Below, piece by piece: positions 1 through 64,000 of a DNA stretch of 64,000 bases; position 1 is the first letter of the stretch; each line of letters starts with the position of its first letter. The notes beneath the pieces were generated by a model. It was not told the DNA's origin and did no database searches. It saw only the letters and a list, made by a program, of their open reading frames with translations. The position numbers and the translations under genes were made by a program. The DNA is from Pirellulales bacterium (lineage in GTDB: Bacteria > Planctomycetota > Planctomycetia > Pirellulales > JALHPA01): the NCBI GenBank assembly GCA_033762255.1, contig JANRLT010000021.1, positions 248,001-312,000 of the forward strand, read 5' to 3'.

Positions 1-1492
1 CCGCCTCCATGATCTTTTGTTCGGTCGCCTCAGCCCGGGTAAATTCTCCCGTCAATTCCCCTTCGCACAGAACTAATATCCTGTCGCTGACGGTTAATAA
101 CTCTGGTAACTCGCTGCTGGTCACGATCATGGCCATCCCCTGCTCCGCCAACCGGTCCAGCAGACGATACAGCTCGGCCTTGGCCCCCACATCGACCCCG
201 CGGGTTGGATCATCCAACAGCAGCACCCGCGGTTGGGTCAAAAGCCACCGTCCGATAATGCATTTTTGCTGGTTTCCCCCGGACAACGTGGTGATGGACG
301 CCTCTGGCCCGGCGGTTTTGATACCCAAATCCGCAATCTGCGACTGCACCGCGGCTAATTCCGCGGCGGGATGAATCAGACCCGCCGTGGATAATTCGGC
401 CAGGCGGCACAGAGAGATATTTTCCCGTACGCTCATATGGGCAAAGAGGCCCAGGCGTTTACGATCCTCGGTGACCAAGGCCATCCCCGCCCATTTGGCG
501 GCGGCGGGATCGCGAAAGCTGACGCGTTGACCATTGAGGCGAATTTCTCCCGCAGGGGGGGTGGGACTGGCGCCAAACAGGGCCTCCAGCAGCTCGGTGC
601 GGCCCGCCCCCATGAGTCCGGCTATGCCCAGGATTTCCCCTTTTCGCAGCGAGAAGCTAATATCACGCAGCCGCCAGCCGCGGGCGTGCCCCGGCCAGGG
701 AAGTGATAGATTTTGGACTTCGAGCATGACCTGACCCAGCGCCGCCGAGGTGGGCCGCAAGGCTTGTTCGATCTCGCGTCCGACCATCAGATGGGCAATC
801 GCGCGGGGGTTGGTGTCGCGGGTTGGAACCGTTTTTACAAATTGGCCATCCCGCAGGACGGTTATTCGGTCGCTTAAGTGAAAGACTTCTTCCATCTTGT
901 GCGAGATATACAATATGGTGACCCCCTGGCGGCGCAGCTTTTCTATCACGCGATAAAGGCGGGCGACTTCCGCCTCGGTCAGGGCGCTTGTGGGTTCATC
1001 CATGATGAGGATGTCGGATTTGAGCGATAACGCCTTGGCAATTTCCACCAGTTGCTGGTCCCCGACGCGCAATGTTCCCACCAGCGCCCGGGGAGAAATT
1101 TCGCAATCGAGCTGGCCCAGCAACTGTGCAGCCTCCTGGTCCATCAGCCGCTGATCCAACAGCCCCCAACCAAAAGTTTTTTCCCGGCCGAGAAAGATAT
1201 TGGCCGCGACGGAAAGTTGCTCAACCAGGTTGAGTTCTTGGTGAATAATACTGATACCGGCGGCTTCGGCGTCCCGCGTCCCGCGAAAGCGCGCGGTCTG
1301 GCCACGGATGACCAGTTCCCCCTCGTAGACGGGATAGACGCCGGAAAGTATTTTCATCAGCGTGCTTTTGCCCGCGCCGTTTTCCCCCATGATGGCGTGC
1401 AGTTCACCGGCCTCCACATCGAGGCTGACATTGTGCAACGCCCGCACGCCGGGAAATTGTTTGCCAATCGCGCGAATCGAAATCAGGGACAT
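1..1492 (-). CDS. Sugar ABC transporter ATP-binding protein (RbsA type), 3' end cut by window edge
   Basis: Reading from ATG at 1492 gives about 497 residues without a stop before the window edge. RbsA-type proteins are usually about 500 residues, so only the last few codons are missing. It has two ABC modules. The first carries Walker A GENGAGKST (residues 36-44) and a Walker B ending LIMDEPTSALT. The second has the degenerate loop GLMGAGRTELL and the signature SGGNQQK with LLLDDPTRGVD. This asymmetry is typical of the CUT2/ribose class, where one protein holds both nucleotide-binding domains. It should power the permease and binding lipoprotein encoded upstream on the same strand. A gap of about 270 bases holding repeats separates it from the permease gene. 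The sugar cannot be read from the sequence. Confidence 0.95.
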   Translation of the reverse strand, partial: MSLISIRAIGKQFPGVRALHNVSLDVEAGELHAIMGENGAGKSTLMKILSGVYPVYEGELVIRGQTARFRGTRDAEAAGISIIHQELNLVEQLSVAANIFLGREKTFGWGLLDQRLMDQEAAQLLGQLDCEISPRALVGTLRVGDQQLVEIAKALSLKSDILIMDEPTSALTEAEVARLYRVIEKLRRQGVTILYISHKMEEVFHLSDRITVLRDGQFVKTVPTRDTNPRAIAHLMVGREIEQALRPTSAALGQVMLEVQNLSLPWPGHARGWRLRDISFSLRKGEILGIAGLMGAGRTELLEALFGASPTPPAGEIRLNGQRVSFRDPAAAKWAGMALVTEDRKRLGLFAHMSVRENISLCRLAELSTAGLIHPAAELAAVQSQIADLGIKTAGPEASITTLSGGNQQKCIIGRWLLTQPRVLLLDDPTRGVDVGAKAELYRLLDRLAEQGMAMIVTSSELPELLTVSDRILVLCEGELTGEFTRAEATEQKIMEA

Positions 1493-1560
1493 AGGCGGGC
1501 AATGAAAAAATTAAGAATTAAAAATTTAAAATTCAGATTTGGGAAAGAGATAAGACATTA

Positions 1561-1574
1561 GCGTACATGTACGC
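1561..1574. promoter_or_regulatory. Perfect 14-bp palindrome, possible operator
   Basis: GCGTACATGTACGC is a perfect inverted repeat with no spacer. It lies about 70 bases upstream of the ABC ATPase start, inside the gap between permease and ATPase genes. It could bind a dimeric regulator; nothing else identifies it. Confidence 0.35.
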
Positions 1575-1604
1575 ACAGTGACTGCAATCCGACCGTAGCG
1601 AATA

Positions 1605-1732
1605 CCGCCGATACCAGCGGCGGCTTTACTTTGAAGCTTACGGGATTCCGTATTCCGTCGCGCTCCGCTGCGCGTCGCGGCTAACCGTCTCTCGTCTCTC
1701 GTCTCTCGTTCCGCCGATACCAGCGGCGGCTT
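1605..1732. repeat. Two identical hairpin repeats flanking a 7-bp microsatellite
   Basis: The 19-base hairpin CCGCCGATACCAGCGGCGG (6-bp stem, 7-base loop) followed by CTTT occurs at 1605-1623 and again at 1711-1729. Between them lie three tandem copies of GTCTCTC (1687-1707). Both copies sit between the sugar permease and ATPase genes of one operon. They may act as internal processing or attenuation hairpins, or be copies of an intergenic repeat family. Confidence 0.6.
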
Positions 1733-1764
1733 TGTGTCCGTTTTCCCCACTCCCTCGGCTCCCC

Positions 1765-2952
1765 TTACCCCTCTCCTCTGACTTTTGAACCGCGCGATTC
1801 CGCAATCGCCCAGGCCACCAGTAATACCCCGACGATGCCTCCCACCACCAGGCTGGCCACGGTTTGCTTGACAAAGAAATAACACACACAACCGGCCAAG
1901 AACGCCAAAAAGGGGATGGTGGCCCAGCCGATGCTATCGCTAAAGAAGCGCCGGGTGAGTCGATCGCGCTGGCTAAAAGCGACCGCCACCACAACGACAA
2001 TTCCCACGATAAGCCCCTCGTAAACCTTGGAATCGCTCACGATGCGGCCGATTGCGTCAATCACGGTGCTCAGAAAAAGACACCCTAAGACCACTCCGGG
2101 AATCGTCCCCACGCCCCCCTTTAAACTGCATCCCCCGATGACGGAAGCGGCGATGGCGTTAAGCTCATAACCGACCGCGTCGATGTCGGGCTTGGCGGCG
2201 GAGGTTTCGCCTAAATAAAAGATCCCCGTGACACAGGCGGTGAGGGAGCCGAGACAATACGCCAGCCACTTGAGCCGGTCGGTGGGAATGCCGCTCAGGA
2301 CCGCCGCTTGTTCGTTACCCCCCAGGGCGTGCAATTGCCGGCCTAACTTGCTACGACTCATCAAAATCCACAAGACAAGCGCCAGGCAGACAAAGGTCGC
2401 GCTCAGCACGGTAGGGCTGCGGAGAATTTGGCGAATCCACTCCTCGGAAAAATTGACCTGCCCGCTGCCGTCGATTTTGGCCAAACCCCGGGCCAGGCTG
2501 CGCAAACCCACCAGGGTGGCCAAAGTCGCAACAAAGGGTGGCAGACCGACGCGGGTAATCAGCCACGTGTGAAATGTCCCCACAAATAACCCCAGGACTA
2601 GCGTCCCCCCGATCGCCCCGACGAACGCCCAGGGGGAGATATCGATTTCATTACTGGCAAAACCGGTGGGGTCAAATAATTTCATCAGGCAGGCAAAGAC
2701 CGTGGCGGCCAGCGCGATCATGGCCCCGCTCGAAAGGTCGATTCCTCCCGCAATGATTATAATCGCGGCCCCCATGGCGAATATGCCCAAGAGGATCGTG
2801 TCTTGCAGGATTTCCCAGGCACAGACATCAAAGCTGTACCAGTATTGAAGGTTTTCGCGATCCGCGATCAACGTTACCGCAATTACCCCGATCCACGCCA
2901 GCAACAATTTCAGCTCGATCGACCGCCCGGCGCGCCGCAATAAATCACTCAT
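1765..2952 (-). CDS. Sugar ABC transporter permease (RbsC type)
   Basis: This 395-residue integral membrane protein of the BPD_transp_2/RbsC family forms the channel of a CUT2 sugar importer. The family loop GGIDLSSGAMIAL lies near residue 68 and the conserved GGCSLKGGVGTIPG near residue 265. Hydrophobic segments are spread along the length, consistent with 8-10 helices. It is somewhat longer than the usual 320-340 residues, with a C-terminal extension carrying further hydrophobic segments. Its ATG overlaps the stop codon of the upstream binding-protein gene (ATGA at 2949-2952), so the two are almost certainly translated together. Confidence 0.93.
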   Translation of the reverse strand: MSDLLRRAGRSIELKLLLAWIGVIAVTLIADRENLQYWYSFDVCAWEILQDTILLGIFAMGAAIIIIAGGIDLSSGAMIALAATVFACLMKLFDPTGFASNEIDISPWAFVGAIGGTLVLGLFVGTFHTWLITRVGLPPFVATLATLVGLRSLARGLAKIDGSGQVNFSEEWIRQILRSPTVLSATFVCLALVLWILMSRSKLGRQLHALGGNEQAAVLSGIPTDRLKWLAYCLGSLTACVTGIFYLGETSAAKPDIDAVGYELNAIAASVIGGCSLKGGVGTIPGVVLGCLFLSTVIDAIGRIVSDSKVYEGLIVGIVVVVAVAFSQRDRLTRRFFSDSIGWATIPFLAFLAGCVCYFFVKQTVASLVVGGIVGVLLVAWAIAESRGSKVRGEG

Positions 2953-4070
2953 GAATCGGTCAATCCGTATTTTTTAAGCCAGGCTTGAAAGTCGGGCAGG
3001 GTTAATAGCTCGACTTGGGAAATGGGAGTATTCAATTCTTTGAATGTGTCCGCGGTCAGGGGGGAGCCTTTTTCCGGGATCACCACTTTTAAGCCGGTAT
3101 CCTTGATATTTCCCCCCTCCGCTCCCAAATTGGGAAAAATTTCCTTAATGGTCGCGTCATCCTTGTTTAATTTGGCATAAGCCGCCTTGACCGTCAGATA
3201 CCCCATCATAAATGGGTTTTGAACCACCATCACATCAATGTTCCCTTTTTGCATATGGGTAATGGCGTTGGCCTCGGCGTCAAAGGTCGCCACCGTTTGT
3301 TTGCGGTCGGGACCACCCACCTCATCGGCTATCGCGGGGGCGTTGTACGACCAGATCCCGACCAGCACCCCCACATCGGGATGCTTGGTCAAGACCTGCC
3401 GCACATTGTCCCGCGCGATCTTGCGGTCGGAATTGTCCAGCTTCCGCTCTAGTTCTTGAAATCCATCTCCCATTGCCGCCTTAAATCCATCCATTCGTTC
3501 TACGGCGTTTTGCTGTGTGTCCACGCCCACGAATTGCACATAAGTATTATTTTTGGGTTGCAGATTCTTAGCCGCTGTTCCCAGCACCTGTCCCCCTTTG
3601 ACATTGTTGGTGCCAATATAAAAATCCCGCAGATGCTGTTTATCTTTGGGCAGGTCGCTATCAAAGCAGATAATAACAACCCCTTTCTTTTTCAGCTTTT
3701 CCAGTTCTTCGGCCAGACTGGCGTTTCCCGCGTCAATGGGAGAGATTCCCACGGCGACAATATCGTTGCGGGTGTAGTATTTTTTTAGTCGATCGACCTG
3801 CCCTTGGCCCGTGCCGTCGTTGTTGTCCATTTCGGCGGTGAAGTTGGCATCGGCCAATTTGAGATCCGTGACGGCATCCTTGATGCCCGCCCGCGCCGCA
3901 TCCCAAAAAGTGGATTCGGTGTTATTCAACAGGACAATCCGTTTCGTTGTCGCGCCGCCGGCCTGGTTGTTATTGGGGGTTTTTTCCCCACAACCCGCGC
4001 AAGGAAGAATAGCCGCGAGCAACCCGAGGGCGATTAAAAATTCACGACGCAACTGCAAGCCTGATAACAT
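2949..4070 (-). CDS. Sugar ABC transporter substrate-binding lipoprotein (RbsB type)
   Basis: The product of 373 residues is a periplasmic-binding-protein-like lipoprotein. It starts MLSGLQLRREFLIALGLL and has a lipobox-like CAGC, so it is probably anchored after export. The body carries the type 1 periplasmic sugar-binding pattern: IVLLNNTESTFWDAARAGIKDA at the first strand, VGISPIDAG, then IICFDSDLP and VATFDAEANAI. I chose the ATG at 4070 because GGGGGGAA lies just upstream and the signal peptide starts there; an in-frame ATG at 4121 would add 17 unlikely residues. It is the first gene of the importer operon and overlaps the permease by 4 bases. The ligand is unknown. Confidence 0.93.
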   Translation of the reverse strand: MLSGLQLRREFLIALGLLAAILPCAGCGEKTPNNNQAGGATTKRIVLLNNTESTFWDAARAGIKDAVTDLKLADANFTAEMDNNDGTGQGQVDRLKKYYTRNDIVAVGISPIDAGNASLAEELEKLKKKGVVIICFDSDLPKDKQHLRDFYIGTNNVKGGQVLGTAAKNLQPKNNTYVQFVGVDTQQNAVERMDGFKAAMGDGFQELERKLDNSDRKIARDNVRQVLTKHPDVGVLVGIWSYNAPAIADEVGGPDRKQTVATFDAEANAITHMQKGNIDVMVVQNPFMMGYLTVKAAYAKLNKDDATIKEIFPNLGAEGGNIKDTGLKVVIPEKGSPLTADTFKELNTPISQVELLTLPDFQAWLKKYGLTDS

Positions 4071-4580
4071 AATTTCCCCCCAGAAAAGAAAGGCTCTGAG
4101 CTGGTGTATCACAGAGGCCACGACTATCCACTAAAACGGCTATCCACTAAAAACGTTGACAACTCACTAGCTGTCGCATGGCCAAAAAAATCCGCCCCCG
4201 CCATGTTCGTAAACAACACGTTTTCCCGACTTCCCAGTGACGATTTTAGCTAGCAATGCCGCGTCAAACAAGTAAAGGAATGCGTCTGTTGTGTGAGAAT
4301 TCTTGCGCTCCTGGGGGAATTCACCACACTCCCCGGGGCGACCCCGTTCGCGCCAAAACACCAAAATTGGGCAACCGTCACATTTTACCAAATCCCGCGG
4401 TGGCATCGCTGCGCTTGAACTTTTTACAGGAATTTCGTCGATGCTGCTTAAGCGGCAGCGCCCTTCGCGCGCGTTTTATCCTTGTTCCGCCGTCCTGATT
4501 CCAGAAATGGTCGTCGCAGCCGTCAGTGGCAGTTTTTTGCCGCGCAGGGGCTGTTTCTAGTTTTTTTGCCTAGAACCGAA
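4071..4580. other. Divergent intergenic region, importer operon versus kinase gene
   Basis: About 510 bases separate two divergently transcribed units and should hold both promoters. Short open frames here lack ribosome sites and family resemblance. No tRNA, repeat or clear operator was seen. Confidence 0.5.
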
Positions 4581-5588
4581 ATGCCAGCGATGCTAGCCGC
4601 TCAACCAACCTCGACTTTCCCGCGCGGAATACAGCCTGAAAGCCCTTCCCGCGCACGACCCAACACCGGGCTGGAGAACGAGCTTTCGCAACTCGGACCC
4701 TGGAAACTGGGAAGCGTCCTCGGCCGCGGTGCCTGGGCGACCGTGCGGCTAGGATGGCAAAATCACGCGACCCTGCCCTACGCTATCAAAATTTTACGCA
4801 CGGAATGGACCGACCACCCCTGGGCCTTGTCTCAATTTCAACAAGAAGCCGAATTAGGACGCCGACTGAATTGTCCGCATCTGTTGCCCATTCTGGGGGG
4901 TGATTGCCGTCGGCACCCGTATTATCTGGTCATGCCTGGCTTGCGGGGAGAAACCCTGCAACAACGGCTCTCTCGATCGGGGCCGTTATCCCCCGCCCAG
5001 GCCCTGGGAATGGGCCGCCAGGTCGCCACAGCGCTGGGTGTAATCCATCAGGCGGGATTTGTGCATCAGGACGTAAAACCGGCCAATATTTGGCTGGTCC
5101 CCAATGGTCACGTCACTTTATTGGACTTGGGTTCTTGCCAAGAGATTGTCCCGGCGACTTCCGTTTGGGAACGGCCCCTTATTGGGAGTCCGGCATATTT
5201 GGCCCCCGAGTCCTTTACTACCAGCCAGGGCATCACTCCGCAAAGTGATTTCTATTCTCTCGGTGTGGTGCTGTATCAAGCACTTTGTGGGCGTTCGCCG
5301 TACCCCTGCAATCATGCCGATTTGGCAGATGGCCCAGCGACGGCTCGCGAATGTTCACCCGAAATAACGGCGATCACGGCTTTGGTGGAGCAAATATTGC
5401 ACTTTCGCCCGATTCCCCTGCGGCAATTACAACCCCTGCTCTGCAGTGCGACGGCGGACTTTATTCAGGGTCTCTTGGCCAAACACCCAGCTCGACGCCC
5501 CTCCTCTGCCGCGGATATCATCGCAACCATCAGTCGCTTGGAACTGGCGGCCATTCAAAACTCAGTCAGCCGGTTGTTGGCGGAATAA
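4581..5588 (+). CDS. Soluble Hanks-type serine/threonine protein kinase, non-RD
   Basis: The protein of 335 residues is little more than a kinase domain. It shows the glycine loop GRGAWATV (from residue 48), catalytic lysine in YAIK (K70), catalytic loop HQDVKPAN (H162, Q163, D164, N169), the metal-binding DLG (D182) and the activation-segment end GSPAYLAPE. The HRD arginine is Gln, so this is a non-RD kinase, often less dependent on activation-loop phosphorylation. No membrane segment or sensor domain follows, unlike most planctomycete kinases. ATG 4581 is preferred over 4482 because the upstream residues are low-quality; a second Met three codons on is also possible. It is divergent from the sugar importer; a link is speculative. 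Confidence 0.88.
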   Translation: MPAMLAAQPTSTFPRGIQPESPSRARPNTGLENELSQLGPWKLGSVLGRGAWATVRLGWQNHATLPYAIKILRTEWTDHPWALSQFQQEAELGRRLNCPHLLPILGGDCRRHPYYLVMPGLRGETLQQRLSRSGPLSPAQALGMGRQVATALGVIHQAGFVHQDVKPANIWLVPNGHVTLLDLGSCQEIVPATSVWERPLIGSPAYLAPESFTTSQGITPQSDFYSLGVVLYQALCGRSPYPCNHADLADGPATARECSPEITAITALVEQILHFRPIPLRQLQPLLCSATADFIQGLLAKHPARRPSSAADIIATISRLELAAIQNSVSRLLAE

Positions 5589-5741
5589 ACTCTTGCTTTG
5601 GGCTTCGGGATCAGAAAGAATATGTTTTAGGCGGTTATTGGGTTGCGTGCGCCGCAATCCATTTTGATAGGCACCGCAAACAACATCTTTTCCGGCTGTA
5701 CCAACCCAGCGAGGCTCTCGATGCATGGCATTCCCCCCCGG

Positions 5742-6626
5742 ATGACGTACGCCCAACCATTACGTCTGTGGCTGGTCCCGCTAATCGCGGGAATAGCCAT
5801 GTTATCCGGGTCCCCCTGCCAGGCAGATGAAAAGCTGGCAGGAATTGCATGTCGATCGGTCCATCTGCAGTTCCCCACCGGCCAGGGGACCGCGTTTTAT
5901 AACGAGGTTACCATCAAAAAGTCCGCGCCGGGAACTTATTTTTGTGTTTGTGGTTTCAACGCCGGTTACTTTGGCCTGCAAGAACTCGGCGATGGCAAAA
6001 AACTCTTGATTTTTTCGGTTTGGGATCCCGGCAACCAAAACGACCCAAACCAAGTGGCTGAAAGCCAGCGAGTGAAACTGCATGACCAAGATCCCCAAGT
6101 GCGAATCGGTCGATTTGGCAATGAAGGGACCGGCGGGCAATCGTTTTATGATTTTGACTGGCAACTGGATGAGACTTATCGCTTTCTAGTAACCGCTCGG
6201 AAGGATGCCGAACGCACCGCCTATACAGGCTGGTTTTATCACCCGGGCGAAAAGACCTGGAAAAAACTAGTCACTTTTTCCACCCTCAAAAACGGCGAAT
6301 TACTAGGGGGATGCTATTCATTTGTTGAGGATTTTCGCCGCAACCGAGTTTCCGCCACTCAGACACGGACCGCCCAATTTGGAAATTCCTGGTTTCAAGA
6401 TGAGCAGGGGCAATGGCGGGCGATTGACAACGCCAAGTTTACCGCTGACTCCAACCCCGCCACAAATATTGATTCGGGCGTGCAAGACAAACAGTTTTTT
6501 CTGAGCACCGGGGGAGAAATCAAAAATACGGGGACACAGCTAAACGACAAACTTAAGTTAATCGAAACTCAATCTCAATTACCGGAGTTGCCTGCGGAAT
6601 TGACCAAATCACCAGTACAAAAATAG
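5742..6626 (+). CDS. Secreted DUF3472 domain protein
   Basis: The product has about 294 residues with an N-terminal signal peptide (MTYAQPLRLWLVPLIAGIAM, cleavage near CQADE). The rest resembles DUF3472: the GFGNEGTGGQS-like element appears as RFGNEGTGGQSFYDF, followed by Y-F-L-V-T-A and GWFYHPGEKTWKKL. DUF3472 proteins are extracytoplasmic and of unknown function, often found with carbohydrate-related genes in planctomycetes and Bacteroidetes. ATG 5721 is an alternative start that would add seven residues. It follows the kinase gene by about 150 bases and may be read from its own promoter. Confidence 0.75.
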   Translation: MTYAQPLRLWLVPLIAGIAMLSGSPCQADEKLAGIACRSVHLQFPTGQGTAFYNEVTIKKSAPGTYFCVCGFNAGYFGLQELGDGKKLLIFSVWDPGNQNDPNQVAESQRVKLHDQDPQVRIGRFGNEGTGGQSFYDFDWQLDETYRFLVTARKDAERTAYTGWFYHPGEKTWKKLVTFSTLKNGELLGGCYSFVEDFRRNRVSATQTRTAQFGNSWFQDEQGQWRAIDNAKFTADSNPATNIDSGVQDKQFFLSTGGEIKNTGTQLNDKLKLIETQSQLPELPAELTKSPVQK

Positions 6627-6953
6627 CTGTTAATGTATTTATTATTTGTAAAAATAGCCTAGACGGTACATGGGTACGGACTATAAAAATGCGTTATTGT
6701 CAGGGTCAACTTACATACAACTTGTAAATCTGCTGAACCAATACACTCCCTTGAAATTGCCGCTTTGAATTTGCCAGTCGCGATAAACTGGCTACCAGCA
6801 ATAAAATCACACCTTTGCGGTTTAACTGATAATTTGGGGCTTTTCATCACGAACTTTGCCATCCGCGATTGAGGCGGGCATTCTGGCAGTGGACCAACAA
6901 GTTGATAGGTGTGCTTGGTGCGCCACTGGGTTTAGGGATTATTCAGGGGAATT
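6627..6953. other. Intergenic region without recognised features
   Basis: This AT-richer stretch separates the DUF3472 gene from the sensor kinase gene. A 67-codon open frame on the minus strand has no ribosome site or family resemblance. GGGGAA directly before 6954 serves the kinase gene. Confidence 0.4.
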
Positions 6954-9062
6954 ATGCTGGAACAGAACAACCTGGCATCGTCTTCGATTCTGGATCAACC
7001 CGCCGAGGCGTGTTTTCCACTGCCGGTTAATTTACATCAACAGCAGTTTGAAACCCTGCTCATTGGTAATAACCGGATTTTAGAATTGATTTTGCAGGGA
7101 GCCGAACTTTCCCAAATTTTGCAAGAAATTGCCAAATTTATGGAGAATCTCGATCCCCGCTGTCGCAGCACGATATTGCTTTTAGATGAGGATAGTCAAA
7201 TCTTGCGGCACGCCGTGGGCCCCAGCCTGCCCGAAGCCTATCGCAACGCGATCGAAGGTATCCACATTGGCCCGGATGTCGGTTCCTGCGGCTCGGCCGC
7301 CTTTCGACGACAAATGGTGATCAGCCGCGACATCCGCCATGATCCTTTATGGGCCAAGTACTTGGATTTGGCGGCGGCGTTTGACTTGCGGGCGTGTTGG
7401 TCAATTCCCATCATGGCCAGTCAAGGACAGGTCTTAGGGACTTTTGCCATTTACTTTAAGACACCCCTGACGCCGACGGATTATGATTTGCGCAATATTC
7501 GGGGTGCAGCGCATTTGGCGGCCTTGGCGATCGAGCATCATCGTTCCCGAACGACACTGGAAAAAAACGAGCGTTATTACCGGCTCTTGGTGGAGCATTC
7601 TTGCGATGCGGTTTGTCTTTTGGACCATCAGTTGCGCTCGATCTATAGTAGTCCCAACGGCGCGCCGCTCTTGGGCTATCCGCCCTACTTTATGATCGGC
7701 AAATCCGTGCTAGAGATCGTCCACCCAGAGGAGCATGAATATGTCTCGGCCGTGGCCAAGGACCTTGACGGGGCGGCTGATACCGTTCGGCTTATTCGGG
7801 TGCGCGTGCGCAATGCCTCGGGAGAATATCGCTGGTTAGAGGCATCGATACGCAAAGCCCCCCCCACGATTGCCCCGGATGCCTTTGTGGTGAATTGGCG
7901 GGACATTACCGAGAAAAAGCTATTTGAAGAAAAACTGATGCGCGGGGAACAGCGTTATGCCCTAGCCACCAAAGCAGGCAAGGCTGGCATTTTGGAACTC
8001 GACTTGGCCGGCCAGCGTGCCTATGTGGATCCAAATATCTGGCAGATTTTAGATTTGGAGGATCCCGGTGAAATCTCCTTGAATGAGTGGCTGCAAGCAA
8101 TTCACCCCGAGGACCAACTCCAGGTGGCAGCCCTCTTGGACCGGATCCAGAGACGGCAATCCGATCAATTTGAACTTGAACTACGGTTGTTGAATCGACA
8201 AGGGGGGACGGAATGGTTTTACTTCAACGGCAGCGTCAGTCAAACCGCAGGTGCGGGATTGCAAATCATTGGCACGGGCACCCAAATTACCCAGCGCTAC
8301 CAATATGAATCACAGCTACGCTTGCAGCGCGAGGAACTCACCCATGCCGCGCGACTCTCCACGCTGGGAGAGTTAGTCGCCAGTATTTCGCACGAAATCA
8401 ATCAACCCCTCTATGCGATCGCCAACTTTGCCAATGCGCTGAACGCCTCGCTGAATCATCCGCCGGACACTAAGGCCGCCTGCGCTGAACAACATAGCAA
8501 ATTGCGGCATTGGGCCCGGCAAATTGCCAGCCAGGCCGAACGAGCGGGCGAAATCCTGACACGCTTGCGAAATTTTGCCCGCAAAAAAACCCAAGAGCTA
8601 AAACCACTTGATCCGCGAAAAGTAATTTTGGATGCGGTAAAATTAATGTTGCCCGAGGCGCGCTCCCGCTCCGTGGAAATTAGTGTGTTTGCCCCCGTAA
8701 AGCTTTCCCGGATCATGGGTGACGCCATCCTGATCCAGCAAATCCTCGCCAATCTGCTGCAAAATGCCATCGAAGCCGAATCCGCACGCACCAGCTTGAC
8801 TGATGAACAGGGGATAAACGTTACGGTGAGCGAGCAGGATGGCCACGTGCGGATCGAAGTCCGCGACCATGGAGCGGGAATCACCGCCGAACAACTTAGC
8901 CAGATCTTTCAACCCTTTTACTCCACCAAGCCTAATGGCCTGGGCCTCGGACTAGCCATCTCGCTTACAATTGCACAGTCGTTGGGCGGCAAGCTCTGGG
9001 CAGAACCATGCCCCGATAAGGGTGCCGCGTTTTTCTTGGCCTTACCCGTCTGTGAAGAGTAG
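6954..9062 (+). CDS. GAF-PAS-PAS sensor histidine kinase (FixL-like transmitter)
   Basis: This 702-residue protein has no membrane segment and is probably a cytosolic sensor. Domains in order: GAF (about residues 45-190, with GSCGSAAF and FAIYF), PAS (about 205-325, ending NWRDITEKK), a second PAS (about 335-455, with WFYFNGSV), HisKA with the phospho-acceptor in ASISHEINQPL (H480), and HATPase with NLLQNAIEAE, DHGAGI and GLGLGLAIS. The HEINQPL pattern is typical of FixL/NtrB-like kinases. Gene order and six-base spacing to the response regulator show that they form a two-component pair. The PAS domains lack obvious haem-binding hallmarks, so the signal is unknown. AGGGGAATT precedes the ATG. 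Confidence 0.93.
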   Translation: MLEQNNLASSSILDQPAEACFPLPVNLHQQQFETLLIGNNRILELILQGAELSQILQEIAKFMENLDPRCRSTILLLDEDSQILRHAVGPSLPEAYRNAIEGIHIGPDVGSCGSAAFRRQMVISRDIRHDPLWAKYLDLAAAFDLRACWSIPIMASQGQVLGTFAIYFKTPLTPTDYDLRNIRGAAHLAALAIEHHRSRTTLEKNERYYRLLVEHSCDAVCLLDHQLRSIYSSPNGAPLLGYPPYFMIGKSVLEIVHPEEHEYVSAVAKDLDGAADTVRLIRVRVRNASGEYRWLEASIRKAPPTIAPDAFVVNWRDITEKKLFEEKLMRGEQRYALATKAGKAGILELDLAGQRAYVDPNIWQILDLEDPGEISLNEWLQAIHPEDQLQVAALLDRIQRRQSDQFELELRLLNRQGGTEWFYFNGSVSQTAGAGLQIIGTGTQITQRYQYESQLRLQREELTHAARLSTLGELVASISHEINQPLYAIANFANALNASLNHPPDTKAACAEQHSKLRHWARQIASQAERAGEILTRLRNFARKKTQELKPLDPRKVILDAVKLMLPEARSRSVEISVFAPVKLSRIMGDAILIQQILANLLQNAIEAESARTSLTDEQGINVTVSEQDGHVRIEVRDHGAGITAEQLSQIFQPFYSTKPNGLGLGLAISLTIAQSLGGKLWAEPCPDKGAAFFLALPVCEE

Positions 9063-9068
9063 CCCGCG

Positions 9069-9689
9069 ATGAATTCAACCAATGAACAAAAAGTGTATAT
9101 CATCGACGATGACCCGGTGGCGGCCGAATCGATGGTCGCCCTCGTCGAATCGATGCACATTCCCACCGAACGGTTTTCTTCCGCCGAGGAGTTTTATGAA
9201 CGGTCTATCGAACATCGCCGAGGTTGCGTCTTGACCGATCTGCGGATGCGCGGCATGAGCGGATTGGATTTGCTGGAAAAAATGAATGGAGATAGCTACC
9301 CCCTGCCGGTCATTCTGGTTTCGGCTTATGCGGATGTCCCCCTGACGGTCCGGGCATTTGAAAAAGGTGTATTAACGGTATTGCAAAAGCCCTGTCGCGA
9401 TCAGGATTTGTGGGATGCCTTGCAGCATGGCCTCAAGCTGGAGGCGGAACTCCATAAAAAAGCGGATACCAGGCGAAAATTATGCGAGCGTTTGGAAAAG
9501 CTAACCACCGATGAACGTGAAGTGTTGCGCCTGGTCCTGAACGGCTTGCCAAACAAAACCGTGGCCACCCGGCTGGATATCGGCCTGCGAACCGTGGAAG
9601 CCCGAAGGCATGCCATCATGGTTAAATTAAACGTCTCCACGCTGGTCGAATTGGCCCGCATTCTGGCGGAAAATCAAATTACCATCTGA
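9069..9689 (+). CDS. FixJ/NarL-family response regulator
   Basis: The 206-residue protein joins a receiver domain to a LuxR-type helix-turn-helix. Receiver residues are complete: the acidic cluster D13-D15, phospho-acceptor D57 (in LTDLRM), Ser in VSAY and the lysine of LQKP. The C-terminal part contains LTTDEREVLRLVLNGLPNK and GLRTVEARRHAIMVKL, the typical DNA-reading helix pattern of FixJ/TtrR-like activators. It starts 6 bases after the sensor kinase gene and is surely its partner. Target genes cannot be told from the window; aroA follows after about 115 bases and could be neighbour only. Confidence 0.93.
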   Translation: MNSTNEQKVYIIDDDPVAAESMVALVESMHIPTERFSSAEEFYERSIEHRRGCVLTDLRMRGMSGLDLLEKMNGDSYPLPVILVSAYADVPLTVRAFEKGVLTVLQKPCRDQDLWDALQHGLKLEAELHKKADTRRKLCERLEKLTTDEREVLRLVLNGLPNKTVATRLDIGLRTVEARRHAIMVKLNVSTLVELARILAENQITI

Positions 9690-9805
9690 GCGGGCAACCA
9701 ACGCAGAAAAGCGTTTTGTCACGCGGCCTACACGCCCTCGCCCGCCGCTGTTAAAATCACCTGCGGTATCCGCCCCACTATTCCGCATTCTTTTTTCCGT
9801 GTGAT

Positions 9806-11128
9806 ATGCCGCGCTCCTGGCCCGCCAGTCTGTCAATACTTCCCGTGAAATCACCCCTGCATGGCGAGATTCGCCCTCCAGGCTCCAAGAGTTTGACCAA
9901 CCGTGCGCTCATCTGCGCCGCTCTCGCGCGGGGAGAATCCGTCCTGACAGGCGCGCTGGAGAGCGAGGATACCGCAGTCATGTTGGATTCGCTTATCAAA
10001 CTGGGATTTACCGCCCAGGCTGATTTTTCCCGTGAGGGGCAGGCCGCCAATACAATCAGGATCAACGGCCAAGCGGGCCGGATTCCCCTCCCCCTCGCGG
10101 AGTTGTTTATTGCCAATAGCGGCACTTCGGTCCGTTTTTTAACAGCGCTGGCGGCCTTGGGCCAGGGGACCTACGTGCTGGACGGCACATCCCGCATGCG
10201 CGAGCGACCCATCCAGGATTTATTAATCAGTTTGCAGGGGCTTGGCGTGTCGGCGCGTAGCCTGGCCAATAATGGCTGCCCGCCGGTGGAGATCGTCGCG
10301 CGGGGCTTGAAGGGGGGTACCACCTCTGTCAAGGGTGACGTCTCTAGCCAATTTCTCAGTGCGTTGTTGATGGTGGCTCCGTACGCGGCTAGTCCCCTGA
10401 CGATCAAAGTAACCGGAAACCTGGTTTCACGTCCCTATATCGAGTTGACGTTGGCGGTCATGCGGGCTTTTGGGATTAACGTCCCCATCGATGATGGGCG
10501 CAGCTTTGTGATTCAGCCCGCGTGCTATGCGCCGTGTCATTATGAAATCGAACCGGATGCCTCTGCCGCCAGTTATTGGTTTGCGGCGGCGGCGATTACC
10601 GGGGGTGAACTCACCGTGCGGGGGCTACACCGGGATAGCTTGCAGGGGGATGTGCGATTTGTGGAGGTCCTACGGCAAATGGGATGCGCGGTGGAATACC
10701 TGCCTGGGGCTATACGCGTGCGCGGTCCACAACAATTGCGCGGCGTCGATGTGGACATGAACGAGATTAGCGATACCGTGCAAACCCTGTCCGTGGTGGC
10801 CCTCTTTGCCAATGGACCCACGCGGGTGCGGGGGGTCGCCCATAATCGCCATAAAGAAACCGACCGAATAGGCAACTTGGCAATTGAACTACGCAAGCTG
10901 GGAGCCAGGGTTACCGAACATGATGACGGTTTGACAATTGATCCCCCCGAAGTGCCGACTGGGGCTGCGTTGGAAACTTACAACGATCATCGCATGGCGA
11001 TGAGCTTTGCCCTGGCTGGCCTACGAACAGCCGACGTGCATATTTTGAATCCAAGTTGTGTGGAAAAAACCTACCCCGTTTTTTTTGAGGATCTGGCACA
11101 ACTAAGCCCCGGGTGCGTCCTGTTATGA
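9806..11128 (+). CDS. aroA: 3-phosphoshikimate 1-carboxyvinyltransferase (EPSP synthase)
   Basis: The enzyme joins phosphoenolpyruvate to shikimate-3-phosphate in the sixth step of the shikimate pathway. The 440 residues match the family length. Recognisable are [20 protein letters not shown] near residue 27, NSGTSVRFL (the usual NAGTAMR loop), [11 protein letters not shown], the repeat [15 protein letters not shown], and near the end [10 protein letters not shown]-like [14 protein letters not shown] and [16 protein letters not shown]. The substitution to NSGTSVR is a variation at the PEP-site loop; whether it changes inhibitor sensitivity cannot be judged. No other aromatic amino acid gene is nearby. 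Confidence 0.95.
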
Positions 11129-11217
11129 ACGTACGGTTATAAACGTACTATTGGAACCTGTCCAGAAGTTGGCGCGGAGGCCAGCACGGTTGCTGAGCGG
11201 CCTTGTTTAAAATCGCC

Positions 11218-11463
11218 TTAACCGACAAGGGCGCGGCTTTTTTCCAGACTGTCTAAAAGCAAGCTGGCGCGCTCGAGCATGGTGGGGGCGGCGCACTGCG
11301 GAGTCGTGTGCGGATTGTCAGGATCACTGGCAATAAACGCTCCTTGACAGTGCTCGCAAATCATCTTTTTTCCCAGATAGCTTACGCGGACCCGCAAGGC
11401 GCGGCCGCAGGTCGGGCATTCTTGATAAAAATACGTCGCCGTGGATGCTCTGGGCATATTCAT
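11218..11463 (-). CDS. Small zinc-ribbon protein
   Basis: The product of 81 residues has two CxxC knuckles, CPTCG and CEHCQG, separated by about 20 residues that include RVRVSYLGKK. This is a four-cysteine zinc ribbon of a kind common in small planctomycete proteins and sometimes fused to response regulators. The ATG at 11463 is chosen because AAGGAGA lies 9 bases before it; an in-frame ATG at 11523 would add 20 unrelated residues. It stands alone between aroA (convergent) and the 16-bp repeat array upstream. Function unknown; nucleic-acid or protein binding is plausible. Confidence 0.75.
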   Translation of the reverse strand: MNMPRASTATYFYQECPTCGRALRVRVSYLGKKMICEHCQGAFIASDPDNPHTTPQCAAPTMLERASLLLDSLEKSRALVG

Positions 11464-12187
11464 GGAAAGGTATCTCCTTCTACCAAGTTCTTGGGCTAAC
11501 ATAAGAGTGCGGTTAAACCGCACTGTTTTTGACTACAGAGTTGCTTTGACCCCATAGTCTTTTTGGACCCTACTGTCCCTGGAATAACCCTAACACTCTA
11601 CTACCCTGACACTGTACTACCCTGACACTGTACTACCCTGACACTGTACTACCCTGACACTGTCCTACCCTGACACTGTCCTACCCTGACACTGTCCTAC
11701 CCTGACACTGTCCTACCCTGACACTGTCCTACCCTGACACTGTCCTACCCTGACACTGTCCTACCAAAACACTATTGCCTGATCATCAAGCAAATAAGGA
11801 AAAAACCCAATTGCGGCGAAAAAGGTCTTTGTTGACCTTTACGCACGCATTTTACCTTTTGTTCAAAAAATTGCAAGTCTATATCTGACATACAGATAGG
11901 AATCGTCGTCTTGTGAAACTATTCACAAGACCCCTTTTGCGGGGTACAGGCGTTAAATCAGAATATTTGATACAAATCTCAACAAATATTCGAAATCCAA
12001 AAGCCTCAGTGGTATCGACTATCATTTTTTCCCCATGGATTCTTGCACTCCAAGGAGTGACATCACCCTCAAAAGGTTCACGTAATTTAAGCAAAAATCG
12101 TGCCGGACTATTATTATCTCCCCCACTTTTTTGACCTATGCTTATCATGGGGTAATTCTAGCTCACTTTTGCTCATACTTTAATAAC
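11464..12187. other. Long divergent intergenic region containing a tandem array
   Basis: About 720 bases lie between the zinc-ribbon gene and the secreted-protein gene, which point away from each other. The region holds the 16-bp array listed separately and a following AT-rich stretch. Open frames at 11879-12148 are not credible genes: no ribosome site and no recognisable family. Confidence 0.5.
11595..11770. repeat. 16-bp tandem repeat array, 11 units
   Basis: Eleven head-to-tail units of 16 bases run without spacers. The first is ACTCTACTACCCTGAC, the next three ACTGTACTACCCTGAC, the next six ACTGTCCTACCCTGAC, and the last is decayed (ACTGTCCTACCAAAAC). The junction of C-type units gives GACA-C-TGTC, a small palindrome repeated at 16-base phase. 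The array begins about 130 bases upstream of the zinc-ribbon start and lies about 420 bases upstream of the secreted-protein start. Lack of unique spacers excludes CRISPR. Confidence 0.97.
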
Positions 12188-12784
12188 ATGCCTGCACCAA
12201 AATACATCCGCTGGCAAATAACGGTTTGGCTTTTGGGGATTGCTGGGGGATTGCTTTTTCATCAGCAAATTTCCCCTTGCCACGCCGAAGAACGACTCAC
12301 CTTTGAGCAGATCATCTTCGAGACCCAACGTGTTACCACGCGGTGGCAAGATTATGAGCCAGGTGACCTTATCCGCCAAAGTCAAGCGCAAGAGTTCATC
12401 CAGGCCTATCGGGCCTTAGGTTGGGATGTGCCTGACGCGGAGACCCTCTTGGCAAAAGTCCCCGCCGATGGGGAATACCTATTCGATTTGCTGGCTACCC
12501 GCGGCGGTAAACCTTTTATGCGGGAAATCGCCACGATCCCCAGTGGCTATGATAAACTGGACCGCCTGCTGCAACTCCCCGACGGCAAGCAACTGGTCAA
12601 GCAACTCATTAACGCCCGCGACGGAAATAAGCTGATTGCCTATCTGGCATCGACCAAAGGGGGAAAAAACCTCGGCAAGATGCTAGGCGCGGCGGCGGAT
12701 GTCGATTTTAACGCCCCCACCGGTCGGATTTATACCGTGCGGGCGTTCATCCAGGAATTGCAGCCTTTATTTATCAGCAAGTAA
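12188..12784 (+). CDS. Secreted protein of unknown function
   Basis: The product has about 198 residues with an N-terminal signal peptide (hydrophobic VWLLGIAGGLLFHQQ, cleavage near CHAEE). I do not recognise a family. The mature part is a compact, mostly helical-looking sequence with short echoing pieces: LFDLLATRGGKPFM, LLQLPDGKQLVKQLI and LIAYLASTKGGKNLGKML, which suggest about three related 30-residue units. ATG 12188 is chosen because the signal peptide starts there; an in-frame start at 12131 gives 19 extra residues. It is monocistronic and convergent with the cyclophilin gene. Confidence 0.6.
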   Translation: MPAPKYIRWQITVWLLGIAGGLLFHQQISPCHAEERLTFEQIIFETQRVTTRWQDYEPGDLIRQSQAQEFIQAYRALGWDVPDAETLLAKVPADGEYLFDLLATRGGKPFMREIATIPSGYDKLDRLLQLPDGKQLVKQLINARDGNKLIAYLASTKGGKNLGKMLGAAADVDFNAPTGRIYTVRAFIQELQPLFISK

Positions 12785-12830
12785 TTTACCCACGAGCAGC
12801 CCTCATGGTTCACCGACGCGGCCAGGTTTT

Positions 12831-13568
12831 TTAGCGAATCCGTTTCATCCCTTTAATGGCCACGGTCTGGGCGGGCAAGGCGGGAAAGTCACTTTTAGGA
12901 CTGGTGGGTGTGTTACCCAGTTGATCCACGACTTCCCGACCCGCGACAACTTCGCCAAAGACGCAATAGCCGTATTTATCCGTCTCTTCTCCGGCATGGT
13001 CCAACAGGTGGTTGTCCGCCAAATTAAAAAAGAAATGCGTGGTGGCGCTGTCGATCGAATCGGGCAACCGGGCCATGGCGATGGTATATCGCTGATTTTT
13101 TAGTCCGTTGTGGGCTTCATTGCGAATGGGCAGGTCCACGCGTTTGTTTTTTAATTCCGGGGTATAGCCTCCGCCAATCACGATGAAATTCTTTTGAACT
13201 TCGTGAAAAATGGTGCCGTTATAAAAGCCGCGCTGGACATAAGATAAAAAATTGCCAACGGTGATCGGAGCGCGCTCGGCATCCAGCTTAACGGTGATCG
13301 GACCGAGCGTGGTCTCGATAACAACTTGCGGATGCAGGGGATCCAAGCTTTCGACCGGGGTGGCCGCTTCGCTGCCGATCGACAACGTCGCGGCATTGTT
13401 TCCCGGGGCGTTCTTTGCGGCGACGGGCCGGGTATCATCCGGCGGTGTCGCCGAGTCAGAGCCTTGGCAACCGCAATAGAAAATCACCGTTCCGGCGATC
13501 ATGCCGCCGCACATCCGCATCACAGATGACCCTTTCGGCCGCACTGAATTCGTTTGTATGGACATCAA
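12831..13568 (-). CDS. Cyclophilin-type peptidyl-prolyl isomerase lipoprotein
   Basis: The protein of up to 245 residues is an exported cyclophilin. The hydrophobic leader MRMCGGMIAGTVIFYCGC ends in a plausible lipobox, so it is probably a lipoprotein of the periplasmic side. The isomerase domain (about residues 75-240) shows TTLGPITVKLDAERAPITVGNFLSYV-type features: the N-terminal strand, GTIFHEVQ (for GTIFHRV), FFNLADNHLLDH (for FFIN..N..LD) and YGYCVFGEVVAGREVVD. The usual active-site Arg of FHRV is replaced by Glu, so catalytic power may be reduced. A Met at residue 17 is a likely alternative start. Confidence 0.88.
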   Translation of the reverse strand: MMSIQTNSVRPKGSSVMRMCGGMIAGTVIFYCGCQGSDSATPPDDTRPVAAKNAPGNNAATLSIGSEAATPVESLDPLHPQVVIETTLGPITVKLDAERAPITVGNFLSYVQRGFYNGTIFHEVQKNFIVIGGGYTPELKNKRVDLPIRNEAHNGLKNQRYTIAMARLPDSIDSATTHFFFNLADNHLLDHAGEETDKYGYCVFGEVVAGREVVDQLGNTPTSPKSDFPALPAQTVAIKGMKRIR

Positions 13569-14003
13569 ACTGCGCCTCCCTGCGCGGTAACCAAAAGTAA
13601 AAAAATTTTATCATGCCCCCCACGGGGGTTCTTGCCGCCAACCCTGGTGGCCTTCGCGTTTTGTCAAAGCGATCGTTTCGAGTTGGGCAAGTCAGCCCAC
13701 GGTTTATGCCGCTTTCGTCATGATCTTGTGCCACGCGACTGATCACACTGACAAAGCCCTAGGCGGGAAATTTGTTGGTTTTCCCGGGGAATCAGCGGCT
13801 AATTCTGGGGATTTGGGCGTTTTTCCACAAGACCAGTTTGCCCCGGTTTGGGCCAGTTTGTGACAAAGTTGTTGCGGTGCGAAATTGCCAAACACGCTAG
13901 AATCTACTTGAGCGGTAGCGCTTGGCCGATACCCGGGGACGTGATCCGGGTTGGATAATCACCAAGCTAGACCTCACCATTCCTTATCAACAGGTTGACG
14001 CGC
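13569..14003. other. Divergent intergenic region
   Basis: About 430 bases separate the cyclophilin and dioxygenase genes and should contain both promoters. No RNA gene, repeat or clear operator was seen. Confidence 0.4.
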
Positions 14004-14669
14004 ATGTCCTACTCCCCTTTCCATGGTTCGCGACGGATGTTTTTGGGCGGTATTTCCGCGGGTTTAGCGTATTTCACCACTCCCGGATTGTTTGCCGAGG
14101 AGCTGGTCAAAACCCCCGCACAAACCGAGGGGCCGTTTTATCCAGACAAAATGCCCCTGGACACCGATAATGATTTACTCATCTTAAATGACAGCATTAC
14201 TCCCGCCGTGGGAGAAATCACGCATTTGGGGGGGAAGATTTTGGACAGCAGCGGCAATCCCATTCGCAACGCGGTGGTCGAAATCTGGCAGGTCGACCAC
14301 CAGGGAGCGTATTTACATACTGGCAGCGATAATCGCGAGCGGCAGGATAAAAATTTCCAGGGTTTTGGAAGGTTTTTGACCGGCGGCAGCGGCGAATATT
14401 ATTTTCGCACCATCAAGCCCGTGGCCTATCCCGGCCGCACGCCCCATATTCACTACGCTGTCTACTTGCCTGGCCAGCAACGCCGCTTTACCACGCAATG
14501 CTACATCAAAGGGGAACCCCTCAACGCCCGCGATGGCATTTACAATAGTGTTCGCAATCCCCAGCAACGGGAGGCGATCACGGTCGAATTCGCCCCCCTG
14601 CCCAAATCCAAAATCGGCGAATTGACGGCTAATTTTAACATTGTGTTGAATCACACGCCTGAAATGTAA
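14004..14669 (+). CDS. Tat-exported intradiol ring-cleavage dioxygenase
   Basis: The product of about 221 residues begins with a twin-arginine leader (SRRMFLGG, arginines at 10-11) ending near LFAEEL. The rest matches the non-haem Fe(III) intradiol dioxygenases related to protocatechuate 3,4-dioxygenase: QTEGPFYP, VVEIWQVDHQGAYLH and YPGRTPHIHYAVYLPG. The four expected iron ligands are visible: Tyr of GAYLH, Tyr of AYPGR and the two His of PHIH. Tat export fits folding with iron in the cytoplasm. Exported relatives are common in planctomycetes, but their substrate is not known. A TTG at 13995 in the same frame is an alternative start. No other aromatic-degradation gene is near. Confidence 0.9.
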   Translation: MSYSPFHGSRRMFLGGISAGLAYFTTPGLFAEELVKTPAQTEGPFYPDKMPLDTDNDLLILNDSITPAVGEITHLGGKILDSSGNPIRNAVVEIWQVDHQGAYLHTGSDNRERQDKNFQGFGRFLTGGSGEYYFRTIKPVAYPGRTPHIHYAVYLPGQQRRFTTQCYIKGEPLNARDGIYNSVRNPQQREAITVEFAPLPKSKIGELTANFNIVLNHTPEM

Positions 14670-14706
14670 ACTCCCGCTTTAGTTCCATCATTCGATGCGC
14701 TCATGC

Positions 14707-14735
14707 AGAGCCAGCTCCCCGCGGGAGCTGGCTCT
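14707..14735. terminator. Perfect 13-bp hairpin after the dioxygenase gene
   Basis: The arms AGAGCCAGCTCCC and GGGAGCTGGCTCT are perfectly complementary around a 3-base loop, 37 bases after the dioxygenase stop. A T-tract is missing, so it may be a mRNA-stabilising hairpin or a less classical terminator. Confidence 0.6.
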
Positions 14736-15008
14736 GGGCGTTAATTGACTTAAGGGTAAAACCGATTTTGTAAAAATTTCTGTTTATCAACTTGCTAGCG
14801 GCAATAGGTTTCTAGTTAATTTGACCACAACTTATTCGCAAAAACAGGGCTTAAATGAATCGTCTCTCCCCATCGACAGACGACAGGCACAGTTTGGCCC
14901 ATGATTTGCACAACAACTCGGAGGGGCAATCGTCACAAGATTTAGCCAGAGTCGCTGGCATGGTCAAAATAACGGCAAAACGCAATTCTTTTGTGGAGGC
15001 TAATACCA
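14736..15008. other. Intergenic stretch before the small PWADPYI gene
   Basis: AT-rich just after the hairpin. An overlapping 94-codon frame (14855-15139) lacks a ribosome site and family resemblance. The 3' end contains GGAGG at 14995-14999, which serves the next gene. Confidence 0.4.
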
Positions 15009-15197
15009 ATGGTCATGGCACTTTCCTCACGAAAATTACTGACCGGCGAGGTTATTGCGACCCGCCCCCCCGTAATGACAGCCACGGATTTATTACCGTG
15101 GGCGGATCCGTACATCCTGCGGCTGCTAAGCGAGCATGAACAGGCCTTGGCTCAATCGCAAGCGACTAACCGAATAACAGCCTGGGAACAGCGATAA
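15009..15197 (+). CDS. Small PWADPYI-type protein
   Basis: This 62-residue product starts at an ATG nine bases after GGAGG, an unusually clear ribosome site for this genome. Its middle contains LLPWADPYILRLLSEHEQAL, a pattern I have seen in short planctomycete proteins of unknown role; the remainder is polar and helical. There is no signal peptide or membrane segment. It stands alone upstream of the Skp/OmpH genes. Function unknown. Confidence 0.55.
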   Translation: MVMALSSRKLLTGEVIATRPPVMTATDLLPWADPYILRLLSEHEQALAQSQATNRITAWEQR

Positions 15198-15213
15198 AGG
15201 GGAAGTATCCGCA

Positions 15214-15405
15214 ATGAAGCAGTTTTTTTGCCAAAGTTGGAAGCTAGCTGGGAAAATTTACCCCATAAACTTCCCGGTTTGGCCGATAACTGACCAGCTA
15301 TTCCCTCGCGGTGATTTTTCTGATTGCTCTTTACGCCTGATGGTCAAATCGCCACAATTCCCGCCGCTCATCCGGCCGCGGGTCATACGCAGCCGAATAA
15401 GTTGA
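15214..15405 (+). CDS. Doubtful small open frame after the PWADPYI gene
   Basis: A 63-codon frame starts at ATG 15214, with AAGGGGAAG just upstream overlapping the end of the previous frame. The peptide (start MKQFFCQSWKLAGKIYP) has no recognisable family or repeat. The ribosome site makes it worth listing, but composition does not support it strongly. Confidence 0.2.
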   Translation: MKQFFCQSWKLAGKIYPINFPVWPITDQLFPRGDFSDCSLRLMVKSPQFPPLIRPRVIRSRIS

Positions 15406-15465
15406 CTACTTTTTACCGCGAGCGGAGGCTTCGCGAGACCTATTTGCACAAGGGAGTGTGCCGCC

Positions 15466-16125
15466 GTGAGTTACCCGACGTTCCTGCATGGAAAAACCTG
15501 GATCGCCCCCTTAGCCAGCCTTTTGCTGGGTGCCGCCTACGCGCAGGCCCAGGGGTTGCCCGGCCCCGCGGCGCCCAATCCCGCCGCCGCGGCTGTTCCC
15601 TCCTCCACGGCGGTTGCCGCGGCCCCCGCCGCGCAAAGTTCTGGCCACCGGATCGCGGTGGTGGATGTGGGGATCATCTTTAAGCAAAGTCCACGGGTCG
15701 CCGCCCAACTGGAAAAGCTCAAGCAAGAGGCGCAAGCCAGCGGTGACGCCCTCAAGCAAGAATACGAAGCCCTGCGCGGCATGGCTGAAAAACTGCAAAA
15801 ATCAATGGACCCCAGCGGTTTCGAGGCCAAGCAACTCGAGGCGGAAATCACCAAAAAGAAGCTGGATTTTGACTTTCGCCGCACGCAAATGGGCAAGGAA
15901 CTGGCCGAGCGCGAAGCCAAGCTGATTTATGCCCTGTATATCGAGATCGACCAGATTGTCCAGGGAATTGCCCAGCGCAATGGGATCGCCCTGGTGATTA
16001 AGCATAACAGCCTGGAAGTAAATCCCAATGATAAAAACGATATCATGCGGGGATTAAACAACCAGGTTGTGTATGTGCACCCGGATTTGGATATCACCAA
16101 GCTGGTTATGGCCAGTTACAAATAA
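15466..16125 (+). CDS. Skp/OmpH-family periplasmic chaperone, first copy
   Basis: The product of 219 residues has a signal peptide (about residues 1-27, ending AYAQAQG) and an Ala/Pro-rich linker. A Skp/OmpH domain follows: IAVVDVGIIFKQSPRVAAQLEKLKQ at the start and a long charged coiled coil (about residues 85-165), closing with IDQIVQGIAQRNGIALVIKH. Skp-type proteins hold unfolded outer-membrane proteins in the periplasm. The start is GTG 15466. A second copy follows after about 100 bases, then lpxC and lpxA, which fits outer-membrane building. The copies share layout but differ clearly in sequence. Confidence 0.88.
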   Translation: MSYPTFLHGKTWIAPLASLLLGAAYAQAQGLPGPAAPNPAAAAVPSSTAVAAAPAAQSSGHRIAVVDVGIIFKQSPRVAAQLEKLKQEAQASGDALKQEYEALRGMAEKLQKSMDPSGFEAKQLEAEITKKKLDFDFRRTQMGKELAEREAKLIYALYIEIDQIVQGIAQRNGIALVIKHNSLEVNPNDKNDIMRGLNNQVVYVHPDLDITKLVMASYK

Positions 16126-16129
16126 CCCG

Positions 16130-16151
16130 CGGGCCCGCGTGTGCGGGCCCG
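16130..16151. terminator. Hairpin between the two Skp genes
   Basis: CGGGCCCGC and GCGGGCCCG form a perfect 9-bp stem around GTGT, five bases after the first Skp stop. No T-tract follows. It could partly terminate or protect the upstream message and so set the ratio of the two copies. Confidence 0.55.
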
Positions 16152-16223
16152 TTAGGCACATCACCTCGGCGGCCATGGCGGGCCGGCGATCATTGTTTCC
16201 GACTTTGCAAGGAGTGTTACGTC

Positions 16224-16865
16224 GTGAAATTTCATCTGATGGCGTTGTTGGCGGGGGCCATGGCCCTGGGTATGGCGTTTCCGGCGGTTGCCCAGCAACC
16301 GGCCGGGCATAACATTGCCGTGATTGATGTCAGTGTGATCTTTAAGGATCATGTGCGCTTCAAGCAGGCAATCGAGCAAATGAAGACCGAGGTGGAGCAG
16401 GTCGAAAATTCGCTCAAGGCCGATTACGAGAACATGAAAAAGATGGCCGAGCAGATCAAGGCCATGAATCCCGGCTCGCCGGAATTTAAAAAGCTAGAAA
16501 CGGATTTTGCCAAGGCCGATTTGGACTTTAAGTTTAAACGCGCCCAATCCTCCAAGGATTTTGCCGAACGCGAAGGAAAGCTGTATTACGCGATTTACCT
16601 GGAGATTGACCAAGTGGTCAAGGAAATCGCCATTCGCAACAACATCGCGCTGGTGTTGCGGCATCATTCCGACAAAATCGACTCCAATGACCGCACCGAG
16701 ATTCTGCGCGGCATCAGCAAGCCGATCGTCTATGTCAATCCCGCCCTGGACATTACCCAGCACGTGCTGAATGTGCTGAATCGGGGCGCGGTGCAGCCAG
16801 CGACAACTCCCGCGACGGCCCAGGTCCCCGGCGTGGCGCGTCCCGGCGTGCAAATTCGCCAGTAA
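16224..16865 (+). CDS. Skp/OmpH-family periplasmic chaperone, second copy
   Basis: This 213-residue protein is a paralogue of the preceding gene. A signal peptide ends near AVAQQPAG. The Skp domain starts NIAVIDVSVIFKDHVRFKQAIEQ, continues as a Lys/Glu-rich coiled coil (about residues 45-130) and ends with IDQVVKEIAIRNNIALVLRHH. The first copy has an Ala/Pro-rich linker here missing; this one instead has a Pro/Ala tail. AAGGAGTGTTAC precedes the ATG/GTG region. A hairpin with a T-run follows it, so lpxC may need its own promoter. Confidence 0.88.
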   Translation: MKFHLMALLAGAMALGMAFPAVAQQPAGHNIAVIDVSVIFKDHVRFKQAIEQMKTEVEQVENSLKADYENMKKMAEQIKAMNPGSPEFKKLETDFAKADLDFKFKRAQSSKDFAEREGKLYYAIYLEIDQVVKEIAIRNNIALVLRHHSDKIDSNDRTEILRGISKPIVYVNPALDITQHVLNVLNRGAVQPATTPATAQVPGVARPGVQIRQ

Positions 16866-16876
16866 AAATACGGGTG

Positions 16877-16912
16877 GGGACGACGCGGGGGACCGCGTGG
16901 CTGGTCCCTTTT
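16877..16912 (+). terminator. Likely rho-independent terminator after the second Skp gene
   Basis: GGGAC (16877-16881) pairs with GTCCC (16904-16908), and inside ACGCGG pairs with CCGCGT around a 4-base loop. TTTT follows. It separates the Skp pair from lpxC. Confidence 0.55.
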
Positions 16913-17038
16913 CGTCGCAACCGCCGATTGTCCGCGGCCCGCGCCCAATCGCGACGGTGCCGTTGGTCGCATGGCCGCCTACGCGGAGGCGGGGTGGCGA
17001 GTGGTTTCCGCCGAGTTTGACTTTTCTTTGCCGATATC

Positions 17039-17914
17039 ATGTTGAATTTACAGCGGACTCGACGGCAACGCACTTTGGCCCGCGCAGTGGGTGTTACCGG
17101 ACATGGCTATTGGACGGGCGAGAAAGTGCGAGTGGAGTTCCGTCCCGCGCCCGAATGCACGGGCATCGTCTTTGTGCGGGGGGACTTACCTCAGCCAGCG
17201 CGCATACCCGCGGTGGCCGCCGCCCGCATCGAAATTCCCCGGCGAACCGTGCTCGAGCATGGTCCCGCCCGCGTGGAAATGGTCGAACATGCCCTGGCCG
17301 CCCTGGCCGGCCTACAAATCGACAACTGCGAAATCTGGCTCGACCGCCAGGAACTACCCGGACTCGATGGTTCCAGCCAGGACTATGTCGATGCGCTCAC
17401 CTGGGCGGGAGTCTGCGCGCAGCAAGCCCCGCGGGCTCAATTGGTCATTTCTGAAGTCATTCGCCTGGGAGATGAGCAAAGCTGGATCGAGGCCCGCCCC
17501 GCCGCCGGTCCGGGGCTAAGTTTGCGCTATGTGCTGGATTATGGGCCGCGCGGACCCATTGGCCGGCAAATCAAACAAATCCAGCTTTGTCCCCGGATTT
17601 TTCGCGAGGAATTGGCCGCTTGCCGCACATTTTTATTGCGGGAAGAAGCGGAATGGCTGATGGCGCAGGGGCTGGGACGAAGGGCGACCTTGCGGGATTT
17701 GCTGGTTTTCGATACAGAAGGCCCTGTTGAAAACACCCTACGTTTTCCCGATGAGTGCGTCCGGCACAAATTATTGGATATGGTGGGGGACTTGGCCCTG
17801 GCCGGCTGCGACTTGGTGGGGCATGTGACGGCGCATCGCAGCGGACACCGGTTAAACGCCGAACTTGTGAGTCATTTGCTGGCGCGGCCGCCGGCTTTGC
17901 GGCGCAGCGCCTAA
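17039..17914 (+). CDS. lpxC: UDP-3-O-acyl-N-acetylglucosamine deacetylase
   Basis: LpxC catalyses the committed step of lipid A synthesis in the cytosol, removing the N-acetyl group. The 291 residues match the enzyme. Zinc ligands are in place: H84 in MVEHALAAL, and H243 and D247 in RHKLLDMVGDLAL. Other family marks are QRTLARAVGVTGHGYWTG near residue 10, LDRQELPGLDGSS and ACRTFLLREEAEWL. It is not fused to FabZ, and fabZ is not found between lpxC and lpxA as it often is. It supports an outer membrane with lipid A in this organism. lpxA follows after about 50 bases. Confidence 0.95.
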   Translation: MLNLQRTRRQRTLARAVGVTGHGYWTGEKVRVEFRPAPECTGIVFVRGDLPQPARIPAVAAARIEIPRRTVLEHGPARVEMVEHALAALAGLQIDNCEIWLDRQELPGLDGSSQDYVDALTWAGVCAQQAPRAQLVISEVIRLGDEQSWIEARPAAGPGLSLRYVLDYGPRGPIGRQIKQIQLCPRIFREELAACRTFLLREEAEWLMAQGLGRRATLRDLLVFDTEGPVENTLRFPDECVRHKLLDMVGDLALAGCDLVGHVTAHRSGHRLNAELVSHLLARPPALRRSA

Positions 17915-17967
17915 TTTTTTCCCGGTGAGACGCCGGTTCGGGCAGGATTTGTAAGGAATGGTTTTGC

Positions 17968-18774
17968 ATGGCAGTGACAATTGTCCAACCCGCTTATGTC
18001 GACCCCCGCGCGGAACTGGCGGACGAGGTCTGGGTGGGACCGTTTAGCGTGATTGGCCCCGACGTGCGAATCGGTCGCGGCACGCGCATCGAAAATAACG
18101 TCACCATCACCGGTCACGTGACCATCGGCGAGGAAAACCATATCTATCCCAATGTGGTCATCGGGGCCGAACCGCAAGACATCAGCTATCGCGGCTCACC
18201 CACGCGCGTCGAGATCGGCCATCAAAATATCATCCGCGAAGGGGTGACTATTAATCGCGCCACGGAAAAAGAAGAAGGACTGACTTCGCTGGGGGATCAC
18301 AATTTTTTGATGGCTTGCAGCCATGTCGCGCATGATTGCCGCGTGGGCAACCATGTGCTGCTGGCCAATGGCGCGCTCTTGGGGGGACATGTGCGGGTGC
18401 AGGATCACGCGTCGCTATCGGGCGCGGTGGCGGTGCACCATTATGCCACGATCGGCAGTTACGCGTTTATCGCCGGGCTCAGCCGGGTCCTGCATGATAT
18501 TCCCCCTTATATGCTCGCCGAAGGGCATCCCGCCCGACCCCGCTGCGTCAATATCGTGGCGTTGAAACGCAACAATTTTAGCGCCCGGGCCATTCACGCC
18601 CTGGCCGAACTTCACAAACTGATCTACCGCTCCAAAGTCGGTTTAGAACCCGCTCGCGAGTTGCTGCGGGCCGCCGATAATCTCCCTCCGGAAGTCCTCC
18701 GCGCCTTGCAATTCCTGGAAGAATCCCACGCCGGTCGGCATGGACGGGCCCAGGAAACCCGTCGGGCCGCCTAA
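17968..18774 (+). CDS. lpxA: Acyl-ACP--UDP-N-acetylglucosamine O-acyltransferase
   Basis: LpxA adds the first acyl chain to UDP-GlcNAc (or the amide equivalent) before LpxC acts. The 268 residues show a left-handed hexapeptide helix, with GPFSVIGPDVRIGRGTRI and TITGHVTIGEENHIYPNVVIG repeats. The catalytic His lies in SHVAHDCRVGN (H122). The C-terminal helical domain shows ARAIHALAELHKLIYRS. Reading with lpxC on one side and a GnnA-like oxidoreductase on the other suggests a lipid A unit; the latter raises the question whether the substrate is the diamino sugar. Confidence 0.95.
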   Translation: MAVTIVQPAYVDPRAELADEVWVGPFSVIGPDVRIGRGTRIENNVTITGHVTIGEENHIYPNVVIGAEPQDISYRGSPTRVEIGHQNIIREGVTINRATEKEEGLTSLGDHNFLMACSHVAHDCRVGNHVLLANGALLGGHVRVQDHASLSGAVAVHHYATIGSYAFIAGLSRVLHDIPPYMLAEGHPARPRCVNIVALKRNNFSARAIHALAELHKLIYRSKVGLEPARELLRAADNLPPEVLRALQFLEESHAGRHGRAQETRRAA

Positions 18775-18840
18775 TCATCAGACTAGCGGGCCACGATCCC
18801 CGCCGTTGACATTCACCCCTTTTTTCTAGGATTCCACCGT

Positions 18841-20013
18841 ATGCCGCTACGCCTGGGTATTATCGGGGCAGGTCATTTGGGAAAAATTCACGCCCGGATC
18901 GCCGCGGCGCGGCCCGACTTTCAGTTGGTGGGAGTGGCCGACCCCCGCGCGGGAGCGGCGGAGCAAATCGTGGCGGAAATTGACGCCTTGGCGGCAATTG
19001 ACGCCCAATCGGGGGAATTTCCCGTATCGGGGCCGTTTTTGGCACGCCGGGCGGTGGCTGATTATCGCGAATTGATCCCCCATATCGACGCCGCGATTGT
19101 GGCCGCCCCCACTTGCCTGCACTTTGGCATAGGGCGGGAACTGCTGCGGCGGGGCGTGCATGTGCTGATGGAAAAACCCCTGGCATCCAGCAGCGCCGAG
19201 GCGGATCATTTGGTCGCCTTGGCGCGCAAGCAGGGATTGGTGCTGCAGGTTGGACATATCGAACGTTTTAGCCCCGCTTATCAGGCGTTGCGCGGGGCGA
19301 TTTTTGCCCCCCGGTTGATCCAAGCCAGCCGTTATAGCGGATTTACCTTTCGCTCGCTGGATATTGGGGTGGTGTTGGATTTAATGGTGCATGACTTGGA
19401 TTTAGCGATGAATTTAGCCCGCTCTCCCGTGCAATCGGTCGAGGCCTGGGGAACCGCGGTCATGGGGGGCCAGGAAGACTTGGCCCACGCGCGGTTGCAG
19501 TTTGATAATGGTTGCGTGGCGCTCTTGCAGGCATCGCGGGTTAGCGACCTGCCGCGGCGAACAATGGAAGTCTGGAGCGCGGAAACGCGGGGCAGGATCG
19601 ACTTTGCCGACCGTAGCGGCGTGATCGCCCGCACCGACGGAAGGCTGCTCAAAGGCGAATTAGATTTGCTTTCGCTCACTCCTGCCGAACAAGCCCAGGT
19701 TAAGGAGCGAGTCTTTACGGATTATATCCATCTGGAACATTTGGACCCCGCCCCCTGCAATCCCCTGGCGGACGAGCAATTGGATTTCTTGGAATCCATT
19801 CGCGAAGGACGCGATCCCCAAGTCACGGGGGAACAAGGGCGGGATGTCGTGGCGGTCGCTGAACGTATTTTGAATAAAATTCGCTCCCACGAACGACAGC
19901 CGACGCCCTTGGTGGCGGAACCGCACAGCGGACAGCCTCCCGCGGTGGTCAAGCCACCCCACTGGTCGGCCCCCACCCTGCCCAAGCCGGGGGACTACCG
20001 CCGTTCGGCGTGA
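18841..20013 (+). CDS. Gfo/Idh/MocA oxidoreductase, GnnA-like, in lipid A cluster
   Basis: The 390-residue protein has an N-terminal Rossmann fold (LGIIGAGHLGKIHARIAA) and the family motif EKPLASSSAEADHL, then HIERFSPAYQALR. Members oxidise or reduce sugars with NAD(P). Those beside lpxA include GnnA of Acidithiobacillus and Leptospira, which oxidises UDP-GlcNAc at C3 before amination by GnnB. Here no aminotransferase follows: the next gene is on the opposite strand. The distance to lpxA is 66 bases. An alternative role in a different sugar pathway is possible. A Pro-rich C-terminal tail of about 40 residues is unusual for the family. Confidence 0.82.
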   Translation: MPLRLGIIGAGHLGKIHARIAAARPDFQLVGVADPRAGAAEQIVAEIDALAAIDAQSGEFPVSGPFLARRAVADYRELIPHIDAAIVAAPTCLHFGIGRELLRRGVHVLMEKPLASSSAEADHLVALARKQGLVLQVGHIERFSPAYQALRGAIFAPRLIQASRYSGFTFRSLDIGVVLDLMVHDLDLAMNLARSPVQSVEAWGTAVMGGQEDLAHARLQFDNGCVALLQASRVSDLPRRTMEVWSAETRGRIDFADRSGVIARTDGRLLKGELDLLSLTPAEQAQVKERVFTDYIHLEHLDPAPCNPLADEQLDFLESIREGRDPQVTGEQGRDVVAVAERILNKIRSHERQPTPLVAEPHSGQPPAVVKPPHWSAPTLPKPGDYRRSA

Positions 20014-20081
20014 TGCCGCGGGGGTAAAAGCGGCGGCAAGCGTATTGAGGATTAATAGTGCGTAGGGGGGGCAATCCGTCG

Positions 20082-21614
20082 TTATGACAGGTCGCGATCC
20101 TCAAACAGCAAGAGCGACACCAAGAGCGCCATGCCGCAATACAACAGCGTATATACCAGCGTTAATCCCAGATACTGTAACGGGACTTCCTGGCCCGCGG
20201 TAATGGCGGCGTGAATATTATAAGTCTCGAGCGTGGGAAAAATGGTCGCAAAAAAGCGCGCCGAAAATTCCACCAATTTATCCAGGTTGTAATCCGTCCC
20301 AATGCGCGAAGATTGCACCAATTGCGGCAGCAAATTTCCCAGCACATAAATTGTCAACGTGATAATCATGTTGACCAGCATCGACAAACGGGTGGAGATC
20401 GCCACGGAGATGGACGTCAGGCACATGATCTGCATCAGGGTCAACGCCAGCCCGGGCAATATCGTGCGAATTTCCTCGTAGCCCTGTTGCCAGGACACAT
20501 TTAGTTGCGATGACTCGCGCGAATCATAGACCATCTTGAACGGAATACAGCCAATAAAAAACAGACTGCCGATCAAAAACAAAATCATCACCGGAAACAA
20601 CACGCCGAAATATTTTCCCACGACAAATTCCAACCGGCTGATCGGCTTGCTCAGCACGGTTAGCGCGGTCCGCCCGTCAATCTCATCGGCGATGGTGTTG
20701 CTGGCCGTCCAAATCGCCACCAACAGGGAAAAGACCGTCAGCACGGTCAGCACGTTTTCTTTATATCCTTTGATATCCTCCCCAAAGGTGTAAAGCGGAA
20801 TAACCAATTGGATAAAAATAAACGCCAGGATCAAGCACAGCACAATTCCATAAATCGGCTGATAAATCGCCTCTTTCATGGTGGTGTTGGCGACCGCCGA
20901 AATCCGGGGGAACAACCAACTGAATAAAAAGTACGCCAGCACCCCGCTGATTAACACGAGGGCCGTCGCGGGAATCGCCGCCACCTGCGGATGCTCGGCC
21001 GTGGCGACCAGGCGGACTTCCACCGGGTTATCCAGATTCGTGTTATTTGTCAGATAAAATTTTACCTGTTCGCCGGTAAAGTAATATCGCTGTTTGCCGG
21101 AACGCTTCCATGTGTAGGTTTGCTTGGGATCTATAATCGTGCGCGGCTGAAAGGGGCTAAAGGCCGGATCGCCCGGCAGCACCAGCATCAGCTCGGCGTT
21201 ATGCAGCGGCGTCACATGAACTTCGGCGATTTCCACCGGACTGGCGTCAAATACGACCGCGCGGTTCTTTTCCGACGGTTTTAAGGGGACTGTTTGTGTT
21301 AAATTATCGTTGGCCAGCACGCGGGAAAGCGATGTGGCCATCGTCCCTACATTGAGTTGCTTGGACTCAAATGTGATCGCCGCCACCAGCACCATCAACG
21401 CATAGACTGAAATCACCGCCGCCGTGGCAAAAATGGGCAATAGCACCCCTTCGGTCGCGGTGTCCCACAGCCAGCGGCCGACCGCTGGACTGGCCAGGCG
21501 GGCCACTCCCCACAGTAAGAGCAAAATCATCAACCCGGCCAAGATGCCCATGGCAAACAGCCACGAAGGTGTGAGCCAGATAAACCGATCCGCCAGGAGT
21601 AACGCGCTGCTCAT
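20082..21614 (-). CDS. ABC-2 type membrane permease subunit
   Basis: The 510-residue protein has several hydrophobic segments: at the N-terminus (FAMGILAGLMILLLLW), near residue 50, around residue 225 and a block of about five in the C-terminal half. Between the first ones lies a large soluble part of roughly 150 residues, probably extracytoplasmic. The middle holds DEIDGRTALTVLSKPISRLEFVVGKYFGVLF, a hallmark of ABC-2 permeases (the NosY/GldF type). No ATPase is next to it. The start at 21614 and the downstream end are clean. What it exports is unknown; it is followed upstream by acylphosphatase on the same strand with only 27 bases between. Confidence 0.8.
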   Translation of the reverse strand: MSSALLLADRFIWLTPSWLFAMGILAGLMILLLLWGVARLASPAVGRWLWDTATEGVLLPIFATAAVISVYALMVLVAAITFESKQLNVGTMATSLSRVLANDNLTQTVPLKPSEKNRAVVFDASPVEIAEVHVTPLHNAELMLVLPGDPAFSPFQPRTIIDPKQTYTWKRSGKQRYYFTGEQVKFYLTNNTNLDNPVEVRLVATAEHPQVAAIPATALVLISGVLAYFLFSWLFPRISAVANTTMKEAIYQPIYGIVLCLILAFIFIQLVIPLYTFGEDIKGYKENVLTVLTVFSLLVAIWTASNTIADEIDGRTALTVLSKPISRLEFVVGKYFGVLFPVMILFLIGSLFFIGCIPFKMVYDSRESSQLNVSWQQGYEEIRTILPGLALTLMQIMCLTSISVAISTRLSMLVNMIITLTIYVLGNLLPQLVQSSRIGTDYNLDKLVEFSARFFATIFPTLETYNIHAAITAGQEVPLQYLGLTLVYTLLYCGMALLVSLLLFEDRDLS

Positions 21615-21641
21615 GCCAAGTGCCCAAATGTTAAGTAAATC

Positions 21642-21911
21642 TTAATAGCAAATGTCAAAATCGGCGAATTCACCCGTGGCCGCGCCGGGTTGCTCGTCCA
21701 CCGAGTGGATACCGCCCCCCCAACATCGCCGTATGGCCGCCAAAAATCCCGCTAGCTCCACTTCGGCTCCTTCCACAACCACGCGCACTCCACCCGAGGG
21801 AAGGTTTTCCACGGTTCCACCCACGGCAAAATCACGGGCTAGTTCCCGCGTCGTGGCGCGAAATCCGACACCCTGCACCCGTCCGGTAAATCGCCAAATT
21901 CGCCGCTGCAT
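21642..21911 (-). CDS. acyP: Acylphosphatase
   Basis: This enzyme of 89 residues hydrolyses acyl phosphates. The active-site loop GRVQGVGFRATTRELA (catalytic Arg in GFR) and the asparagine in GTVENLPSGGVRVVVEG are present, as is the C-terminal FADFDI. It is encoded 27 bases upstream of the ABC-2 permease gene on the same strand, so they may be co-transcribed without an obvious functional tie. Confidence 0.93.
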   Translation of the reverse strand: MQRRIWRFTGRVQGVGFRATTRELARDFAVGGTVENLPSGGVRVVVEGAEVELAGFLAAIRRCWGGGIHSVDEQPGAATGEFADFDICY

Positions 21912-22095
21912 CCGCGCTTTGCAACCCTGGTGATGGTGTGTCGGCCCACACAGACAACCGGGGACAAGGGTTGCCTACTTATTCGCCTGCGTGCCGTGCA
22001 ATTCAGTATAACGGCAATTGATGGCTTCTTCTAGCAGCGCCGCCCCGCGCAACAAGGGGCCCGTTCCCGTTGAATCTGTATTCTTTGCCGGATTT

Positions 22096-23340
22096 TTAGC
22101 TATTCCATTCCGTGGCAAAGCTCGCCAACGGGCCTACGGCGCAAACGGTTCCGCTGACCAGCGGGTAATCCCGCAAAATGGCATTGCAGTCCGCCACCGT
22201 GACGCCGCGAATGGACGCCAGGTCGTCCCGCACGCTGCGATATTCCCGCCGGTACAGCCAATTGTTGCCAATGGCAAATAACCGTCCGCGGGGGCGTTCG
22301 CTCCCCAGCACCACCCGCGCGGCCAATTTGCTTTGGGCCAGGGATAATTCCGTCTGACTAACGCCATCTCGCCGCGCTTGCTGATAAATTTGCCGAATAA
22401 CCTGCAGATTATCAGCGGTGGCTTCGGGCTGACAGCAAAGATAGGTAAAAAACGTTCCCGCGTCTTCGTAGCCGTAATAATGCAGGCTGGCGTGTTCGGC
22501 TTTGCCCGTTTCGATAAGTTCCCAGTAAATGCGACTGCCGGAATCATCTCCCACGATCATGCTTAGCAATTTGGCCGCGAATCGCCGGGGATCCTTGCCA
22601 TGGGGAGCGGCGGCCATGGCCAAGAGATACTCTTGAGTCGCGCTTTCCTTGTGCAGGCAGTTGACGTTGTTTTGGTACAGGGGAGTGGAAAACCCCCGCT
22701 CCGCGGGGCCGGGTTGCCAATCACCGCAAATTTGGTTGGCGGTGTTTACCAGTTGGTCAAAGTCGACCTTGCCCGCCACAGCCAGCGTGATATTTGCGGG
22801 CTGATAGCGGCGCCGACAATAATCCCGCATTTGTTCCACGCTAATGCCGCTGACCGACGCGGTCGTTCCCAGCACACTGCGGGCCAGGGGATGCCCGCCA
22901 AAAAATAGCGCCCGGCATTTGTCATCCGCGCCAAAGGGGGGCTGGTCGTCATACATGGCGATCTCTTCGAGGATCACATTTTTTTCGCTGTCAAAATCCT
23001 CCTCGCGCAGCGCGGGACGCAACAAATCCCCCAATAGCGCGACGGTCCGCGCTTGAAATTCCGGCAATATATTGGCGTGATAAACAGTCGCCTCTTCGCT
23101 GGTGTAGGCGTTGTAGTCGGCCCCCATCTCGTCAAATTCCAGATTGACTTCCGCCGCGCTGCGACGCTGCGAACCTTTAAAAATCATGTGCTCCAGGAAA
23201 TGGCTCACCCCCGCTTCGGCATCTTCCTCGTCCCGTGCCCCCGTCCGCACAAAAAAGCCCAAGGCCTGGGTATGCGCCTGGGGATTGCTTTCAGCAATGA
23301 TGGTTAACCCGTTGTCCAGCCGTGTTTGCAAAAATTCCAT
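22096..23340 (-). CDS. M16 zinc peptidase, catalytic subunit
   Basis: This M16B peptidase of about 414 residues carries the inverted zinc motif HFLEH (H47, E50, H51) and a downstream ILEEIAMYDD that supplies the third ligand. Such enzymes degrade peptides, as in the processing peptidase and PqqL groups. The C-terminal half lacks the usual R-x-Y pair (the segment reads IETGKAEHASL), so it probably needs a partner. The upstream gene supplies it. ATG 23340 is taken because the domain starts directly; an in-frame ATG at 23382 adds 14 residues. The inactive partner is first in the operon, 100 bases upstream. Confidence 0.9.
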   Translation of the reverse strand: MEFLQTRLDNGLTIIAESNPQAHTQALGFFVRTGARDEEDAEAGVSHFLEHMIFKGSQRRSAAEVNLEFDEMGADYNAYTSEEATVYHANILPEFQARTVALLGDLLRPALREEDFDSEKNVILEEIAMYDDQPPFGADDKCRALFFGGHPLARSVLGTTASVSGISVEQMRDYCRRRYQPANITLAVAGKVDFDQLVNTANQICGDWQPGPAERGFSTPLYQNNVNCLHKESATQEYLLAMAAAPHGKDPRRFAAKLLSMIVGDDSGSRIYWELIETGKAEHASLHYYGYEDAGTFFTYLCCQPEATADNLQVIRQIYQQARRDGVSQTELSLAQSKLAARVVLGSERPRGRLFAIGNNWLYRREYRSVRDDLASIRGVTVADCNAILRDYPLVSGTVCAVGPLASFATEWNS

Positions 23341-23439
23341 GTTGTTGTCAAAAAATGAAATGCGAATGCGATTATTTGTCAAAAACCAATAGGTGCGTCA
23401 CTTGTCGGTTACAAACTCCTGGGTTCGCAAATTCCACGG

Positions 23440-24675
23440 TTACTCCGCAACTTGCAGTTCCCGCGGGCCAATGGTCACCACGGTAAAGTCCCGGGGAGGT
23501 TGGCGGCGCAGGTAGGCGTTGATGCTCTCGACGCTGAGTTCATCGACCTTTTGGCCAATCTCCGCCAAAGTGCGCACCCGCCCCAGGTGGTACCATTCGC
23601 GGGCGATCGCCCCCGCGCGGGCGGAACTAGACTCTTGCTGCATGATCAGGCCGCTTTTGACCCTGGCTTTTAAACGGTTCAGTTCGCTTTCCTCGATTCC
23701 CAACGGCAGCCGTTTTAGCTCCCCCAGGGTCACGTCTAGTGTCTCTTGCGCCCGATCGGCCGAAGTCCCCGCATAGCATATCACGCTGGCCAGATCTTTA
23801 TGCGTGTGATAACTGGCATACACCGAATAACATAGATTGCGTTTTTCCCGGACTTCGGTAAATAACCGGGAACTCATCCCCCCGCTAAGGACACCCACTC
23901 CCCCCGAAGCCTGAAAGTAGTCCGGATGATTGAACGGAACGGATTCATACGCGATGCCAATTTGAATTTGCGCGGACTCGTGGGGCAAATGCGACAGCTT
24001 TGCGCCCCGGGCACCGCGGGGCACTTTCGCCGGCGGAACAGGCCGCCAATCGCCAAACAACCGCGTCACCTGGTCCAATACGCGCGGCCAGTCTAGCTTG
24101 CCCGCGATGGCCAAAATGCTATCCGCGGGCTGAATCAACCGTTGATAATGCGACAGGCATTGCTGGATCGTGGCCCGTTCGATCGCCGCTGCTTCCCCTT
24201 CGCTGGGGCGGCCCCAGGGATCGGGATAATGCTGCCGTCGCAGGTGCTGCATGACTTTATGCGCGGGATCATCCTCAATCGCCAACAATTCCTGCAGCAC
24301 CACCTGTTGGGCCGCGGCAAAATCCTTTTCCGGCATGTGTGGCCGCAGCAGCAAATCGGCGTAAATTTCCAGCGTGGCGGGAAGATTCTCGGCCACGGTC
24401 GCCGCGCCAAAGCTCATATGCGATGATGAAACCCCCTCCCCCCGCTGCACCCCCAGATTCTCGAGCGCGGATAAGAACTCGCGGCTATCCCGCTCCCCCG
24501 CGCCGCGTAACATCAGGTCACAAGTTAGTGCGCTTAGGCCTTGGCCGTCTGCCGGCTCATAAATGGTTCCAGCGGGAATTTGCCAAGAAAAAGCCACCGA
24601 TTCCAGGCCAGGCATCTCCTCGGCGACAATTACCAACCCATTTGTCAGGGTGTGTTGAAAAAACTTTTGCGGCAA
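23440..24675 (-). CDS. M16 peptidase partner subunit without the zinc motif
   Basis: This 411-residue protein has both M16 halves but has lost the metal site. Aligned on GVSHFLEHMIFKG of the next gene it reads GLSALTCDLMLRG, so His, Glu and His have become A49, C52 and D53. The C-terminal half retains the substrate-binding segment EVREKRNLCYSVYASYH, with the R and Y that the catalytic neighbour lacks. In characterised heterosubunit M16B enzymes one subunit carries HxxEH and the other the R/Y pair, which fits this pair exactly. It is the first gene of the two. Confidence 0.9.
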   Translation of the reverse strand: MPQKFFQHTLTNGLVIVAEEMPGLESVAFSWQIPAGTIYEPADGQGLSALTCDLMLRGAGERDSREFLSALENLGVQRGEGVSSSHMSFGAATVAENLPATLEIYADLLLRPHMPEKDFAAAQQVVLQELLAIEDDPAHKVMQHLRRQHYPDPWGRPSEGEAAAIERATIQQCLSHYQRLIQPADSILAIAGKLDWPRVLDQVTRLFGDWRPVPPAKVPRGARGAKLSHLPHESAQIQIGIAYESVPFNHPDYFQASGGVGVLSGGMSSRLFTEVREKRNLCYSVYASYHTHKDLASVICYAGTSADRAQETLDVTLGELKRLPLGIEESELNRLKARVKSGLIMQQESSSARAGAIAREWYHLGRVRTLAEIGQKVDELSVESINAYLRRQPPRDFTVVTIGPRELQVAE

Positions 24676-24858
24676 CGGGACCTCGAAAAAGAGGGGCTAA
24701 CGGGAATATTGTGTCATTCACAATCGCGAAAACCGGGCTTTTGTAGCCATCCCCGGTCGCTCAGGAAATTATAGACATTTCTGGCCAACTCTCGCAGTGG
24801 GTGGGGCCAAGAGGGGGAATTTTTCCCCAGAGAGGCCGTTATTTGCCAATGCACGCCG

Positions 24859-25452
24859 TTACTGGGAATTTCGCTCAATCACTTTGTAAACCGTGCGAAT
24901 CTTTCTAAATCCAAGCCGCCGATAGAGTTGCAACGCGCGTTCATTACGCGATGTCACCTCGAGCGCCGCTCGGGTAATCCCTGCATGCAAAAAACCAGCA
25001 AAGGCCTGAAAAAGCAGGGCGGTCCCTAATCCTTGTTGGCGGAACATGGGCAAGATACCCACGTTTTGAATGCCCCCCATGCGCTCGTGATCGACGATCC
25101 CTTGAATCGTGCCAACCAAGGTAGGCTGGCGAGAGGAACTGGCGGGGGGATTTTGGACGAGGAGCCACGTTGCCTGGGGCATAAACCCGGGCTTGCGGGC
25201 GATTTCCCGCATTAAACGAAGGCAGCCTTCGTAATCACGCAAGCAGGCAAAAACCTGAGAGTCAATTTCCTGGTGAAAACTAAGAAATTTGGCCTGAGCG
25301 TGTTGCTCGAGCGTGGTTTGATGCCAGGGAACAAAACGAAAACCCGCAGGTAGGGGATTTGCCAGCAACCCCCGGCCCCGGAGATCAAGCTCCATCCGGT
25401 AGCGTTTGTAGTAGTTAAGCGGGAGGCGCGCTGTGGCGGAAATTCGGGTCAT
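24859..25452 (-). CDS. GNAT-family acetyltransferase
   Basis: The product of about 197 residues ends in a GNAT acetyl-CoA fold: GGIQNVGILPMFRQQGLGTALLFQAF (the RxxGxG/A loop) and ALEVTSRNERALQLYRRLGFRKIRTVYK, which is the typical closing part. The N-terminal half is an unfamiliar module with a polar region (FVPWHQTTLEQHAQAKFLSFHQEIDSQVFACL). ATG 25452 has GGGGAGAGGGA in front and is preferred over the ATG at 25578. The acceptor is unknown. It stands alone. Confidence 0.85.
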   Translation of the reverse strand: MTRISATARLPLNYYKRYRMELDLRGRGLLANPLPAGFRFVPWHQTTLEQHAQAKFLSFHQEIDSQVFACLRDYEGCLRLMREIARKPGFMPQATWLLVQNPPASSSRQPTLVGTIQGIVDHERMGGIQNVGILPMFRQQGLGTALLFQAFAGFLHAGITRAALEVTSRNERALQLYRRLGFRKIRTVYKVIERNSQ

Positions 25453-25914
25453 TCCCTCTCCCCCTGGATATCCGGTCTTTCCAGCTAGCAAGAAAACAAT
25501 CAACCTAATGGTAACCCCCAAAGAGACCCAGGTCAAATAAATAGGTAGTAAGTTTTGTGACAACGGCGAGATGCTCACATACTTGATATCTTCCAGGATT
25601 TTTATAGCTATTACAAATCAATGAGATGTAAATCAACTCGCAGTAATTGAAAGGACCTTGATCGATCGTTCCGCTTTGCATGGTTTATGTTCGAGAGACG
25701 ATTTCAGGCAGCTAGCGTAAATGCAACCAGGTGATGGTTTTAATGACTTTGCCGATTATGGTGATTTTCTCGATTTTTCGGCCTTGGGCAGACGATAGGC
25801 ACTCTTAGGCCCTGAGTTGGGTGAGATATTCGCAAAACGAGAGGCCTTGGATACACACATTGTTTTTTAGCTTTGGCGATTTCTTTGATCGCAGTCTTGT
25901 CCGGGGGGACTACC
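25453..25914. other. Intergenic region between acetyltransferase and Cys-rich lipoprotein genes
   Basis: About 460 bases separate two divergent genes. It is AT-rich near 25580-25640. No tRNA, palindrome or convincing open frame was found. Confidence 0.4.
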
Positions 25915-26334
25915 ATGCGGCAACTTTGTTGGGTAGCGGCGGGAATTTTATTTTTATCCTTGGCGACGGGTTGCGCGTGCCATCGCGGCGGGGAACTGGA
26001 CTGCTTTTTTAACGGCTGCTGCCATGGTCCGGGCTGCAGCGAGAAATATCATGGCTGCGATTGCGGCGAAGCTTATTATGGCGATTGGCACAGCCATCCC
26101 CCGCAAGGAAACCCCTGCGATTGCTACGGCAACTACACGGGCCACAGTGGTTGCACGGATTGCAAACACTTGAATTCGCACCGGCACGAGGAACACCTGA
26201 TCGCCAAGCTCAAGGGACATTGCCACGGCGGTTGCGGCGACTCGTGCGGATGCAGCTCTAGTGGTGGTTGCGGCTGTGACACGGGAAGTTCATGCGGCGG
26301 TGATTGCGGAGCGAACTGCGGCTGCGGGCATTAA
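25915..26334 (+). CDS. Cysteine/histidine-rich lipoprotein
   Basis: The product of about 139 residues starts MRQLCWVAAGILFLSLATGC, a lipoprotein signal with LATGC as lipobox. The mature part is exceptionally rich in Cys, His and Gly: pieces such as GPGCSEKYHGCDCGEAYYGDW, HSGCTDCKHLNSHRHEEH and CGGDCGANCGCGH at the C-terminus. It looks like a metal-binding or disulphide-knotted surface protein. No standard metallothionein or known family is recognised. ATG 25915 is preferred because GGGGGGACTACC precedes it and the signal peptide begins there. Lone gene. Confidence 0.72.
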   Translation: MRQLCWVAAGILFLSLATGCACHRGGELDCFFNGCCHGPGCSEKYHGCDCGEAYYGDWHSHPPQGNPCDCYGNYTGHSGCTDCKHLNSHRHEEHLIAKLKGHCHGGCGDSCGCSSSGGCGCDTGSSCGGDCGANCGCGH

Positions 26335-26407
26335 GGTGCCCAGCATAATCCGTATGATAAATACGTAGGCTGTGTCTGACAGCTTGCTAACGGCGTTTGA
26401 TTCTTTG

Positions 26408-26496
26408 CGGGCCAAAGGCCCGACCTATCCCAGCCTAGGGCGAGCGCAGCGTCGCCCTAGGTCTCGGGTATAAAAACTGTAAAGGGCCAACGGCCC
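26408..26496. repeat. Cluster of three palindromic intergenic elements
   Basis: Three hairpins lie in a row: CGGGCC-AAA-GGCCCG at 26408-26422; CCTAGGGCGA/TCGCCCTAGG (10-bp stem, 8-base loop) at 26434-26461; GGGCC-AAC-GGCCC at 26484-26496. They fill the short space between the convergent lipoprotein and ThDP enzyme genes and may serve as a two-way transcription end, but they resemble a repeated element. Confidence 0.75.
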
Positions 26497-26507
26497 GATT
26501 CATCTTC

Positions 26508-28202
26508 CTAATAATTCAACCGCGTTGGCACCGCGGCGTCGATGGGGACCTCTATCAGCAATGGCGTCGTGCGCGACCACGCCGAGTCTACCATCGCGCT
26601 TAATTCGGCTGGCTCGGTAATCCGCATCCCTTCCACGCCCAAGGACCGTGCCAACCCGACATAGTCGATGATCGGCCCATCCAGATCTAGGCCATGAAAC
26701 TCCCCCCGCATGGCCCCCGGCAAACCGATCCCCCGCGCGCCGACTTTTAAAATTTGATAACAACGATTGTTGGGTATCACAAACACCACGGGCAGCTGAT
26801 ACCGCGCCGCCGTCCACAGCCCCTGGATCCCGTACATCGCCGCTCCATCGCCTATCAGCCCCAGCACCGGCCGATCGGGCCACGCCAGCTTGACCCCAAT
26901 CGCGCAGCCCAACCCCCAACCAAGTCCCCAGCCCCGATGACCAAAATAACCATCGCACGTGGGCAGGCGGCCTAGGCGTTCAAACACCCGGTTGGTGGTG
27001 GTGACAGCCTCTTCAATAACGGCGACATTGGGGGGCAAAACACGCGATAGTGCTTCCATGAGAGTGAGCGCGGTCATGGGCCGCAGGGATGATTCCGCCG
27101 CCGCTTGTTCCAGCAACTTTTCGCGGGAGGCGGCTTGCGTCTGGGCCGCAGCGGAGCTGCGGGCCGTGGCCGCGGCGCGCCACGCGGGATCCACGCGTTG
27201 GGCCAATTCATTGGCCAAATCACCGAGCGCGGCTTTGGTCTCTCCCCATATCGCCACGGTTAAGGGATAATTTTTTCCCAGTTGACAGGGGTCCTCGTCG
27301 ATTTGCACGATTTTGATACCCGCCGGCAGTGGACATGGTGGATCAAAATAGACATATTGCCGCAGCAGATCCATTCCGACTACTAGTAACACGTCATATT
27401 CGCTTAGACGGGCCAGCACTTCGGGCGACCACAGGGGCAGCCCGTCGGCCTGCAACGGATGCTGACAAGGAAAAGGAACCCGCCCATGCGTGGTGCCGCT
27501 TTCGGCAATGACGGGAGCCCCCAGTAGTTCAGCCACCCTGGTCAATTCCGCCACGGCGTCTTGTTCAAGCACCCGGCTACCGGCCAAAATCGCGGGAGCA
27601 CGCGCGGATAACAAAACTTGCGCCCCCCGGGTGGTCACTTCCGCTGGTGGATGCAACCGGGGATTGATGGCCGCCGCGGGAGAAAGGTCCAACTCGGCAA
27701 TTTCCATCTGCACATCCAACGGCAACGACAAAAAGACCGGCCCCGTCGGGGGCGTGGTGGCAATTTGCAAAGCGCGGCGCACCGCGCTGGGCAAATCTTG
27801 GACGCGGCGGACCTCCGCCGACCATTTTGTCCAGGGTTCGGCGACACGGGCCAGATCGCTACCCAGGATCGGTTCTTCAAATTGCAGCCGCCGATCTTGC
27901 TGGCCTGCCGTGACTAATAGTGGCGTTCCCTCGCGCCAGGCATTGTACAAGAGGCCCATTGCGTGCCCTAGTCCCGGGCTAATGTGCAGATTGACCACCC
28001 CGACGCGGCGAGAGGCCATGGCATAACCATCGGCAATGGCCATAACGGGTACTTCTTGCAATGCGAGAATGTACTGCAACCGCCGGTCCGTCAATAACGC
28101 GTCATTGAGCGGCAATTCCGTCGTTCCGGGATTGCCAAAGATATAGCGGCACCCGGCCTGGTAAAGTAATTCCAAAAACGCTTGAATACCGCTGGTGGGC
28201 AT
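26508..28202 (-). CDS. Benzoylformate-decarboxylase-like thiamine diphosphate enzyme
   Basis: The protein of 564 residues has the three-domain build of ThDP-dependent decarboxylases. N-terminal: RYIFGNPGTTELPLNDALL, ALQEVPVMAIADGYA (cofactor Glu) and NLHISPGLGHAMG, a His typical of benzoylformate decarboxylase. C-terminal: cofactor motif from GDGAAMYGIQGLW to VIPNN, about 25 residues later. It also shows GHRGWGLGWGLGCAIG. Likely reaction: decarboxylation of an aromatic 2-oxo acid, though related carboligases are possible. No mandelate gene is near. It is divergent from a flavin reductase gene about 290 bases away. Confidence 0.82.
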   Translation of the reverse strand: MPTSGIQAFLELLYQAGCRYIFGNPGTTELPLNDALLTDRRLQYILALQEVPVMAIADGYAMASRRVGVVNLHISPGLGHAMGLLYNAWREGTPLLVTAGQQDRRLQFEEPILGSDLARVAEPWTKWSAEVRRVQDLPSAVRRALQIATTPPTGPVFLSLPLDVQMEIAELDLSPAAAINPRLHPPAEVTTRGAQVLLSARAPAILAGSRVLEQDAVAELTRVAELLGAPVIAESGTTHGRVPFPCQHPLQADGLPLWSPEVLARLSEYDVLLVVGMDLLRQYVYFDPPCPLPAGIKIVQIDEDPCQLGKNYPLTVAIWGETKAALGDLANELAQRVDPAWRAAATARSSAAAQTQAASREKLLEQAAAESSLRPMTALTLMEALSRVLPPNVAVIEEAVTTTNRVFERLGRLPTCDGYFGHRGWGLGWGLGCAIGVKLAWPDRPVLGLIGDGAAMYGIQGLWTAARYQLPVVFVIPNNRCYQILKVGARGIGLPGAMRGEFHGLDLDGPIIDYVGLARSLGVEGMRITEPAELSAMVDSAWSRTTPLLIEVPIDAAVPTRLNY

Positions 28203-28494
28203 AAAAATGAGCTGAAGTTAAGGTGTAACCACGGCAAGTTGGGACCGTTGCATCGAACTTATTAAATCAGTTATCCACCTCAGTTGTCAAAGAATGCTAC
28301 GTTTTCCCCGTCATGGCAAGGAAGTTTCCCACTTTCGCATCCGGGGCGTAGGAAGATCGATCAGTAAGCTCGGGATAGATGGCTAGCCTAAAATTATTTT
28401 ACGTCCGGCTAAAAAAATCAGTATGATAAGGAAGGCGGCGATTGCCTGGTGGTTCCTGGCTCACGCCGCAGGTCCTCACTTTTTTTGGTGTCGT

Positions 28495-29121
28495 ATGCCC
28501 ATCCCATCACCCAGTCCGCGACTCGCCACCGAGCATGCCTTGCAACTGGTGAATCGTGAAATCTGGATTGTCACCGCGCAAGCCGGCGCGCGGCGGGGGG
28601 GCTTGGTCGCGACTTGGATCAGTCAAGCCAGTATTGACCCGGAACGCCCCGTGATGGTGGCGGGGATCGCGCCAAATCATTACACGGCGGAGTTAATCGA
28701 CGCCGCTGGCGGTTTTGGCCTGCATCTGCTTAGTGCCGCACAAACAGCCCTCGCGCTCAACTTTGCCATCGGCTCCGGTCGTGAGCGGGATAAACTGGCC
28801 AACCTGGAAGTTTTACCCAGCGGCGGCGCGCCGATCATCCGCGATTGCCTGGCTTGGCTGGAATGCCGCGTGATCAACCGCTATCAAACCGGCGACCGCA
28901 ATTACTATTGGGCCGATGTACTGGCCGCGGGGCGCAGCCTGGCAGCGCGTGATGCGAACGTGCAAACCCTGCGGGAACGGGATTTAATTTGCGCCGCCAC
29001 GCCGGAACAACGGCAGGCCTTGCAGCGCAACCTACATGCCGATATTGAGTTACAGCGAACGTTTGTGGAACGCTGGCGGGAAAATATCCAGGCCGAACAG
29101 AGCACCGCGGCGGGGAGATAA
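28495..29121 (+). CDS. Flavin reductase-like FMN-binding protein
   Basis: The product of about 208 residues resembles flavin reductase-like domain proteins: NREIWIVTAQAGARRGGLVATWISQASIDPERPVMVAG at the N-terminus, a FMN split-barrel pattern, and FGLHLLSAAQTALALNFAIGSGRERDKL. Such proteins bind FMN and reduce it with NAD(P)H for partner oxygenases. The rest of the protein is polar with a helical tail. ATG 28495 starts the recognisable domain; the frame opens at 28423. It is divergent from the ThDP enzyme gene. Its partner is not identified. Confidence 0.75.
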   Translation: MPIPSPSPRLATEHALQLVNREIWIVTAQAGARRGGLVATWISQASIDPERPVMVAGIAPNHYTAELIDAAGGFGLHLLSAAQTALALNFAIGSGRERDKLANLEVLPSGGAPIIRDCLAWLECRVINRYQTGDRNYYWADVLAAGRSLAARDANVQTLRERDLICAATPEQRQALQRNLHADIELQRTFVERWRENIQAEQSTAAGR

Positions 29122-29227
29122 TCGGATTTTCGACCAGACTATTCAGCGTGGGCAAATTATAGTAAATCATGTAAGCGTTTGCCCTTGTTTAATAAATCCT
29201 CCCGGCAGTCCGCAAAAACTACCCCCC

Positions 29228-29905
29228 ATGTCCCAGTCTTCCGCCCCCCAGCGCCCCCCCTTTATGGAAATTTTGGGGCTGTTGCCTCCCTATTCCGCTG
29301 ATGACGTGGCGGCCGCCTTTCGCGACAAAGTGATGAAGGCCCATCCCGACCGCGGGGGAAATGCCGCCGACTTTCAAAAACTCAACGAAGCGTTTCAACA
29401 GGCCAATGAATACGTCGCTTTTCGCACCAGCCGTCGTGCCTGGCTGGCCGCCCAAGTCGAACATTACGCCGCACAAGAGGCACTAGCGGAACGGCTGCGA
29501 CAGTTGGGCTGTGCCCTGGAAATGGAAACTTTTGACTGGCTGCGCAAATCGGTGGGTGAGGATTTTGCCGTCGTGACCGAACGCATCGACACGATCCGCT
29601 GCTGGAACCAACCCCAGGCCGATCGCGTCCTGGCCGAATTAACGCAAAACCAACCAATGCTAGATCATGTGCGCACGTTGGACTTTACCCGTTCGACCCT
29701 TAGCGACGGGCAATTGCTGCGTCTGCAGGGATTGCCACTGTTGCACACATTGATCCTGGTTGGCACGCCCATCACCCGCGCGGGACTGGAAAATTTAACG
29801 CGTTTTCCGCAGTTACAGCGCCTGCAAATCGGGCAAAGCGGCGTGGGCGTGTTTGGCCGCTGGCAGCTCAAGTGGAAATATCCGCGGCTCAAAATTACCT
29901 CTTAA
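29228..29905 (+). CDS. J-domain protein with C-terminal leucine-rich segment
   Basis: This 225-residue protein joins a J-domain (about residues 12-70; MEILGLLPPYSADDVAAAFRDKVMKAHPDRGGN, with HPD intact) to a helical middle and two leucine-rich-like units at the C-terminus (LQGLPLLHTLILVGTPITRAGLE and LTRFPQLQRLQIGQS). The J-domain should call on DnaK; the leucine-rich part may choose the client. There is no Zn finger or G/F-rich region, so this is not DnaJ itself. ATG 29228 is preferred over an upstream frame from 29036, which overlaps the flavin reductase gene. Alone in its transcription unit. Confidence 0.78.
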   Translation: MSQSSAPQRPPFMEILGLLPPYSADDVAAAFRDKVMKAHPDRGGNAADFQKLNEAFQQANEYVAFRTSRRAWLAAQVEHYAAQEALAERLRQLGCALEMETFDWLRKSVGEDFAVVTERIDTIRCWNQPQADRVLAELTQNQPMLDHVRTLDFTRSTLSDGQLLRLQGLPLLHTLILVGTPITRAGLENLTRFPQLQRLQIGQSGVGVFGRWQLKWKYPRLKITS

Positions 29906-29926
29906 AATAATATCCTCAGACTGTAG

Positions 29927-29944
29927 TTCGGGCTTTAACCCGAA
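29927..29944. terminator. Short hairpin after the J-domain gene
   Basis: TTCGGG-CTTTAA-CCCGAA gives a perfect 6-bp stem about 22 bases after the J-domain stop. Only a weak T-rich stretch follows. Confidence 0.35.
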
Positions 29945-30060
29945 GCTTTCTTGGTGGACAGTGCAGGCATAATTTATTCACCAAGCAACATGGAATGTGG
30001 CCGCGTGTCGCCACCCTACTGCGGCACTTCTCAGGGGACTGAGAAGAATACACAGTTGCC

Positions 30061-30897
30061 CTATTCAAACACGACCGTGCGATTGCCATAGACAAAGACC
30101 CGTTCCTCTAGCACCAACCGCAGCGCTTTGGCCAGGACCAGCTTTTCGACTTCGCGCCCCGCCTGGGCCATGTCCGCGTGCGAATACGAATGATCCACCG
30201 GCTGCACTCCCTGGGCGATAATCGGCCCCTGGTCTAAATCCGCCGTGACATAATGGGCGGTAGCGCCGATGATTTTTACCCCCCGCTCATACGCTTGGCG
30301 GTAGGGATTGGCCCCGACAAAGGCGGGCAAGAACGAGTGATGGATGTTGACGATCCGCCGCGGCCACCGCGCGACAAAGTCGGGCGACAACACGCGCATG
30401 TACTTGGCCAGGATCAGGTACTCCGGTTCAAAGGGGGCAATCGCGTGGGCCAGCGCGGCCTCATGCTCGGCCCGTTCGCAACCGAGGTGGCTGACATGCA
30501 CAAAGGGTATCTCAAACTGCCGGGCAAGCGGAGCCAGCGTGTCGTAGTTACTCACCACCGCGGCGATTCGCGCGGGCAGTTCGCCATAGGCATGCCGCAG
30601 CAGCAAATCCCCCAGGCAATGCGGCTCTTTGGTGGCCAAAATCACAATCGGCCGCGCCGCCGCTACCGCTAACCGCACATCCGCCCCCGCTGGCAGCAGC
30701 GATTGCAATTCTGCCAGGGCCGCGGCGGGATCGGGCCCGCCGGCGAACTCGGTCCGCATAAAAAACTGGTTCCCCGCCGTTTCCACGAATTCCTGGTTAT
30801 TAATAATGTTAAATCCACGGCGAAATAACACGCCCGTGATCGTGTGGATCAGCCCCGGTTGGTCGGCACAGTGTATTAAAAGCAAATGCTGGGGCAT
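30061..30897 (-). CDS. purU: Formyltetrahydrofolate deformylase
   Basis: PurU hydrolyses 10-formyltetrahydrofolate to formate and THF, balancing one-carbon pools. The 278 residues show an N-terminal ACT domain (LLLIHCADQPGLIHTITGVLFRRG) and a C-terminal formyltransferase domain. In that domain the catalytic elements are seen: NIHHSFLPAFVGANPYRQAYERGVK and TADLDQGPIIAQ. The family usually has Asn, His and Asp at these places. No other folate gene is in the window. The gene lies between the J-domain gene (convergent) and an intergenic region with repeats. Confidence 0.93.
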   Translation of the reverse strand: MPQHLLLIHCADQPGLIHTITGVLFRRGFNIINNQEFVETAGNQFFMRTEFAGGPDPAAALAELQSLLPAGADVRLAVAAARPIVILATKEPHCLGDLLLRHAYGELPARIAAVVSNYDTLAPLARQFEIPFVHVSHLGCERAEHEAALAHAIAPFEPEYLILAKYMRVLSPDFVARWPRRIVNIHHSFLPAFVGANPYRQAYERGVKIIGATAHYVTADLDQGPIIAQGVQPVDHSYSHADMAQAGREVEKLVLAKALRLVLEERVFVYGNRTVVFE

Positions 30898-30972
30898 GGG
30901 GGGGGAGAAGAGTGGGAGGTGGATGGTGGGTAGTGGATAGTGTGGGAGGTTGGTGGGTGGTGTCTTTCCACT

Positions 30973-31041
30973 CCCTCTCTCGATAGTCGCGTTTCCTACT
31001 GTGTAAATACTCTATCGGGAGAGGGCCGGGGTGTAGGAAAC
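30973..31041. repeat. Intergenic element with two interleaved stems
   Basis: CCCTCTCTCGATAG (30973-30986) pairs with CTATCGGGAGAGGG (31012-31025) over 14 positions, with one G-T. GTTTCCTAC (30991-30999), inside that loop, pairs with GTAGGAAAC (31033-31041), outside it. This crossing pattern is pseudoknot-like. The part GGGAGAGGGCCGGGGTG has a diverged relative at 45994-46011. Confidence 0.65.
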
Positions 31042-31100
31042 CAGAATGCCATCATGTACGAGTAATTTAAAAACTTCGATGCAAAATTTGCAGCCCTTAG

Positions 31101-31130
31101 CCGGTGGTTGAGCGTAGCGAAAACCACCGG
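31101..31130. repeat. Palindromic intergenic element
   Basis: CCGGTGGTT and AACCACCGG form a 9-bp stem around a 12-base loop that contains GAGCGTAGCG. The loop core resembles that of the hairpin at 26434-26461 although the arms differ. Confidence 0.7.
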
Positions 31131-31291
31131 AAGCTGGTATTTGGTTTATGGTTGCTAGTATTTAGTAAAAATTCAATCCCAACAGTATGCCGCCAGAAAG
31201 CCCACCGCAGGTGGTCTAGCTCTGCGCGGTGAAATCTCAAGAGGAATTTGCAAGGAGATTAGCTTAGATTAAGATTTCTACCCTCTCTGGA

Positions 31292-31789
31292 TTATTTGTT
31301 CTGAAATAAATTCTCTATTTCGGCTTGAGAGGGATAACCGCAAATGACTTTGTGAAAAATGTCGCGTTTAAAGCTGACTAAGGCGGGTTGCCCATAGTCG
31401 CAGGATTTTATGAAAGCGTCCATTTTTGAACGCAACACTTGCTGGTCATCTGTTAGAATTACAACGAGTTTGTCGTAGCTTGAAAATTTTAACGATGCCG
31501 CATCAAACATTTGCAGTAATTGCATATCCGAGAAAGACCATCCTGCTACAAACAAAACGAGACCATCATTTGCATCCTTTAAATACGATTTTAAATTAGT
31601 TGCCGTTACGTTTGTTTCGCTGACAAAAACTATTTTTTCGTTCATTACGAAATCCGGCCTAAGTTCATTTTCATGCATCAATTCCACAGTAGTGAAGAAA
31701 CTGCAAATGCATACACATGTACAAGTAGTTAACAGCGCAAGAATCTGAAATAACAATAATGATCGAAGAGTAAAGGAATACTTGCTCAT
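31292..31789 (-). CDS. Small secreted or membrane-anchored protein, thioredoxin-like in part
   Basis: The product of 165 residues opens with a hydrophobic segment (LRSLLLFQILALLTTCTCVCICSFF) that is either a signal anchor or signal peptide. The remaining part has a thioredoxin-like feel: GLVLFVAGWSFSDMQLLQMFD, then VVILTDD and YGQPALVSF, but there is no CxxC pair, so it is probably redox-inactive if related. The gene is AT-richer than its surroundings. ATG 31789 is preferred over 31906. Function unknown. Confidence 0.55.
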   Translation of the reverse strand: MSKYSFTLRSLLLFQILALLTTCTCVCICSFFTTVELMHENELRPDFVMNEKIVFVSETNVTATNLKSYLKDANDGLVLFVAGWSFSDMQLLQMFDAASLKFSSYDKLVVILTDDQQVLRSKMDAFIKSCDYGQPALVSFKRDIFHKVICGYPSQAEIENLFQNK

Positions 31790-32015
31790 AATTATTGGCC
31801 TACCACCTGAAATCCACTTTGTGATTGAGTTTGGTCTCCGCCAGGCGTATCCATTGTGTTGTTCCCTATTGCCGTGTAGGGAAACGAGGATTGCAGTCCG
31901 AAACAAGTGGCAACCTACTTATCCCCGCTGTGCGATTCAAGAAAGTTACGCAACCCAACCTGCGCGGGTGGCACGGCAGTTACGGGTAGTACAGGGTTAG
32001 AATGGCGCTACTGGT

Positions 32016-32357
32016 TTACCTTGTATCTTCCGTAGTCTCGATTACGAATGAATCAATACAATCGCCACTGTCATAATTAATCAATAAATAATCAAAGATT
32101 ATTCCAGGATCATTGTAGATGAAGAAGCGGTCACAATTTTTATTTTCATCATCGGGAGCACCGAGTAGCCTTCTTGTTTCCATTCGAGTCATTCCCTGCT
32201 TAATATCCCAAGCCATGAGAGAATGGACCATTTGTTTTCGATTGCGATTCTGTTTCCAATCAACTGGATCAAACGGTTCAGTATCGCTACAGCCTAAACA
32301 TGAAATTAGAACCGCAACAATTAAAACCCAGATCAACAGACGAAAAAGTGTCTTCAT
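32016..32357 (-). CDS. Small lipoprotein with BamE/SmpA-like motif
   Basis: This 113-residue product starts MKTLFRLLIWVLIVAVLISCLGC, a lipoprotein leader. Its middle carries WDIKQGMTRMETRRLLGAPDDEN, the helix-turn pattern (GMTxxEVxxxLGxPD) of BamE/SmpA and related small outer-membrane lipoproteins, followed by a tyrosine-rich beta segment. Usual members are 100-160 residues. Role is unknown; AT-rich like the gene 226 bases downstream. Confidence 0.65.
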   Translation of the reverse strand: MKTLFRLLIWVLIVAVLISCLGCSDTEPFDPVDWKQNRNRKQMVHSLMAWDIKQGMTRMETRRLLGAPDDENKNCDRFFIYNDPGIIFDYLLINYDSGDCIDSFVIETTEDTR

Positions 32358-32659
32358 AGCAGCGTCAAAATATTTAGTTCATTTGGTAACACAAATGGTA
32401 CGTAACCGTTGCCATTATTGCTACTTGGCATTTTATCCGGATCGGATGTTAACTTTATACCTCTCTGAGCCTAAATAAATAAGGTGCGTCAAGTATCCAC
32501 TTGACGCACCTTATCACGGGGGGGAGAAATTCTGCTCGCTTGAATATTTAATTATCTAACAATTTGCCCAGCAAAGTTTTTTGCTTTTCCAGCATGCTCT
32601 GTCCACTACTCACTTTCCACCATCCACTCTCCATTACTCCAAACTCCACTCCTCCTACC
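32358..32659. other. Intergenic region with a terminator hairpin
   Basis: About 300 bases between two minus-strand genes hold the hairpin at 32479-32514 and a low-complexity stretch (about 32595-32660, CCACTACTCACTTTCC-like) resembling in reverse the repeats near 30910-30950. No gene is seen. Confidence 0.5.
32479..32514 (-). terminator. Likely rho-independent terminator after the sigma operon
   Basis: A 15-bp perfect stem (AAGGTGCGTCAAG pairing with CTTGACGCACCTT plus two flanking pairs) surrounds a 6-base loop. On the minus strand it is followed by the T-rich TTATTTATTT. It lies about 145 bases after the stop of the anti-sigma-like gene. Confidence 0.7.
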
Positions 32660-33889
32660 TCACGGTCCCTGTCCGCTTCCCACCAACACCGCGTCGTTGT
32701 TGTTGGTACCGGCTAGTGGCTCGCCCAGATGGTTCAGGTAAAAGTGATCCCCTTCGGGCGATTCGCGGCAATCTAGCAAATACAAAATGTGACCATCTTC
32801 AAACAGCACATTCCGGCCGTTCCCGCCGTGATGCCCTAGGTATTGCAACTTGCCGTTTAGAATCGTGCAGCGGGGAAGGTCCGACATCAGGGCAAAATGC
32901 TTTCGCGACTGGTTTTTGACCGGGTAATAACGACCATTATCACGATAGCCCAGGGTAAAAGCGTAGCTCCCCCCCATGAACTCTTGCAGCTTGCGCAAGT
33001 CGGCGGGGGAGGCCCGCAAGAGGTCCTGGGTGCGTGGAATCCGAAATTCCGACTGGCGGGCCAAGTCGGACTCGGGGCACAGAACTAAGCGGGGATGGGT
33101 CAAATAACCCGCATCCTGAAGTTGGGTGGCATACACCCCAGCCGCCGCCAAGGGACCACGCTCGCTCGCCACAGGGAAAATCCCTTGATGATGCGCGGCC
33201 AGGCTACTTAGCCCATAATGGACCTCGCGCATGTTGTTTTGACAATTGACTAACTGGGCATGCTCGCGGGATTGTAAAATCGATGGCAAGACCAACGCAC
33301 CCAAAAACAGCATGGCACCGACAGCCACGCCGACATCCAGCGGCCGCCAGTTACGGGTGGAAAAATCGGGGACATGCCCGGCGACATCCACCGCGGTGGC
33401 GGAATTTTGAGAGTTGGTCTGAAATACTTGATCGGTGATGCCAGCCGTCAAGGTGTTTAGGTCGGTGCCAATTGTCCTGGAAGTCGGCGGGATAGGAGCG
33501 GCGCCACCCAGAGTCGGATGATAAGCCACGCCCAGGGGTGTCAATGTTTGACCGGTCAGATCCAACGCGGCGGAATCATCCGCCAGGGGAGAAATTTGAT
33601 TTGGCGAATGGTCGATCCCGGCGGGAGTGACTTCCACCGCGGCGGAAGCTGGGGAAGGACGCGACTCTTGCGTCCAAACTTTTTGACAGGTAGCCGCCGC
33701 TAATTGGGCCGGGGGATCAAAAGGTTCTTCATCGGCGGAAAGAAGCTGCAAACCGCGCTGCAAGCATAAACATTCGTAACGAAGCAGGGTGTCGCGGCGC
33801 AATTGGTCGGCGACTTGCTCGGTTTCGTCAGGCTCGAGTGCCTGCAATAAATATCCGAGCAGCTGGACGCGGGGGTTAGTTTCAGTCAT
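32660..33889 (-). CDS. Anti-sigma-like membrane protein fused to a DUF1559-like module
   Basis: The 409-residue protein has three parts. The N-terminus (residues 1-50, VQLLGYLLQALEPDETEQVADQL) has the helical look of anti-sigma domains. A Pro/Ala/Thr-rich linker leads to a single membrane helix (VGVAVGAMLFLGALVLP, about residues 185-205). The rest, starting ILQSREHAQLVNCQNNMREVHYGLS, matches DUF1559/pseudopilin-type planctomycete proteins, with an end motif HGGNGRNVLFEDG close to the usual H-x9-DG. It starts inside the end of the ECF sigma gene (8-base overlap), as expected for a sigma/anti-sigma pair. The DUF1559-like part should lie outside the membrane and might sense something there. Confidence 0.75.
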   Translation of the reverse strand: MTETNPRVQLLGYLLQALEPDETEQVADQLRRDTLLRYECLCLQRGLQLLSADEEPFDPPAQLAAATCQKVWTQESRPSPASAAVEVTPAGIDHSPNQISPLADDSAALDLTGQTLTPLGVAYHPTLGGAAPIPPTSRTIGTDLNTLTAGITDQVFQTNSQNSATAVDVAGHVPDFSTRNWRPLDVGVAVGAMLFLGALVLPSILQSREHAQLVNCQNNMREVHYGLSSLAAHHQGIFPVASERGPLAAAGVYATQLQDAGYLTHPRLVLCPESDLARQSEFRIPRTQDLLRASPADLRKLQEFMGGSYAFTLGYRDNGRYYPVKNQSRKHFALMSDLPRCTILNGKLQYLGHHGGNGRNVLFEDGHILYLLDCRESPEGDHFYLNHLGEPLAGTNNNDAVLVGSGQGP

Positions 33890-34535
33890 GTTCCGCGGTA
33901 TGGGTTTGTTTCCAGGATTGATGCAGCTTGAGGATGGCCGCGTGCAGGCGGCTTTTGACCGTCCCCACGGGAATTTCCATCACATCAGCCGCTTCACGAT
34001 ACTTTAAACCCTGATAATACACCAAGATCAAGGCAGTACGGAGTCCCTCCGGCAGTTCCTGAACAGCTTGGCGGATCCAGTCGCGCCGTTCCAGCATTTC
34101 CAGGTTGGTGTCGGCTTCTGGCTCGGTGCTGGTGAGCAATTCGAGCAAGGTGCCGATCTCTTCGCCGTGGTCATGCTCGGTCCGACGATCCAGACTGACC
34201 ATCCGGTGCCGTTTGTTCCGGCGCTGGGCGTCAATCGCCTGGTTTGTGGCAATCGTATACAGCCAGGGCCGAAACTTGCGTTCCTCGTCGAATTGGTCGC
34301 GCTTCAAGTGAACCTGTAAAAAGGTCGCCTGAAACGCGTCTTCCGCCAAAGTCGCATCCCCCAAATACCGGCGCAAATAACTATACAATTCGCGCTCGTA
34401 CCGCGAGACGAGTTCCTCAAAAGCGCGGCGGGTATCGGTGGTCCGATACTCGCGCAGCAATTCTTCGTCGGATCGTTCCGCCCAGGGGATAAAACTTATC
34501 GAGTTGGTTCGAGGACGTTCGATGGTGACACTCAT
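33882..34535 (-). CDS. ECF (RpoE-type) RNA polymerase sigma factor
   Basis: The product of 217 residues has sigma regions 2 and 4. Region 2 appears as ELLREYRTTDTRRAFEELVSRYERELYSYLRRYLGDATLAEDAFQ followed by KFRPWLYTIATNQAID, and region 4 as ELPEGLRTALILVYYQGLKYREAADVMEIPVGTVKSRLHAAI. This is a typical planctomycete ECF sigma. ATG 34535 (MSVTIERP) is preferred because the frame upstream to 34733 is not conserved-looking. Its stop overlaps the start of the anti-sigma-like gene. Targets cannot be told. Confidence 0.92.
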   Translation of the reverse strand: MSVTIERPRTNSISFIPWAERSDEELLREYRTTDTRRAFEELVSRYERELYSYLRRYLGDATLAEDAFQATFLQVHLKRDQFDEERKFRPWLYTIATNQAIDAQRRNKRHRMVSLDRRTEHDHGEEIGTLLELLTSTEPEADTNLEMLERRDWIRQAVQELPEGLRTALILVYYQGLKYREAADVMEIPVGTVKSRLHAAILKLHQSWKQTHTAEHD

Positions 34536-35082
34536 GGTTACGCAGTGGTTTTGGCCGTGGTTCGCGAGTTTGTTGCCGCCGGTGACGGAATCTTTTTGCA
34601 AATTGGCCAAAAAATCGGAATTCATTGAAAATTTAACACACCGGGCCACCCCGGGTTGGCAAAAAACCGGATCACGGTCGGGTTTTGCCAACTTTGCGGG
34701 GACGCCTCTCGTATAACGCAAACAATGTGCCAAGGTGCTCTAAACGATTTTTACGGCCTTATGCACAGGCATAAACATAAACTTAAATTATTACTGTAAA
34801 TCAACTTGCGCTAAATCCAGGAATTGCCATAAATAGTCTGTGAAACTTGTCACATTGTAGTTTTGGCATGTTTTTTTGCGAAATTGTACAATCTGGCAGG
34901 AAGCAAAGAGTTGAATTTTAATACAGCTTAATTTTTTGCGCATTTTTCGTGAATTTTTTCACGGATGAATCCCCACAGACTTGCCATTCAATCACAAAAT
35001 TGCATGCTGGCACTTGGTGGTCGTCGCATCTCTGCCCCGGAAGCCAACTGATTGAACCAGGATAACTAAAGGTGTTTTTGAA
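34536..35082. other. Divergent intergenic region, sigma gene versus mtnA
   Basis: About 550 bases, AT-rich at 34750-34960. It should contain the promoter of the sigma operon and that of mtnA. No RNA gene or repeated element was noticed. Confidence 0.4.
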
Positions 35083-36144
35083 ATGAATCATGAGCCAATC
35101 ATCGCCACGCGTTGGATCGGAGAGACGGATGGCTATTTGGAACTGCTGGACCAAACCCTGTTGCCGGGTCAAATCACGCGCTTAGCCTGCCGCGACGTTC
35201 CCACCGTTTTTGAGGCGATCCGCGCCCTCCGCGTCCGCGGCGCGCCCGCCATCGGCATTGCCGCCGCCTATGGAACCGTCTTGGGCGTGCATCATCTCCG
35301 TCCCACAAATACCAGCGAGTGGTTAACAGCACTGGAGAGCGTGACCGCGGAATTGGCCCAATCCCGCCCCACGGCGGTGAATTTGTTTTGGGCGTTGGAG
35401 CGCATGCGACAATTTGGGCGGGAACAAGCCAGCAAGTCGGTCGAGGTAGCCTTTTTAACAGAGCAACTCCTGGCAGAGGCTCATCGCATTCGCGCGGAAG
35501 ACGCCGCCATGTGCCGGGCCATTGGACAATACGGGGCGGAGCTATTGCCAGCCAATCGCGGCGTCTTGACGCACTGCAACACCGGATCACTGGCCACGGC
35601 CGAGTATGGCACAGCGCTGGCGGCCATTTACACCGCGCACGCCCAGGGAAAAAACATACAGGTGTATGCCGATGAAACGCGGCCGCTGTTACAGGGCGCG
35701 CGCTTGACCACGTGGGAACTGCAACAGGCGGGCGTGCCGGTAACGTTGATATGTGATAATATGGCCGCCACAGTCTTACGCGCGGGTCAGGTGGGGGCGG
35801 TGATCGTGGGTGCGGACCGGATCGCCGCGAACGGCGACGCCGCGAACAAGATCGGCACGTATGGTCTGGCAATCCTAGCCCACTACCACCAGGTGCCGTT
35901 TTATGTGGCGGCCCCTTCCAGCACTTTTGATCTCAATATTTCGAACGGCGCGGGGATTCCCATCGAACAGCGTGATCCGCGCGAAGTGACGGAAGCTTTT
36001 GGCCGAAGGACAGCCCCGGCTGATACGCGGGTGTTTAACCCGGCCTTTGACGTGACCCCCGCGGAGTTGATCACGGCGCTGGTGACCGAGCGGGGTATCA
36101 TTCGCCCGGTCACGGCGGCTAATATCGCAAAACTTCTAGGCTAA
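35083..36144 (+). CDS. mtnA: S-methyl-5-thioribose-1-phosphate isomerase
   Basis: MtnA interconverts methylthioribose-1-phosphate and methylthioribulose-1-phosphate in methionine salvage. The 353 residues match the eIF2B-like family: RVRGAPAIGIAAAYG near residue 47, the catalytic-cysteine loop THCNTGSLATAEYGTALA, ADETRPLLQGARLTTWEL and the catalytic-Asp segment VGADRIAANGDAANKIGTYGLA. No other methionine-salvage gene is adjacent, so the rest of the pathway, or a methylthioadenosine shunt, must be elsewhere. Confidence 0.96.
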   Translation: MNHEPIIATRWIGETDGYLELLDQTLLPGQITRLACRDVPTVFEAIRALRVRGAPAIGIAAAYGTVLGVHHLRPTNTSEWLTALESVTAELAQSRPTAVNLFWALERMRQFGREQASKSVEVAFLTEQLLAEAHRIRAEDAAMCRAIGQYGAELLPANRGVLTHCNTGSLATAEYGTALAAIYTAHAQGKNIQVYADETRPLLQGARLTTWELQQAGVPVTLICDNMAATVLRAGQVGAVIVGADRIAANGDAANKIGTYGLAILAHYHQVPFYVAAPSSTFDLNISNGAGIPIEQRDPREVTEAFGRRTAPADTRVFNPAFDVTPAELITALVTERGIIRPVTAANIAKLLG

Positions 36145-36394
36145 GGGGCGTCAAGCCGCGCCGCGAAGCTTTGGACGCGCTGAAACGCTTGCTCAAAGTT
36201 GAACTGGTCAAAATCGGCGGAGCCCCGTTTAAAAGAATGCTTTATTCCTATGAGGGGTTCGCAGCTTTGTATTCTATTTCGAGAATATTGCGTCAACGAC
36301 AATATTGGCAAAATGGAATACAAGACAGTCATTTTGGAAGATAACTTTGGTGATAAGTGTCAATTATTCATTTAATAGCAAACTGGGGTAGAGT

Positions 36395-36859
36395 GTGGAA
36401 TTTTTTGCTTTTTGCACCGCTGTGTTTTTCTCAGCTTTCATCTATGCGGGATTCTGTGCTTTGCTTTCTTGGGTTGGGGGATGGTGGCAACTTGGCAATT
36501 TGTATCCAGCTACCATAAAAGAATCTGGCAGTGAATTCTGGATGATTTCTGGCTCATTCGGTTGGCCGCCCTTTGCCGCCTCTTATGGTCGATGTTTGTT
36601 TGTGACAGTGACTTCGCGTGGTTTGCGAATTTCGATATTCTTCTTATTCAGGCCATTTCACCCTCCCTTATTTTTTCCCTGGGAAAGGGTCCTACGAGGC
36701 GATTTTCATTATGAATTGTTCTACCGCGCGCTTTCCATTGAATTAGTGGACTATCACACTCCAATAGTGTTGTACGGTCGCGCGGCACAACCGATAGCGG
36801 ATGCCTTCAGCCAATGGCAATGCGATCGGCAAACGGAGGAAGAACTCGCGGAATTATAA
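36395..36859 (+). CDS. Small membrane protein of unknown function
   Basis: The product of 154 residues has a hydrophobic N-terminus (FFAFCTAVFFSAFIYAGFCALLSWVGGWW) and a second hydrophobic stretch near residue 75 (ISIFFLFRPFHPPLFF). Between them lies a polar region with SFGWPPFAAS. The tail is acidic and helical. No family is recognised. The start is GTG 36395 after GGGGTAGA. It is AT-richer than average and may be a lineage-specific gene. Confidence 0.45.
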   Translation: MEFFAFCTAVFFSAFIYAGFCALLSWVGGWWQLGNLYPATIKESGSEFWMISGSFGWPPFAASYGRCLFVTVTSRGLRISIFFLFRPFHPPLFFPWERVLRGDFHYELFYRALSIELVDYHTPIVLYGRAAQPIADAFSQWQCDRQTEEELAEL

Positions 36860-36940
36860 ACTGAAAGAAAGTCATTCATTAAGGCAACTGCGGCTTACAG
36901 CTTATTTTAAAGTTCAAGACCAAGCCCTCGTCCCTGTACC

Positions 36941-37861
36941 CTACCCCCTTTCCTCCCGTACCCCTCGCTGACGCAGCGCCTCATAAAATAAAACCGCCGC
37001 CGCCGCGGAGACATTTAAACTATCCGCAATGCCCAGCATCGGGAGCGCGATAGGCACAATCATCGCAGAGGGTGAAGAGTCGTCGGCATTTTGGGGCGCA
37101 CTGGGGTTGGGAAATCCCTGCCAAGCTATGTCCAGCCCTTCGTCTTCGCTTCCCAGGGCAATGGCGCACGGAATGGTAAAATCAACCTCCGTGTAACTCT
37201 GTTCCGCATCCAGACTGGCGGCATAGATAACTGCCACATTTCGCCGTAACCACGAAAGCGCATTTTGTTCGGTGGCCGTGCAGCAGGGAACGTGGAAAAT
37301 TGTCCCCAGGCTGGCCCGAATGGTATTGGGGTTCCACAATTCGGCGTTTTCCCCCGCGACGATTACTCCCGTCACCCCCGCGCCATCCGCGCTGCGCATT
37401 GCCGCCCCCACATTACCTGGTTTTTCCACATCCACCAGGACGCCATACAAGGGAGGTTGGGTATTTGGCAAATGTAAAAAATTCTCCAGTTTTCGCACCG
37501 GGGCCTGGGCCACCGCAAGAAAACCCTCCGCCCGTTCGCCATAGGCCAGGCGTTCAAAGACTTTGGAGCTGACGGGGAGCAGTTCGGGAAAGACGCTTTC
37601 CGTCCCGGGGTGAGCGGACAATTCCTCCGGACTATTCGCAGGGAAACTTCCTTGTTGAATGATAAACAGCAGGTCACTCCCCTCGGACGTATGCACCCAT
37701 TCCTGGCAGTAGTACAACTCGGTCAGCGTGATCCCCGACTGCCAGGCGCGCAGAATTTCCCGCGCTCCATCAATCAGAAAGCGGCCAGACTTGCGCCGTT
37801 GCCGGGAATCGCGCAGGCGAATCGCTGCCTTTACCCGTGGATTTTGCAAACTGGTAATCAT
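36941..37861 (-). CDS. TrmH/SpoU-family RNA 2'-O-methyltransferase
   Basis: The protein of about 306 residues has the SPOUT knot: VLVDVEKPGNVGAAMRSADGAGVTGVIVAG (motif 1, with N and R), IALGSEDEGL (motif 2) and LGIADSLNVSAAAAVLFYEALRQR (motif 3). The N-terminal part (MITSLQNPRVKAAIRLRDSRQRRKSGRFLIDGAREI) is the L30e-like substrate-binding domain of RlmB/TsnR-like enzymes. It probably methylates a ribose in rRNA or tRNA, though the target is not determined. ATG 37861 begins the recognisable domain; an upstream frame to 37972 is doubtful. Confidence 0.9.
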   Translation of the reverse strand: MITSLQNPRVKAAIRLRDSRQRRKSGRFLIDGAREILRAWQSGITLTELYYCQEWVHTSEGSDLLFIIQQGSFPANSPEELSAHPGTESVFPELLPVSSKVFERLAYGERAEGFLAVAQAPVRKLENFLHLPNTQPPLYGVLVDVEKPGNVGAAMRSADGAGVTGVIVAGENAELWNPNTIRASLGTIFHVPCCTATEQNALSWLRRNVAVIYAASLDAEQSYTEVDFTIPCAIALGSEDEGLDIAWQGFPNPSAPQNADDSSPSAMIVPIALPMLGIADSLNVSAAAAVLFYEALRQRGVREERG

Positions 37862-38109
37862 GCAAAAGGCAATAGAAAGGGAATCGCACGGCCATTCAAA
37901 ATGAGCTAGTGCCCTGTCAACGATTCCTTTGCGGCTGAACCGGAGGGTGTTAACCAGCGGTGCGAGCGGCAAGAAGCGGGGACTCGGGCCCTGCGGCTGA
38001 TCCGCCTAACTCGAATCTTCAGCGTTGACACAGAACTAACTCTCATTCCCAGATTAGAAATAAAGTCGGCTCATGTCGAGAGAATATGGGATAATAGGCC
38101 CTAGGGAAC

Positions 38110-40461
38110 TTATAGGCCCAGCTTGTCGATGAGGACCAGCATTCCCTGGCAATCGACCCCCTGTTGTTGCGCTTCGGTCCATAATTGCCGCGCGTCGGCG
38201 ATTTTATTTACTTTCACTTGCACAAAGTAAAATGCCCCCAAGATGGCTTTATTTCCTGGTTCGCTGTTAAACCATTTTTTCGCGATGACCACCGCCAGTC
38301 CCGTGGGCAGACTGTTGAATTTAAAGTTTTCATTTTTACCATTGCGGCGGATCGTGATTTCGCTGGCGGTGGAGTTAACCACATTGGCCTTGCTGCTGCC
38401 GATTTCAATTTCGCCGTCCAAGGTCCGCATCGATTCTTGCACTGCGCTCCAGAACTCGCGAGTGTACTCGGCGACTTCTTCCATGGATTGCAAATGCGCT
38501 TGCAAATCCGCGCTCACCGCCAACTCGCGCGCGGATTTAAGTTTTTCCACGGCAAAATCAAAGTTGCGCTCCGCCAAGCCTGAACGGACTTCGCGCAATA
38601 TGTCCCAAAACGCCTTTTCCTGCTCCGCTGTCGCCTGGACCGGCGGTGGAGTGTTTTGGGCGGGAGGCACTGACTGGGGAGGCACCGGCTGAGCTGAAAC
38701 GGGCTGAGATGGCTCTGACTGCGGCGAGCCAGCAGGTGGGGTACTGGGTTGCGACGCAATGCCTGGGCCGGGGTTGGGGGCTGGCATGGGCGTTGGATTT
38801 GTCGGCGAAGTTACATTACCCGGTGCGGAAGGCGGAGGCGTCGTCGCATTTGGCGCGGGTAAAGCAGGCGCGGTCGTTAGTTCCGCCGATGTGACAGCAT
38901 CTGATTTCGGCGGATTAGTTGCTTCCCCCGGTGGTTTCACCTGTCCTGGCGGAGGCGCTATGGTTGAATTTGTAACACTTTTGGCGGTTTGGGCGGGACT
39001 GGCGGGAGGATCCGCTGGCGGAGAGAGTGTATTGGGTAATTCCGCTGCTGGCGCTGGTGGGGTCAAAACGGGCATAGTCTTGGACTGCGCCGGATTAAAA
39101 GGAACCTTTGAAGAAGCAGCATTGTTTCGTGTTGGAGTTGCTGGCGACGAACTTAGTCGTTTCGAGCTAGAATCTGAATTCTGCGCGATTTCCACGGGGC
39201 TCTTGGAATTACCTGCAAAACTGGCCAGAACAAAAACCAGAATCATTCCCCCTAGCATGACACCTGCAAATAACGCGTATGTTTGCGCGGCGTTATGACG
39301 ACGATTTAGAGCATGGGCCACAGAAGTCCGGGCAGGCGCGGACGTTTGACCGGAAAGAACCGCACTGCTTGTCTCGTTCGTTGGTAATGACGTCCCGGGA
39401 GACATGGGGTAGCGGTCCATTAACAAAGTGGACGCCGTGGTCTCGGGCCTTAACGGGGCCATTGGGTCATGGCCGGCAACTTGGACGGGCAATAAAGGAT
39501 TCGCAGGTTGATTGACGGCGGCAGCCGGCGTCACCACGGCAGGATAACTCATCCCGGGCGGATATTGGCCTGAAACATACTGCCCCGGGGGATAGCCGGG
39601 GTGTGTCGAGGCACTGCCCGGGGGAGAATGCTGTGCCGCCAAATGGGCCGGTAATAAATGCGGCGGCAACAATCCCGATGAAGCTTCAAGAGGAACAGGC
39701 TGGCCAGTCGCTGGAAACGGCGTATAGTAGCTAGCCGTTCCCCCTGAATAAGCCGGAGCCACGGCGGAAGGATCTAGGGACGGATGTCCTCCAGAAGCTG
39801 ACTGCGGAAATTGTGCGGGAAAATACCCTCCTGGACCGTAAACGGGGGGACTATAAGCCGGTTGACCTACGGGTGGCGCAGAGGGAACAAAAGATGGCGG
39901 AGCCGAGACGGGCGGCGCAACCGGGGGAGGGACAGGTGGAGCCAATGGGATGGATGATGCGAAGTCGCGCGGCTGTTCACCCCCCCCCTGAGCGATATGT
40001 TCCGGCACCGGGACCTGTTGGGACGCATTCGCGGTGGAAGAGCTAATCGCGGCGACTGGTTCCGCCAGGGTCAGTGGTTTACGCGGAGCAGCCCCTTCAA
40101 CACCGTAAATTTTACGCCCCTTCGAGGGAGCGGCCTCTCGGTTTAATTTGATTTGTAATTTCAAACTTTCGTCATATTCGCGCTTATGGCGGGGATGCGA
40201 AAGAGTGCTTTGGGCGGCGGCCAATTCTCCGACCAGGCGTTGCCAGACCTCGCGATGGGTTTCAGGCGTAATTTTTAACAGACGACTTAACTGACGTTCG
40301 GCGGCCTGGGTAATCAAGCCGGTGTTCGCCTCAAACAGCTCTAAATTCAATAGCTGATAGTGGTTAGGCGTTTCACCACTGGTATTTTCACTACTTATGT
40401 GATTACCCGCGATGTTATCCAAGCCCAACCAAGTCCGATACGGATTAAACGTGTCTTTCAT
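38110..40461 (-). CDS. Large Pro-rich membrane protein with J-like N-terminus lacking HPD
   Basis: The product has 783 residues. Residues 1-105 hold a J-domain-like element, with TWLGL..., NHYQLLNLELFE and SHPRHKREYDESL, as seen in many planctomycete proteins; the HPD tripeptide is absent. A Pro/Ala/Ser-rich part follows (about 150-380), then one membrane helix (TYALFAGVMLGGMILVFVLASF, about 390-412), another Pro/Ser/Thr-rich region (about 430-620) and a compact C-terminal domain beginning AFWDILREVRSGLAERNFDFAVEKL. No known enzyme motif appears. Topology: N-terminus inside and C-terminal domain outside, if the helix works as a signal anchor. Function unknown. Confidence 0.7.
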   Translation of the reverse strand: MKDTFNPYRTWLGLDNIAGNHISSENTSGETPNHYQLLNLELFEANTGLITQAAERQLSRLLKITPETHREVWQRLVGELAAAQSTLSHPRHKREYDESLKLQIKLNREAAPSKGRKIYGVEGAAPRKPLTLAEPVAAISSSTANASQQVPVPEHIAQGGGEQPRDFASSIPLAPPVPPPVAPPVSAPPSFVPSAPPVGQPAYSPPVYGPGGYFPAQFPQSASGGHPSLDPSAVAPAYSGGTASYYTPFPATGQPVPLEASSGLLPPHLLPAHLAAQHSPPGSASTHPGYPPGQYVSGQYPPGMSYPAVVTPAAAVNQPANPLLPVQVAGHDPMAPLRPETTASTLLMDRYPMSPGTSLPTNETSSAVLSGQTSAPARTSVAHALNRRHNAAQTYALFAGVMLGGMILVFVLASFAGNSKSPVEIAQNSDSSSKRLSSSPATPTRNNAASSKVPFNPAQSKTMPVLTPPAPAAELPNTLSPPADPPASPAQTAKSVTNSTIAPPPGQVKPPGEATNPPKSDAVTSAELTTAPALPAPNATTPPPSAPGNVTSPTNPTPMPAPNPGPGIASQPSTPPAGSPQSEPSQPVSAQPVPPQSVPPAQNTPPPVQATAEQEKAFWDILREVRSGLAERNFDFAVEKLKSARELAVSADLQAHLQSMEEVAEYTREFWSAVQESMRTLDGEIEIGSSKANVVNSTASEITIRRNGKNENFKFNSLPTGLAVVIAKKWFNSEPGNKAILGAFYFVQVKVNKIADARQLWTEAQQQGVDCQGMLVLIDKLGL

Positions 40462-40993
40462 GGAGTCAAATCAGCATGGTGAAAACGAGCATCCGCCAGA
40501 ATCATCCTGTAGTACTCAGCGATTACGGCACAACCCAGCGGGAGAAAAGCCTTCCCCACCATCAAATCCAGCGTCAACAGTCAGAAATTTATTGTAACAC
40601 AAGCAAAAGCGGCGGGCTGACGGATTTTTTTAAGGAAAAAATAGTCAAAAAATCCGCAATCCGGGTCGGTCATTCGCCTACGCCTACAAATACAACCAGC
40701 AAACAACTAATAAATAGACTCTGCCCGGGGAGCAATGTTCCTAAAAATTTGCCTCGAAGAAACAAAATTCCCGAAAACCTTTCGCAAATTTTTGGAGATT
40801 TTATTCCCTAAGAGATTAGGAACGCATGCAGACTGAATGTCCCCAAGTGAACAAATGCCCAAGTAGGGTGTTATGCCTGCTAGCAAGCTAGAGGATGGAA
40901 TATAGCATGCGAGCCCAGGTTATACCTAACTTAGCCCAAAGCTAAATTGCCGTCTCATGGAGGGGAGGCGCTCTGTAGCGACAGCAAAAAGGC
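40462..40993. other. Intergenic region without recognised genes
   Basis: About 530 bases between two minus-strand genes. A 111-codon frame (40476-40811, plus) lacks a ribosome site and its sequence looks random. The far end carries the ilvB terminator. Confidence 0.4.
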
Positions 40994-41025
40994 CCTAGTT
41001 AAACCCGCGGAACGGGTCAGCTAGG
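40986..41025 (-). terminator. Rho-independent terminator of ilvB
   Basis: On the minus strand CCTAG pairs with CTAGG and inside ACCCG pairs with CGGGT, followed by GCCTTTTT. It lies 15 bases after the ilvB stop. Confidence 0.8.
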
Positions 41026-41040
41026 ATCTTTCATCAGTGA

Positions 41041-42807
41041 TTATTCCTTGATGATGTCACGGACGGTCATGCCGGACGGGATCATCGGCAGGACATGCTC
41101 TTGATACGGGACTTCGACATCCAACACATACGGCCCATCATAGGCAAGCATCTCCTTGAGCGCATCGACCAGTTCGGATTTCTTTTTGACATAGCGGGCA
41201 CCGCAGCCAAAACCCTTGGCAATCTGGACAAAGTTGGGGTAACGCTCGGAGGCCGGTTTGCCGTGCCCTTGGCCGATGGCCTCGGGATTGTCGATCGGAC
41301 CTAAATAGGTATGAGCGCGATTCCCCTTAAAAAAGCGGTCTTCCCACTGCACCACCATGCCCAGGTGTTGGTTATTTAGCAACAGCACTTTGACGGGTAT
41401 CTTTTCGCAGACGCAGGTGGCTAGTTCCTGGATATTCATCAAAAAGCTGCCATCCCCGTCAATGTCAATGACGTGTTTGTCGGGGTGGGCGACCTTGGCC
41501 CCCATGGCGGCCGGCAGGCCAAAGCCCATAGTTCCCAGGCCCGAACTAGACATCCACGTCCGCGGCTCCATGAACTTGTAAAATTGCGCCGCCCACATTT
41601 GATGTTGGCCAACGCCAACGCTGATGATCGTGTTTTCGCCACGGGTCAGCTTCCACAATTCATGAATCGCCAGTTGCTGGGTGATCGCGTCGATTTCCGG
41701 AATCTTGTATGGATCCTGCGATTTCCAAGAAGAAATTTGTTCCAGCCACGGTTCCAGCCCCGTTGGAGCCTCGACAATTTTATTTAACTCGCTCAAAAAG
41801 TACTTCACATCACTGACAATCGGAATATGGGCGTCCTTATTCTTATTCAGTTCCGAGGGGTCGATATCGACATGTAAAATAAAGGCATTTTTGGCAAATT
41901 CCTCTTTCTTGCCGGTGACGCGGTCATCAAATCGCACGCCCAGCGCGATGAGCAGATCGCATTCATCGACGGCATAGTTGGAATAAACGCTGCCATGCAT
42001 GCCCAACATATCCAACCACAGGGGGCCTTCACCCCGGACCGCCCCAAGTCCCATGACCGTGGTGGTGATGGGAATGCCGGTTTTGCGAACGAATTCCCGC
42101 AGTGCGTCGCTAGCTCCGGAGCTAATGACCCCGCCGCCGGCATAAATCACCGGACGTTTGGCTTGCTTAATGGCGGCGGCTGCTTGGGCGATTTGCTCCG
42201 GCTTGGCCAGACGTTCGGAAATTTTATAACCGGGCAGATTCATCGGCACATCAAAATCGGGAACGATTTGCGCCATTTGGACGTTCTTGGGCAAATCAAC
42301 CAACACCGGTCCCTGGCGGCCCGTGGTGGCAATATGAAACGCCTCGCGCATGACACGGGCGATATCATTAACATGCGTGACCAGATAATGATGCTTGGTA
42401 ATGCCGCGGCAGACCTCCACAATGGGGGTTTCTTGAAAAGCATCCGAGCCGATAACCGGAGTGCCGACCTGGCCGGTCAAGGCAATCAAGGGGACACTGT
42501 CCATCTTGGCATCGGCAATGGCGGTGACCAGATTGAGCGCGCCAGGGCCGCTGGTCCCCATGCAGACTCCCGGTCGGCCAGTCGTGCGGGCGTACCCTTG
42601 TGCCGCAAATGCCCCCCCCTGTTCATGGCGTGGCAATATGGTCCGGATTTGGTCTTTATACCGCGTTAACGACTGGTGCAGCGGCATGCTCGCTCCACCG
42701 GGATAGGCAAATATCACATCCGTTCCCTGATTGATCAGGGATTGGATCACTACGTCCGCACCATTGATTAACTGATTTGCCGCACGCGGTTTAGTCACTG
42801 TGGCCAC
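41041..42807 (-). CDS. ilvB: Acetolactate synthase large subunit
   Basis: IlvB condenses two pyruvates, or pyruvate with 2-oxobutyrate, in the first common step of branched-chain amino-acid synthesis. The roughly 588-residue protein shows [17 protein letters not shown], the catalytic-glutamate loop [35 protein letters not shown] and the cofactor motif [12 protein letters not shown] to [11 protein letters not shown]. The start is placed at GTG 42807, six bases after GAGG; ATG 42861 would give 606 residues. The regulatory subunit gene ilvN is not next to it, contrary to the common pairing. Confidence 0.94.
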
Positions 42808-43023
42808 ATCAAACCTCGGTAAAGTCCCATGAAAAAACAAATAACACGATTCCGCCACCAAAAATACTGTTTAGCCGCCAATTTTGCCTAATCAATTGAA
42901 GATAAATGCCAATCCCATTTCCCGCAACTCAAAATTCTCCGGCCAAGCTTTTAGCATAGACCGTAACAGGCTATTTGCCCACATTTCTTGGATATTTTCC
43001 CGGGTGAAATCCCGGTTTTTAGC

Positions 43024-44160
43024 TTAAAATTGTTCCAAATATAATAAATTATGCCGGGTTTCGGCTTGCTCCGGTTCAACCGCCAAAATCTCCCCTAAGA
43101 TGGCTTTCCCGCGACGAACTTCACCATGACTGGCCAGTTGGATCGCCGTGGCATTCAGGGCGGCCCATAAATTGGCCCGCGCGGCGTCGTGCCGGGGATC
43201 CGCCTGACACGCGCCTAGCAACAGCTTTGCCGCGTAGCAATAGTCACCCCGTTGGTAGGCATCCCCCCCTCGATTGTACAACATCAAGCCCAAAATTGCC
43301 CGCCGGGTCACTTGTCGTTCAGCGGGATGGGGAGCGAAGGGCCAATCCACCCTGTCGGCAAATTCCATCGTGCGCTTCGATGCATTTTGCACATGCACAC
43401 TCGAGGAATGTTGCAAAAGGGACACCCCATCCAAGCCTAGGTTCGCTGGGCTAAATAGCGTCTGTACTTTTGGCAATTCTGGTAAAATGGATAAAGCGGA
43501 ATCTAATCGCAAAAACACATTCTCAGGTGCGGTTGGCTCTATAGGCAAACACGCGATTTCCGCTGTGGAGGGGGCCGCGTCAGGATCATTGTCCCCCCAA
43601 AAAGGACCAATAATCGCCACACGGCAATGCCCTTCCCGGCAGAGACCAACGGCGGGTATATCCAAATCGTTTGCCAGGGCCAAATACAGCACTGTGCCGC
43701 TTAGACAGTTGAATTTACCCGTGCGGACGAGACTTTGTAAATCGCTCGCTTGGGGGTCATATTTTAGCAATGCATGCCGCCGCAACCACAGCAATAGGTT
43801 CGCCGACCGATGCCATGTCTGATGAACAGCGAGGTTCCTGGTAGCCCCGGTTTCCAGCTCGCCTAATTCCATTTTGCACCGGGCCAGCCAGGCCTGATAA
43901 ACTCGGGCAAACAGAGGCCAGTCCTCACTCTTATTTCCTCCCGCAAGCCAAGCCTCATGCAAAAAATCCGCAGAATTTGTCAAATTTTCAGAAACAGAAA
44001 AACAGTCCTCAAGGTCTAATTTTAGTTCCTTTGCAGTTGCTACGGTTTCGCTGCCTAGCAAAACTCGAATATTAGCCACCCACGCGGGACCTAAGTTTTG
44101 CTGAGTTGCAGGTTCAGCGGCAAAACTGGGAAAAGAGAGACAGCAAAGGCAAAAAATCAT
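43024..44160 (-). CDS. Exported transglutaminase-like protein with TPR-like C-terminus
   Basis: This protein of about 378 residues begins with a short signal peptide (MIFCLCCLSFPSFAAEPA). Residues about 160-200 read KFNCLSGTVLYLALANDLDIPAVGLCREGHCRVAIIG, matching a transglutaminase-like core with a Cys and a later His; the third catalytic residue is probably Asp or Asn further on. The C-terminal part (about 300-378) is TPR-like: GGDAYQRGDYCYAAKLLLGACQADPRHDAA and GKAILGEILAVEPEQAETRHN. The cysteine protease or crosslinking activity is an inference from the fold. ATG 44160 is preferred over 44229. Confidence 0.68.
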   Translation of the reverse strand: MIFCLCCLSFPSFAAEPATQQNLGPAWVANIRVLLGSETVATAKELKLDLEDCFSVSENLTNSADFLHEAWLAGGNKSEDWPLFARVYQAWLARCKMELGELETGATRNLAVHQTWHRSANLLLWLRRHALLKYDPQASDLQSLVRTGKFNCLSGTVLYLALANDLDIPAVGLCREGHCRVAIIGPFWGDNDPDAAPSTAEIACLPIEPTAPENVFLRLDSALSILPELPKVQTLFSPANLGLDGVSLLQHSSSVHVQNASKRTMEFADRVDWPFAPHPAERQVTRRAILGLMLYNRGGDAYQRGDYCYAAKLLLGACQADPRHDAARANLWAALNATAIQLASHGEVRRGKAILGEILAVEPEQAETRHNLLYLEQF

Positions 44161-44446
44161 GCAATTTTTTGCCGCGCATCTTTCACCCCTTAGTTCCTGG
44201 GCACGATCATTTCCTAGTTTTTTGAGCATACGAACTGGTTTATTTATCCGCCAATTTCAGAAAATCTGGGTAGTATGGGAAATTTAGGTCAAGCCGTTCC
44301 TTGAGGTTCTTTAAAAATCAAGAATGCCGCTCTCGACAGAAAAAAACAGAATTCATAGGATCAGATTTTACCACCTGTAACATTTGGATTAGATTTACTA
44401 GCGATTTGTTGGGCTCTCTATTTTTTTCTGTACACCACGTCGGTTT

Positions 44447-45586
44447 ATGGAATTGCAGTTATCCACCCATGCTCCCGCACTACGGTCAACAGCGCCGTTT
44501 CCGGCGTCCGAGCAACACCTGCGGTCCCTGCTGACCCAGTTTTCTGGTCAATTCCCCCCGTTTCAACCCTCGCGCATGCTGCGGGGGGGGCATTTGCAAA
44601 CTCTGGCGGGCGTTTATTACCCCAGTTGGACCCTTCCTTACCGCGCGCAGCGGCATTTGGTCCAGCTTTGTGACGGTGACCAACTGGTCCTGCATGACGA
44701 CTGTCCGCCAAATTGGCGGGTTGGCGACCGAACTGCAATGTTAATTCATGGGCTAAGCGGTTCTTATCAAAGCTCATACATGATTCGGACGGCGGGACGG
44801 CTTAATGAGCGCGGGATACGCGTCTTTCGACTGGATTTGCGCGGCTGCGGGGCAGGTGTGGGTTTGGCGCGGCACCCGTATCATAGCGGTCGGTCCGACG
44901 ATGCGATCGCCGCCATTGAGCAGGCCGCCGCACTCTCTTCGGGCAGCCCCTTGACACTGATCGGTTTTTCACTGGGGGGGAATGTCTCGCTCAAACTCGC
45001 CGGCGAAGTGGGCTCAACGACCTGCGGCGGTTTGGATAGCGTCCTGGCGGTATGTCCGCCGATCAATCTGGCCCGCTGTTCACGTTCGCTCATGTCCTGG
45101 CCCAAATTGTACTATGACCGCTACTTTGCCAAATTGCTGCGCGCGGAAATAGCCCGGTTGTATGCCAGCCGAGAAGATGCCATGCGCATCAATGCCGCGC
45201 GTCTGCCGAGGCGAATCCAGGATTTTGACGAATACTATACCGCGCCGATGAGCGGGTTTGAGTCGGCGGAAGATTACTACACCCAGTGCAGCGCTGCTCG
45301 TTTTTTGTCCTCCATTCGCAAACCAACGTTGATTATCGCCGCCGCGGATGATCCCTTAATTCCCGTGGAAATCTTTGCCGACGCGCAACTTTCGTCGTCG
45401 ATTGACCTGCGAATTTATGCGGGGGCGGGACATATGGGCTTTGTCGCCCGCCGAGGGGTCGATCCCGACCGCAGATGGCTGGACTGGAGAATCGTGGATT
45501 GGGTATGCGCCTGGGATCGGGCGAGCCGCCAGTTGCCGTCCCTTTGCGGACCGCATTGGCCAGCGGAGCTAACCCGCCTATCCTAG
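44447..45586 (+). CDS. YheT-type alpha/beta hydrolase
   Basis: This 379-residue protein resembles the YheT/ABHD1-3 group. The N-terminal SRMLRGGHLQTLAGVYYP is a group mark. The nucleophile elbow is LIGFSLGGNVSLKL (Ser), the acid lies in AAADDPLIP and the His in YAGAGHMGFV, so the triad is complete. Substrates of bacterial members are poorly known (lipid or ester hydrolysis). The first 40 residues are variable and the start could be at any of a few nearby Met codons. It lies 39 bases before the tRNA gene. Confidence 0.88.
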   Translation: MELQLSTHAPALRSTAPFPASEQHLRSLLTQFSGQFPPFQPSRMLRGGHLQTLAGVYYPSWTLPYRAQRHLVQLCDGDQLVLHDDCPPNWRVGDRTAMLIHGLSGSYQSSYMIRTAGRLNERGIRVFRLDLRGCGAGVGLARHPYHSGRSDDAIAAIEQAAALSSGSPLTLIGFSLGGNVSLKLAGEVGSTTCGGLDSVLAVCPPINLARCSRSLMSWPKLYYDRYFAKLLRAEIARLYASREDAMRINAARLPRRIQDFDEYYTAPMSGFESAEDYYTQCSAARFLSSIRKPTLIIAAADDPLIPVEIFADAQLSSSIDLRIYAGAGHMGFVARRGVDPDRRWLDWRIVDWVCAWDRASRQLPSLCGPHWPAELTRLS

Positions 45587-45624
45587 ACATGCCCGGCAGC
45601 AGTGGTTAAAATAATTTTTTCCAG

Positions 45625-45697
<73 letters not shown>

Positions 45698-45968
45698 GTA
45701 TCTAGCCCTAGACAAAGGTGTTGCAGGGCTTTGCCATCGTAAGTGCTTAGCTTATGTCCGTATGTAATATTAAAAATCTACTGAATATCGCAAAAACGCC
45801 GCTACCTTATACTCATCGCAAATCATCATAGTGCGGTTTTTACCCCGTTTACCAAGGGATTCCGCAACTTCGTGGGAGTAGGAGTTCAGGGATTTTGCCC
45901 TTTTACCCAGGGTAGTTAGTAGCGATCCAACCCGTGGGCTATGTCCACTGCATTGACAATTTACAGGG

Positions 45969-46032
45969 CGCGTTGCGGTACCCCCCTCTTCCTCTGGGAC
46001 AGGGCCGGTGTGAGGGAATCTACCGCAACGCG
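45969..46032. repeat. Intergenic element with 12-bp inverted arms
   Basis: CGCGTTGCGGTA (45969-45980) and TACCGCAACGCG (46021-46032) are perfect inverted arms around 40 bases. The interior ends in GGGACAGGGCCGGTGTGAGGGAA, resembling GGGAGAGGGCCGGGGTG at 31017-31033 in the other element. The arms themselves are unlike those of the other copy. Confidence 0.7.
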
Positions 46033-46049
46033 GTTATACGGAACTCAGC

Positions 46050-46078
46050 CCTGGGTCGCCGCGCAGCGGCTACCCAGG
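46050..46078. repeat. Palindromic intergenic element
   Basis: CCTGGGT-C-GCCGC-GCA-GCGGC-T-ACCCAGG is a near-perfect 29-base hairpin (12 paired positions). It lies 20 bases before the end of the double esterase gene (minus strand) and could end its transcription, but lacks a T-tract. Confidence 0.7.
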
Positions 46079-46097
46079 AAGTACGGCTGGACGAAAT

Positions 46098-48654
<2,557 letters not shown>

Positions 48655-49026
48655 GCAAATTTCCCGTGATTCGGTAGTAACACTAAACTCCTAAAACGTA
48701 TGTATACGCACTAAATGACCAGACGACAAGACAAAAATCAAAAAAATTCCCATGCAGGACAAATTTTCACGCCATCCGGGCAGAACAGCAAAACCCTCGT
48801 GCTGTGTCCCGGTAAAGATTCGAGATAGGCAGATCAGCCGCTGGGCGCTAGCCCACGTTTTTTGCCGCTCTAATCGTGGGTGACGTCCGGTTTGTGCAAC
48901 AGCCGCACCCCACCTCAAAGCGTTCATTCAGAAAGCAGCTATGCCAGAAACAATCCCTTCAATCCGCATGGCGACGAATTTTCATTAAAGAAATAGTTTT
49001 ACACTTGATGAATAGGCGACGATGCC
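48655..49026. other. Intergenic region without recognised genes
   Basis: It contains the promoter of the MarR-esterase unit on its left. A 78-codon minus frame (48691-48927) has no ribosome site or recognisable family. No palindrome fit for a MarR operator was confirmed by eye. Confidence 0.4.
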
Positions 49027-51087
49027 CTACTTGACCGGCGTTAACATCGCCTTGTGGATCACAAAGCGGCTGCCGTTGCTACCGATAAAGAGTGTGTCTT
49101 TTTCCGCCGGGTCCCAAGCTTCGGGCACGACCGGAAAAGCCTCTTTGCTTAGCTTGCGAAAGATTTCTTGCTTGTCGGCCAATACCTGCAACCCCGCCGT
49201 ACGCACCTTGAGCGTCAGGGTGATCGGCGTGTCCAGCACCAGCACCGCGCCCCGATGGCTACCGCGACGATCCGTGGTATCCAAACCGCTAAGATTGTCC
49301 TGATCCACATACAATATCGATTGGTGCCCCCCCCGCGCAAAGCCCACGATAAATTCCTTGTCGCTCGCCTTACGTTCCACAATGAGGGTTAAGTCATATT
49401 GCGCGGGTATATTCGCCGGAAATTTGAAGATGGCGTTGGCGCTAATGGGCGTGACCAGGGTTTTATTGTCCATTTTCCACTTGCCATTGACCGCATCCTG
49501 GTCGAGTTTTATTCCGGATAACAGATCCACCGAACCCGCCGGAATCGTCAAATCCAAACTTGCCGCCGCGATGTTTTTAGTCACGGTGTTGCTGGACGTG
49601 GTTTTCGCGGGCTTACTTTCCACGGTATTGCTATCGTCAATGCGGATCTTGAGATCGGGCTTGGTCTCGCTCTCATTGGGAATGAATTTTTCGACCAGTT
49701 TTTCAAAATCGCTGGTCACCGCGGGCTTTTTGGCTTTTTCTTTTTCCGCGGCCAGCTTGGTCGACTTTTCCAGTTCACTGGCAAAGGCCTCGGTCGCGGT
49801 TTTTAGTTGCTCGGCATGTTTGTCGGAAAGCTCCTTTTCACAACGGACCAGCAACTTTTGCATCTCCGTCAACCGGTTAGGAGAGTATTTTCCGCTGCCG
49901 ACCTTGACGGCAAATTTGGCCGCCTTGGCCGCTTCCAAGAAATCTTTTTCCTTATACCAGGCAATCGCCAGGGCATCCCAAAATGGAGCCGCCTTTTCAG
50001 GAAATTTGGCAATCCCCTCGTGCCAGGCCTTCCGCGCGTCTTCGCTCTTGCCAGCTTTGGAATAGGCCATGCCCAACTCGCGATGGGCGTCCAGACTATC
50101 CGCCCCCCAGGGGTCTAGGACGATGGAATTTGCCAGATGCAAGATTGCTTTATCATAAAAGGGAGTCGTGACAAACTCCAAATTCCCTAGCGTGCGTAGA
50201 AACTTACCATAACGGTAGTTAATGGCGGGGCTGTATTTGCCGTCGTCACTGATGATGTCGGAGTATTGTTCGAGGATATTAATCATTATTATTCGAAAGC
50301 GCGGATCGGAATCGTCCATTTCGCCTTTGATGCGTTGCATTGCCTCCAGCAGGCGGTCCGAGCGTTCAATAAGCTTTTCTTCTTTCTCCTTATCCGGGCG
50401 CAACTGCGACGGGGTGATAAATTTTTCCGTGTCCAGATCATATAAGGGAAGCGCGAAACCCTGCCCTTCGTTGCGGCTCTTGAGGGTATTCATACCGATC
50501 ACTTCCCCCTGCATGTTAAAGAGCGGCCCACCGGAATTACCCGGGTTGATAGGAGCACTGGTTTGATAATATTTGACTCCGTCAATTTCGCGATCCACGC
50601 CGCTTAATAGTCCATCAGTGATTGATTTGACCAAACTGGTATCTCCCCCGCCGCCGGGGTTACCGATGGCAATCACATCAATCCCCGTCGCTTGTTTTTC
50701 CTTGGCTAATTTGATGGGCGAAAGAGTTCCCGGATGTTCCTGCGGATCGATCCGCACCAGGGCCATGTCAAACTTGGGATGAAAAGCGATGATTTTTACT
50801 TTTTTAAAGGTGACGGTCATATATTCGCCGTTGACTTTGACATCTAATTCCGCCTCGTAAGGGAGCGGAGAAGAAACGACGTGCTTATTGGTCAGGATCA
50901 GCCCGGTTTTATCTAAAACCATCCCCGACCCAAAGCCATCCTCGCACTTAAGAAAAACGATGCCGTGGTTGACCTTGTCAAAAACGTCCTTGGCGGAGTT
51001 TTCAGCCAGGACGACCGCACTGGCCCAGAGTTGCCAGCAAACAATGCCCCAAACGGCAACGTAACGCAAATAGGCCCCGAGCTGCAT
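49027..51087 (-). CDS. Exported HtrA-like trypsin-family protease
   Basis: The protein of about 686 residues has a signal peptide (MQLGAYLRYVAVWGIVCWQLW, cleavage near VVLAEN). The protease domain shows the catalytic triad: H69 (LTNKHVV), D107 (FDMALVRID) and S185 (NPGNSGGPLF). No PDZ domain follows, unlike DegP. A charged, TPR-like part (about 290-450; AWHEGIAKFPEKAAPFWDALAIAWYKEKDF) and a Lys/Thr/Ser-rich linker precede a C-terminal beta domain (about 530-686) of a type common in planctomycetes. ATG 51087 is preferred because the signal peptide starts there; the frame extends to 51237. Role in surface protein quality control is an inference. Confidence 0.85.
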   Translation of the reverse strand: MQLGAYLRYVAVWGIVCWQLWASAVVLAENSAKDVFDKVNHGIVFLKCEDGFGSGMVLDKTGLILTNKHVVSSPLPYEAELDVKVNGEYMTVTFKKVKIIAFHPKFDMALVRIDPQEHPGTLSPIKLAKEKQATGIDVIAIGNPGGGGDTSLVKSITDGLLSGVDREIDGVKYYQTSAPINPGNSGGPLFNMQGEVIGMNTLKSRNEGQGFALPLYDLDTEKFITPSQLRPDKEKEEKLIERSDRLLEAMQRIKGEMDDSDPRFRIIMINILEQYSDIISDDGKYSPAINYRYGKFLRTLGNLEFVTTPFYDKAILHLANSIVLDPWGADSLDAHRELGMAYSKAGKSEDARKAWHEGIAKFPEKAAPFWDALAIAWYKEKDFLEAAKAAKFAVKVGSGKYSPNRLTEMQKLLVRCEKELSDKHAEQLKTATEAFASELEKSTKLAAEKEKAKKPAVTSDFEKLVEKFIPNESETKPDLKIRIDDSNTVESKPAKTTSSNTVTKNIAAASLDLTIPAGSVDLLSGIKLDQDAVNGKWKMDNKTLVTPISANAIFKFPANIPAQYDLTLIVERKASDKEFIVGFARGGHQSILYVDQDNLSGLDTTDRRGSHRGAVLVLDTPITLTLKVRTAGLQVLADKQEIFRKLSKEAFPVVPEAWDPAEKDTLFIGSNGSRFVIHKAMLTPVK

Positions 51088-51552
51088 AGAATCACCTGTC
51101 AAAGAAAGTTTATTTGACAAATTACGGCCACGCCGTCGTGGCATACGGCAAACAAGATTAACGCGGAGGCAGCCATCGAAAAAACTCCCATGTCGTGTCG
51201 TAGCTTTATGATAGACGACCTTGAGGCACAAAATCAAACCAATCCAAACTAGTTTTTTGAATTTGCCAAATTAACACAATTCCCCAAAGAACGCCGCCGC
51301 GGCTTGACAGTTTATTGCCTGTAACGGAGAGGGATTTACCGCGAACCGTGAAAATCCTGAAATTTCTACTCTTTATTTCTGGCAACTTCGGACCTATGAT
51401 TCTTTATAGCCGCAACTTGTTTAACTAAAAGAGGTTGCAAGAATTTTAACATTTCCCCGTGCTGACTCTTGTTGAGTTCCCCGCGGTTCGTTCGTCCACT
51501 TGTGTTCATTACCCGCTGAGTCACCCGTTCGTAGACATACCAGTTTCTTGAC
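51088..51552. other. Divergent intergenic region, protease versus ftsH
   Basis: About 460 bases should hold both promoters. A TTGACA at 51304-51309 on the plus strand lies about 245 bases before ftsH but no matching -10 box was seen. No other structure. Confidence 0.4.
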
Positions 51553-53868
51553 ATGGAACAATCCCCATCAAATCCTTCCCCGGGCAAACCCACTCCTCCC
51601 CCGCCGCAACGCCAAGCCATGGCTGTGCTGACGGTCGTGTTTTTATTTTTGTCGATCACGTTTTTGGTGTTTTTGATCTCGGTCAATCCCGCGCCCCGCT
51701 ACCAGATAAGTTATGACCAGTTTCGTACGGAATTGCGGCGGGGCAATATATCGGAAGTGCAGTTCGAATCGGCGTTTTTGATGCGCGGCAAATTTCGCCA
51801 GACACCTCCCAATATCGAACCAATTTCGTGGTCCGCGTTCTTTAGCAATATCATCCGGGAGGACTCCTCTAAACCCACAGCTGGCGACAGTTCTCCTGGC
51901 AAATCGACCACCCCCCCGACCGGGGAAAAAACGGACTCCCAAATTTCAGCCAAAACCGGCGCTGAACCCGCTAAATCCGTCGAACAATCCGACAAAAACT
52001 CCCCCCCTCCATCAACAGAGACCACCCCTACCCCGGAAGCTCCCCCCGCTGCTACAGAAGTGGCTCCCCCCGCAAAAAATTCCCTCCCCACGGCTGAAAC
52101 ATCATCCCCTCCCTCAAAATCCCTAGCCAATACGCCAAAAACCTCCGCCAAGGACTCTTCACGTGCCGCAAAAGACTCCCTCACCTTTGAGGTAAAGCTG
52201 ATTCCGGTCATGGGCGAGGATCTTGATCGCGAGCTGTTGTCCCACAATGTCAAAGTCATTGGCATGACCCCCAATGATGGGACGGGATTGTTTTTGGTTG
52301 CTTATTTGCTAGTGCCGCTCTTGCTGTTTGGCGGCTTGTGGTACCTGATGTCCCGCATGCGCGACCAAATGATGGGGGGAGGCATCCTGGGGGGATTTAC
52401 CCGCAGTCCCGCCAAAAGATATGACACCCAGGCCAAACCGGTCACTTTTGCCGATGTGGCGGGGCTAGAAGGGGTCAAAAATGACCTGCAGGAAGTGGTG
52501 GAATTCCTTAAAAATCCGCAAAAATTCGCCCGTCTGGGGGGTCGAATCCCCAAGGGAATTTTGCTGTTTGGACCCCCTGGCACCGGTAAAACCCTGCTCG
52601 CCCGCGCTGTCGCCGGCGAAGCCGGAGTGCCGTTTTTCTCGGTCAGCGGGTCGGAATTTATCCAAATGTTTGTTGGCGTGGGGGCCAGCCGGGTGCGGGA
52701 TCTGTTTCGCACGGCCAAGGAAGCCTCTCCCGCGATTTTGTTCATCGACGAAATCGACGCCGTTGGCCGTCACCGGGGCGCGGGCCTGGGGGGCGGAAAT
52801 GACGAGCGTGAACAGACGCTCAACCAAATTTTGAGCGAGATGGACGGCTTTAGCCAAAATGAGTCGGTCATCGTGATCGCGGCTACCAATCGACCCGACG
52901 TGCTAGATCCCGCGCTGTTGCGTCCGGGGCGGTTTGACCGGCACATTACAGTCGACCGTCCCAACGTCAAAGCCCGCAAGGCCATGTTTAAGGTACATTC
53001 GCGCGATGTCCCGCTGGCACCCAGTGTGGACCTTGATCGCCTGGCCGCGGGAACCGTCGGCCTGACCGGCGCTGATATCCGCAATCTGGTGAATGAAGCC
53101 GCCCTGTGGGCGACGCGAAACGGCAAATCCCAGGTTGATATGAGCGATTTTGAATATGCCCGCGATAAAGTGCTGATGGGGCCCAAACGCGAAGAAATTT
53201 TATCCGGCAAGGAAAAAACCATGACCGCATACCACGAGGCGGGGCACGCGCTTTTGGCGTGGCTGTTGCCTGGCGTGGATCGCGTGCACAAGGTCACCAT
53301 CGTCCCCCGCGGCCGCGCCCTGGGCGTGACACAGTTGTTACCCGAGGAAGACCGTCTCAATATCGGCCAATCGGACCTCATGAACCGGTTGGTGTTTATC
53401 CTAGGGGGGCGGGCGGCCGAGAAAATCATTTATAACGAGTTTAGCGCGGGAGCTGAAAACGACCTGATGCAAGGGACCAAACTTGCCCGCCGCATGGTCG
53501 CCCACTGGGGCATGAGCGAACGGGTCGGGCCGGTGGCCTTTCGCACTAGCGAAGAGCATCCTTTTTTGGGTAAGGAAATCGTGGAACAGCGGGAATTTAG
53601 CGATCACACGGCTCAACTGATCGATGAGGAAGTCTCGCGCATCCTGCACGAGGCGGACAACCGCGCCCGCCAAATGCTCAGCATGCACAGGGATAAACTG
53701 GAAACACTGACCCGCGAACTGGAAAAACGAGAGGTCCTGGACGATGTAGAGATCGCGGCCCTTATTGGTCCCTCGGCCAATGCCAAAGCCGCCAGCCAAA
53801 ATGGCCAGGCCGATCCCCTGGGCGAACTTCCGCCGATTCCGGTTACGGTGGTCACGGGAGGAAACTAA
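51553..53868 (+). CDS. ftsH: ATP-dependent zinc metalloprotease FtsH with a long extra periplasmic insertion
   Basis: FtsH removes damaged membrane proteins and regulators at the inner membrane. The 771 residues contain a first membrane helix (about 24-42), an external domain, a second helix (about 250-265), the AAA module with Walker A GPPGTGKT (residues 340-347), Walker [12 protein letters not shown], and the second region of homology with [20 protein letters not shown]. The zinc motif HEAGH is at 561-565. The unusual part is an insertion of about 100 residues rich in Pro, Ser, Thr, Lys and Ala (about 107-208) in the external domain; ordinary FtsH is about 640-660 residues. The C-terminus is also slightly longer. 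Confidence 0.96.
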
Positions 53869-54049
53869 ATATAGCGGCGAACAGCCCTCGTTTCCCATTT
53901 TGTCCCGGTAATCTTTACTCGCGCAGACCGGCATCTTGCCAGTCATCATTTCTCCGGCTAGGCTAAAGAGGCATTCGCCGTCACCAGCAAATTTTTGGGG
54001 CGGCGAGGATGTTGGATTTTCTTACTCTTTACACATTGAGGAGTTGTTG

Positions 54050-54475
54050 ATGCGCGCCCCGCTTCGTGTTGGTATCATTGGTTGCGGCTGTGTGGCCGTG
54101 ATTGCGGCAATTCTTCGCTTTAGTGGAGCATCCCTGGCAATGGCAGATGAAAAAACCGCGCCCGCGGGAAAGCCGCTGGCCCACATGGTCTATTTTACCC
54201 TGGCCGAATCCACCCCCGCCAACCGCGATCAACTGGTGGCAAATTGCAAAAAATACCTGGATCAGCATGAAGGAGTGGTGTACTTTAGCGTGGGGACGTT
54301 GTCCGATTACAAACGCGAAGTGAATGACCGCGAATATGATGTCGCGTTGCATCTGGTATTTAAAGACAATGCGGCGCACGATGTGTACCAGGACCATCCC
54401 CGCCACCAAGAATTCATTACCAACAGCAAAAACCTGTGGAAAAAAGTGCGGGTGTTCGATTCGGTGCTGCAGTAA
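54050..54475 (+). CDS. Exported Dabb-domain (stress-responsive alpha/beta barrel) protein
   Basis: The product has 141 residues: a signal peptide (LRVGIIGCGCVAVIAAILRFSGASLAMA) followed by a Dabb domain (LAHMVYFTLAESTPANRDQLVANCKKYL, VVYFSVGTLS, YDVALHLVFKDNAAHDVYQDHPRHQEFI). The domain forms a ferredoxin-like dimeric barrel; some members act on aromatic or polyketide intermediates, most are unstudied. GAGGAG precedes ATG 54050 by seven bases, which favours this start over 53936. A strong terminator follows. Confidence 0.85.
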   Translation: MRAPLRVGIIGCGCVAVIAAILRFSGASLAMADEKTAPAGKPLAHMVYFTLAESTPANRDQLVANCKKYLDQHEGVVYFSVGTLSDYKREVNDREYDVALHLVFKDNAAHDVYQDHPRHQEFITNSKNLWKKVRVFDSVLQ

Positions 54476-54521
54476 TTTTCAAGTGGGGATTTTGCCGCCA
54501 GCGGCAAATGATTAAAAACTC

Positions 54522-54557
54522 AAACCAGCCTGGGGTGATCCCAGGCTGGTTTTTTTA
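54522..54557 (+). terminator. Strong rho-independent terminator
   Basis: AAACCAGCCTGGG pairs perfectly with CCCAGGCTGGTTT around GTGAT and runs into eight T (54550-54557). It follows the Dabb gene by 46 bases; the A-rich left side lets it act for the opposite strand too. Confidence 0.93.
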
Positions 54558-54619
54558 TTGCCCGCGGTTTGCCCGGCAATCTGGTAAATGTCATATCGAC
54601 ATGGTTACCTAAGCGGGAT

Positions 54620-55351
54620 TTATCGCCCGCGCAAGGGGATCGTTACCGAAAATCCCCCCCGTTGCAGGGTGAGTCCCCCCTGTGGACCGCCATCAGGGTT
54701 GTATCCCCCGAAACCCCAAGCTGGGGCGGGCTCGTTGAATTGGCGGCCAAAACCGCTTGCTCCAGGGGTAAAAGTGACGTGCCCGTCTGTCCATTGCCCA
54801 TGCCCATCTTGCCAGTGATCGAGGCGTGGTTGCCCAAAATTCCCCGGCGGTTCAAAATCCCGCGCGGGGGGATAACCGGTTGTCCAAGGGGGGGCGACCG
54901 GGGGAAAATGTCCCACGCCGGGTCCCGCGTGGCGGCGTTCCGCCCGTTGCCAATTTCTTTCCGCCAACCGGTGCTGCTGCTCGATGGCCAAGCCCTGCTG
55001 GACCAGCACAAAGGCTGATTGCAGTTCCCCGCGATTCCCCGTGGCACAGAATGCCTGGATACTTTCCACGGCCCCATGCAAAGCGGATGCGGCCCGGGGA
55101 TCACAAACATGCCGCAGCGCCACGCGCAGCTCTGCCCGCGCGGCACGCACATGCCCCTCGCTGGCTAAAGGATGATTTGCGGCCCGATTAATGGCATACA
55201 ACGCGGCGATCATCGGTTCTTCGCCGGCAAAATGCACGCGTTGGCCGCGATAGTGAAAGTTTTGGGCGGTGGCTGGCACCGGAGCCATCGTAAAAATTAG
55301 CAATAGACATCCAGCAAACCAAGGAATTTGACGGCGGAAATAGCGTAGCAT
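54620..55351 (-). CDS. Secreted Gly/Pro-rich protein of unknown function
   Basis: The 243-residue product has a signal peptide (RQIPWFAGCLLLIFTMAPVPATAQ). A helical half follows (about 50-135; SEGHVRAARAELRVALRHVCDPRAASALHGAVESI) with two cysteines about 25 residues apart that could form a disulphide. The C-terminal half is rich in Gly, Pro, His and Trp with pieces such as HFPPVAPPWTTGYPPARDFEPPG and GFGGYNPDGGPQGG. I do not recognise a family. Alone between two terminators. Confidence 0.6.
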   Translation of the reverse strand: MLRYFRRQIPWFAGCLLLIFTMAPVPATAQNFHYRGQRVHFAGEEPMIAALYAINRAANHPLASEGHVRAARAELRVALRHVCDPRAASALHGAVESIQAFCATGNRGELQSAFVLVQQGLAIEQQHRLAERNWQRAERRHAGPGVGHFPPVAPPWTTGYPPARDFEPPGNFGQPRLDHWQDGHGQWTDGHVTFTPGASGFGRQFNEPAPAWGFGGYNPDGGPQGGLTLQRGGFSVTIPLRGR

Positions 55352-55690
55352 TGATCAAGCTCCCCATGGGCAAGGGCGAGTTGCCCACAATCAATCCGGG
55401 GCCGGCTAACTGGAAGAGGGGGTCCAGACACTTCTACAATTGGCCACAAACCCGCGGCTATTTTTGAAAGCGATAGCCGTCATGCCGGGGGGACAGGGAT
55501 TCCTAACGGTCGATCGTATGAATAACAGGGTTTATCCGCCACTGCGTTAAAATCGGTATTTCTGGAAGCCTGACAAAACAAAAAAAGAGGTCCACCACAA
55601 GGGAGGACCTCTTTTGTTGGGACAAATCAAACTTCCAGGTTCTTTGCGGATGGCTAGCCACCCGCAAAGTCCTGGATCATTTTGATGATA
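55352..55690. other. Intergenic region ending in the terminator of the giant gene
   Basis: About 340 bases contain the promoter of the Gly/Pro-rich gene and the terminator at 55583-55615. No other feature. Confidence 0.45.
55583..55615 (-). terminator. Rho-independent terminator of the giant PEP-CTERM gene
   Basis: On the minus strand AAAAGAGGTCC pairs perfectly with GGACCTCTTTT around an 11-base loop, continuing in T residues. It lies about 75 bases after the stop of the giant gene. Confidence 0.9.
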
Positions 55691-58600
55691 CTACTTTTGG
55701 CGGCGACGCAGACCCATCACGCCCAAGCCGATCGCGGCCAGCGAACCGAGGACCCAGGTGCTGGGTTCGGGAATCGCGGTGACAACCGGATTGCTCAGCG
55801 GATTGCCGACACCGGATCCAAAGAACGAGTCGATGGGCAGGTAGTCAGCAGAGGTCACCACACCGTCGAAGTCACCGTCACCCAGGGTCCAGCCGCTGGT
55901 CAACCCGGCGGAAGTGGCACCTTGGTTGGAGTCAACCACGACGTAGTCCGAACCGTCAACCTTGCCGTCCAGGTTATAGTCACCCGGATAGGTAAAGCGG
56001 ACGATCACTTGGTTAAATCCGGTCCCCATACCCGAGTCACCCAGGGTGAGGTCGTAGAACGGATTGCCAACATCGCCGAATTGGCTGTTGAGGTTGTCCA
56101 CGGGGATGATGACGCGGGTACCGCTGGAGTTATCCACCGCGGTGCTGCCGATCATCGGGACGCCGTTACCAGGAGCCGAGCCGAAGCTGTAGTAGTTATC
56201 CACCAGGGCAGTAACCGCGGCAATCGGATTCGGGCTGTTAACGGAATCGTTATGGTACAACACCAAGTCATTGTCGTTCAAATCCAGGTAGGATTCGTTC
56301 CCCATGACCAGGCCCGCGGCATCAGCGGCGGTGTTATTAATCACCACCAAGCCAGCGGAACCACCATCATTCGTAGCGACATTCACCCGGGTAAAGTTGG
56401 TCGCGTTACCGGCTGCCAACGACAGCTTATTAACGCGCAACCCATCGACATTAAAGGTCTGTTGGGCCGCAACATTCACCGTACCGGCGGCGGTGCCAAA
56501 TCCGGCACCCGTACCGACCACGCGGCCAGCGGTGTCGTTATGGTTGACGTTCAGCACGCCGCTGCTGGTCATGACAACCTTGGACTTGTTGGCGCCAGCC
56601 GACAAGACCGTTTGGCTACCAGCGACATTCAGCGTACCACCCACATTCACCGTGGTGCCGGTCCCGATGGAACGGGCGTCGGCAGCATTGATGGTGATGT
56701 TGGTGGTGCCGCCGTTAAAGCTGGCGGTGGCATTATTACCCAGGCTGTAATTCCCGGTAAAGGTGCCATTCCCCAAGGACTGGGCTCCAATGCTGAGCGT
56801 GCCAGCACCAGACTTGGTAAAGGAAGACCCGTCGGCCACACTCACAACAGCGGTGTTATAAGCACCAGCATTGTTGAGCGTGCCACCGGTGCCAGTCGCA
56901 TTGATCGCCCGGCTGTTGCTCGCGCCGGTGGTCCCCAACGTGCCAGCGCCACTCAGATTGACGTTCCACATGTTGGTGATGGCGTTGACATTGCCGGTTG
57001 CCCCATTGCTGACATTCACGTTACCCAGATTGGCGGGATCAGTGACATAACGGAACTGGATTTGGTTGCCATTTTGGCTGAATCCATGCACCGGACGGAC
57101 ATACTGCGATTGGGTACCGCTGTTATTGCCGTTCTGGAATGGATCATCCATGTTGGTAGACAAATCGTCAAACCCGTCGCTGCCGTCCAGATCGATACCG
57201 AAGCCGGGAGCGAGGTCTCCACCCGGATTGTTGGACCAACCAGAGTTATTGGAAGGACCAGCGCCGCCGCCACCTTCATGGAAGCGAACTTCGATGTCGG
57301 TCCAACCGACCGGCAGGATGATTTCACCGGTCGAACCGTTGTCATCCCACTGGGTGTTGCGATAGCGATCAACACCACCCAGACGAATGTAGACATCGTC
57401 GTCAAAGTTCTCGCCAAAGGCAACCGATCCCAAACCGTCCGAAGTCGTCAGGTTGGTCGAATTCGGATTGAGGTTGATATCGGCGGCGTTGTCCGGGATA
57501 AAGATCTGACCCTTGTAACCCACCAGTTGATTATCGCGCCAGAAACCAGCGATAAATTCGGCTTGGGTGACGGTTCCACCCTCGCCACTGCCGTATTCAT
57601 TGCCGTAACGCATCCGTTCATTCCGGAAGCTGCCGGTGAGCGGCGTGGTGGTGTCAAAGCCACCCAAGAGCAACGCTTCGAGTAGCACGCCGTTTTCCAC
57701 CGTTGGCGCGGTGGGTTGATTAAACACCGCGCTCGGCAGGTTGGTCGTTCCGCTGCTAAAGTTCAAGTTACCCTGAAGAGTACCGCCAGTCATGGTCGCA
57801 CCGGTGCCGGTGTTGCCGGTTCCCGGATTGAAGTTCAACGTGGCGCCTTGCTGCACATTGGCGCTGGCAGCGCCCGAGAACATGACGCCATTGTTGGTCA
57901 ATGACACCGTGGTGGCATTCGCGGAGTTATCACCCGACGGACGGAGGGTACCAGATCCAGCCACAGTACCAGTAATGGTATAAGTGGTGGGGTTGACCTC
58001 GTTGATGTTGTTGGGGGATTCAAACGCCAGCGTTGTCCCAGCGGCGATGTTGGCGTTAACCACGGTGGTTTCGTTGGCAACGGTTGGATCTTCGCCAATG
58101 ACAGTGCCGACACCCGTGGAGACAGCAATGTTGCTGTAGGTGGTTGGCAGGTTATTGACCAGACGAGCGCCATCCTGCAGGGTAAAGGTCCCGGTAAGAT
58201 TGGCTGCCGCCAAATCGCCATTGAACAACCGCTGCGTACCAGCGCCAACCAGGACGTTTGTGCCAAAGTTCAGCGTGCTTTGGAAGCCTTCGGTCGTGCT
58301 AAAGCGACCTGCCTGGCTGGGCTTGTTCGGCTGAATCGTTTCCAAAGCGGTGCCAGTACCGGTGCTAAACAAGAAGCGTTGGCTACCACCACCACCTGTG
58401 TCACGCGTGACCAGGGCGATGTTGTATGCACCCGCTCCAGCAGTAAAGGCGCTTCCGTTGATTGTGGCCTGCACGTCGTTGTTGCAGCAACCCGCGCTGG
58501 TGATCATTTCACCCGTTTCGTAGGTGTTGTTCTGGTTCAAGTCAACCCAGACGGCCATTTGGTCGTCACCGTCGAACACACCAAAGTTGAAATCAGTGGC

Positions 58601-61531
58601 CAATTCAGAGGCACTAATGTTGATCTTGCCGGACAACACCTGGGTGTAGGTATCGCCGGTATTGATGCCGTGGAAACCGTCCACATCGACGTCGCCGCTG
58701 CAGCAGTTACCAGCACCATCGGTAAAGTTGGCGGTACCAACTAGGTTGCGGTTATTAACCGAAACTCCGGTGGCCAGCAGGTTGTTAATGCCAGCGCCGG
58801 ACGCATCGTCAATCACATCAGTGGTGCTACGGTACAACCGGGCACGCAAGGCATTCGAGACATTGCCAACCGCAGCGTCGGAAATGTTCAATTCCAAACG
58901 ACCGCCATTGATTTGCAGCGTCGAACCACCCAGGGTATTGACCGTACCGGCGACATTGGTCGTGGCGCGGGTCACACCGGCGTCCAGTTTCAGCGTGAGG
59001 TTGCTAGAGAGCGGGGTCATCGCGGTGTTGGATAGATCCAACACGCCACCACCCCCCTTGCTCAGGACCGAGCCGGGAGTCGCCGAAATACCGCTTAGTG
59101 GAGGAGTGATCACGCTGACGGTGTTCAAACCGACATTTCCGTCCACCGAGATGCTGCTGAACGAGGTGGCGGCGGTATCAACCGTCAAGACACCGGTGTT
59201 TTGCAGGGTCAAGGCGCCAAAGTTAGCCCCGGCACCTTCCACGCGGATGGCCGAGCCAGGACCAGAGACCGTGATCGGCGTATTGGTCAGATCCATCACA
59301 CCCCGCTGGCCAAACTGAGCCGGTGTCGCGCCGGGATTGATTGTGCCGGTAGTGCCACCTTCGTGGGTGTTGCCAAATTGGAAGTGGTAGCTGCCGCCGC
59401 CGCCGCTGTCATTAACCGCCAGGGCGATCTTGTAGGTACCGGCATCCAGAGAGATCGAGGAAATATCGTCCTGGTTGCAGCAACGGTCGTTGTCGATCAA
59501 TTCGTCAACGTCGACACCGGGGGTCGTGAAGACACCGTCGTTGTCACCGTCGATCCGATCAAAGGTCCCGTTGTTATTCAGGTCAATCCATAACGAAACG
59601 CTATCATCGTTATCCAGGGTGGCAAATTCATGGGCCAGGGCGGTCCCGGTGGTCACACTGGTGGTAAAGTAACCGGTGTAAATCACGCCAAAGTCACCCG
59701 TGTCGGCGCCATAAAAGAACTGGCTGACCTTACCATCACCGTTGCAGCAATTGCCCAACCCATCGGTAAAGTCAATCGCGCCAGTCGCATTGCGGGAGAC
59801 GTCGGCCAACCGAGTCTCAATAAAGCGCATCCCTTCGACCGTGTCGGGCCATTGGGTGCCGCCTTCGTTGAAGTTACCGCGGTCAAAGAACCGGGCTTGG
59901 AGCGAACCGCCGACAATCGGGGCGGTGTTTTCAAAGACCACCGTACCGCCAGCCAGATTCACAGCCGCGCCGCCGATGGTGCTGACCGTGGAGTTCTTTA
60001 CAACCTTGGTCACGCCACCGTTCAGTTGAACGGTGTCACCTGCGGTCAGGTTCGAGGCGGAGGAAGTGTTGGTGATTTCCAGCGTGCCTGGGCCGGTCTT
60101 GACCAGCGTGGCCACGCCACCGGATTTGCTCAACACGCCAGTGCTAGCGCCGGTGGTGTTGTTAATCGTGGCGGTGCCGGTGATGGTGGTGCCGGCAAAG
60201 TTCGCCTTGCCGCCATTGGTGTTCAACTGGGAGTTGTTGATGGTCAATGCGCCGTAGTCAACATCCGTATCGGCAACCGACAAAATCGTGGAGGCGGTGC
60301 CGCCGCTCACGGAGATGTTGTTGCTGGTGAAGTCGTCGCTATCTTCAGGCACAATGGCGGAGAAGTTAGCCGAACGAGCCACAGGATCAATCACTTCCAG
60401 CACATTGCCGGTGTCCGGACCATTCCAGCCAGCGACAAAACCCGATCCACCACCTTTTTCATAAAAGCCGATGGCGATCTGGTGTTGACCTGCCGACAGG
60501 TTGATCGTGCCGGTACGCAGGGCTTGGTTGGTCGGACCAGCGGGATCATTGATCCCCTGGTAGCTGTTATTGTCGACAACCTTGACGCCGTCGATAAAGA
60601 TCACCGAACCGTCGTCACCAGCGGTTTGGAAGGTGTAAGTACCGGGAGTCGTGATGTTCAAGTTGCCAAAGAAACCGGCCACATGTTCATCGGCATTCAG
60701 CGTCGTAGCGCTGGGGAACGGATTTCCGCCGCTGTCGTCCAAGGTGGTAAACCCGCCGCCATTGGGGAAGTCGAGGGCTTCGGTCGAGGCCAAAGCGGTT
60801 TCGGGATCGCCCATGCGGTCGCGCAGGGCCAAGAGGCCTTCGTAGGTGTCAAAACCGATGATACCGTTGCTGGTACCGGCGCTGAACCGGGGACCATAAG
60901 CGGTACGGCCACCGACGTCATAGTTGTAATACTCATGGCTGAGTTGACCGGCGATTGTCAAGCTGCTGGCGATGTCGGCGATAAAAGTACCGCCAGCCAG
61001 ATTGATCGTGGCGCCACCAACCGAGTTAGAAACGTTCGCACCTGCGCCACTTGCACGGAGGGTACCGCCGGCGTTCACGGCGATGCTGGCCCCGGCAAAA
61101 TTGTTAGCGCTAGCGCCCAACTGGGTGTTGGTGAGACTCAGCACACCGCTGGAGATGGCGGATGGGCCGAAAGAGGTGACTTGGGAGGAAATCGTGTTGG
61201 CACGATCACCAGAAAAGCTGCCAAGCTGTTGAATGGAACCTGTCGTCAAGGAACCATTGCTCAGCGTAAAACCAGTGGTCGCGGGACCGGCGAACTCCAA
61301 CTGGTTGATGGTAAAGGGACCCGAGGTCAAATCCACGCTAAAACCAGTAGCGGTGTTGTTGAAGGTCGCCTTGTCAGGAGCGCCAGGAACGCCAGCGGAC
61401 CAGTTAGAGGCTGAACCAAAATCACTGGTACCCCCAATCCATACCGAATCCGCCGCCGTGGCCGCGGTTGCTCCCATGCCAGCAATGGCAAAGAGCGAGA
61501 TGATCTTACTTAACTTCGAACGCTTCGACAT
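55691..61531 (-). CDS. Giant PEP-CTERM surface protein with PA14-like, twin-Cys and dockerin-like parts
   Basis: The product has about 1946 residues. Order: signal peptide (LSKIISLFAIAGMGATAATAA); an autotransporter-type beta-rich repeat region (LTNTQLGAS, LAGGTFIADI); a PA14-like domain (about 225-395, with HVAGFFGNLNITTPGTYTFQTAGDDGSVIFIDG); further repeats; two related calcium-site-like units with CC pairs (about 590-720 and 935-1050); a lectin-like segment near 1320-1500; a dockerin-like pair (GDYNLDGKVDGSDYVVVDSN; GDGDFDGVVTSADYLPID) and the PEP-CTERM sorting end IPEPSTWVLGSLAAIGLGVMGLRRRQK. It should be exported, processed by an exosortase and exposed at the surface. ATG 61531 has GGGGGAAC upstream; the earlier ATG 61651 is unlikely. 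Confidence 0.92.
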   Translation of the reverse strand: MSKRSKLSKIISLFAIAGMGATAATAADSVWIGGTSDFGSASNWSAGVPGAPDKATFNNTATGFSVDLTSGPFTINQLEFAGPATTGFTLSNGSLTTGSIQQLGSFSGDRANTISSQVTSFGPSAISSGVLSLTNTQLGASANNFAGASIAVNAGGTLRASGAGANVSNSVGGATINLAGGTFIADIASSLTIAGQLSHEYYNYDVGGRTAYGPRFSAGTSNGIIGFDTYEGLLALRDRMGDPETALASTEALDFPNGGGFTTLDDSGGNPFPSATTLNADEHVAGFFGNLNITTPGTYTFQTAGDDGSVIFIDGVKVVDNNSYQGINDPAGPTNQALRTGTINLSAGQHQIAIGFYEKGGGSGFVAGWNGPDTGNVLEVIDPVARSANFSAIVPEDSDDFTSNNISVSGGTASTILSVADTDVDYGALTINNSQLNTNGGKANFAGTTITGTATINNTTGASTGVLSKSGGVATLVKTGPGTLEITNTSSASNLTAGDTVQLNGGVTKVVKNSTVSTIGGAAVNLAGGTVVFENTAPIVGGSLQARFFDRGNFNEGGTQWPDTVEGMRFIETRLADVSRNATGAIDFTDGLGNCCNGDGKVSQFFYGADTGDFGVIYTGYFTTSVTTGTALAHEFATLDNDDSVSLWIDLNNNGTFDRIDGDNDGVFTTPGVDVDELIDNDRCCNQDDISSISLDAGTYKIALAVNDSGGGGSYHFQFGNTHEGGTTGTINPGATPAQFGQRGVMDLTNTPITVSGPGSAIRVEGAGANFGALTLQNTGVLTVDTAATSFSSISVDGNVGLNTVSVITPPLSGISATPGSVLSKGGGGVLDLSNTAMTPLSSNLTLKLDAGVTRATTNVAGTVNTLGGSTLQINGGRLELNISDAAVGNVSNALRARLYRSTTDVIDDASGAGINNLLATGVSVNNRNLVGTANFTDGAGNCCSGDVDVDGFHGINTGDTYTQVLSGKINISASELATDFNFGVFDGDDQMAVWVDLNQNNTYETGEMITSAGCCNNDVQATINGSAFTAGAGAYNIALVTRDTGGGGSQRFLFSTGTGTALETIQPNKPSQAGRFSTTEGFQSTLNFGTNVLVGAGTQRLFNGDLAAANLTGTFTLQDGARLVNNLPTTYSNIAVSTGVGTVIGEDPTVANETTVVNANIAAGTTLAFESPNNINEVNPTTYTITGTVAGSGTLRPSGDNSANATTVSLTNNGVMFSGAASANVQQGATLNFNPGTGNTGTGATMTGGTLQGNLNFSSGTTNLPSAVFNQPTAPTVENGVLLEALLLGGFDTTTPLTGSFRNERMRYGNEYGSGEGGTVTQAEFIAGFWRDNQLVGYKGQIFIPDNAADINLNPNSTNLTTSDGLGSVAFGENFDDDVYIRLGGVDRYRNTQWDDNGSTGEIILPVGWTDIEVRFHEGGGGAGPSNNSGWSNNPGGDLAPGFGIDLDGSDGFDDLSTNMDDPFQNGNNSGTQSQYVRPVHGFSQNGNQIQFRYVTDPANLGNVNVSNGATGNVNAITNMWNVNLSGAGTLGTTGASNSRAINATGTGGTLNNAGAYNTAVVSVADGSSFTKSGAGTLSIGAQSLGNGTFTGNYSLGNNATASFNGGTTNITINAADARSIGTGTTVNVGGTLNVAGSQTVLSAGANKSKVVMTSSGVLNVNHNDTAGRVVGTGAGFGTAAGTVNVAAQQTFNVDGLRVNKLSLAAGNATNFTRVNVATNDGGSAGLVVINNTAADAAGLVMGNESYLDLNDNDLVLYHNDSVNSPNPIAAVTALVDNYYSFGSAPGNGVPMIGSTAVDNSSGTRVIIPVDNLNSQFGDVGNPFYDLTLGDSGMGTGFNQVIVRFTYPGDYNLDGKVDGSDYVVVDSNQGATSAGLTSGWTLGDGDFDGVVTSADYLPIDSFFGSGVGNPLSNPVVTAIPEPSTWVLGSLAAIGLGVMGLRRRQK

Positions 61532-62213
61532 GATGTTCCCCCAACGAAAAGATGAACGCAGAACCGAGTAGTAAGTGAACTCTTCCAAACACGCGCGCGT
61601 TAATCCAGGTTGTTTGGATAAAACGTGCGCTTTGGGTCCCCCCGGACCCACCCCCTCTAAAAAACAAAATCAGAACGATTTCGTTCCAGAAGAATCTGGA
61701 ATCATTCGTATACCAATAACATCAACTGTGCCGGTTTGTCTACGATTTGGTTAGTGAATTATCAAAAAAAGACGGTTTTAACGAAAATTCTGTTAAAGAA
61801 CCATTACTTTCAGCAAATTTATGAGTTAATGCGTCAATTCAATTGATATTCTTTGCGGCCAGTAGCCTTCATCAATACTCAATCCATACAACTCCCACTG
61901 TCGATTTCTGACAAGAAGCTTGCGCAGAACTAACATTTCGCCACGTTTTGATTCCTTTTTGCACCATAAGCCCCCCTTATTTTCGATATTTTTCCACTTT
62001 TTATACGATTTTAACAATTTGACCCGTCGCGGTCCTGCATGACCTTTCTCCTCATCAGCCACCTCGTTCCTTTGATTCTAAACCCTTTTGCTGGCAAAGT
62101 TTACCACGATAAATGCCGACATTATGCGCAGCCTCTTTCCCCAACGACCCGTCGCGCGCCTTCTTTTAGCTTTGTCTTAATCCTTCGAAAGCCTTTTTTC
62201 AATTTTTTTCTTT
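61532..62213. other. Divergent intergenic region, giant gene versus fliG
   Basis: About 680 bases hold the 5' leader of the giant gene, with a 7-bp hairpin at 61633-61650, and an AT-rich stretch. A 78-codon minus frame at 61826-62062 is not supported by a ribosome site or family. Confidence 0.45.
61633..61650 (-). promoter_or_regulatory. Leader hairpin of the giant surface protein gene
   Basis: TGGGTCC and GGACCCA form a perfect 7-bp stem with a 4-base loop about 100 bases upstream of the start codon on the minus strand. It would lie in the 5' leader if transcription starts upstream of it. Confidence 0.35.
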
Positions 62214-63206
62214 ATGGCCAATTCCATCCGGAAAGCCGCGATCTTGCTAATGTCGCTCCCCCAGGACGACGCGGGCAAAATCATGTCAAAATTTACGCCC
62301 AAAGAGGTGGAAGCGGTTTCGATCGAAATCGCACGGCTGGGGGCGGTAAGCAGCGACGAACAAGACAACGCGATCAATGAATTTGCCAATAATAGCACCA
62401 GTTCGATCGCCGGTTCGGGGGGCCTGGATTTAGCTAAGTCGCTGGTGGAAAAGGCTTTGGGAAAAAACGCCACCAGCACGCTGGATAATGTCCGCCAATC
62501 GATCGAGGCGGTCCCCTTTGGCTTTTTGAAAAATGTCGATAGCCAAAATCTGCTCACCTTTATCACCGATGAGCACCCGCAAACCATCGCCCTGATTGTC
62601 TCGCACCTGTCTCCCCAACAATCCGCCGATATCGTGGCCGGATTGCCCAGCGAACGCCAGTTGGCGGTGGTGCGGCGGATCGCGACCATGGGCCAGACAA
62701 ATCCCGAAATCATCAATGAAGTGGAAAAGGGATTGGAATATCGCATTTCCGGCGTGATGAGCCAGAGCTTTGAAAAGGCGGGAGGCGTGCAGACCGTGGC
62801 GGAGATTTTGAACGTCATCGACCGCGCTACCGAACGCAGCTTGTTGGAAAATCTGGCGCAAGAAAACCCCGATTTAGTCGAGGAAATTCGCCGCCTGATG
62901 TTTGTCTTTGACGATATCAACAAGTTTAACAATAAAGACATCCAAACCGTCCTCAAGAACGTCGAAACCAGCCAATGGGCGATGGCCCTCAAAGGGGCAA
63001 GCGAATCGCTCAAGGAAAAAATCCTGGGCAATTTGTCCACGAGAGCCGCGGATACCTTACGCGAGGAAATGGAATATTTGGGTCCGGTCAAGCTCTCCGC
63101 CGTGGAGCAGGTGCAGCAACAAATTGTCGATGTGATCCGTCGTTTGCAGGATTCCGGCGAGTTGGTCATTCAAAGCAGCGAAGAAGAAGAACAAATGATC
63201 GTCTAA
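62214..63206 (+). CDS. fliG: Flagellar motor switch protein FliG
   Basis: FliG of the switch complex transmits torque from the stator to the rotor. The 330 residues match the family: SIRKAAILLMSLPQDDAGKIMSKFTPKEVEAVS at the N-terminus, the central EHPQTIALIVSHLSPQQSADIVAGLP, and the charged C-terminal LVEEIRRLMFVFDDINKFNNKDIQTVLKNV, where torque residues occur. It stands without other flagellar genes between the giant surface-protein gene and mutS. This gene layout occurs in planctomycetes, where flagellar genes are scattered. Confidence 0.95.
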   Translation: MANSIRKAAILLMSLPQDDAGKIMSKFTPKEVEAVSIEIARLGAVSSDEQDNAINEFANNSTSSIAGSGGLDLAKSLVEKALGKNATSTLDNVRQSIEAVPFGFLKNVDSQNLLTFITDEHPQTIALIVSHLSPQQSADIVAGLPSERQLAVVRRIATMGQTNPEIINEVEKGLEYRISGVMSQSFEKAGGVQTVAEILNVIDRATERSLLENLAQENPDLVEEIRRLMFVFDDINKFNNKDIQTVLKNVETSQWAMALKGASESLKEKILGNLSTRAADTLREEMEYLGPVKLSAVEQVQQQIVDVIRRLQDSGELVIQSSEEEEQMIV

Positions 63207-63268
63207 GCCATAGGGTCGACGGCCGCGTCCGCTTTGCAGGGGGGCCTTGGTTTGCTAGCATTGGCCGC

Positions 63269-64000
63269 ATGAATCTTTCCCCCATGATGCAACAGTACCA
63301 ACAGGCCAAGGCGTCCTGTCCGGATGCGCTGTTGTTGTTTCGCATGGGTGATTTTTACGAGCTATTTCACGAGGACGCCCGCACCGCGGCGACCATCCTC
63401 AATCTGACGCTCACCAGCCGCGACAAAGGCGAAAATCCAGTGCCGATGGCCGGTTTTCCCTATCACCAGCTCGAAAGTTATCTGGCCAAACTGATCGCCC
63501 GGGGCCTGCGCGTGGCGGTCTGCGAACAAGTGGAAGATCCCGCCGCGGCCAAGGGAATTGTCCAACGGGAAGTCGTGCGGATCGTGACCCCCGGCACCTT
63601 GACCGATGACGCCCTGCTCGACCCGCGGGCCAATAATTATTTAGCCGCGGTCGCACCCGGAAAAAACGACCAACTTGCCGGCGTGGCCTGGGTCGAACTT
63701 TCGACCGGGCGCTTTTGGGCGGGACAATGCCCGGCGGCAAAACTGGCGGACGAGCTCGCGCGAATTGATCCCGTCGAATGCCTCTGGCCGGAAGGACTGC
63801 CGTGCCCTTTTGCGACGAGTGCCGACCCCGGCCCGGGAAAAATGGCAATCACCACCCGACCAGGCTGGATTTTTAGTTTGGCATCCGCCAAAGAAGCGTT
63901 ATTGCAGCAATTTGGCATTCATACACTGGAGGGATTTGGCTTTGGGGAAGAAACCGACCAGCCAGCGATTTGCGCGGCGGGGGCGGTCATGTTGTATTTG
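63269..64000 (+). CDS. mutS: DNA mismatch repair protein MutS, 3' end outside the window
   Basis: MutS recognises mismatches and starts repair. The first 244 residues are visible. They contain the mismatch-binding N-terminus (MMQQYQQAKASCPDALLLFRMGDFYELF with the FxE type motif near GDFYELF) and the connector start (MAGFPYHQLESYLAKLIARGLRVAVCEQVEDP, REVVRIVTPGTL). The ATPase domain lies beyond the window. It begins 62 bases after fliG and may share its transcript. Confidence 0.96.
   Translation, partial: MNLSPMMQQYQQAKASCPDALLLFRMGDFYELFHEDARTAATILNLTLTSRDKGENPVPMAGFPYHQLESYLAKLIARGLRVAVCEQVEDPAAAKGIVQREVVRIVTPGTLTDDALLDPRANNYLAAVAPGKNDQLAGVAWVELSTGRFWAGQCPAAKLADELARIDPVECLWPEGLPCPFATSADPGPGKMAITTRPGWIFSLASAKEALLQQFGIHTLEGFGFGEETDQPAICAAGAVMLYL

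Follow-up and report, generated by a model that had tools for sequence, protein, structure and literature searches.

Class I anti-sigma factors that are bound to the membrane and lack a zinc motif, MucA among them, combine an N-terminal helical domain with one membrane span and are encoded beside the gene of an ECF sigma factor. RskA and RseA are of the same kind, and class I anti-sigma factors contact sigma4 with helix 1 and sigma2 with helix 4, according to the excerpts of Wu et al. (2020; PMC7406223) on which we draw. Two further groups of proteins bear on the locus described in this article. The first is the DUF1559 family (PF07596, SBP_bac_10; H-X9-DG model TIGR04294), for which the portions of text consulted give 74 genes in R. 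baltica (PMC2754498) and 68 in P. limnophila (PMC10632474). The second comprises type IV pilins and pseudopilins such as PilA4, TcpA, PilE and GspG, in which the N-terminal helix is long, begins with an aromatic residue, has an acid at position +5 and leads into a beta-sheet head. The PilS-PilR system of Pseudomonas aeruginosa would provide a functional precedent for pilin sensing in the membrane (PMC6058289, in excerpt), but the precedent is an analogy only; PilS is a histidine kinase, unlike the pilin-like protein considered here.

The locus lies in a stretch of 64,000 nucleotides from a Pirellulales bacterium (the window), where an ECF sigma factor gene is followed by the gene of a 409-residue protein, referred to below as the fusion (Table 1). 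The fusion resembles the zinc-less membrane-bound anti-sigma factors in its N-terminal helical domain, its one span and its adjoining ECF gene, and differs from them in its outer part, which is a pilin-type module. This module shares with DUF1559 proteins a homologous alpha-1 region and an H-x10-DG motif, whereas it has lost the prepilin cleavage residue in most members, carries Asp instead of Glu at position 5, follows an anti-sigma domain and a long linker, and has a diverged head. It also has the long helix, the aromatic start, the acid at +5 and the sheet of type IV pilins and pseudopilins, but it is unprocessed as far as the sequence tells and is joined to a cytoplasmic domain. In the titles, openings of abstracts and excerpts consulted of the literature on DUF1559, planctomycete ECF factors and pilin-like anti-sigma factors, we found no anti-sigma factor with a pilin-type outer part; the group may already bear a number in a classification of planctomycete ECF factors.

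Table 1. The gene pair and its parts; positions refer to the window, residues to the 409-residue protein.
Feature	Positions	Strand	Basis
Promoter-like site of ECF type, GAAC-N17-CGTA (GAAC starts at 34563, CGTA ends at 34539), ending 3 bases before the sigma ATG	34539..34563	minus	dyad search in the region before sigma
ECF sigma factor gene, 217 aa, ATG 34535 to stop 33882	33882..34535	minus	ORF, Pfam, NCBIfam
Overlap of the two genes, 8 bases	33882..33889	minus	sigma ORF end 33882, next ATG 33889
Anti-sigma/pilin fusion gene, 409 aa	32660..33889	minus	ORF, NCBIfam, AlphaFold2, relatives
Residues 1-77, four-helix anti-sigma domain without the H-x3-C-x2-C zinc motif	33659..33889	minus	AlphaFold2, structure comparison, NF052375
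Residues 78-180, linker, mostly of low confidence, length varying among species	33350..33658	minus	pLDDT, alignment gaps
Residues 183-233, single helix of 51 residues, equivalent of pilin alpha-1	33191..33343	minus	AlphaFold2, DUF1559 and pilin matches
Codon of Asp185, pilin position 5	33335..33337	minus	D in 67 of 67 aligned members; register from DUF1559 profile comparison and five pilin chains
Residues 234-409, head with pilin-type sheet	32663..33190	minus	AlphaFold2, structure comparison

Three features that the initial annotation had read from the sequence, namely the overlap of the two genes, a single membrane helix and an H-x10-DG motif near the end of the second protein, are borne out by the open reading frames, by the single span within the long helix of the AlphaFold2 model, and by the residues H354-x10-D365-G366. 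The sigma protein is classed by both Pfam (Sigma70_r2, 2.2e-19; r4_2, 3e-16) and NCBIfam as an ordinary ECF factor. The open reading frame tool placed its start at TTG 34733, which is upstream of the promoter-like site, and ATG 34535 is therefore the likely start. Downstream of the gene pair, a perfect inverted repeat with 16-base arms and a 4-base loop (32479-32514) was noticed by eye and is possibly a bidirectional terminator.

The pairing of the two genes is conserved. The sigma gene was found directly or at most 180 nt upstream of the fusion in the window and in all 29 relatives read (29 of these 30 loci by script, L033 through a reading of its sigma gene), and consequently the arrangement is not due to chance. 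A larger named collection yielded 78 fusion loci, of which 67 were usable, and the sigma gene is upstream in 63 of the 67 (62 by script, in addition to L073); in 57 it lies no farther than 100 nt away (overlapping in 13, close in 43, plus L073), and in 6 it is farther away by choice of start. The 11 loci left out of the protein alignment (L047, L055, L056, L077, L081, L083, L103, L108, L112, L113 and L114) were cut by a contig end, had an unresolved frame or start, contained X residues or were too distant; L070 was omitted as a duplicate of L069, and L026 was excluded from alignment A1 because its sequence is cut. When the flanks of the loci were clustered, the fusion formed a family in 66 loci and the sigma factor in 55. 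A conserved third gene was rejected, the largest other flank family being present in 20 loci at scattered places, mostly 2-6 kb upstream.

Within the genome of the window one full-length match to the fusion is present. Together with 56 relatives, nearly all of the same order, a match to the fusion (E<=1e-5) exists in 50 of 57 genomes and 41 of 43 genera. In a survey of 148 genomes of the class, selected for a completeness of 90 or more, the fusion was counted at a profile E of 6e-20 or better, a cut-off set after seeing the gap to the other 43 genomes, whose best profile E values range from 9e-14 to 1e-17. By this count the fusion is present in 105 genomes and the sigma orthologue in 109, with both in 104, sigma alone in 5, the fusion alone in 1 and neither in 38; the Fisher value of this co-occurrence ignores kinship and is not to be read as a probability. 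The two genes are adjacent on the same strand, sigma first, in 102 of the 104 genomes that have both. Among the five genomes with sigma alone, two (G042 and G062) have by eye a diverged fusion-like protein downstream (L317 and L318 are the stretches in which such a protein follows sigma in a genome counted as lacking the fusion), one (G150) has its sigma gene at a contig end, and two (G003 and G157) have other genes downstream; the sole genome with the fusion alone (G182) has it at a contig start. One family of the class (f22, 38 genomes) has no fusion and has sigma in a single genome, and its best profile matches, at 1e-14 to 1e-17, are what would be expected of DUF1559 proteins.

The region upstream of the sigma gene carries a conserved dyad. 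A sigma start was located by pattern in 49 of 108 sources, and 40 upstream regions remained after removal of near-duplicates. The dyad GAAC/CGTA, with its halves 15-19 nt apart, occurs in 32 of these 40, compared to at most 8 for any dyad in five shuffled sets. Before removal of duplicates, 40 of the 49 loci have the site, with spacings of 16 (13 loci), 17 (26) and 18 (1), and the exact match is absent in the remaining 9. Because the site is conserved before the sigma gene, we infer that the sigma factor uses GAAC-N16/17-CGTA upstream of its own gene. In 25 of 40 loci the first in-frame start of sigma is an ATG 3-8 nt after CGTA, and five more have such an ATG as a later start, so that a conserved leaderless sigma mRNA is predicted. 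Ten further stretches from the class, picked mainly as exceptions, include six with the site near the sigma start (L317, L318, L320, L322, L325 and L326).

Additional information comes from genomes in which the two genes are apart. The fusion has no adjoining sigma gene in four records of Rhodopirellula type, namely R. sallentina (L074), R. solitaria (L093), R. rubra (L094) and Aporhodopirellula aestuarii (L099), at least three of which are close relatives, so that they represent about two independent cases at most. The sigma orthologue is encoded elsewhere in all four genomes (E 6e-90 to 3e-89, against no better than 5.7e-33 for the next paralogue), and in 4 of 4 the separated fusion gene has its own GAAC-N17-CGTA 100-148 nt upstream; these four loci together contain only six such sites (52 kb, both strands). 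Over the stretch examined, the relocated sigma genes have no GAAC/CGTA site, and an exact site is likewise lacking for K23_9 (L306), whose sigma gene adjoins its partner. Before the relocated sigma gene in L308, L310 and L311, the sequence TTGACC-N17-CAGAAT is conserved by eye and would be a promoter of the housekeeping type; if so, the sigma factor would be made constitutively there and would drive its own inhibitor. In the same three stretches a MotA-like gene was seen by eye within about 0.7 kb after sigma, with a FlbD-like gene nearby in L308 and L310 and a MotB-like gene in L311.

The genome was also scanned for a regulon with the pattern GAACY-N15/16-CGTAD, the reversed pattern serving as control. 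Genome-wide the pattern is not enriched, with 64 matches against 134 for the control in this genome and 103 against 162 in G029. Examination covered 60 of the 64 matches here (three of four copies of a repeat and the site of the window itself were left out) and 100 of the 103 in G029. By eye, the candidate downstream genes of this genome have no common theme, and comparison of downstream frames between the two genomes gave two matches and no convincing shared target beyond the operon. One of the matches pairs the sigma gene L198 of this genome with the sigma of G029, and the other (L164/L240) covers 34 residues at 7e-4. L198, a second sigma-like gene, has a GAACY-N15-CGTAD match at a distance of about 240 nt or more before its frame and is possibly a second sigma factor with the same type of site, or part of a cascade. 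A large regulon at this strictness was dropped in view of the lack of enrichment and of shared targets, which still allows some regulon, and the regulon may consist of the operon alone. DUF1559 genes were rejected as targets of the sigma factor, as none of 34 starts found by pattern at 30 of the 36 DUF1559 places in the genome, some of them counted twice, has the site within 350 nt.

The structure of the fusion was predicted with AlphaFold2 from the 409-residue window protein and 66 relatives. Helices are predicted at residues 6-14, 20-32, 34-51 and 63-76, and the block means of pLDDT over residues 1-80 are 82, 96, 97, 97, 89, 67, 88 and 77. With a second-look structural aligner, RslA matches residues 3-58 of the model (Z 6.7, rmsd 2.5, 56 residues) and MucA matches the anti-sigma domain (Z 6.2, rmsd 2.7). 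RsiW and RskA also score (Z 6.4 and 5.1) but with rmsd of 8.9 and 11.0, and ChrR aligns to part of residues 1-77, one of its rows having an rmsd in the range of 9-12. A search of the full model against the PDB with Foldseek gave no match at E<=0.001, with RsiW and RskA leading at E about 1, and a profile search of the PDB with the family profile lists RskA at E 0.045. The anti-sigma NCBIfam model NF052375 matches the window protein at residues 10-83 (E 1.3e-7) with 31.9 bits against a curated cut-off of 100, but the model is a full-length equivalog of 217 positions and its cut-off tests a subfamily, not the class of anti-sigma factors. The same model matches 29 of 29 members at E<=0.1 and 66 of 67 at E<=0.01. 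The initial annotation had attributed an anti-sigma look to residues 1-60 and had proposed their fold as a check; the predicted structure does resemble anti-sigma domains, and the character of the domain stands together with the NF052375 match, while its extent has to be revised to nearer residues 1-77. These residues would bind the sigma factor in the manner of class I anti-sigma factors, although no clear pattern of helix 1 with sigma4 or helix 4 with sigma2 emerges from a covariation analysis of 77 pairs of anti-sigma domain and sigma.

The domain is followed by what is presumably a flexible linker (pLDDT below 50 at residues 82-84 and 90-164) and by the long helix, the first part of which would span the membrane and place the head outside. 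In the full-length model the head is a mixed structure of high confidence up to residue 409. Modelled alone, the module has a mean pLDDT of 94.3 and a pTM of 0.88 and consists of a long alpha-1 followed by a head with an antiparallel sheet. The best 8 rows of the second-look aligner for the module alone are all type IV pilins (Z 3.4-5.8; next row 2.5), including PilA4 (5.8 over 119 residues) and TcpA (5.3 over 136 residues), and parts of residues 178-399 of the full-length model align to type IV pilins with Z up to 5.6. Foldseek found no match to the module alone in the PDB at E<=0.001, and the best 50 rows contain no pilin for either the module or the full model; for both, pilins surface only in the second-look aligner. 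The family profile against the PDB gives PilE1 (E 0.001), geopilin (0.0024) and 9w4c (0.0065), which is listed simply as 'fusion protein'. With Z values of middling size, the argument for the domain make-up draws on predicted structure and sequence together. W181 falls on pilin residue 1 at the start of the alignment in five chains (8uhf, 9iuf, 2hi2, 8tj2 and 3sok); the top-scoring pilin (PilA4, 6xxd) aligns 3 residues out of this register, and in the full-length model the first aligned residue varies by up to 3 among pilin chains.

Prepilin peptidase needs a small residue, normally Gly, at position -1 of its substrate. The DUF1559 proteins read from this genome conform to the prepilin pattern [GA]-F-x3-E. 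Their N-termini were located with an anchor that leaves positions -1, 1 and 5 free; the reading covered 30 of the 36 places, of which 6 yielded no N-terminus, and a few N-termini from overlapping loci are counted twice. Those obtained have Gly or Ala at -1, Phe at 1 and Glu at 5 in 27 of 27 cases each. In addition, solved pilins are matched by the profile of the DUF1559 proteins of this genome, at E values down to 2.3e-12. The prepilin starts and the profile match argue that DUF1559 proteins are pilin-like and not solute-binding; a sensor role for them is not established by the present pair. The window protein has N-W-x3-D at the corresponding site in place of the prepilin start, and among 67 fusion members position -1 is Gly in 6, Ala in 2 (8 together) and Ser in 10, whereas an aromatic residue (Trp or Phe) stands at position 1 in 53, Asp occupies position 5 in all 67, and Pro occupies position 22 in 66. 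Since the cleavage residue is missing, its place being taken by Asn in the window and by various residues in the relatives, the module most likely remains anchored in the membrane rather than being incorporated into a pilus.

The outer region had been annotated as DUF1559-like. Comparison of its profile with that of 29 DUF1559 proteins from the genome of the window supports the relation with a probability of 98.5% (E 2.5e-15) over only 59 columns with one gap, in a register that equates W181, D185 and P202 with pilin residues 1, 5 and 22 and C216 with DUF1559 cysteine 36. PF07596 matches 20 of 29 members at E<=0.1 and 37 of 67 at E<=0.01, and TIGR04294 matches 17 of 67; the window protein itself has no PF07596 match at E<=1. 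The head is diverged, and the fusion is a divergent branch, mostly without the prepilin start. Residues invariant in the 67 members are C271, D337, H354, N360, G394 and D399 in the head and C216 in the helix. The further suggestion of the initial annotation, that the fusion hints at a sensor role for DUF1559 proteins generally, is not supported, given the pilin-type N-termini of DUF1559 proteins, the divergence of the fusion and the lack of the site before DUF1559 genes; for the fusion itself, the position of the outer module suggests a sensor.

The computations show how the protein is built, that the two genes are paired, that a promoter-like site is conserved and that the residue needed for processing has been lost, and on this basis we regard it as probable that the locus encodes an autoregulated sigma/anti-sigma pair with an unprocessed pilin module as sensor, in which binding of sigma, topology, use of the site, release and sensing by the head would operate as follows. 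Residues 1-77, in the cytoplasm, would keep the ECF sigma factor bound at the inner membrane, while the protein would cross this membrane once, through the hydrophobic start of alpha-1, and display the pilin-type head outside. A signal at the head or at the alpha-1 helix would free the sigma factor by proteolysis or change of shape, and the freed factor would transcribe its own operon from GAAC-N16/17-CGTA, thereby producing more anti-sigma factor and closing a feedback loop. That the signal is some envelope condition read by the head is an evenly balanced proposition; that it is the pool or assembly state of pilin-family proteins, acting through alpha-1, is a tentative one, and so is a signal of some other kind.

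In the likeliest of the alternatives, to which we assign the same tentative standing, the module would sense within the membrane how much pilin-family protein (DUF1559 proteins, for instance) is present or in what state of assembly it is. The free N-terminus of a processed pilin would dock on the acid at position 5 of the anti-sigma factor, and docking or its loss would free the sigma factor. The retention of this acid in every aligned member, while position -1 varies, fits such a role, as do the 36 DUF1559 matches in the same genome with Glu at position 5 in all N-termini read. Precedents, in the excerpts available, are PilS, which responds to levels of PilA in the inner membrane of P. aeruginosa (PMC6058289), and a truncated PilA that, in the same species, turns on AlgU while the anti-sigma factor MucA is lost (PMC3684759). 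Against docking, Asp185 could simply be a helix cap next to the tryptophan at the membrane interface, a role not separable from a pilin-type one, and the divergent relative L317 seems, by a count made by hand on the sequence, to have Lys at position 5; the 38 genomes of f22 have DUF1559-like matches without the fusion, and no DUF1559 start read has the site. A wider form of this reading, which strikes us as unlikely, is that a prepilin became a signalling protein when its leader was exchanged for an anti-sigma domain and processing was lost, so that the position-5 acid docks DUF1559 pilins in the membrane and an ECF sigma factor reports the state of the pilin family to the cell in the greater part of a bacterial class.

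That the outer module is a solute-binding receptor signalling to sigma is improbable. The Pfam short name SBP_bac_10 and the excerpts of the R. baltica study, which treats DUF1559 as a solute-binding family with a compatible-solute idea and records an increase for nine DUF1559 genes within an hour of the onset of cold and salt shock (PMC2754498), speak for this possibility together with the invariant D337, H354, N360 and D399, but the predicted fold is that of a pilin, and it is solved pilins that the DUF1559 profile matches. We consider it very improbable that the anti-sigma domain and linker stand in place of a prepilin leader and are cut off their anchor by prepilin peptidase as the switch itself: the cytoplasmic part does end where the leader would, and the aromatic residue at +1 and Asp at +5 are widely kept, but a small residue at -1 is found in a minority of members (the Gly, Ala and Ser counts above). 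Finally, that the protein shares the sigma operon by chance and is no anti-sigma factor would accord with the score under the NF052375 cut-off and the lack of a covariation signal, but is highly improbable in view of the NF052375 matches among members, the structure matches, the co-occurrence, and the site that precedes the fusion gene even after separation from sigma.

The preferred reading, an autoregulated pair with a pilin-type sensor, matters for planctomycete biology in several respects. DUF1559 is among the largest unexplained protein families of planctomycetes, and here a relative of it is coupled to a transcription factor. Provided that the pairing is correct, the activity of the sigma factor at a defined site would be an assay for whatever the pilin-type module detects. 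The pair is common to many planctomycetes (104 of the 148 class genomes) and offers a testable route to the role of DUF1559.
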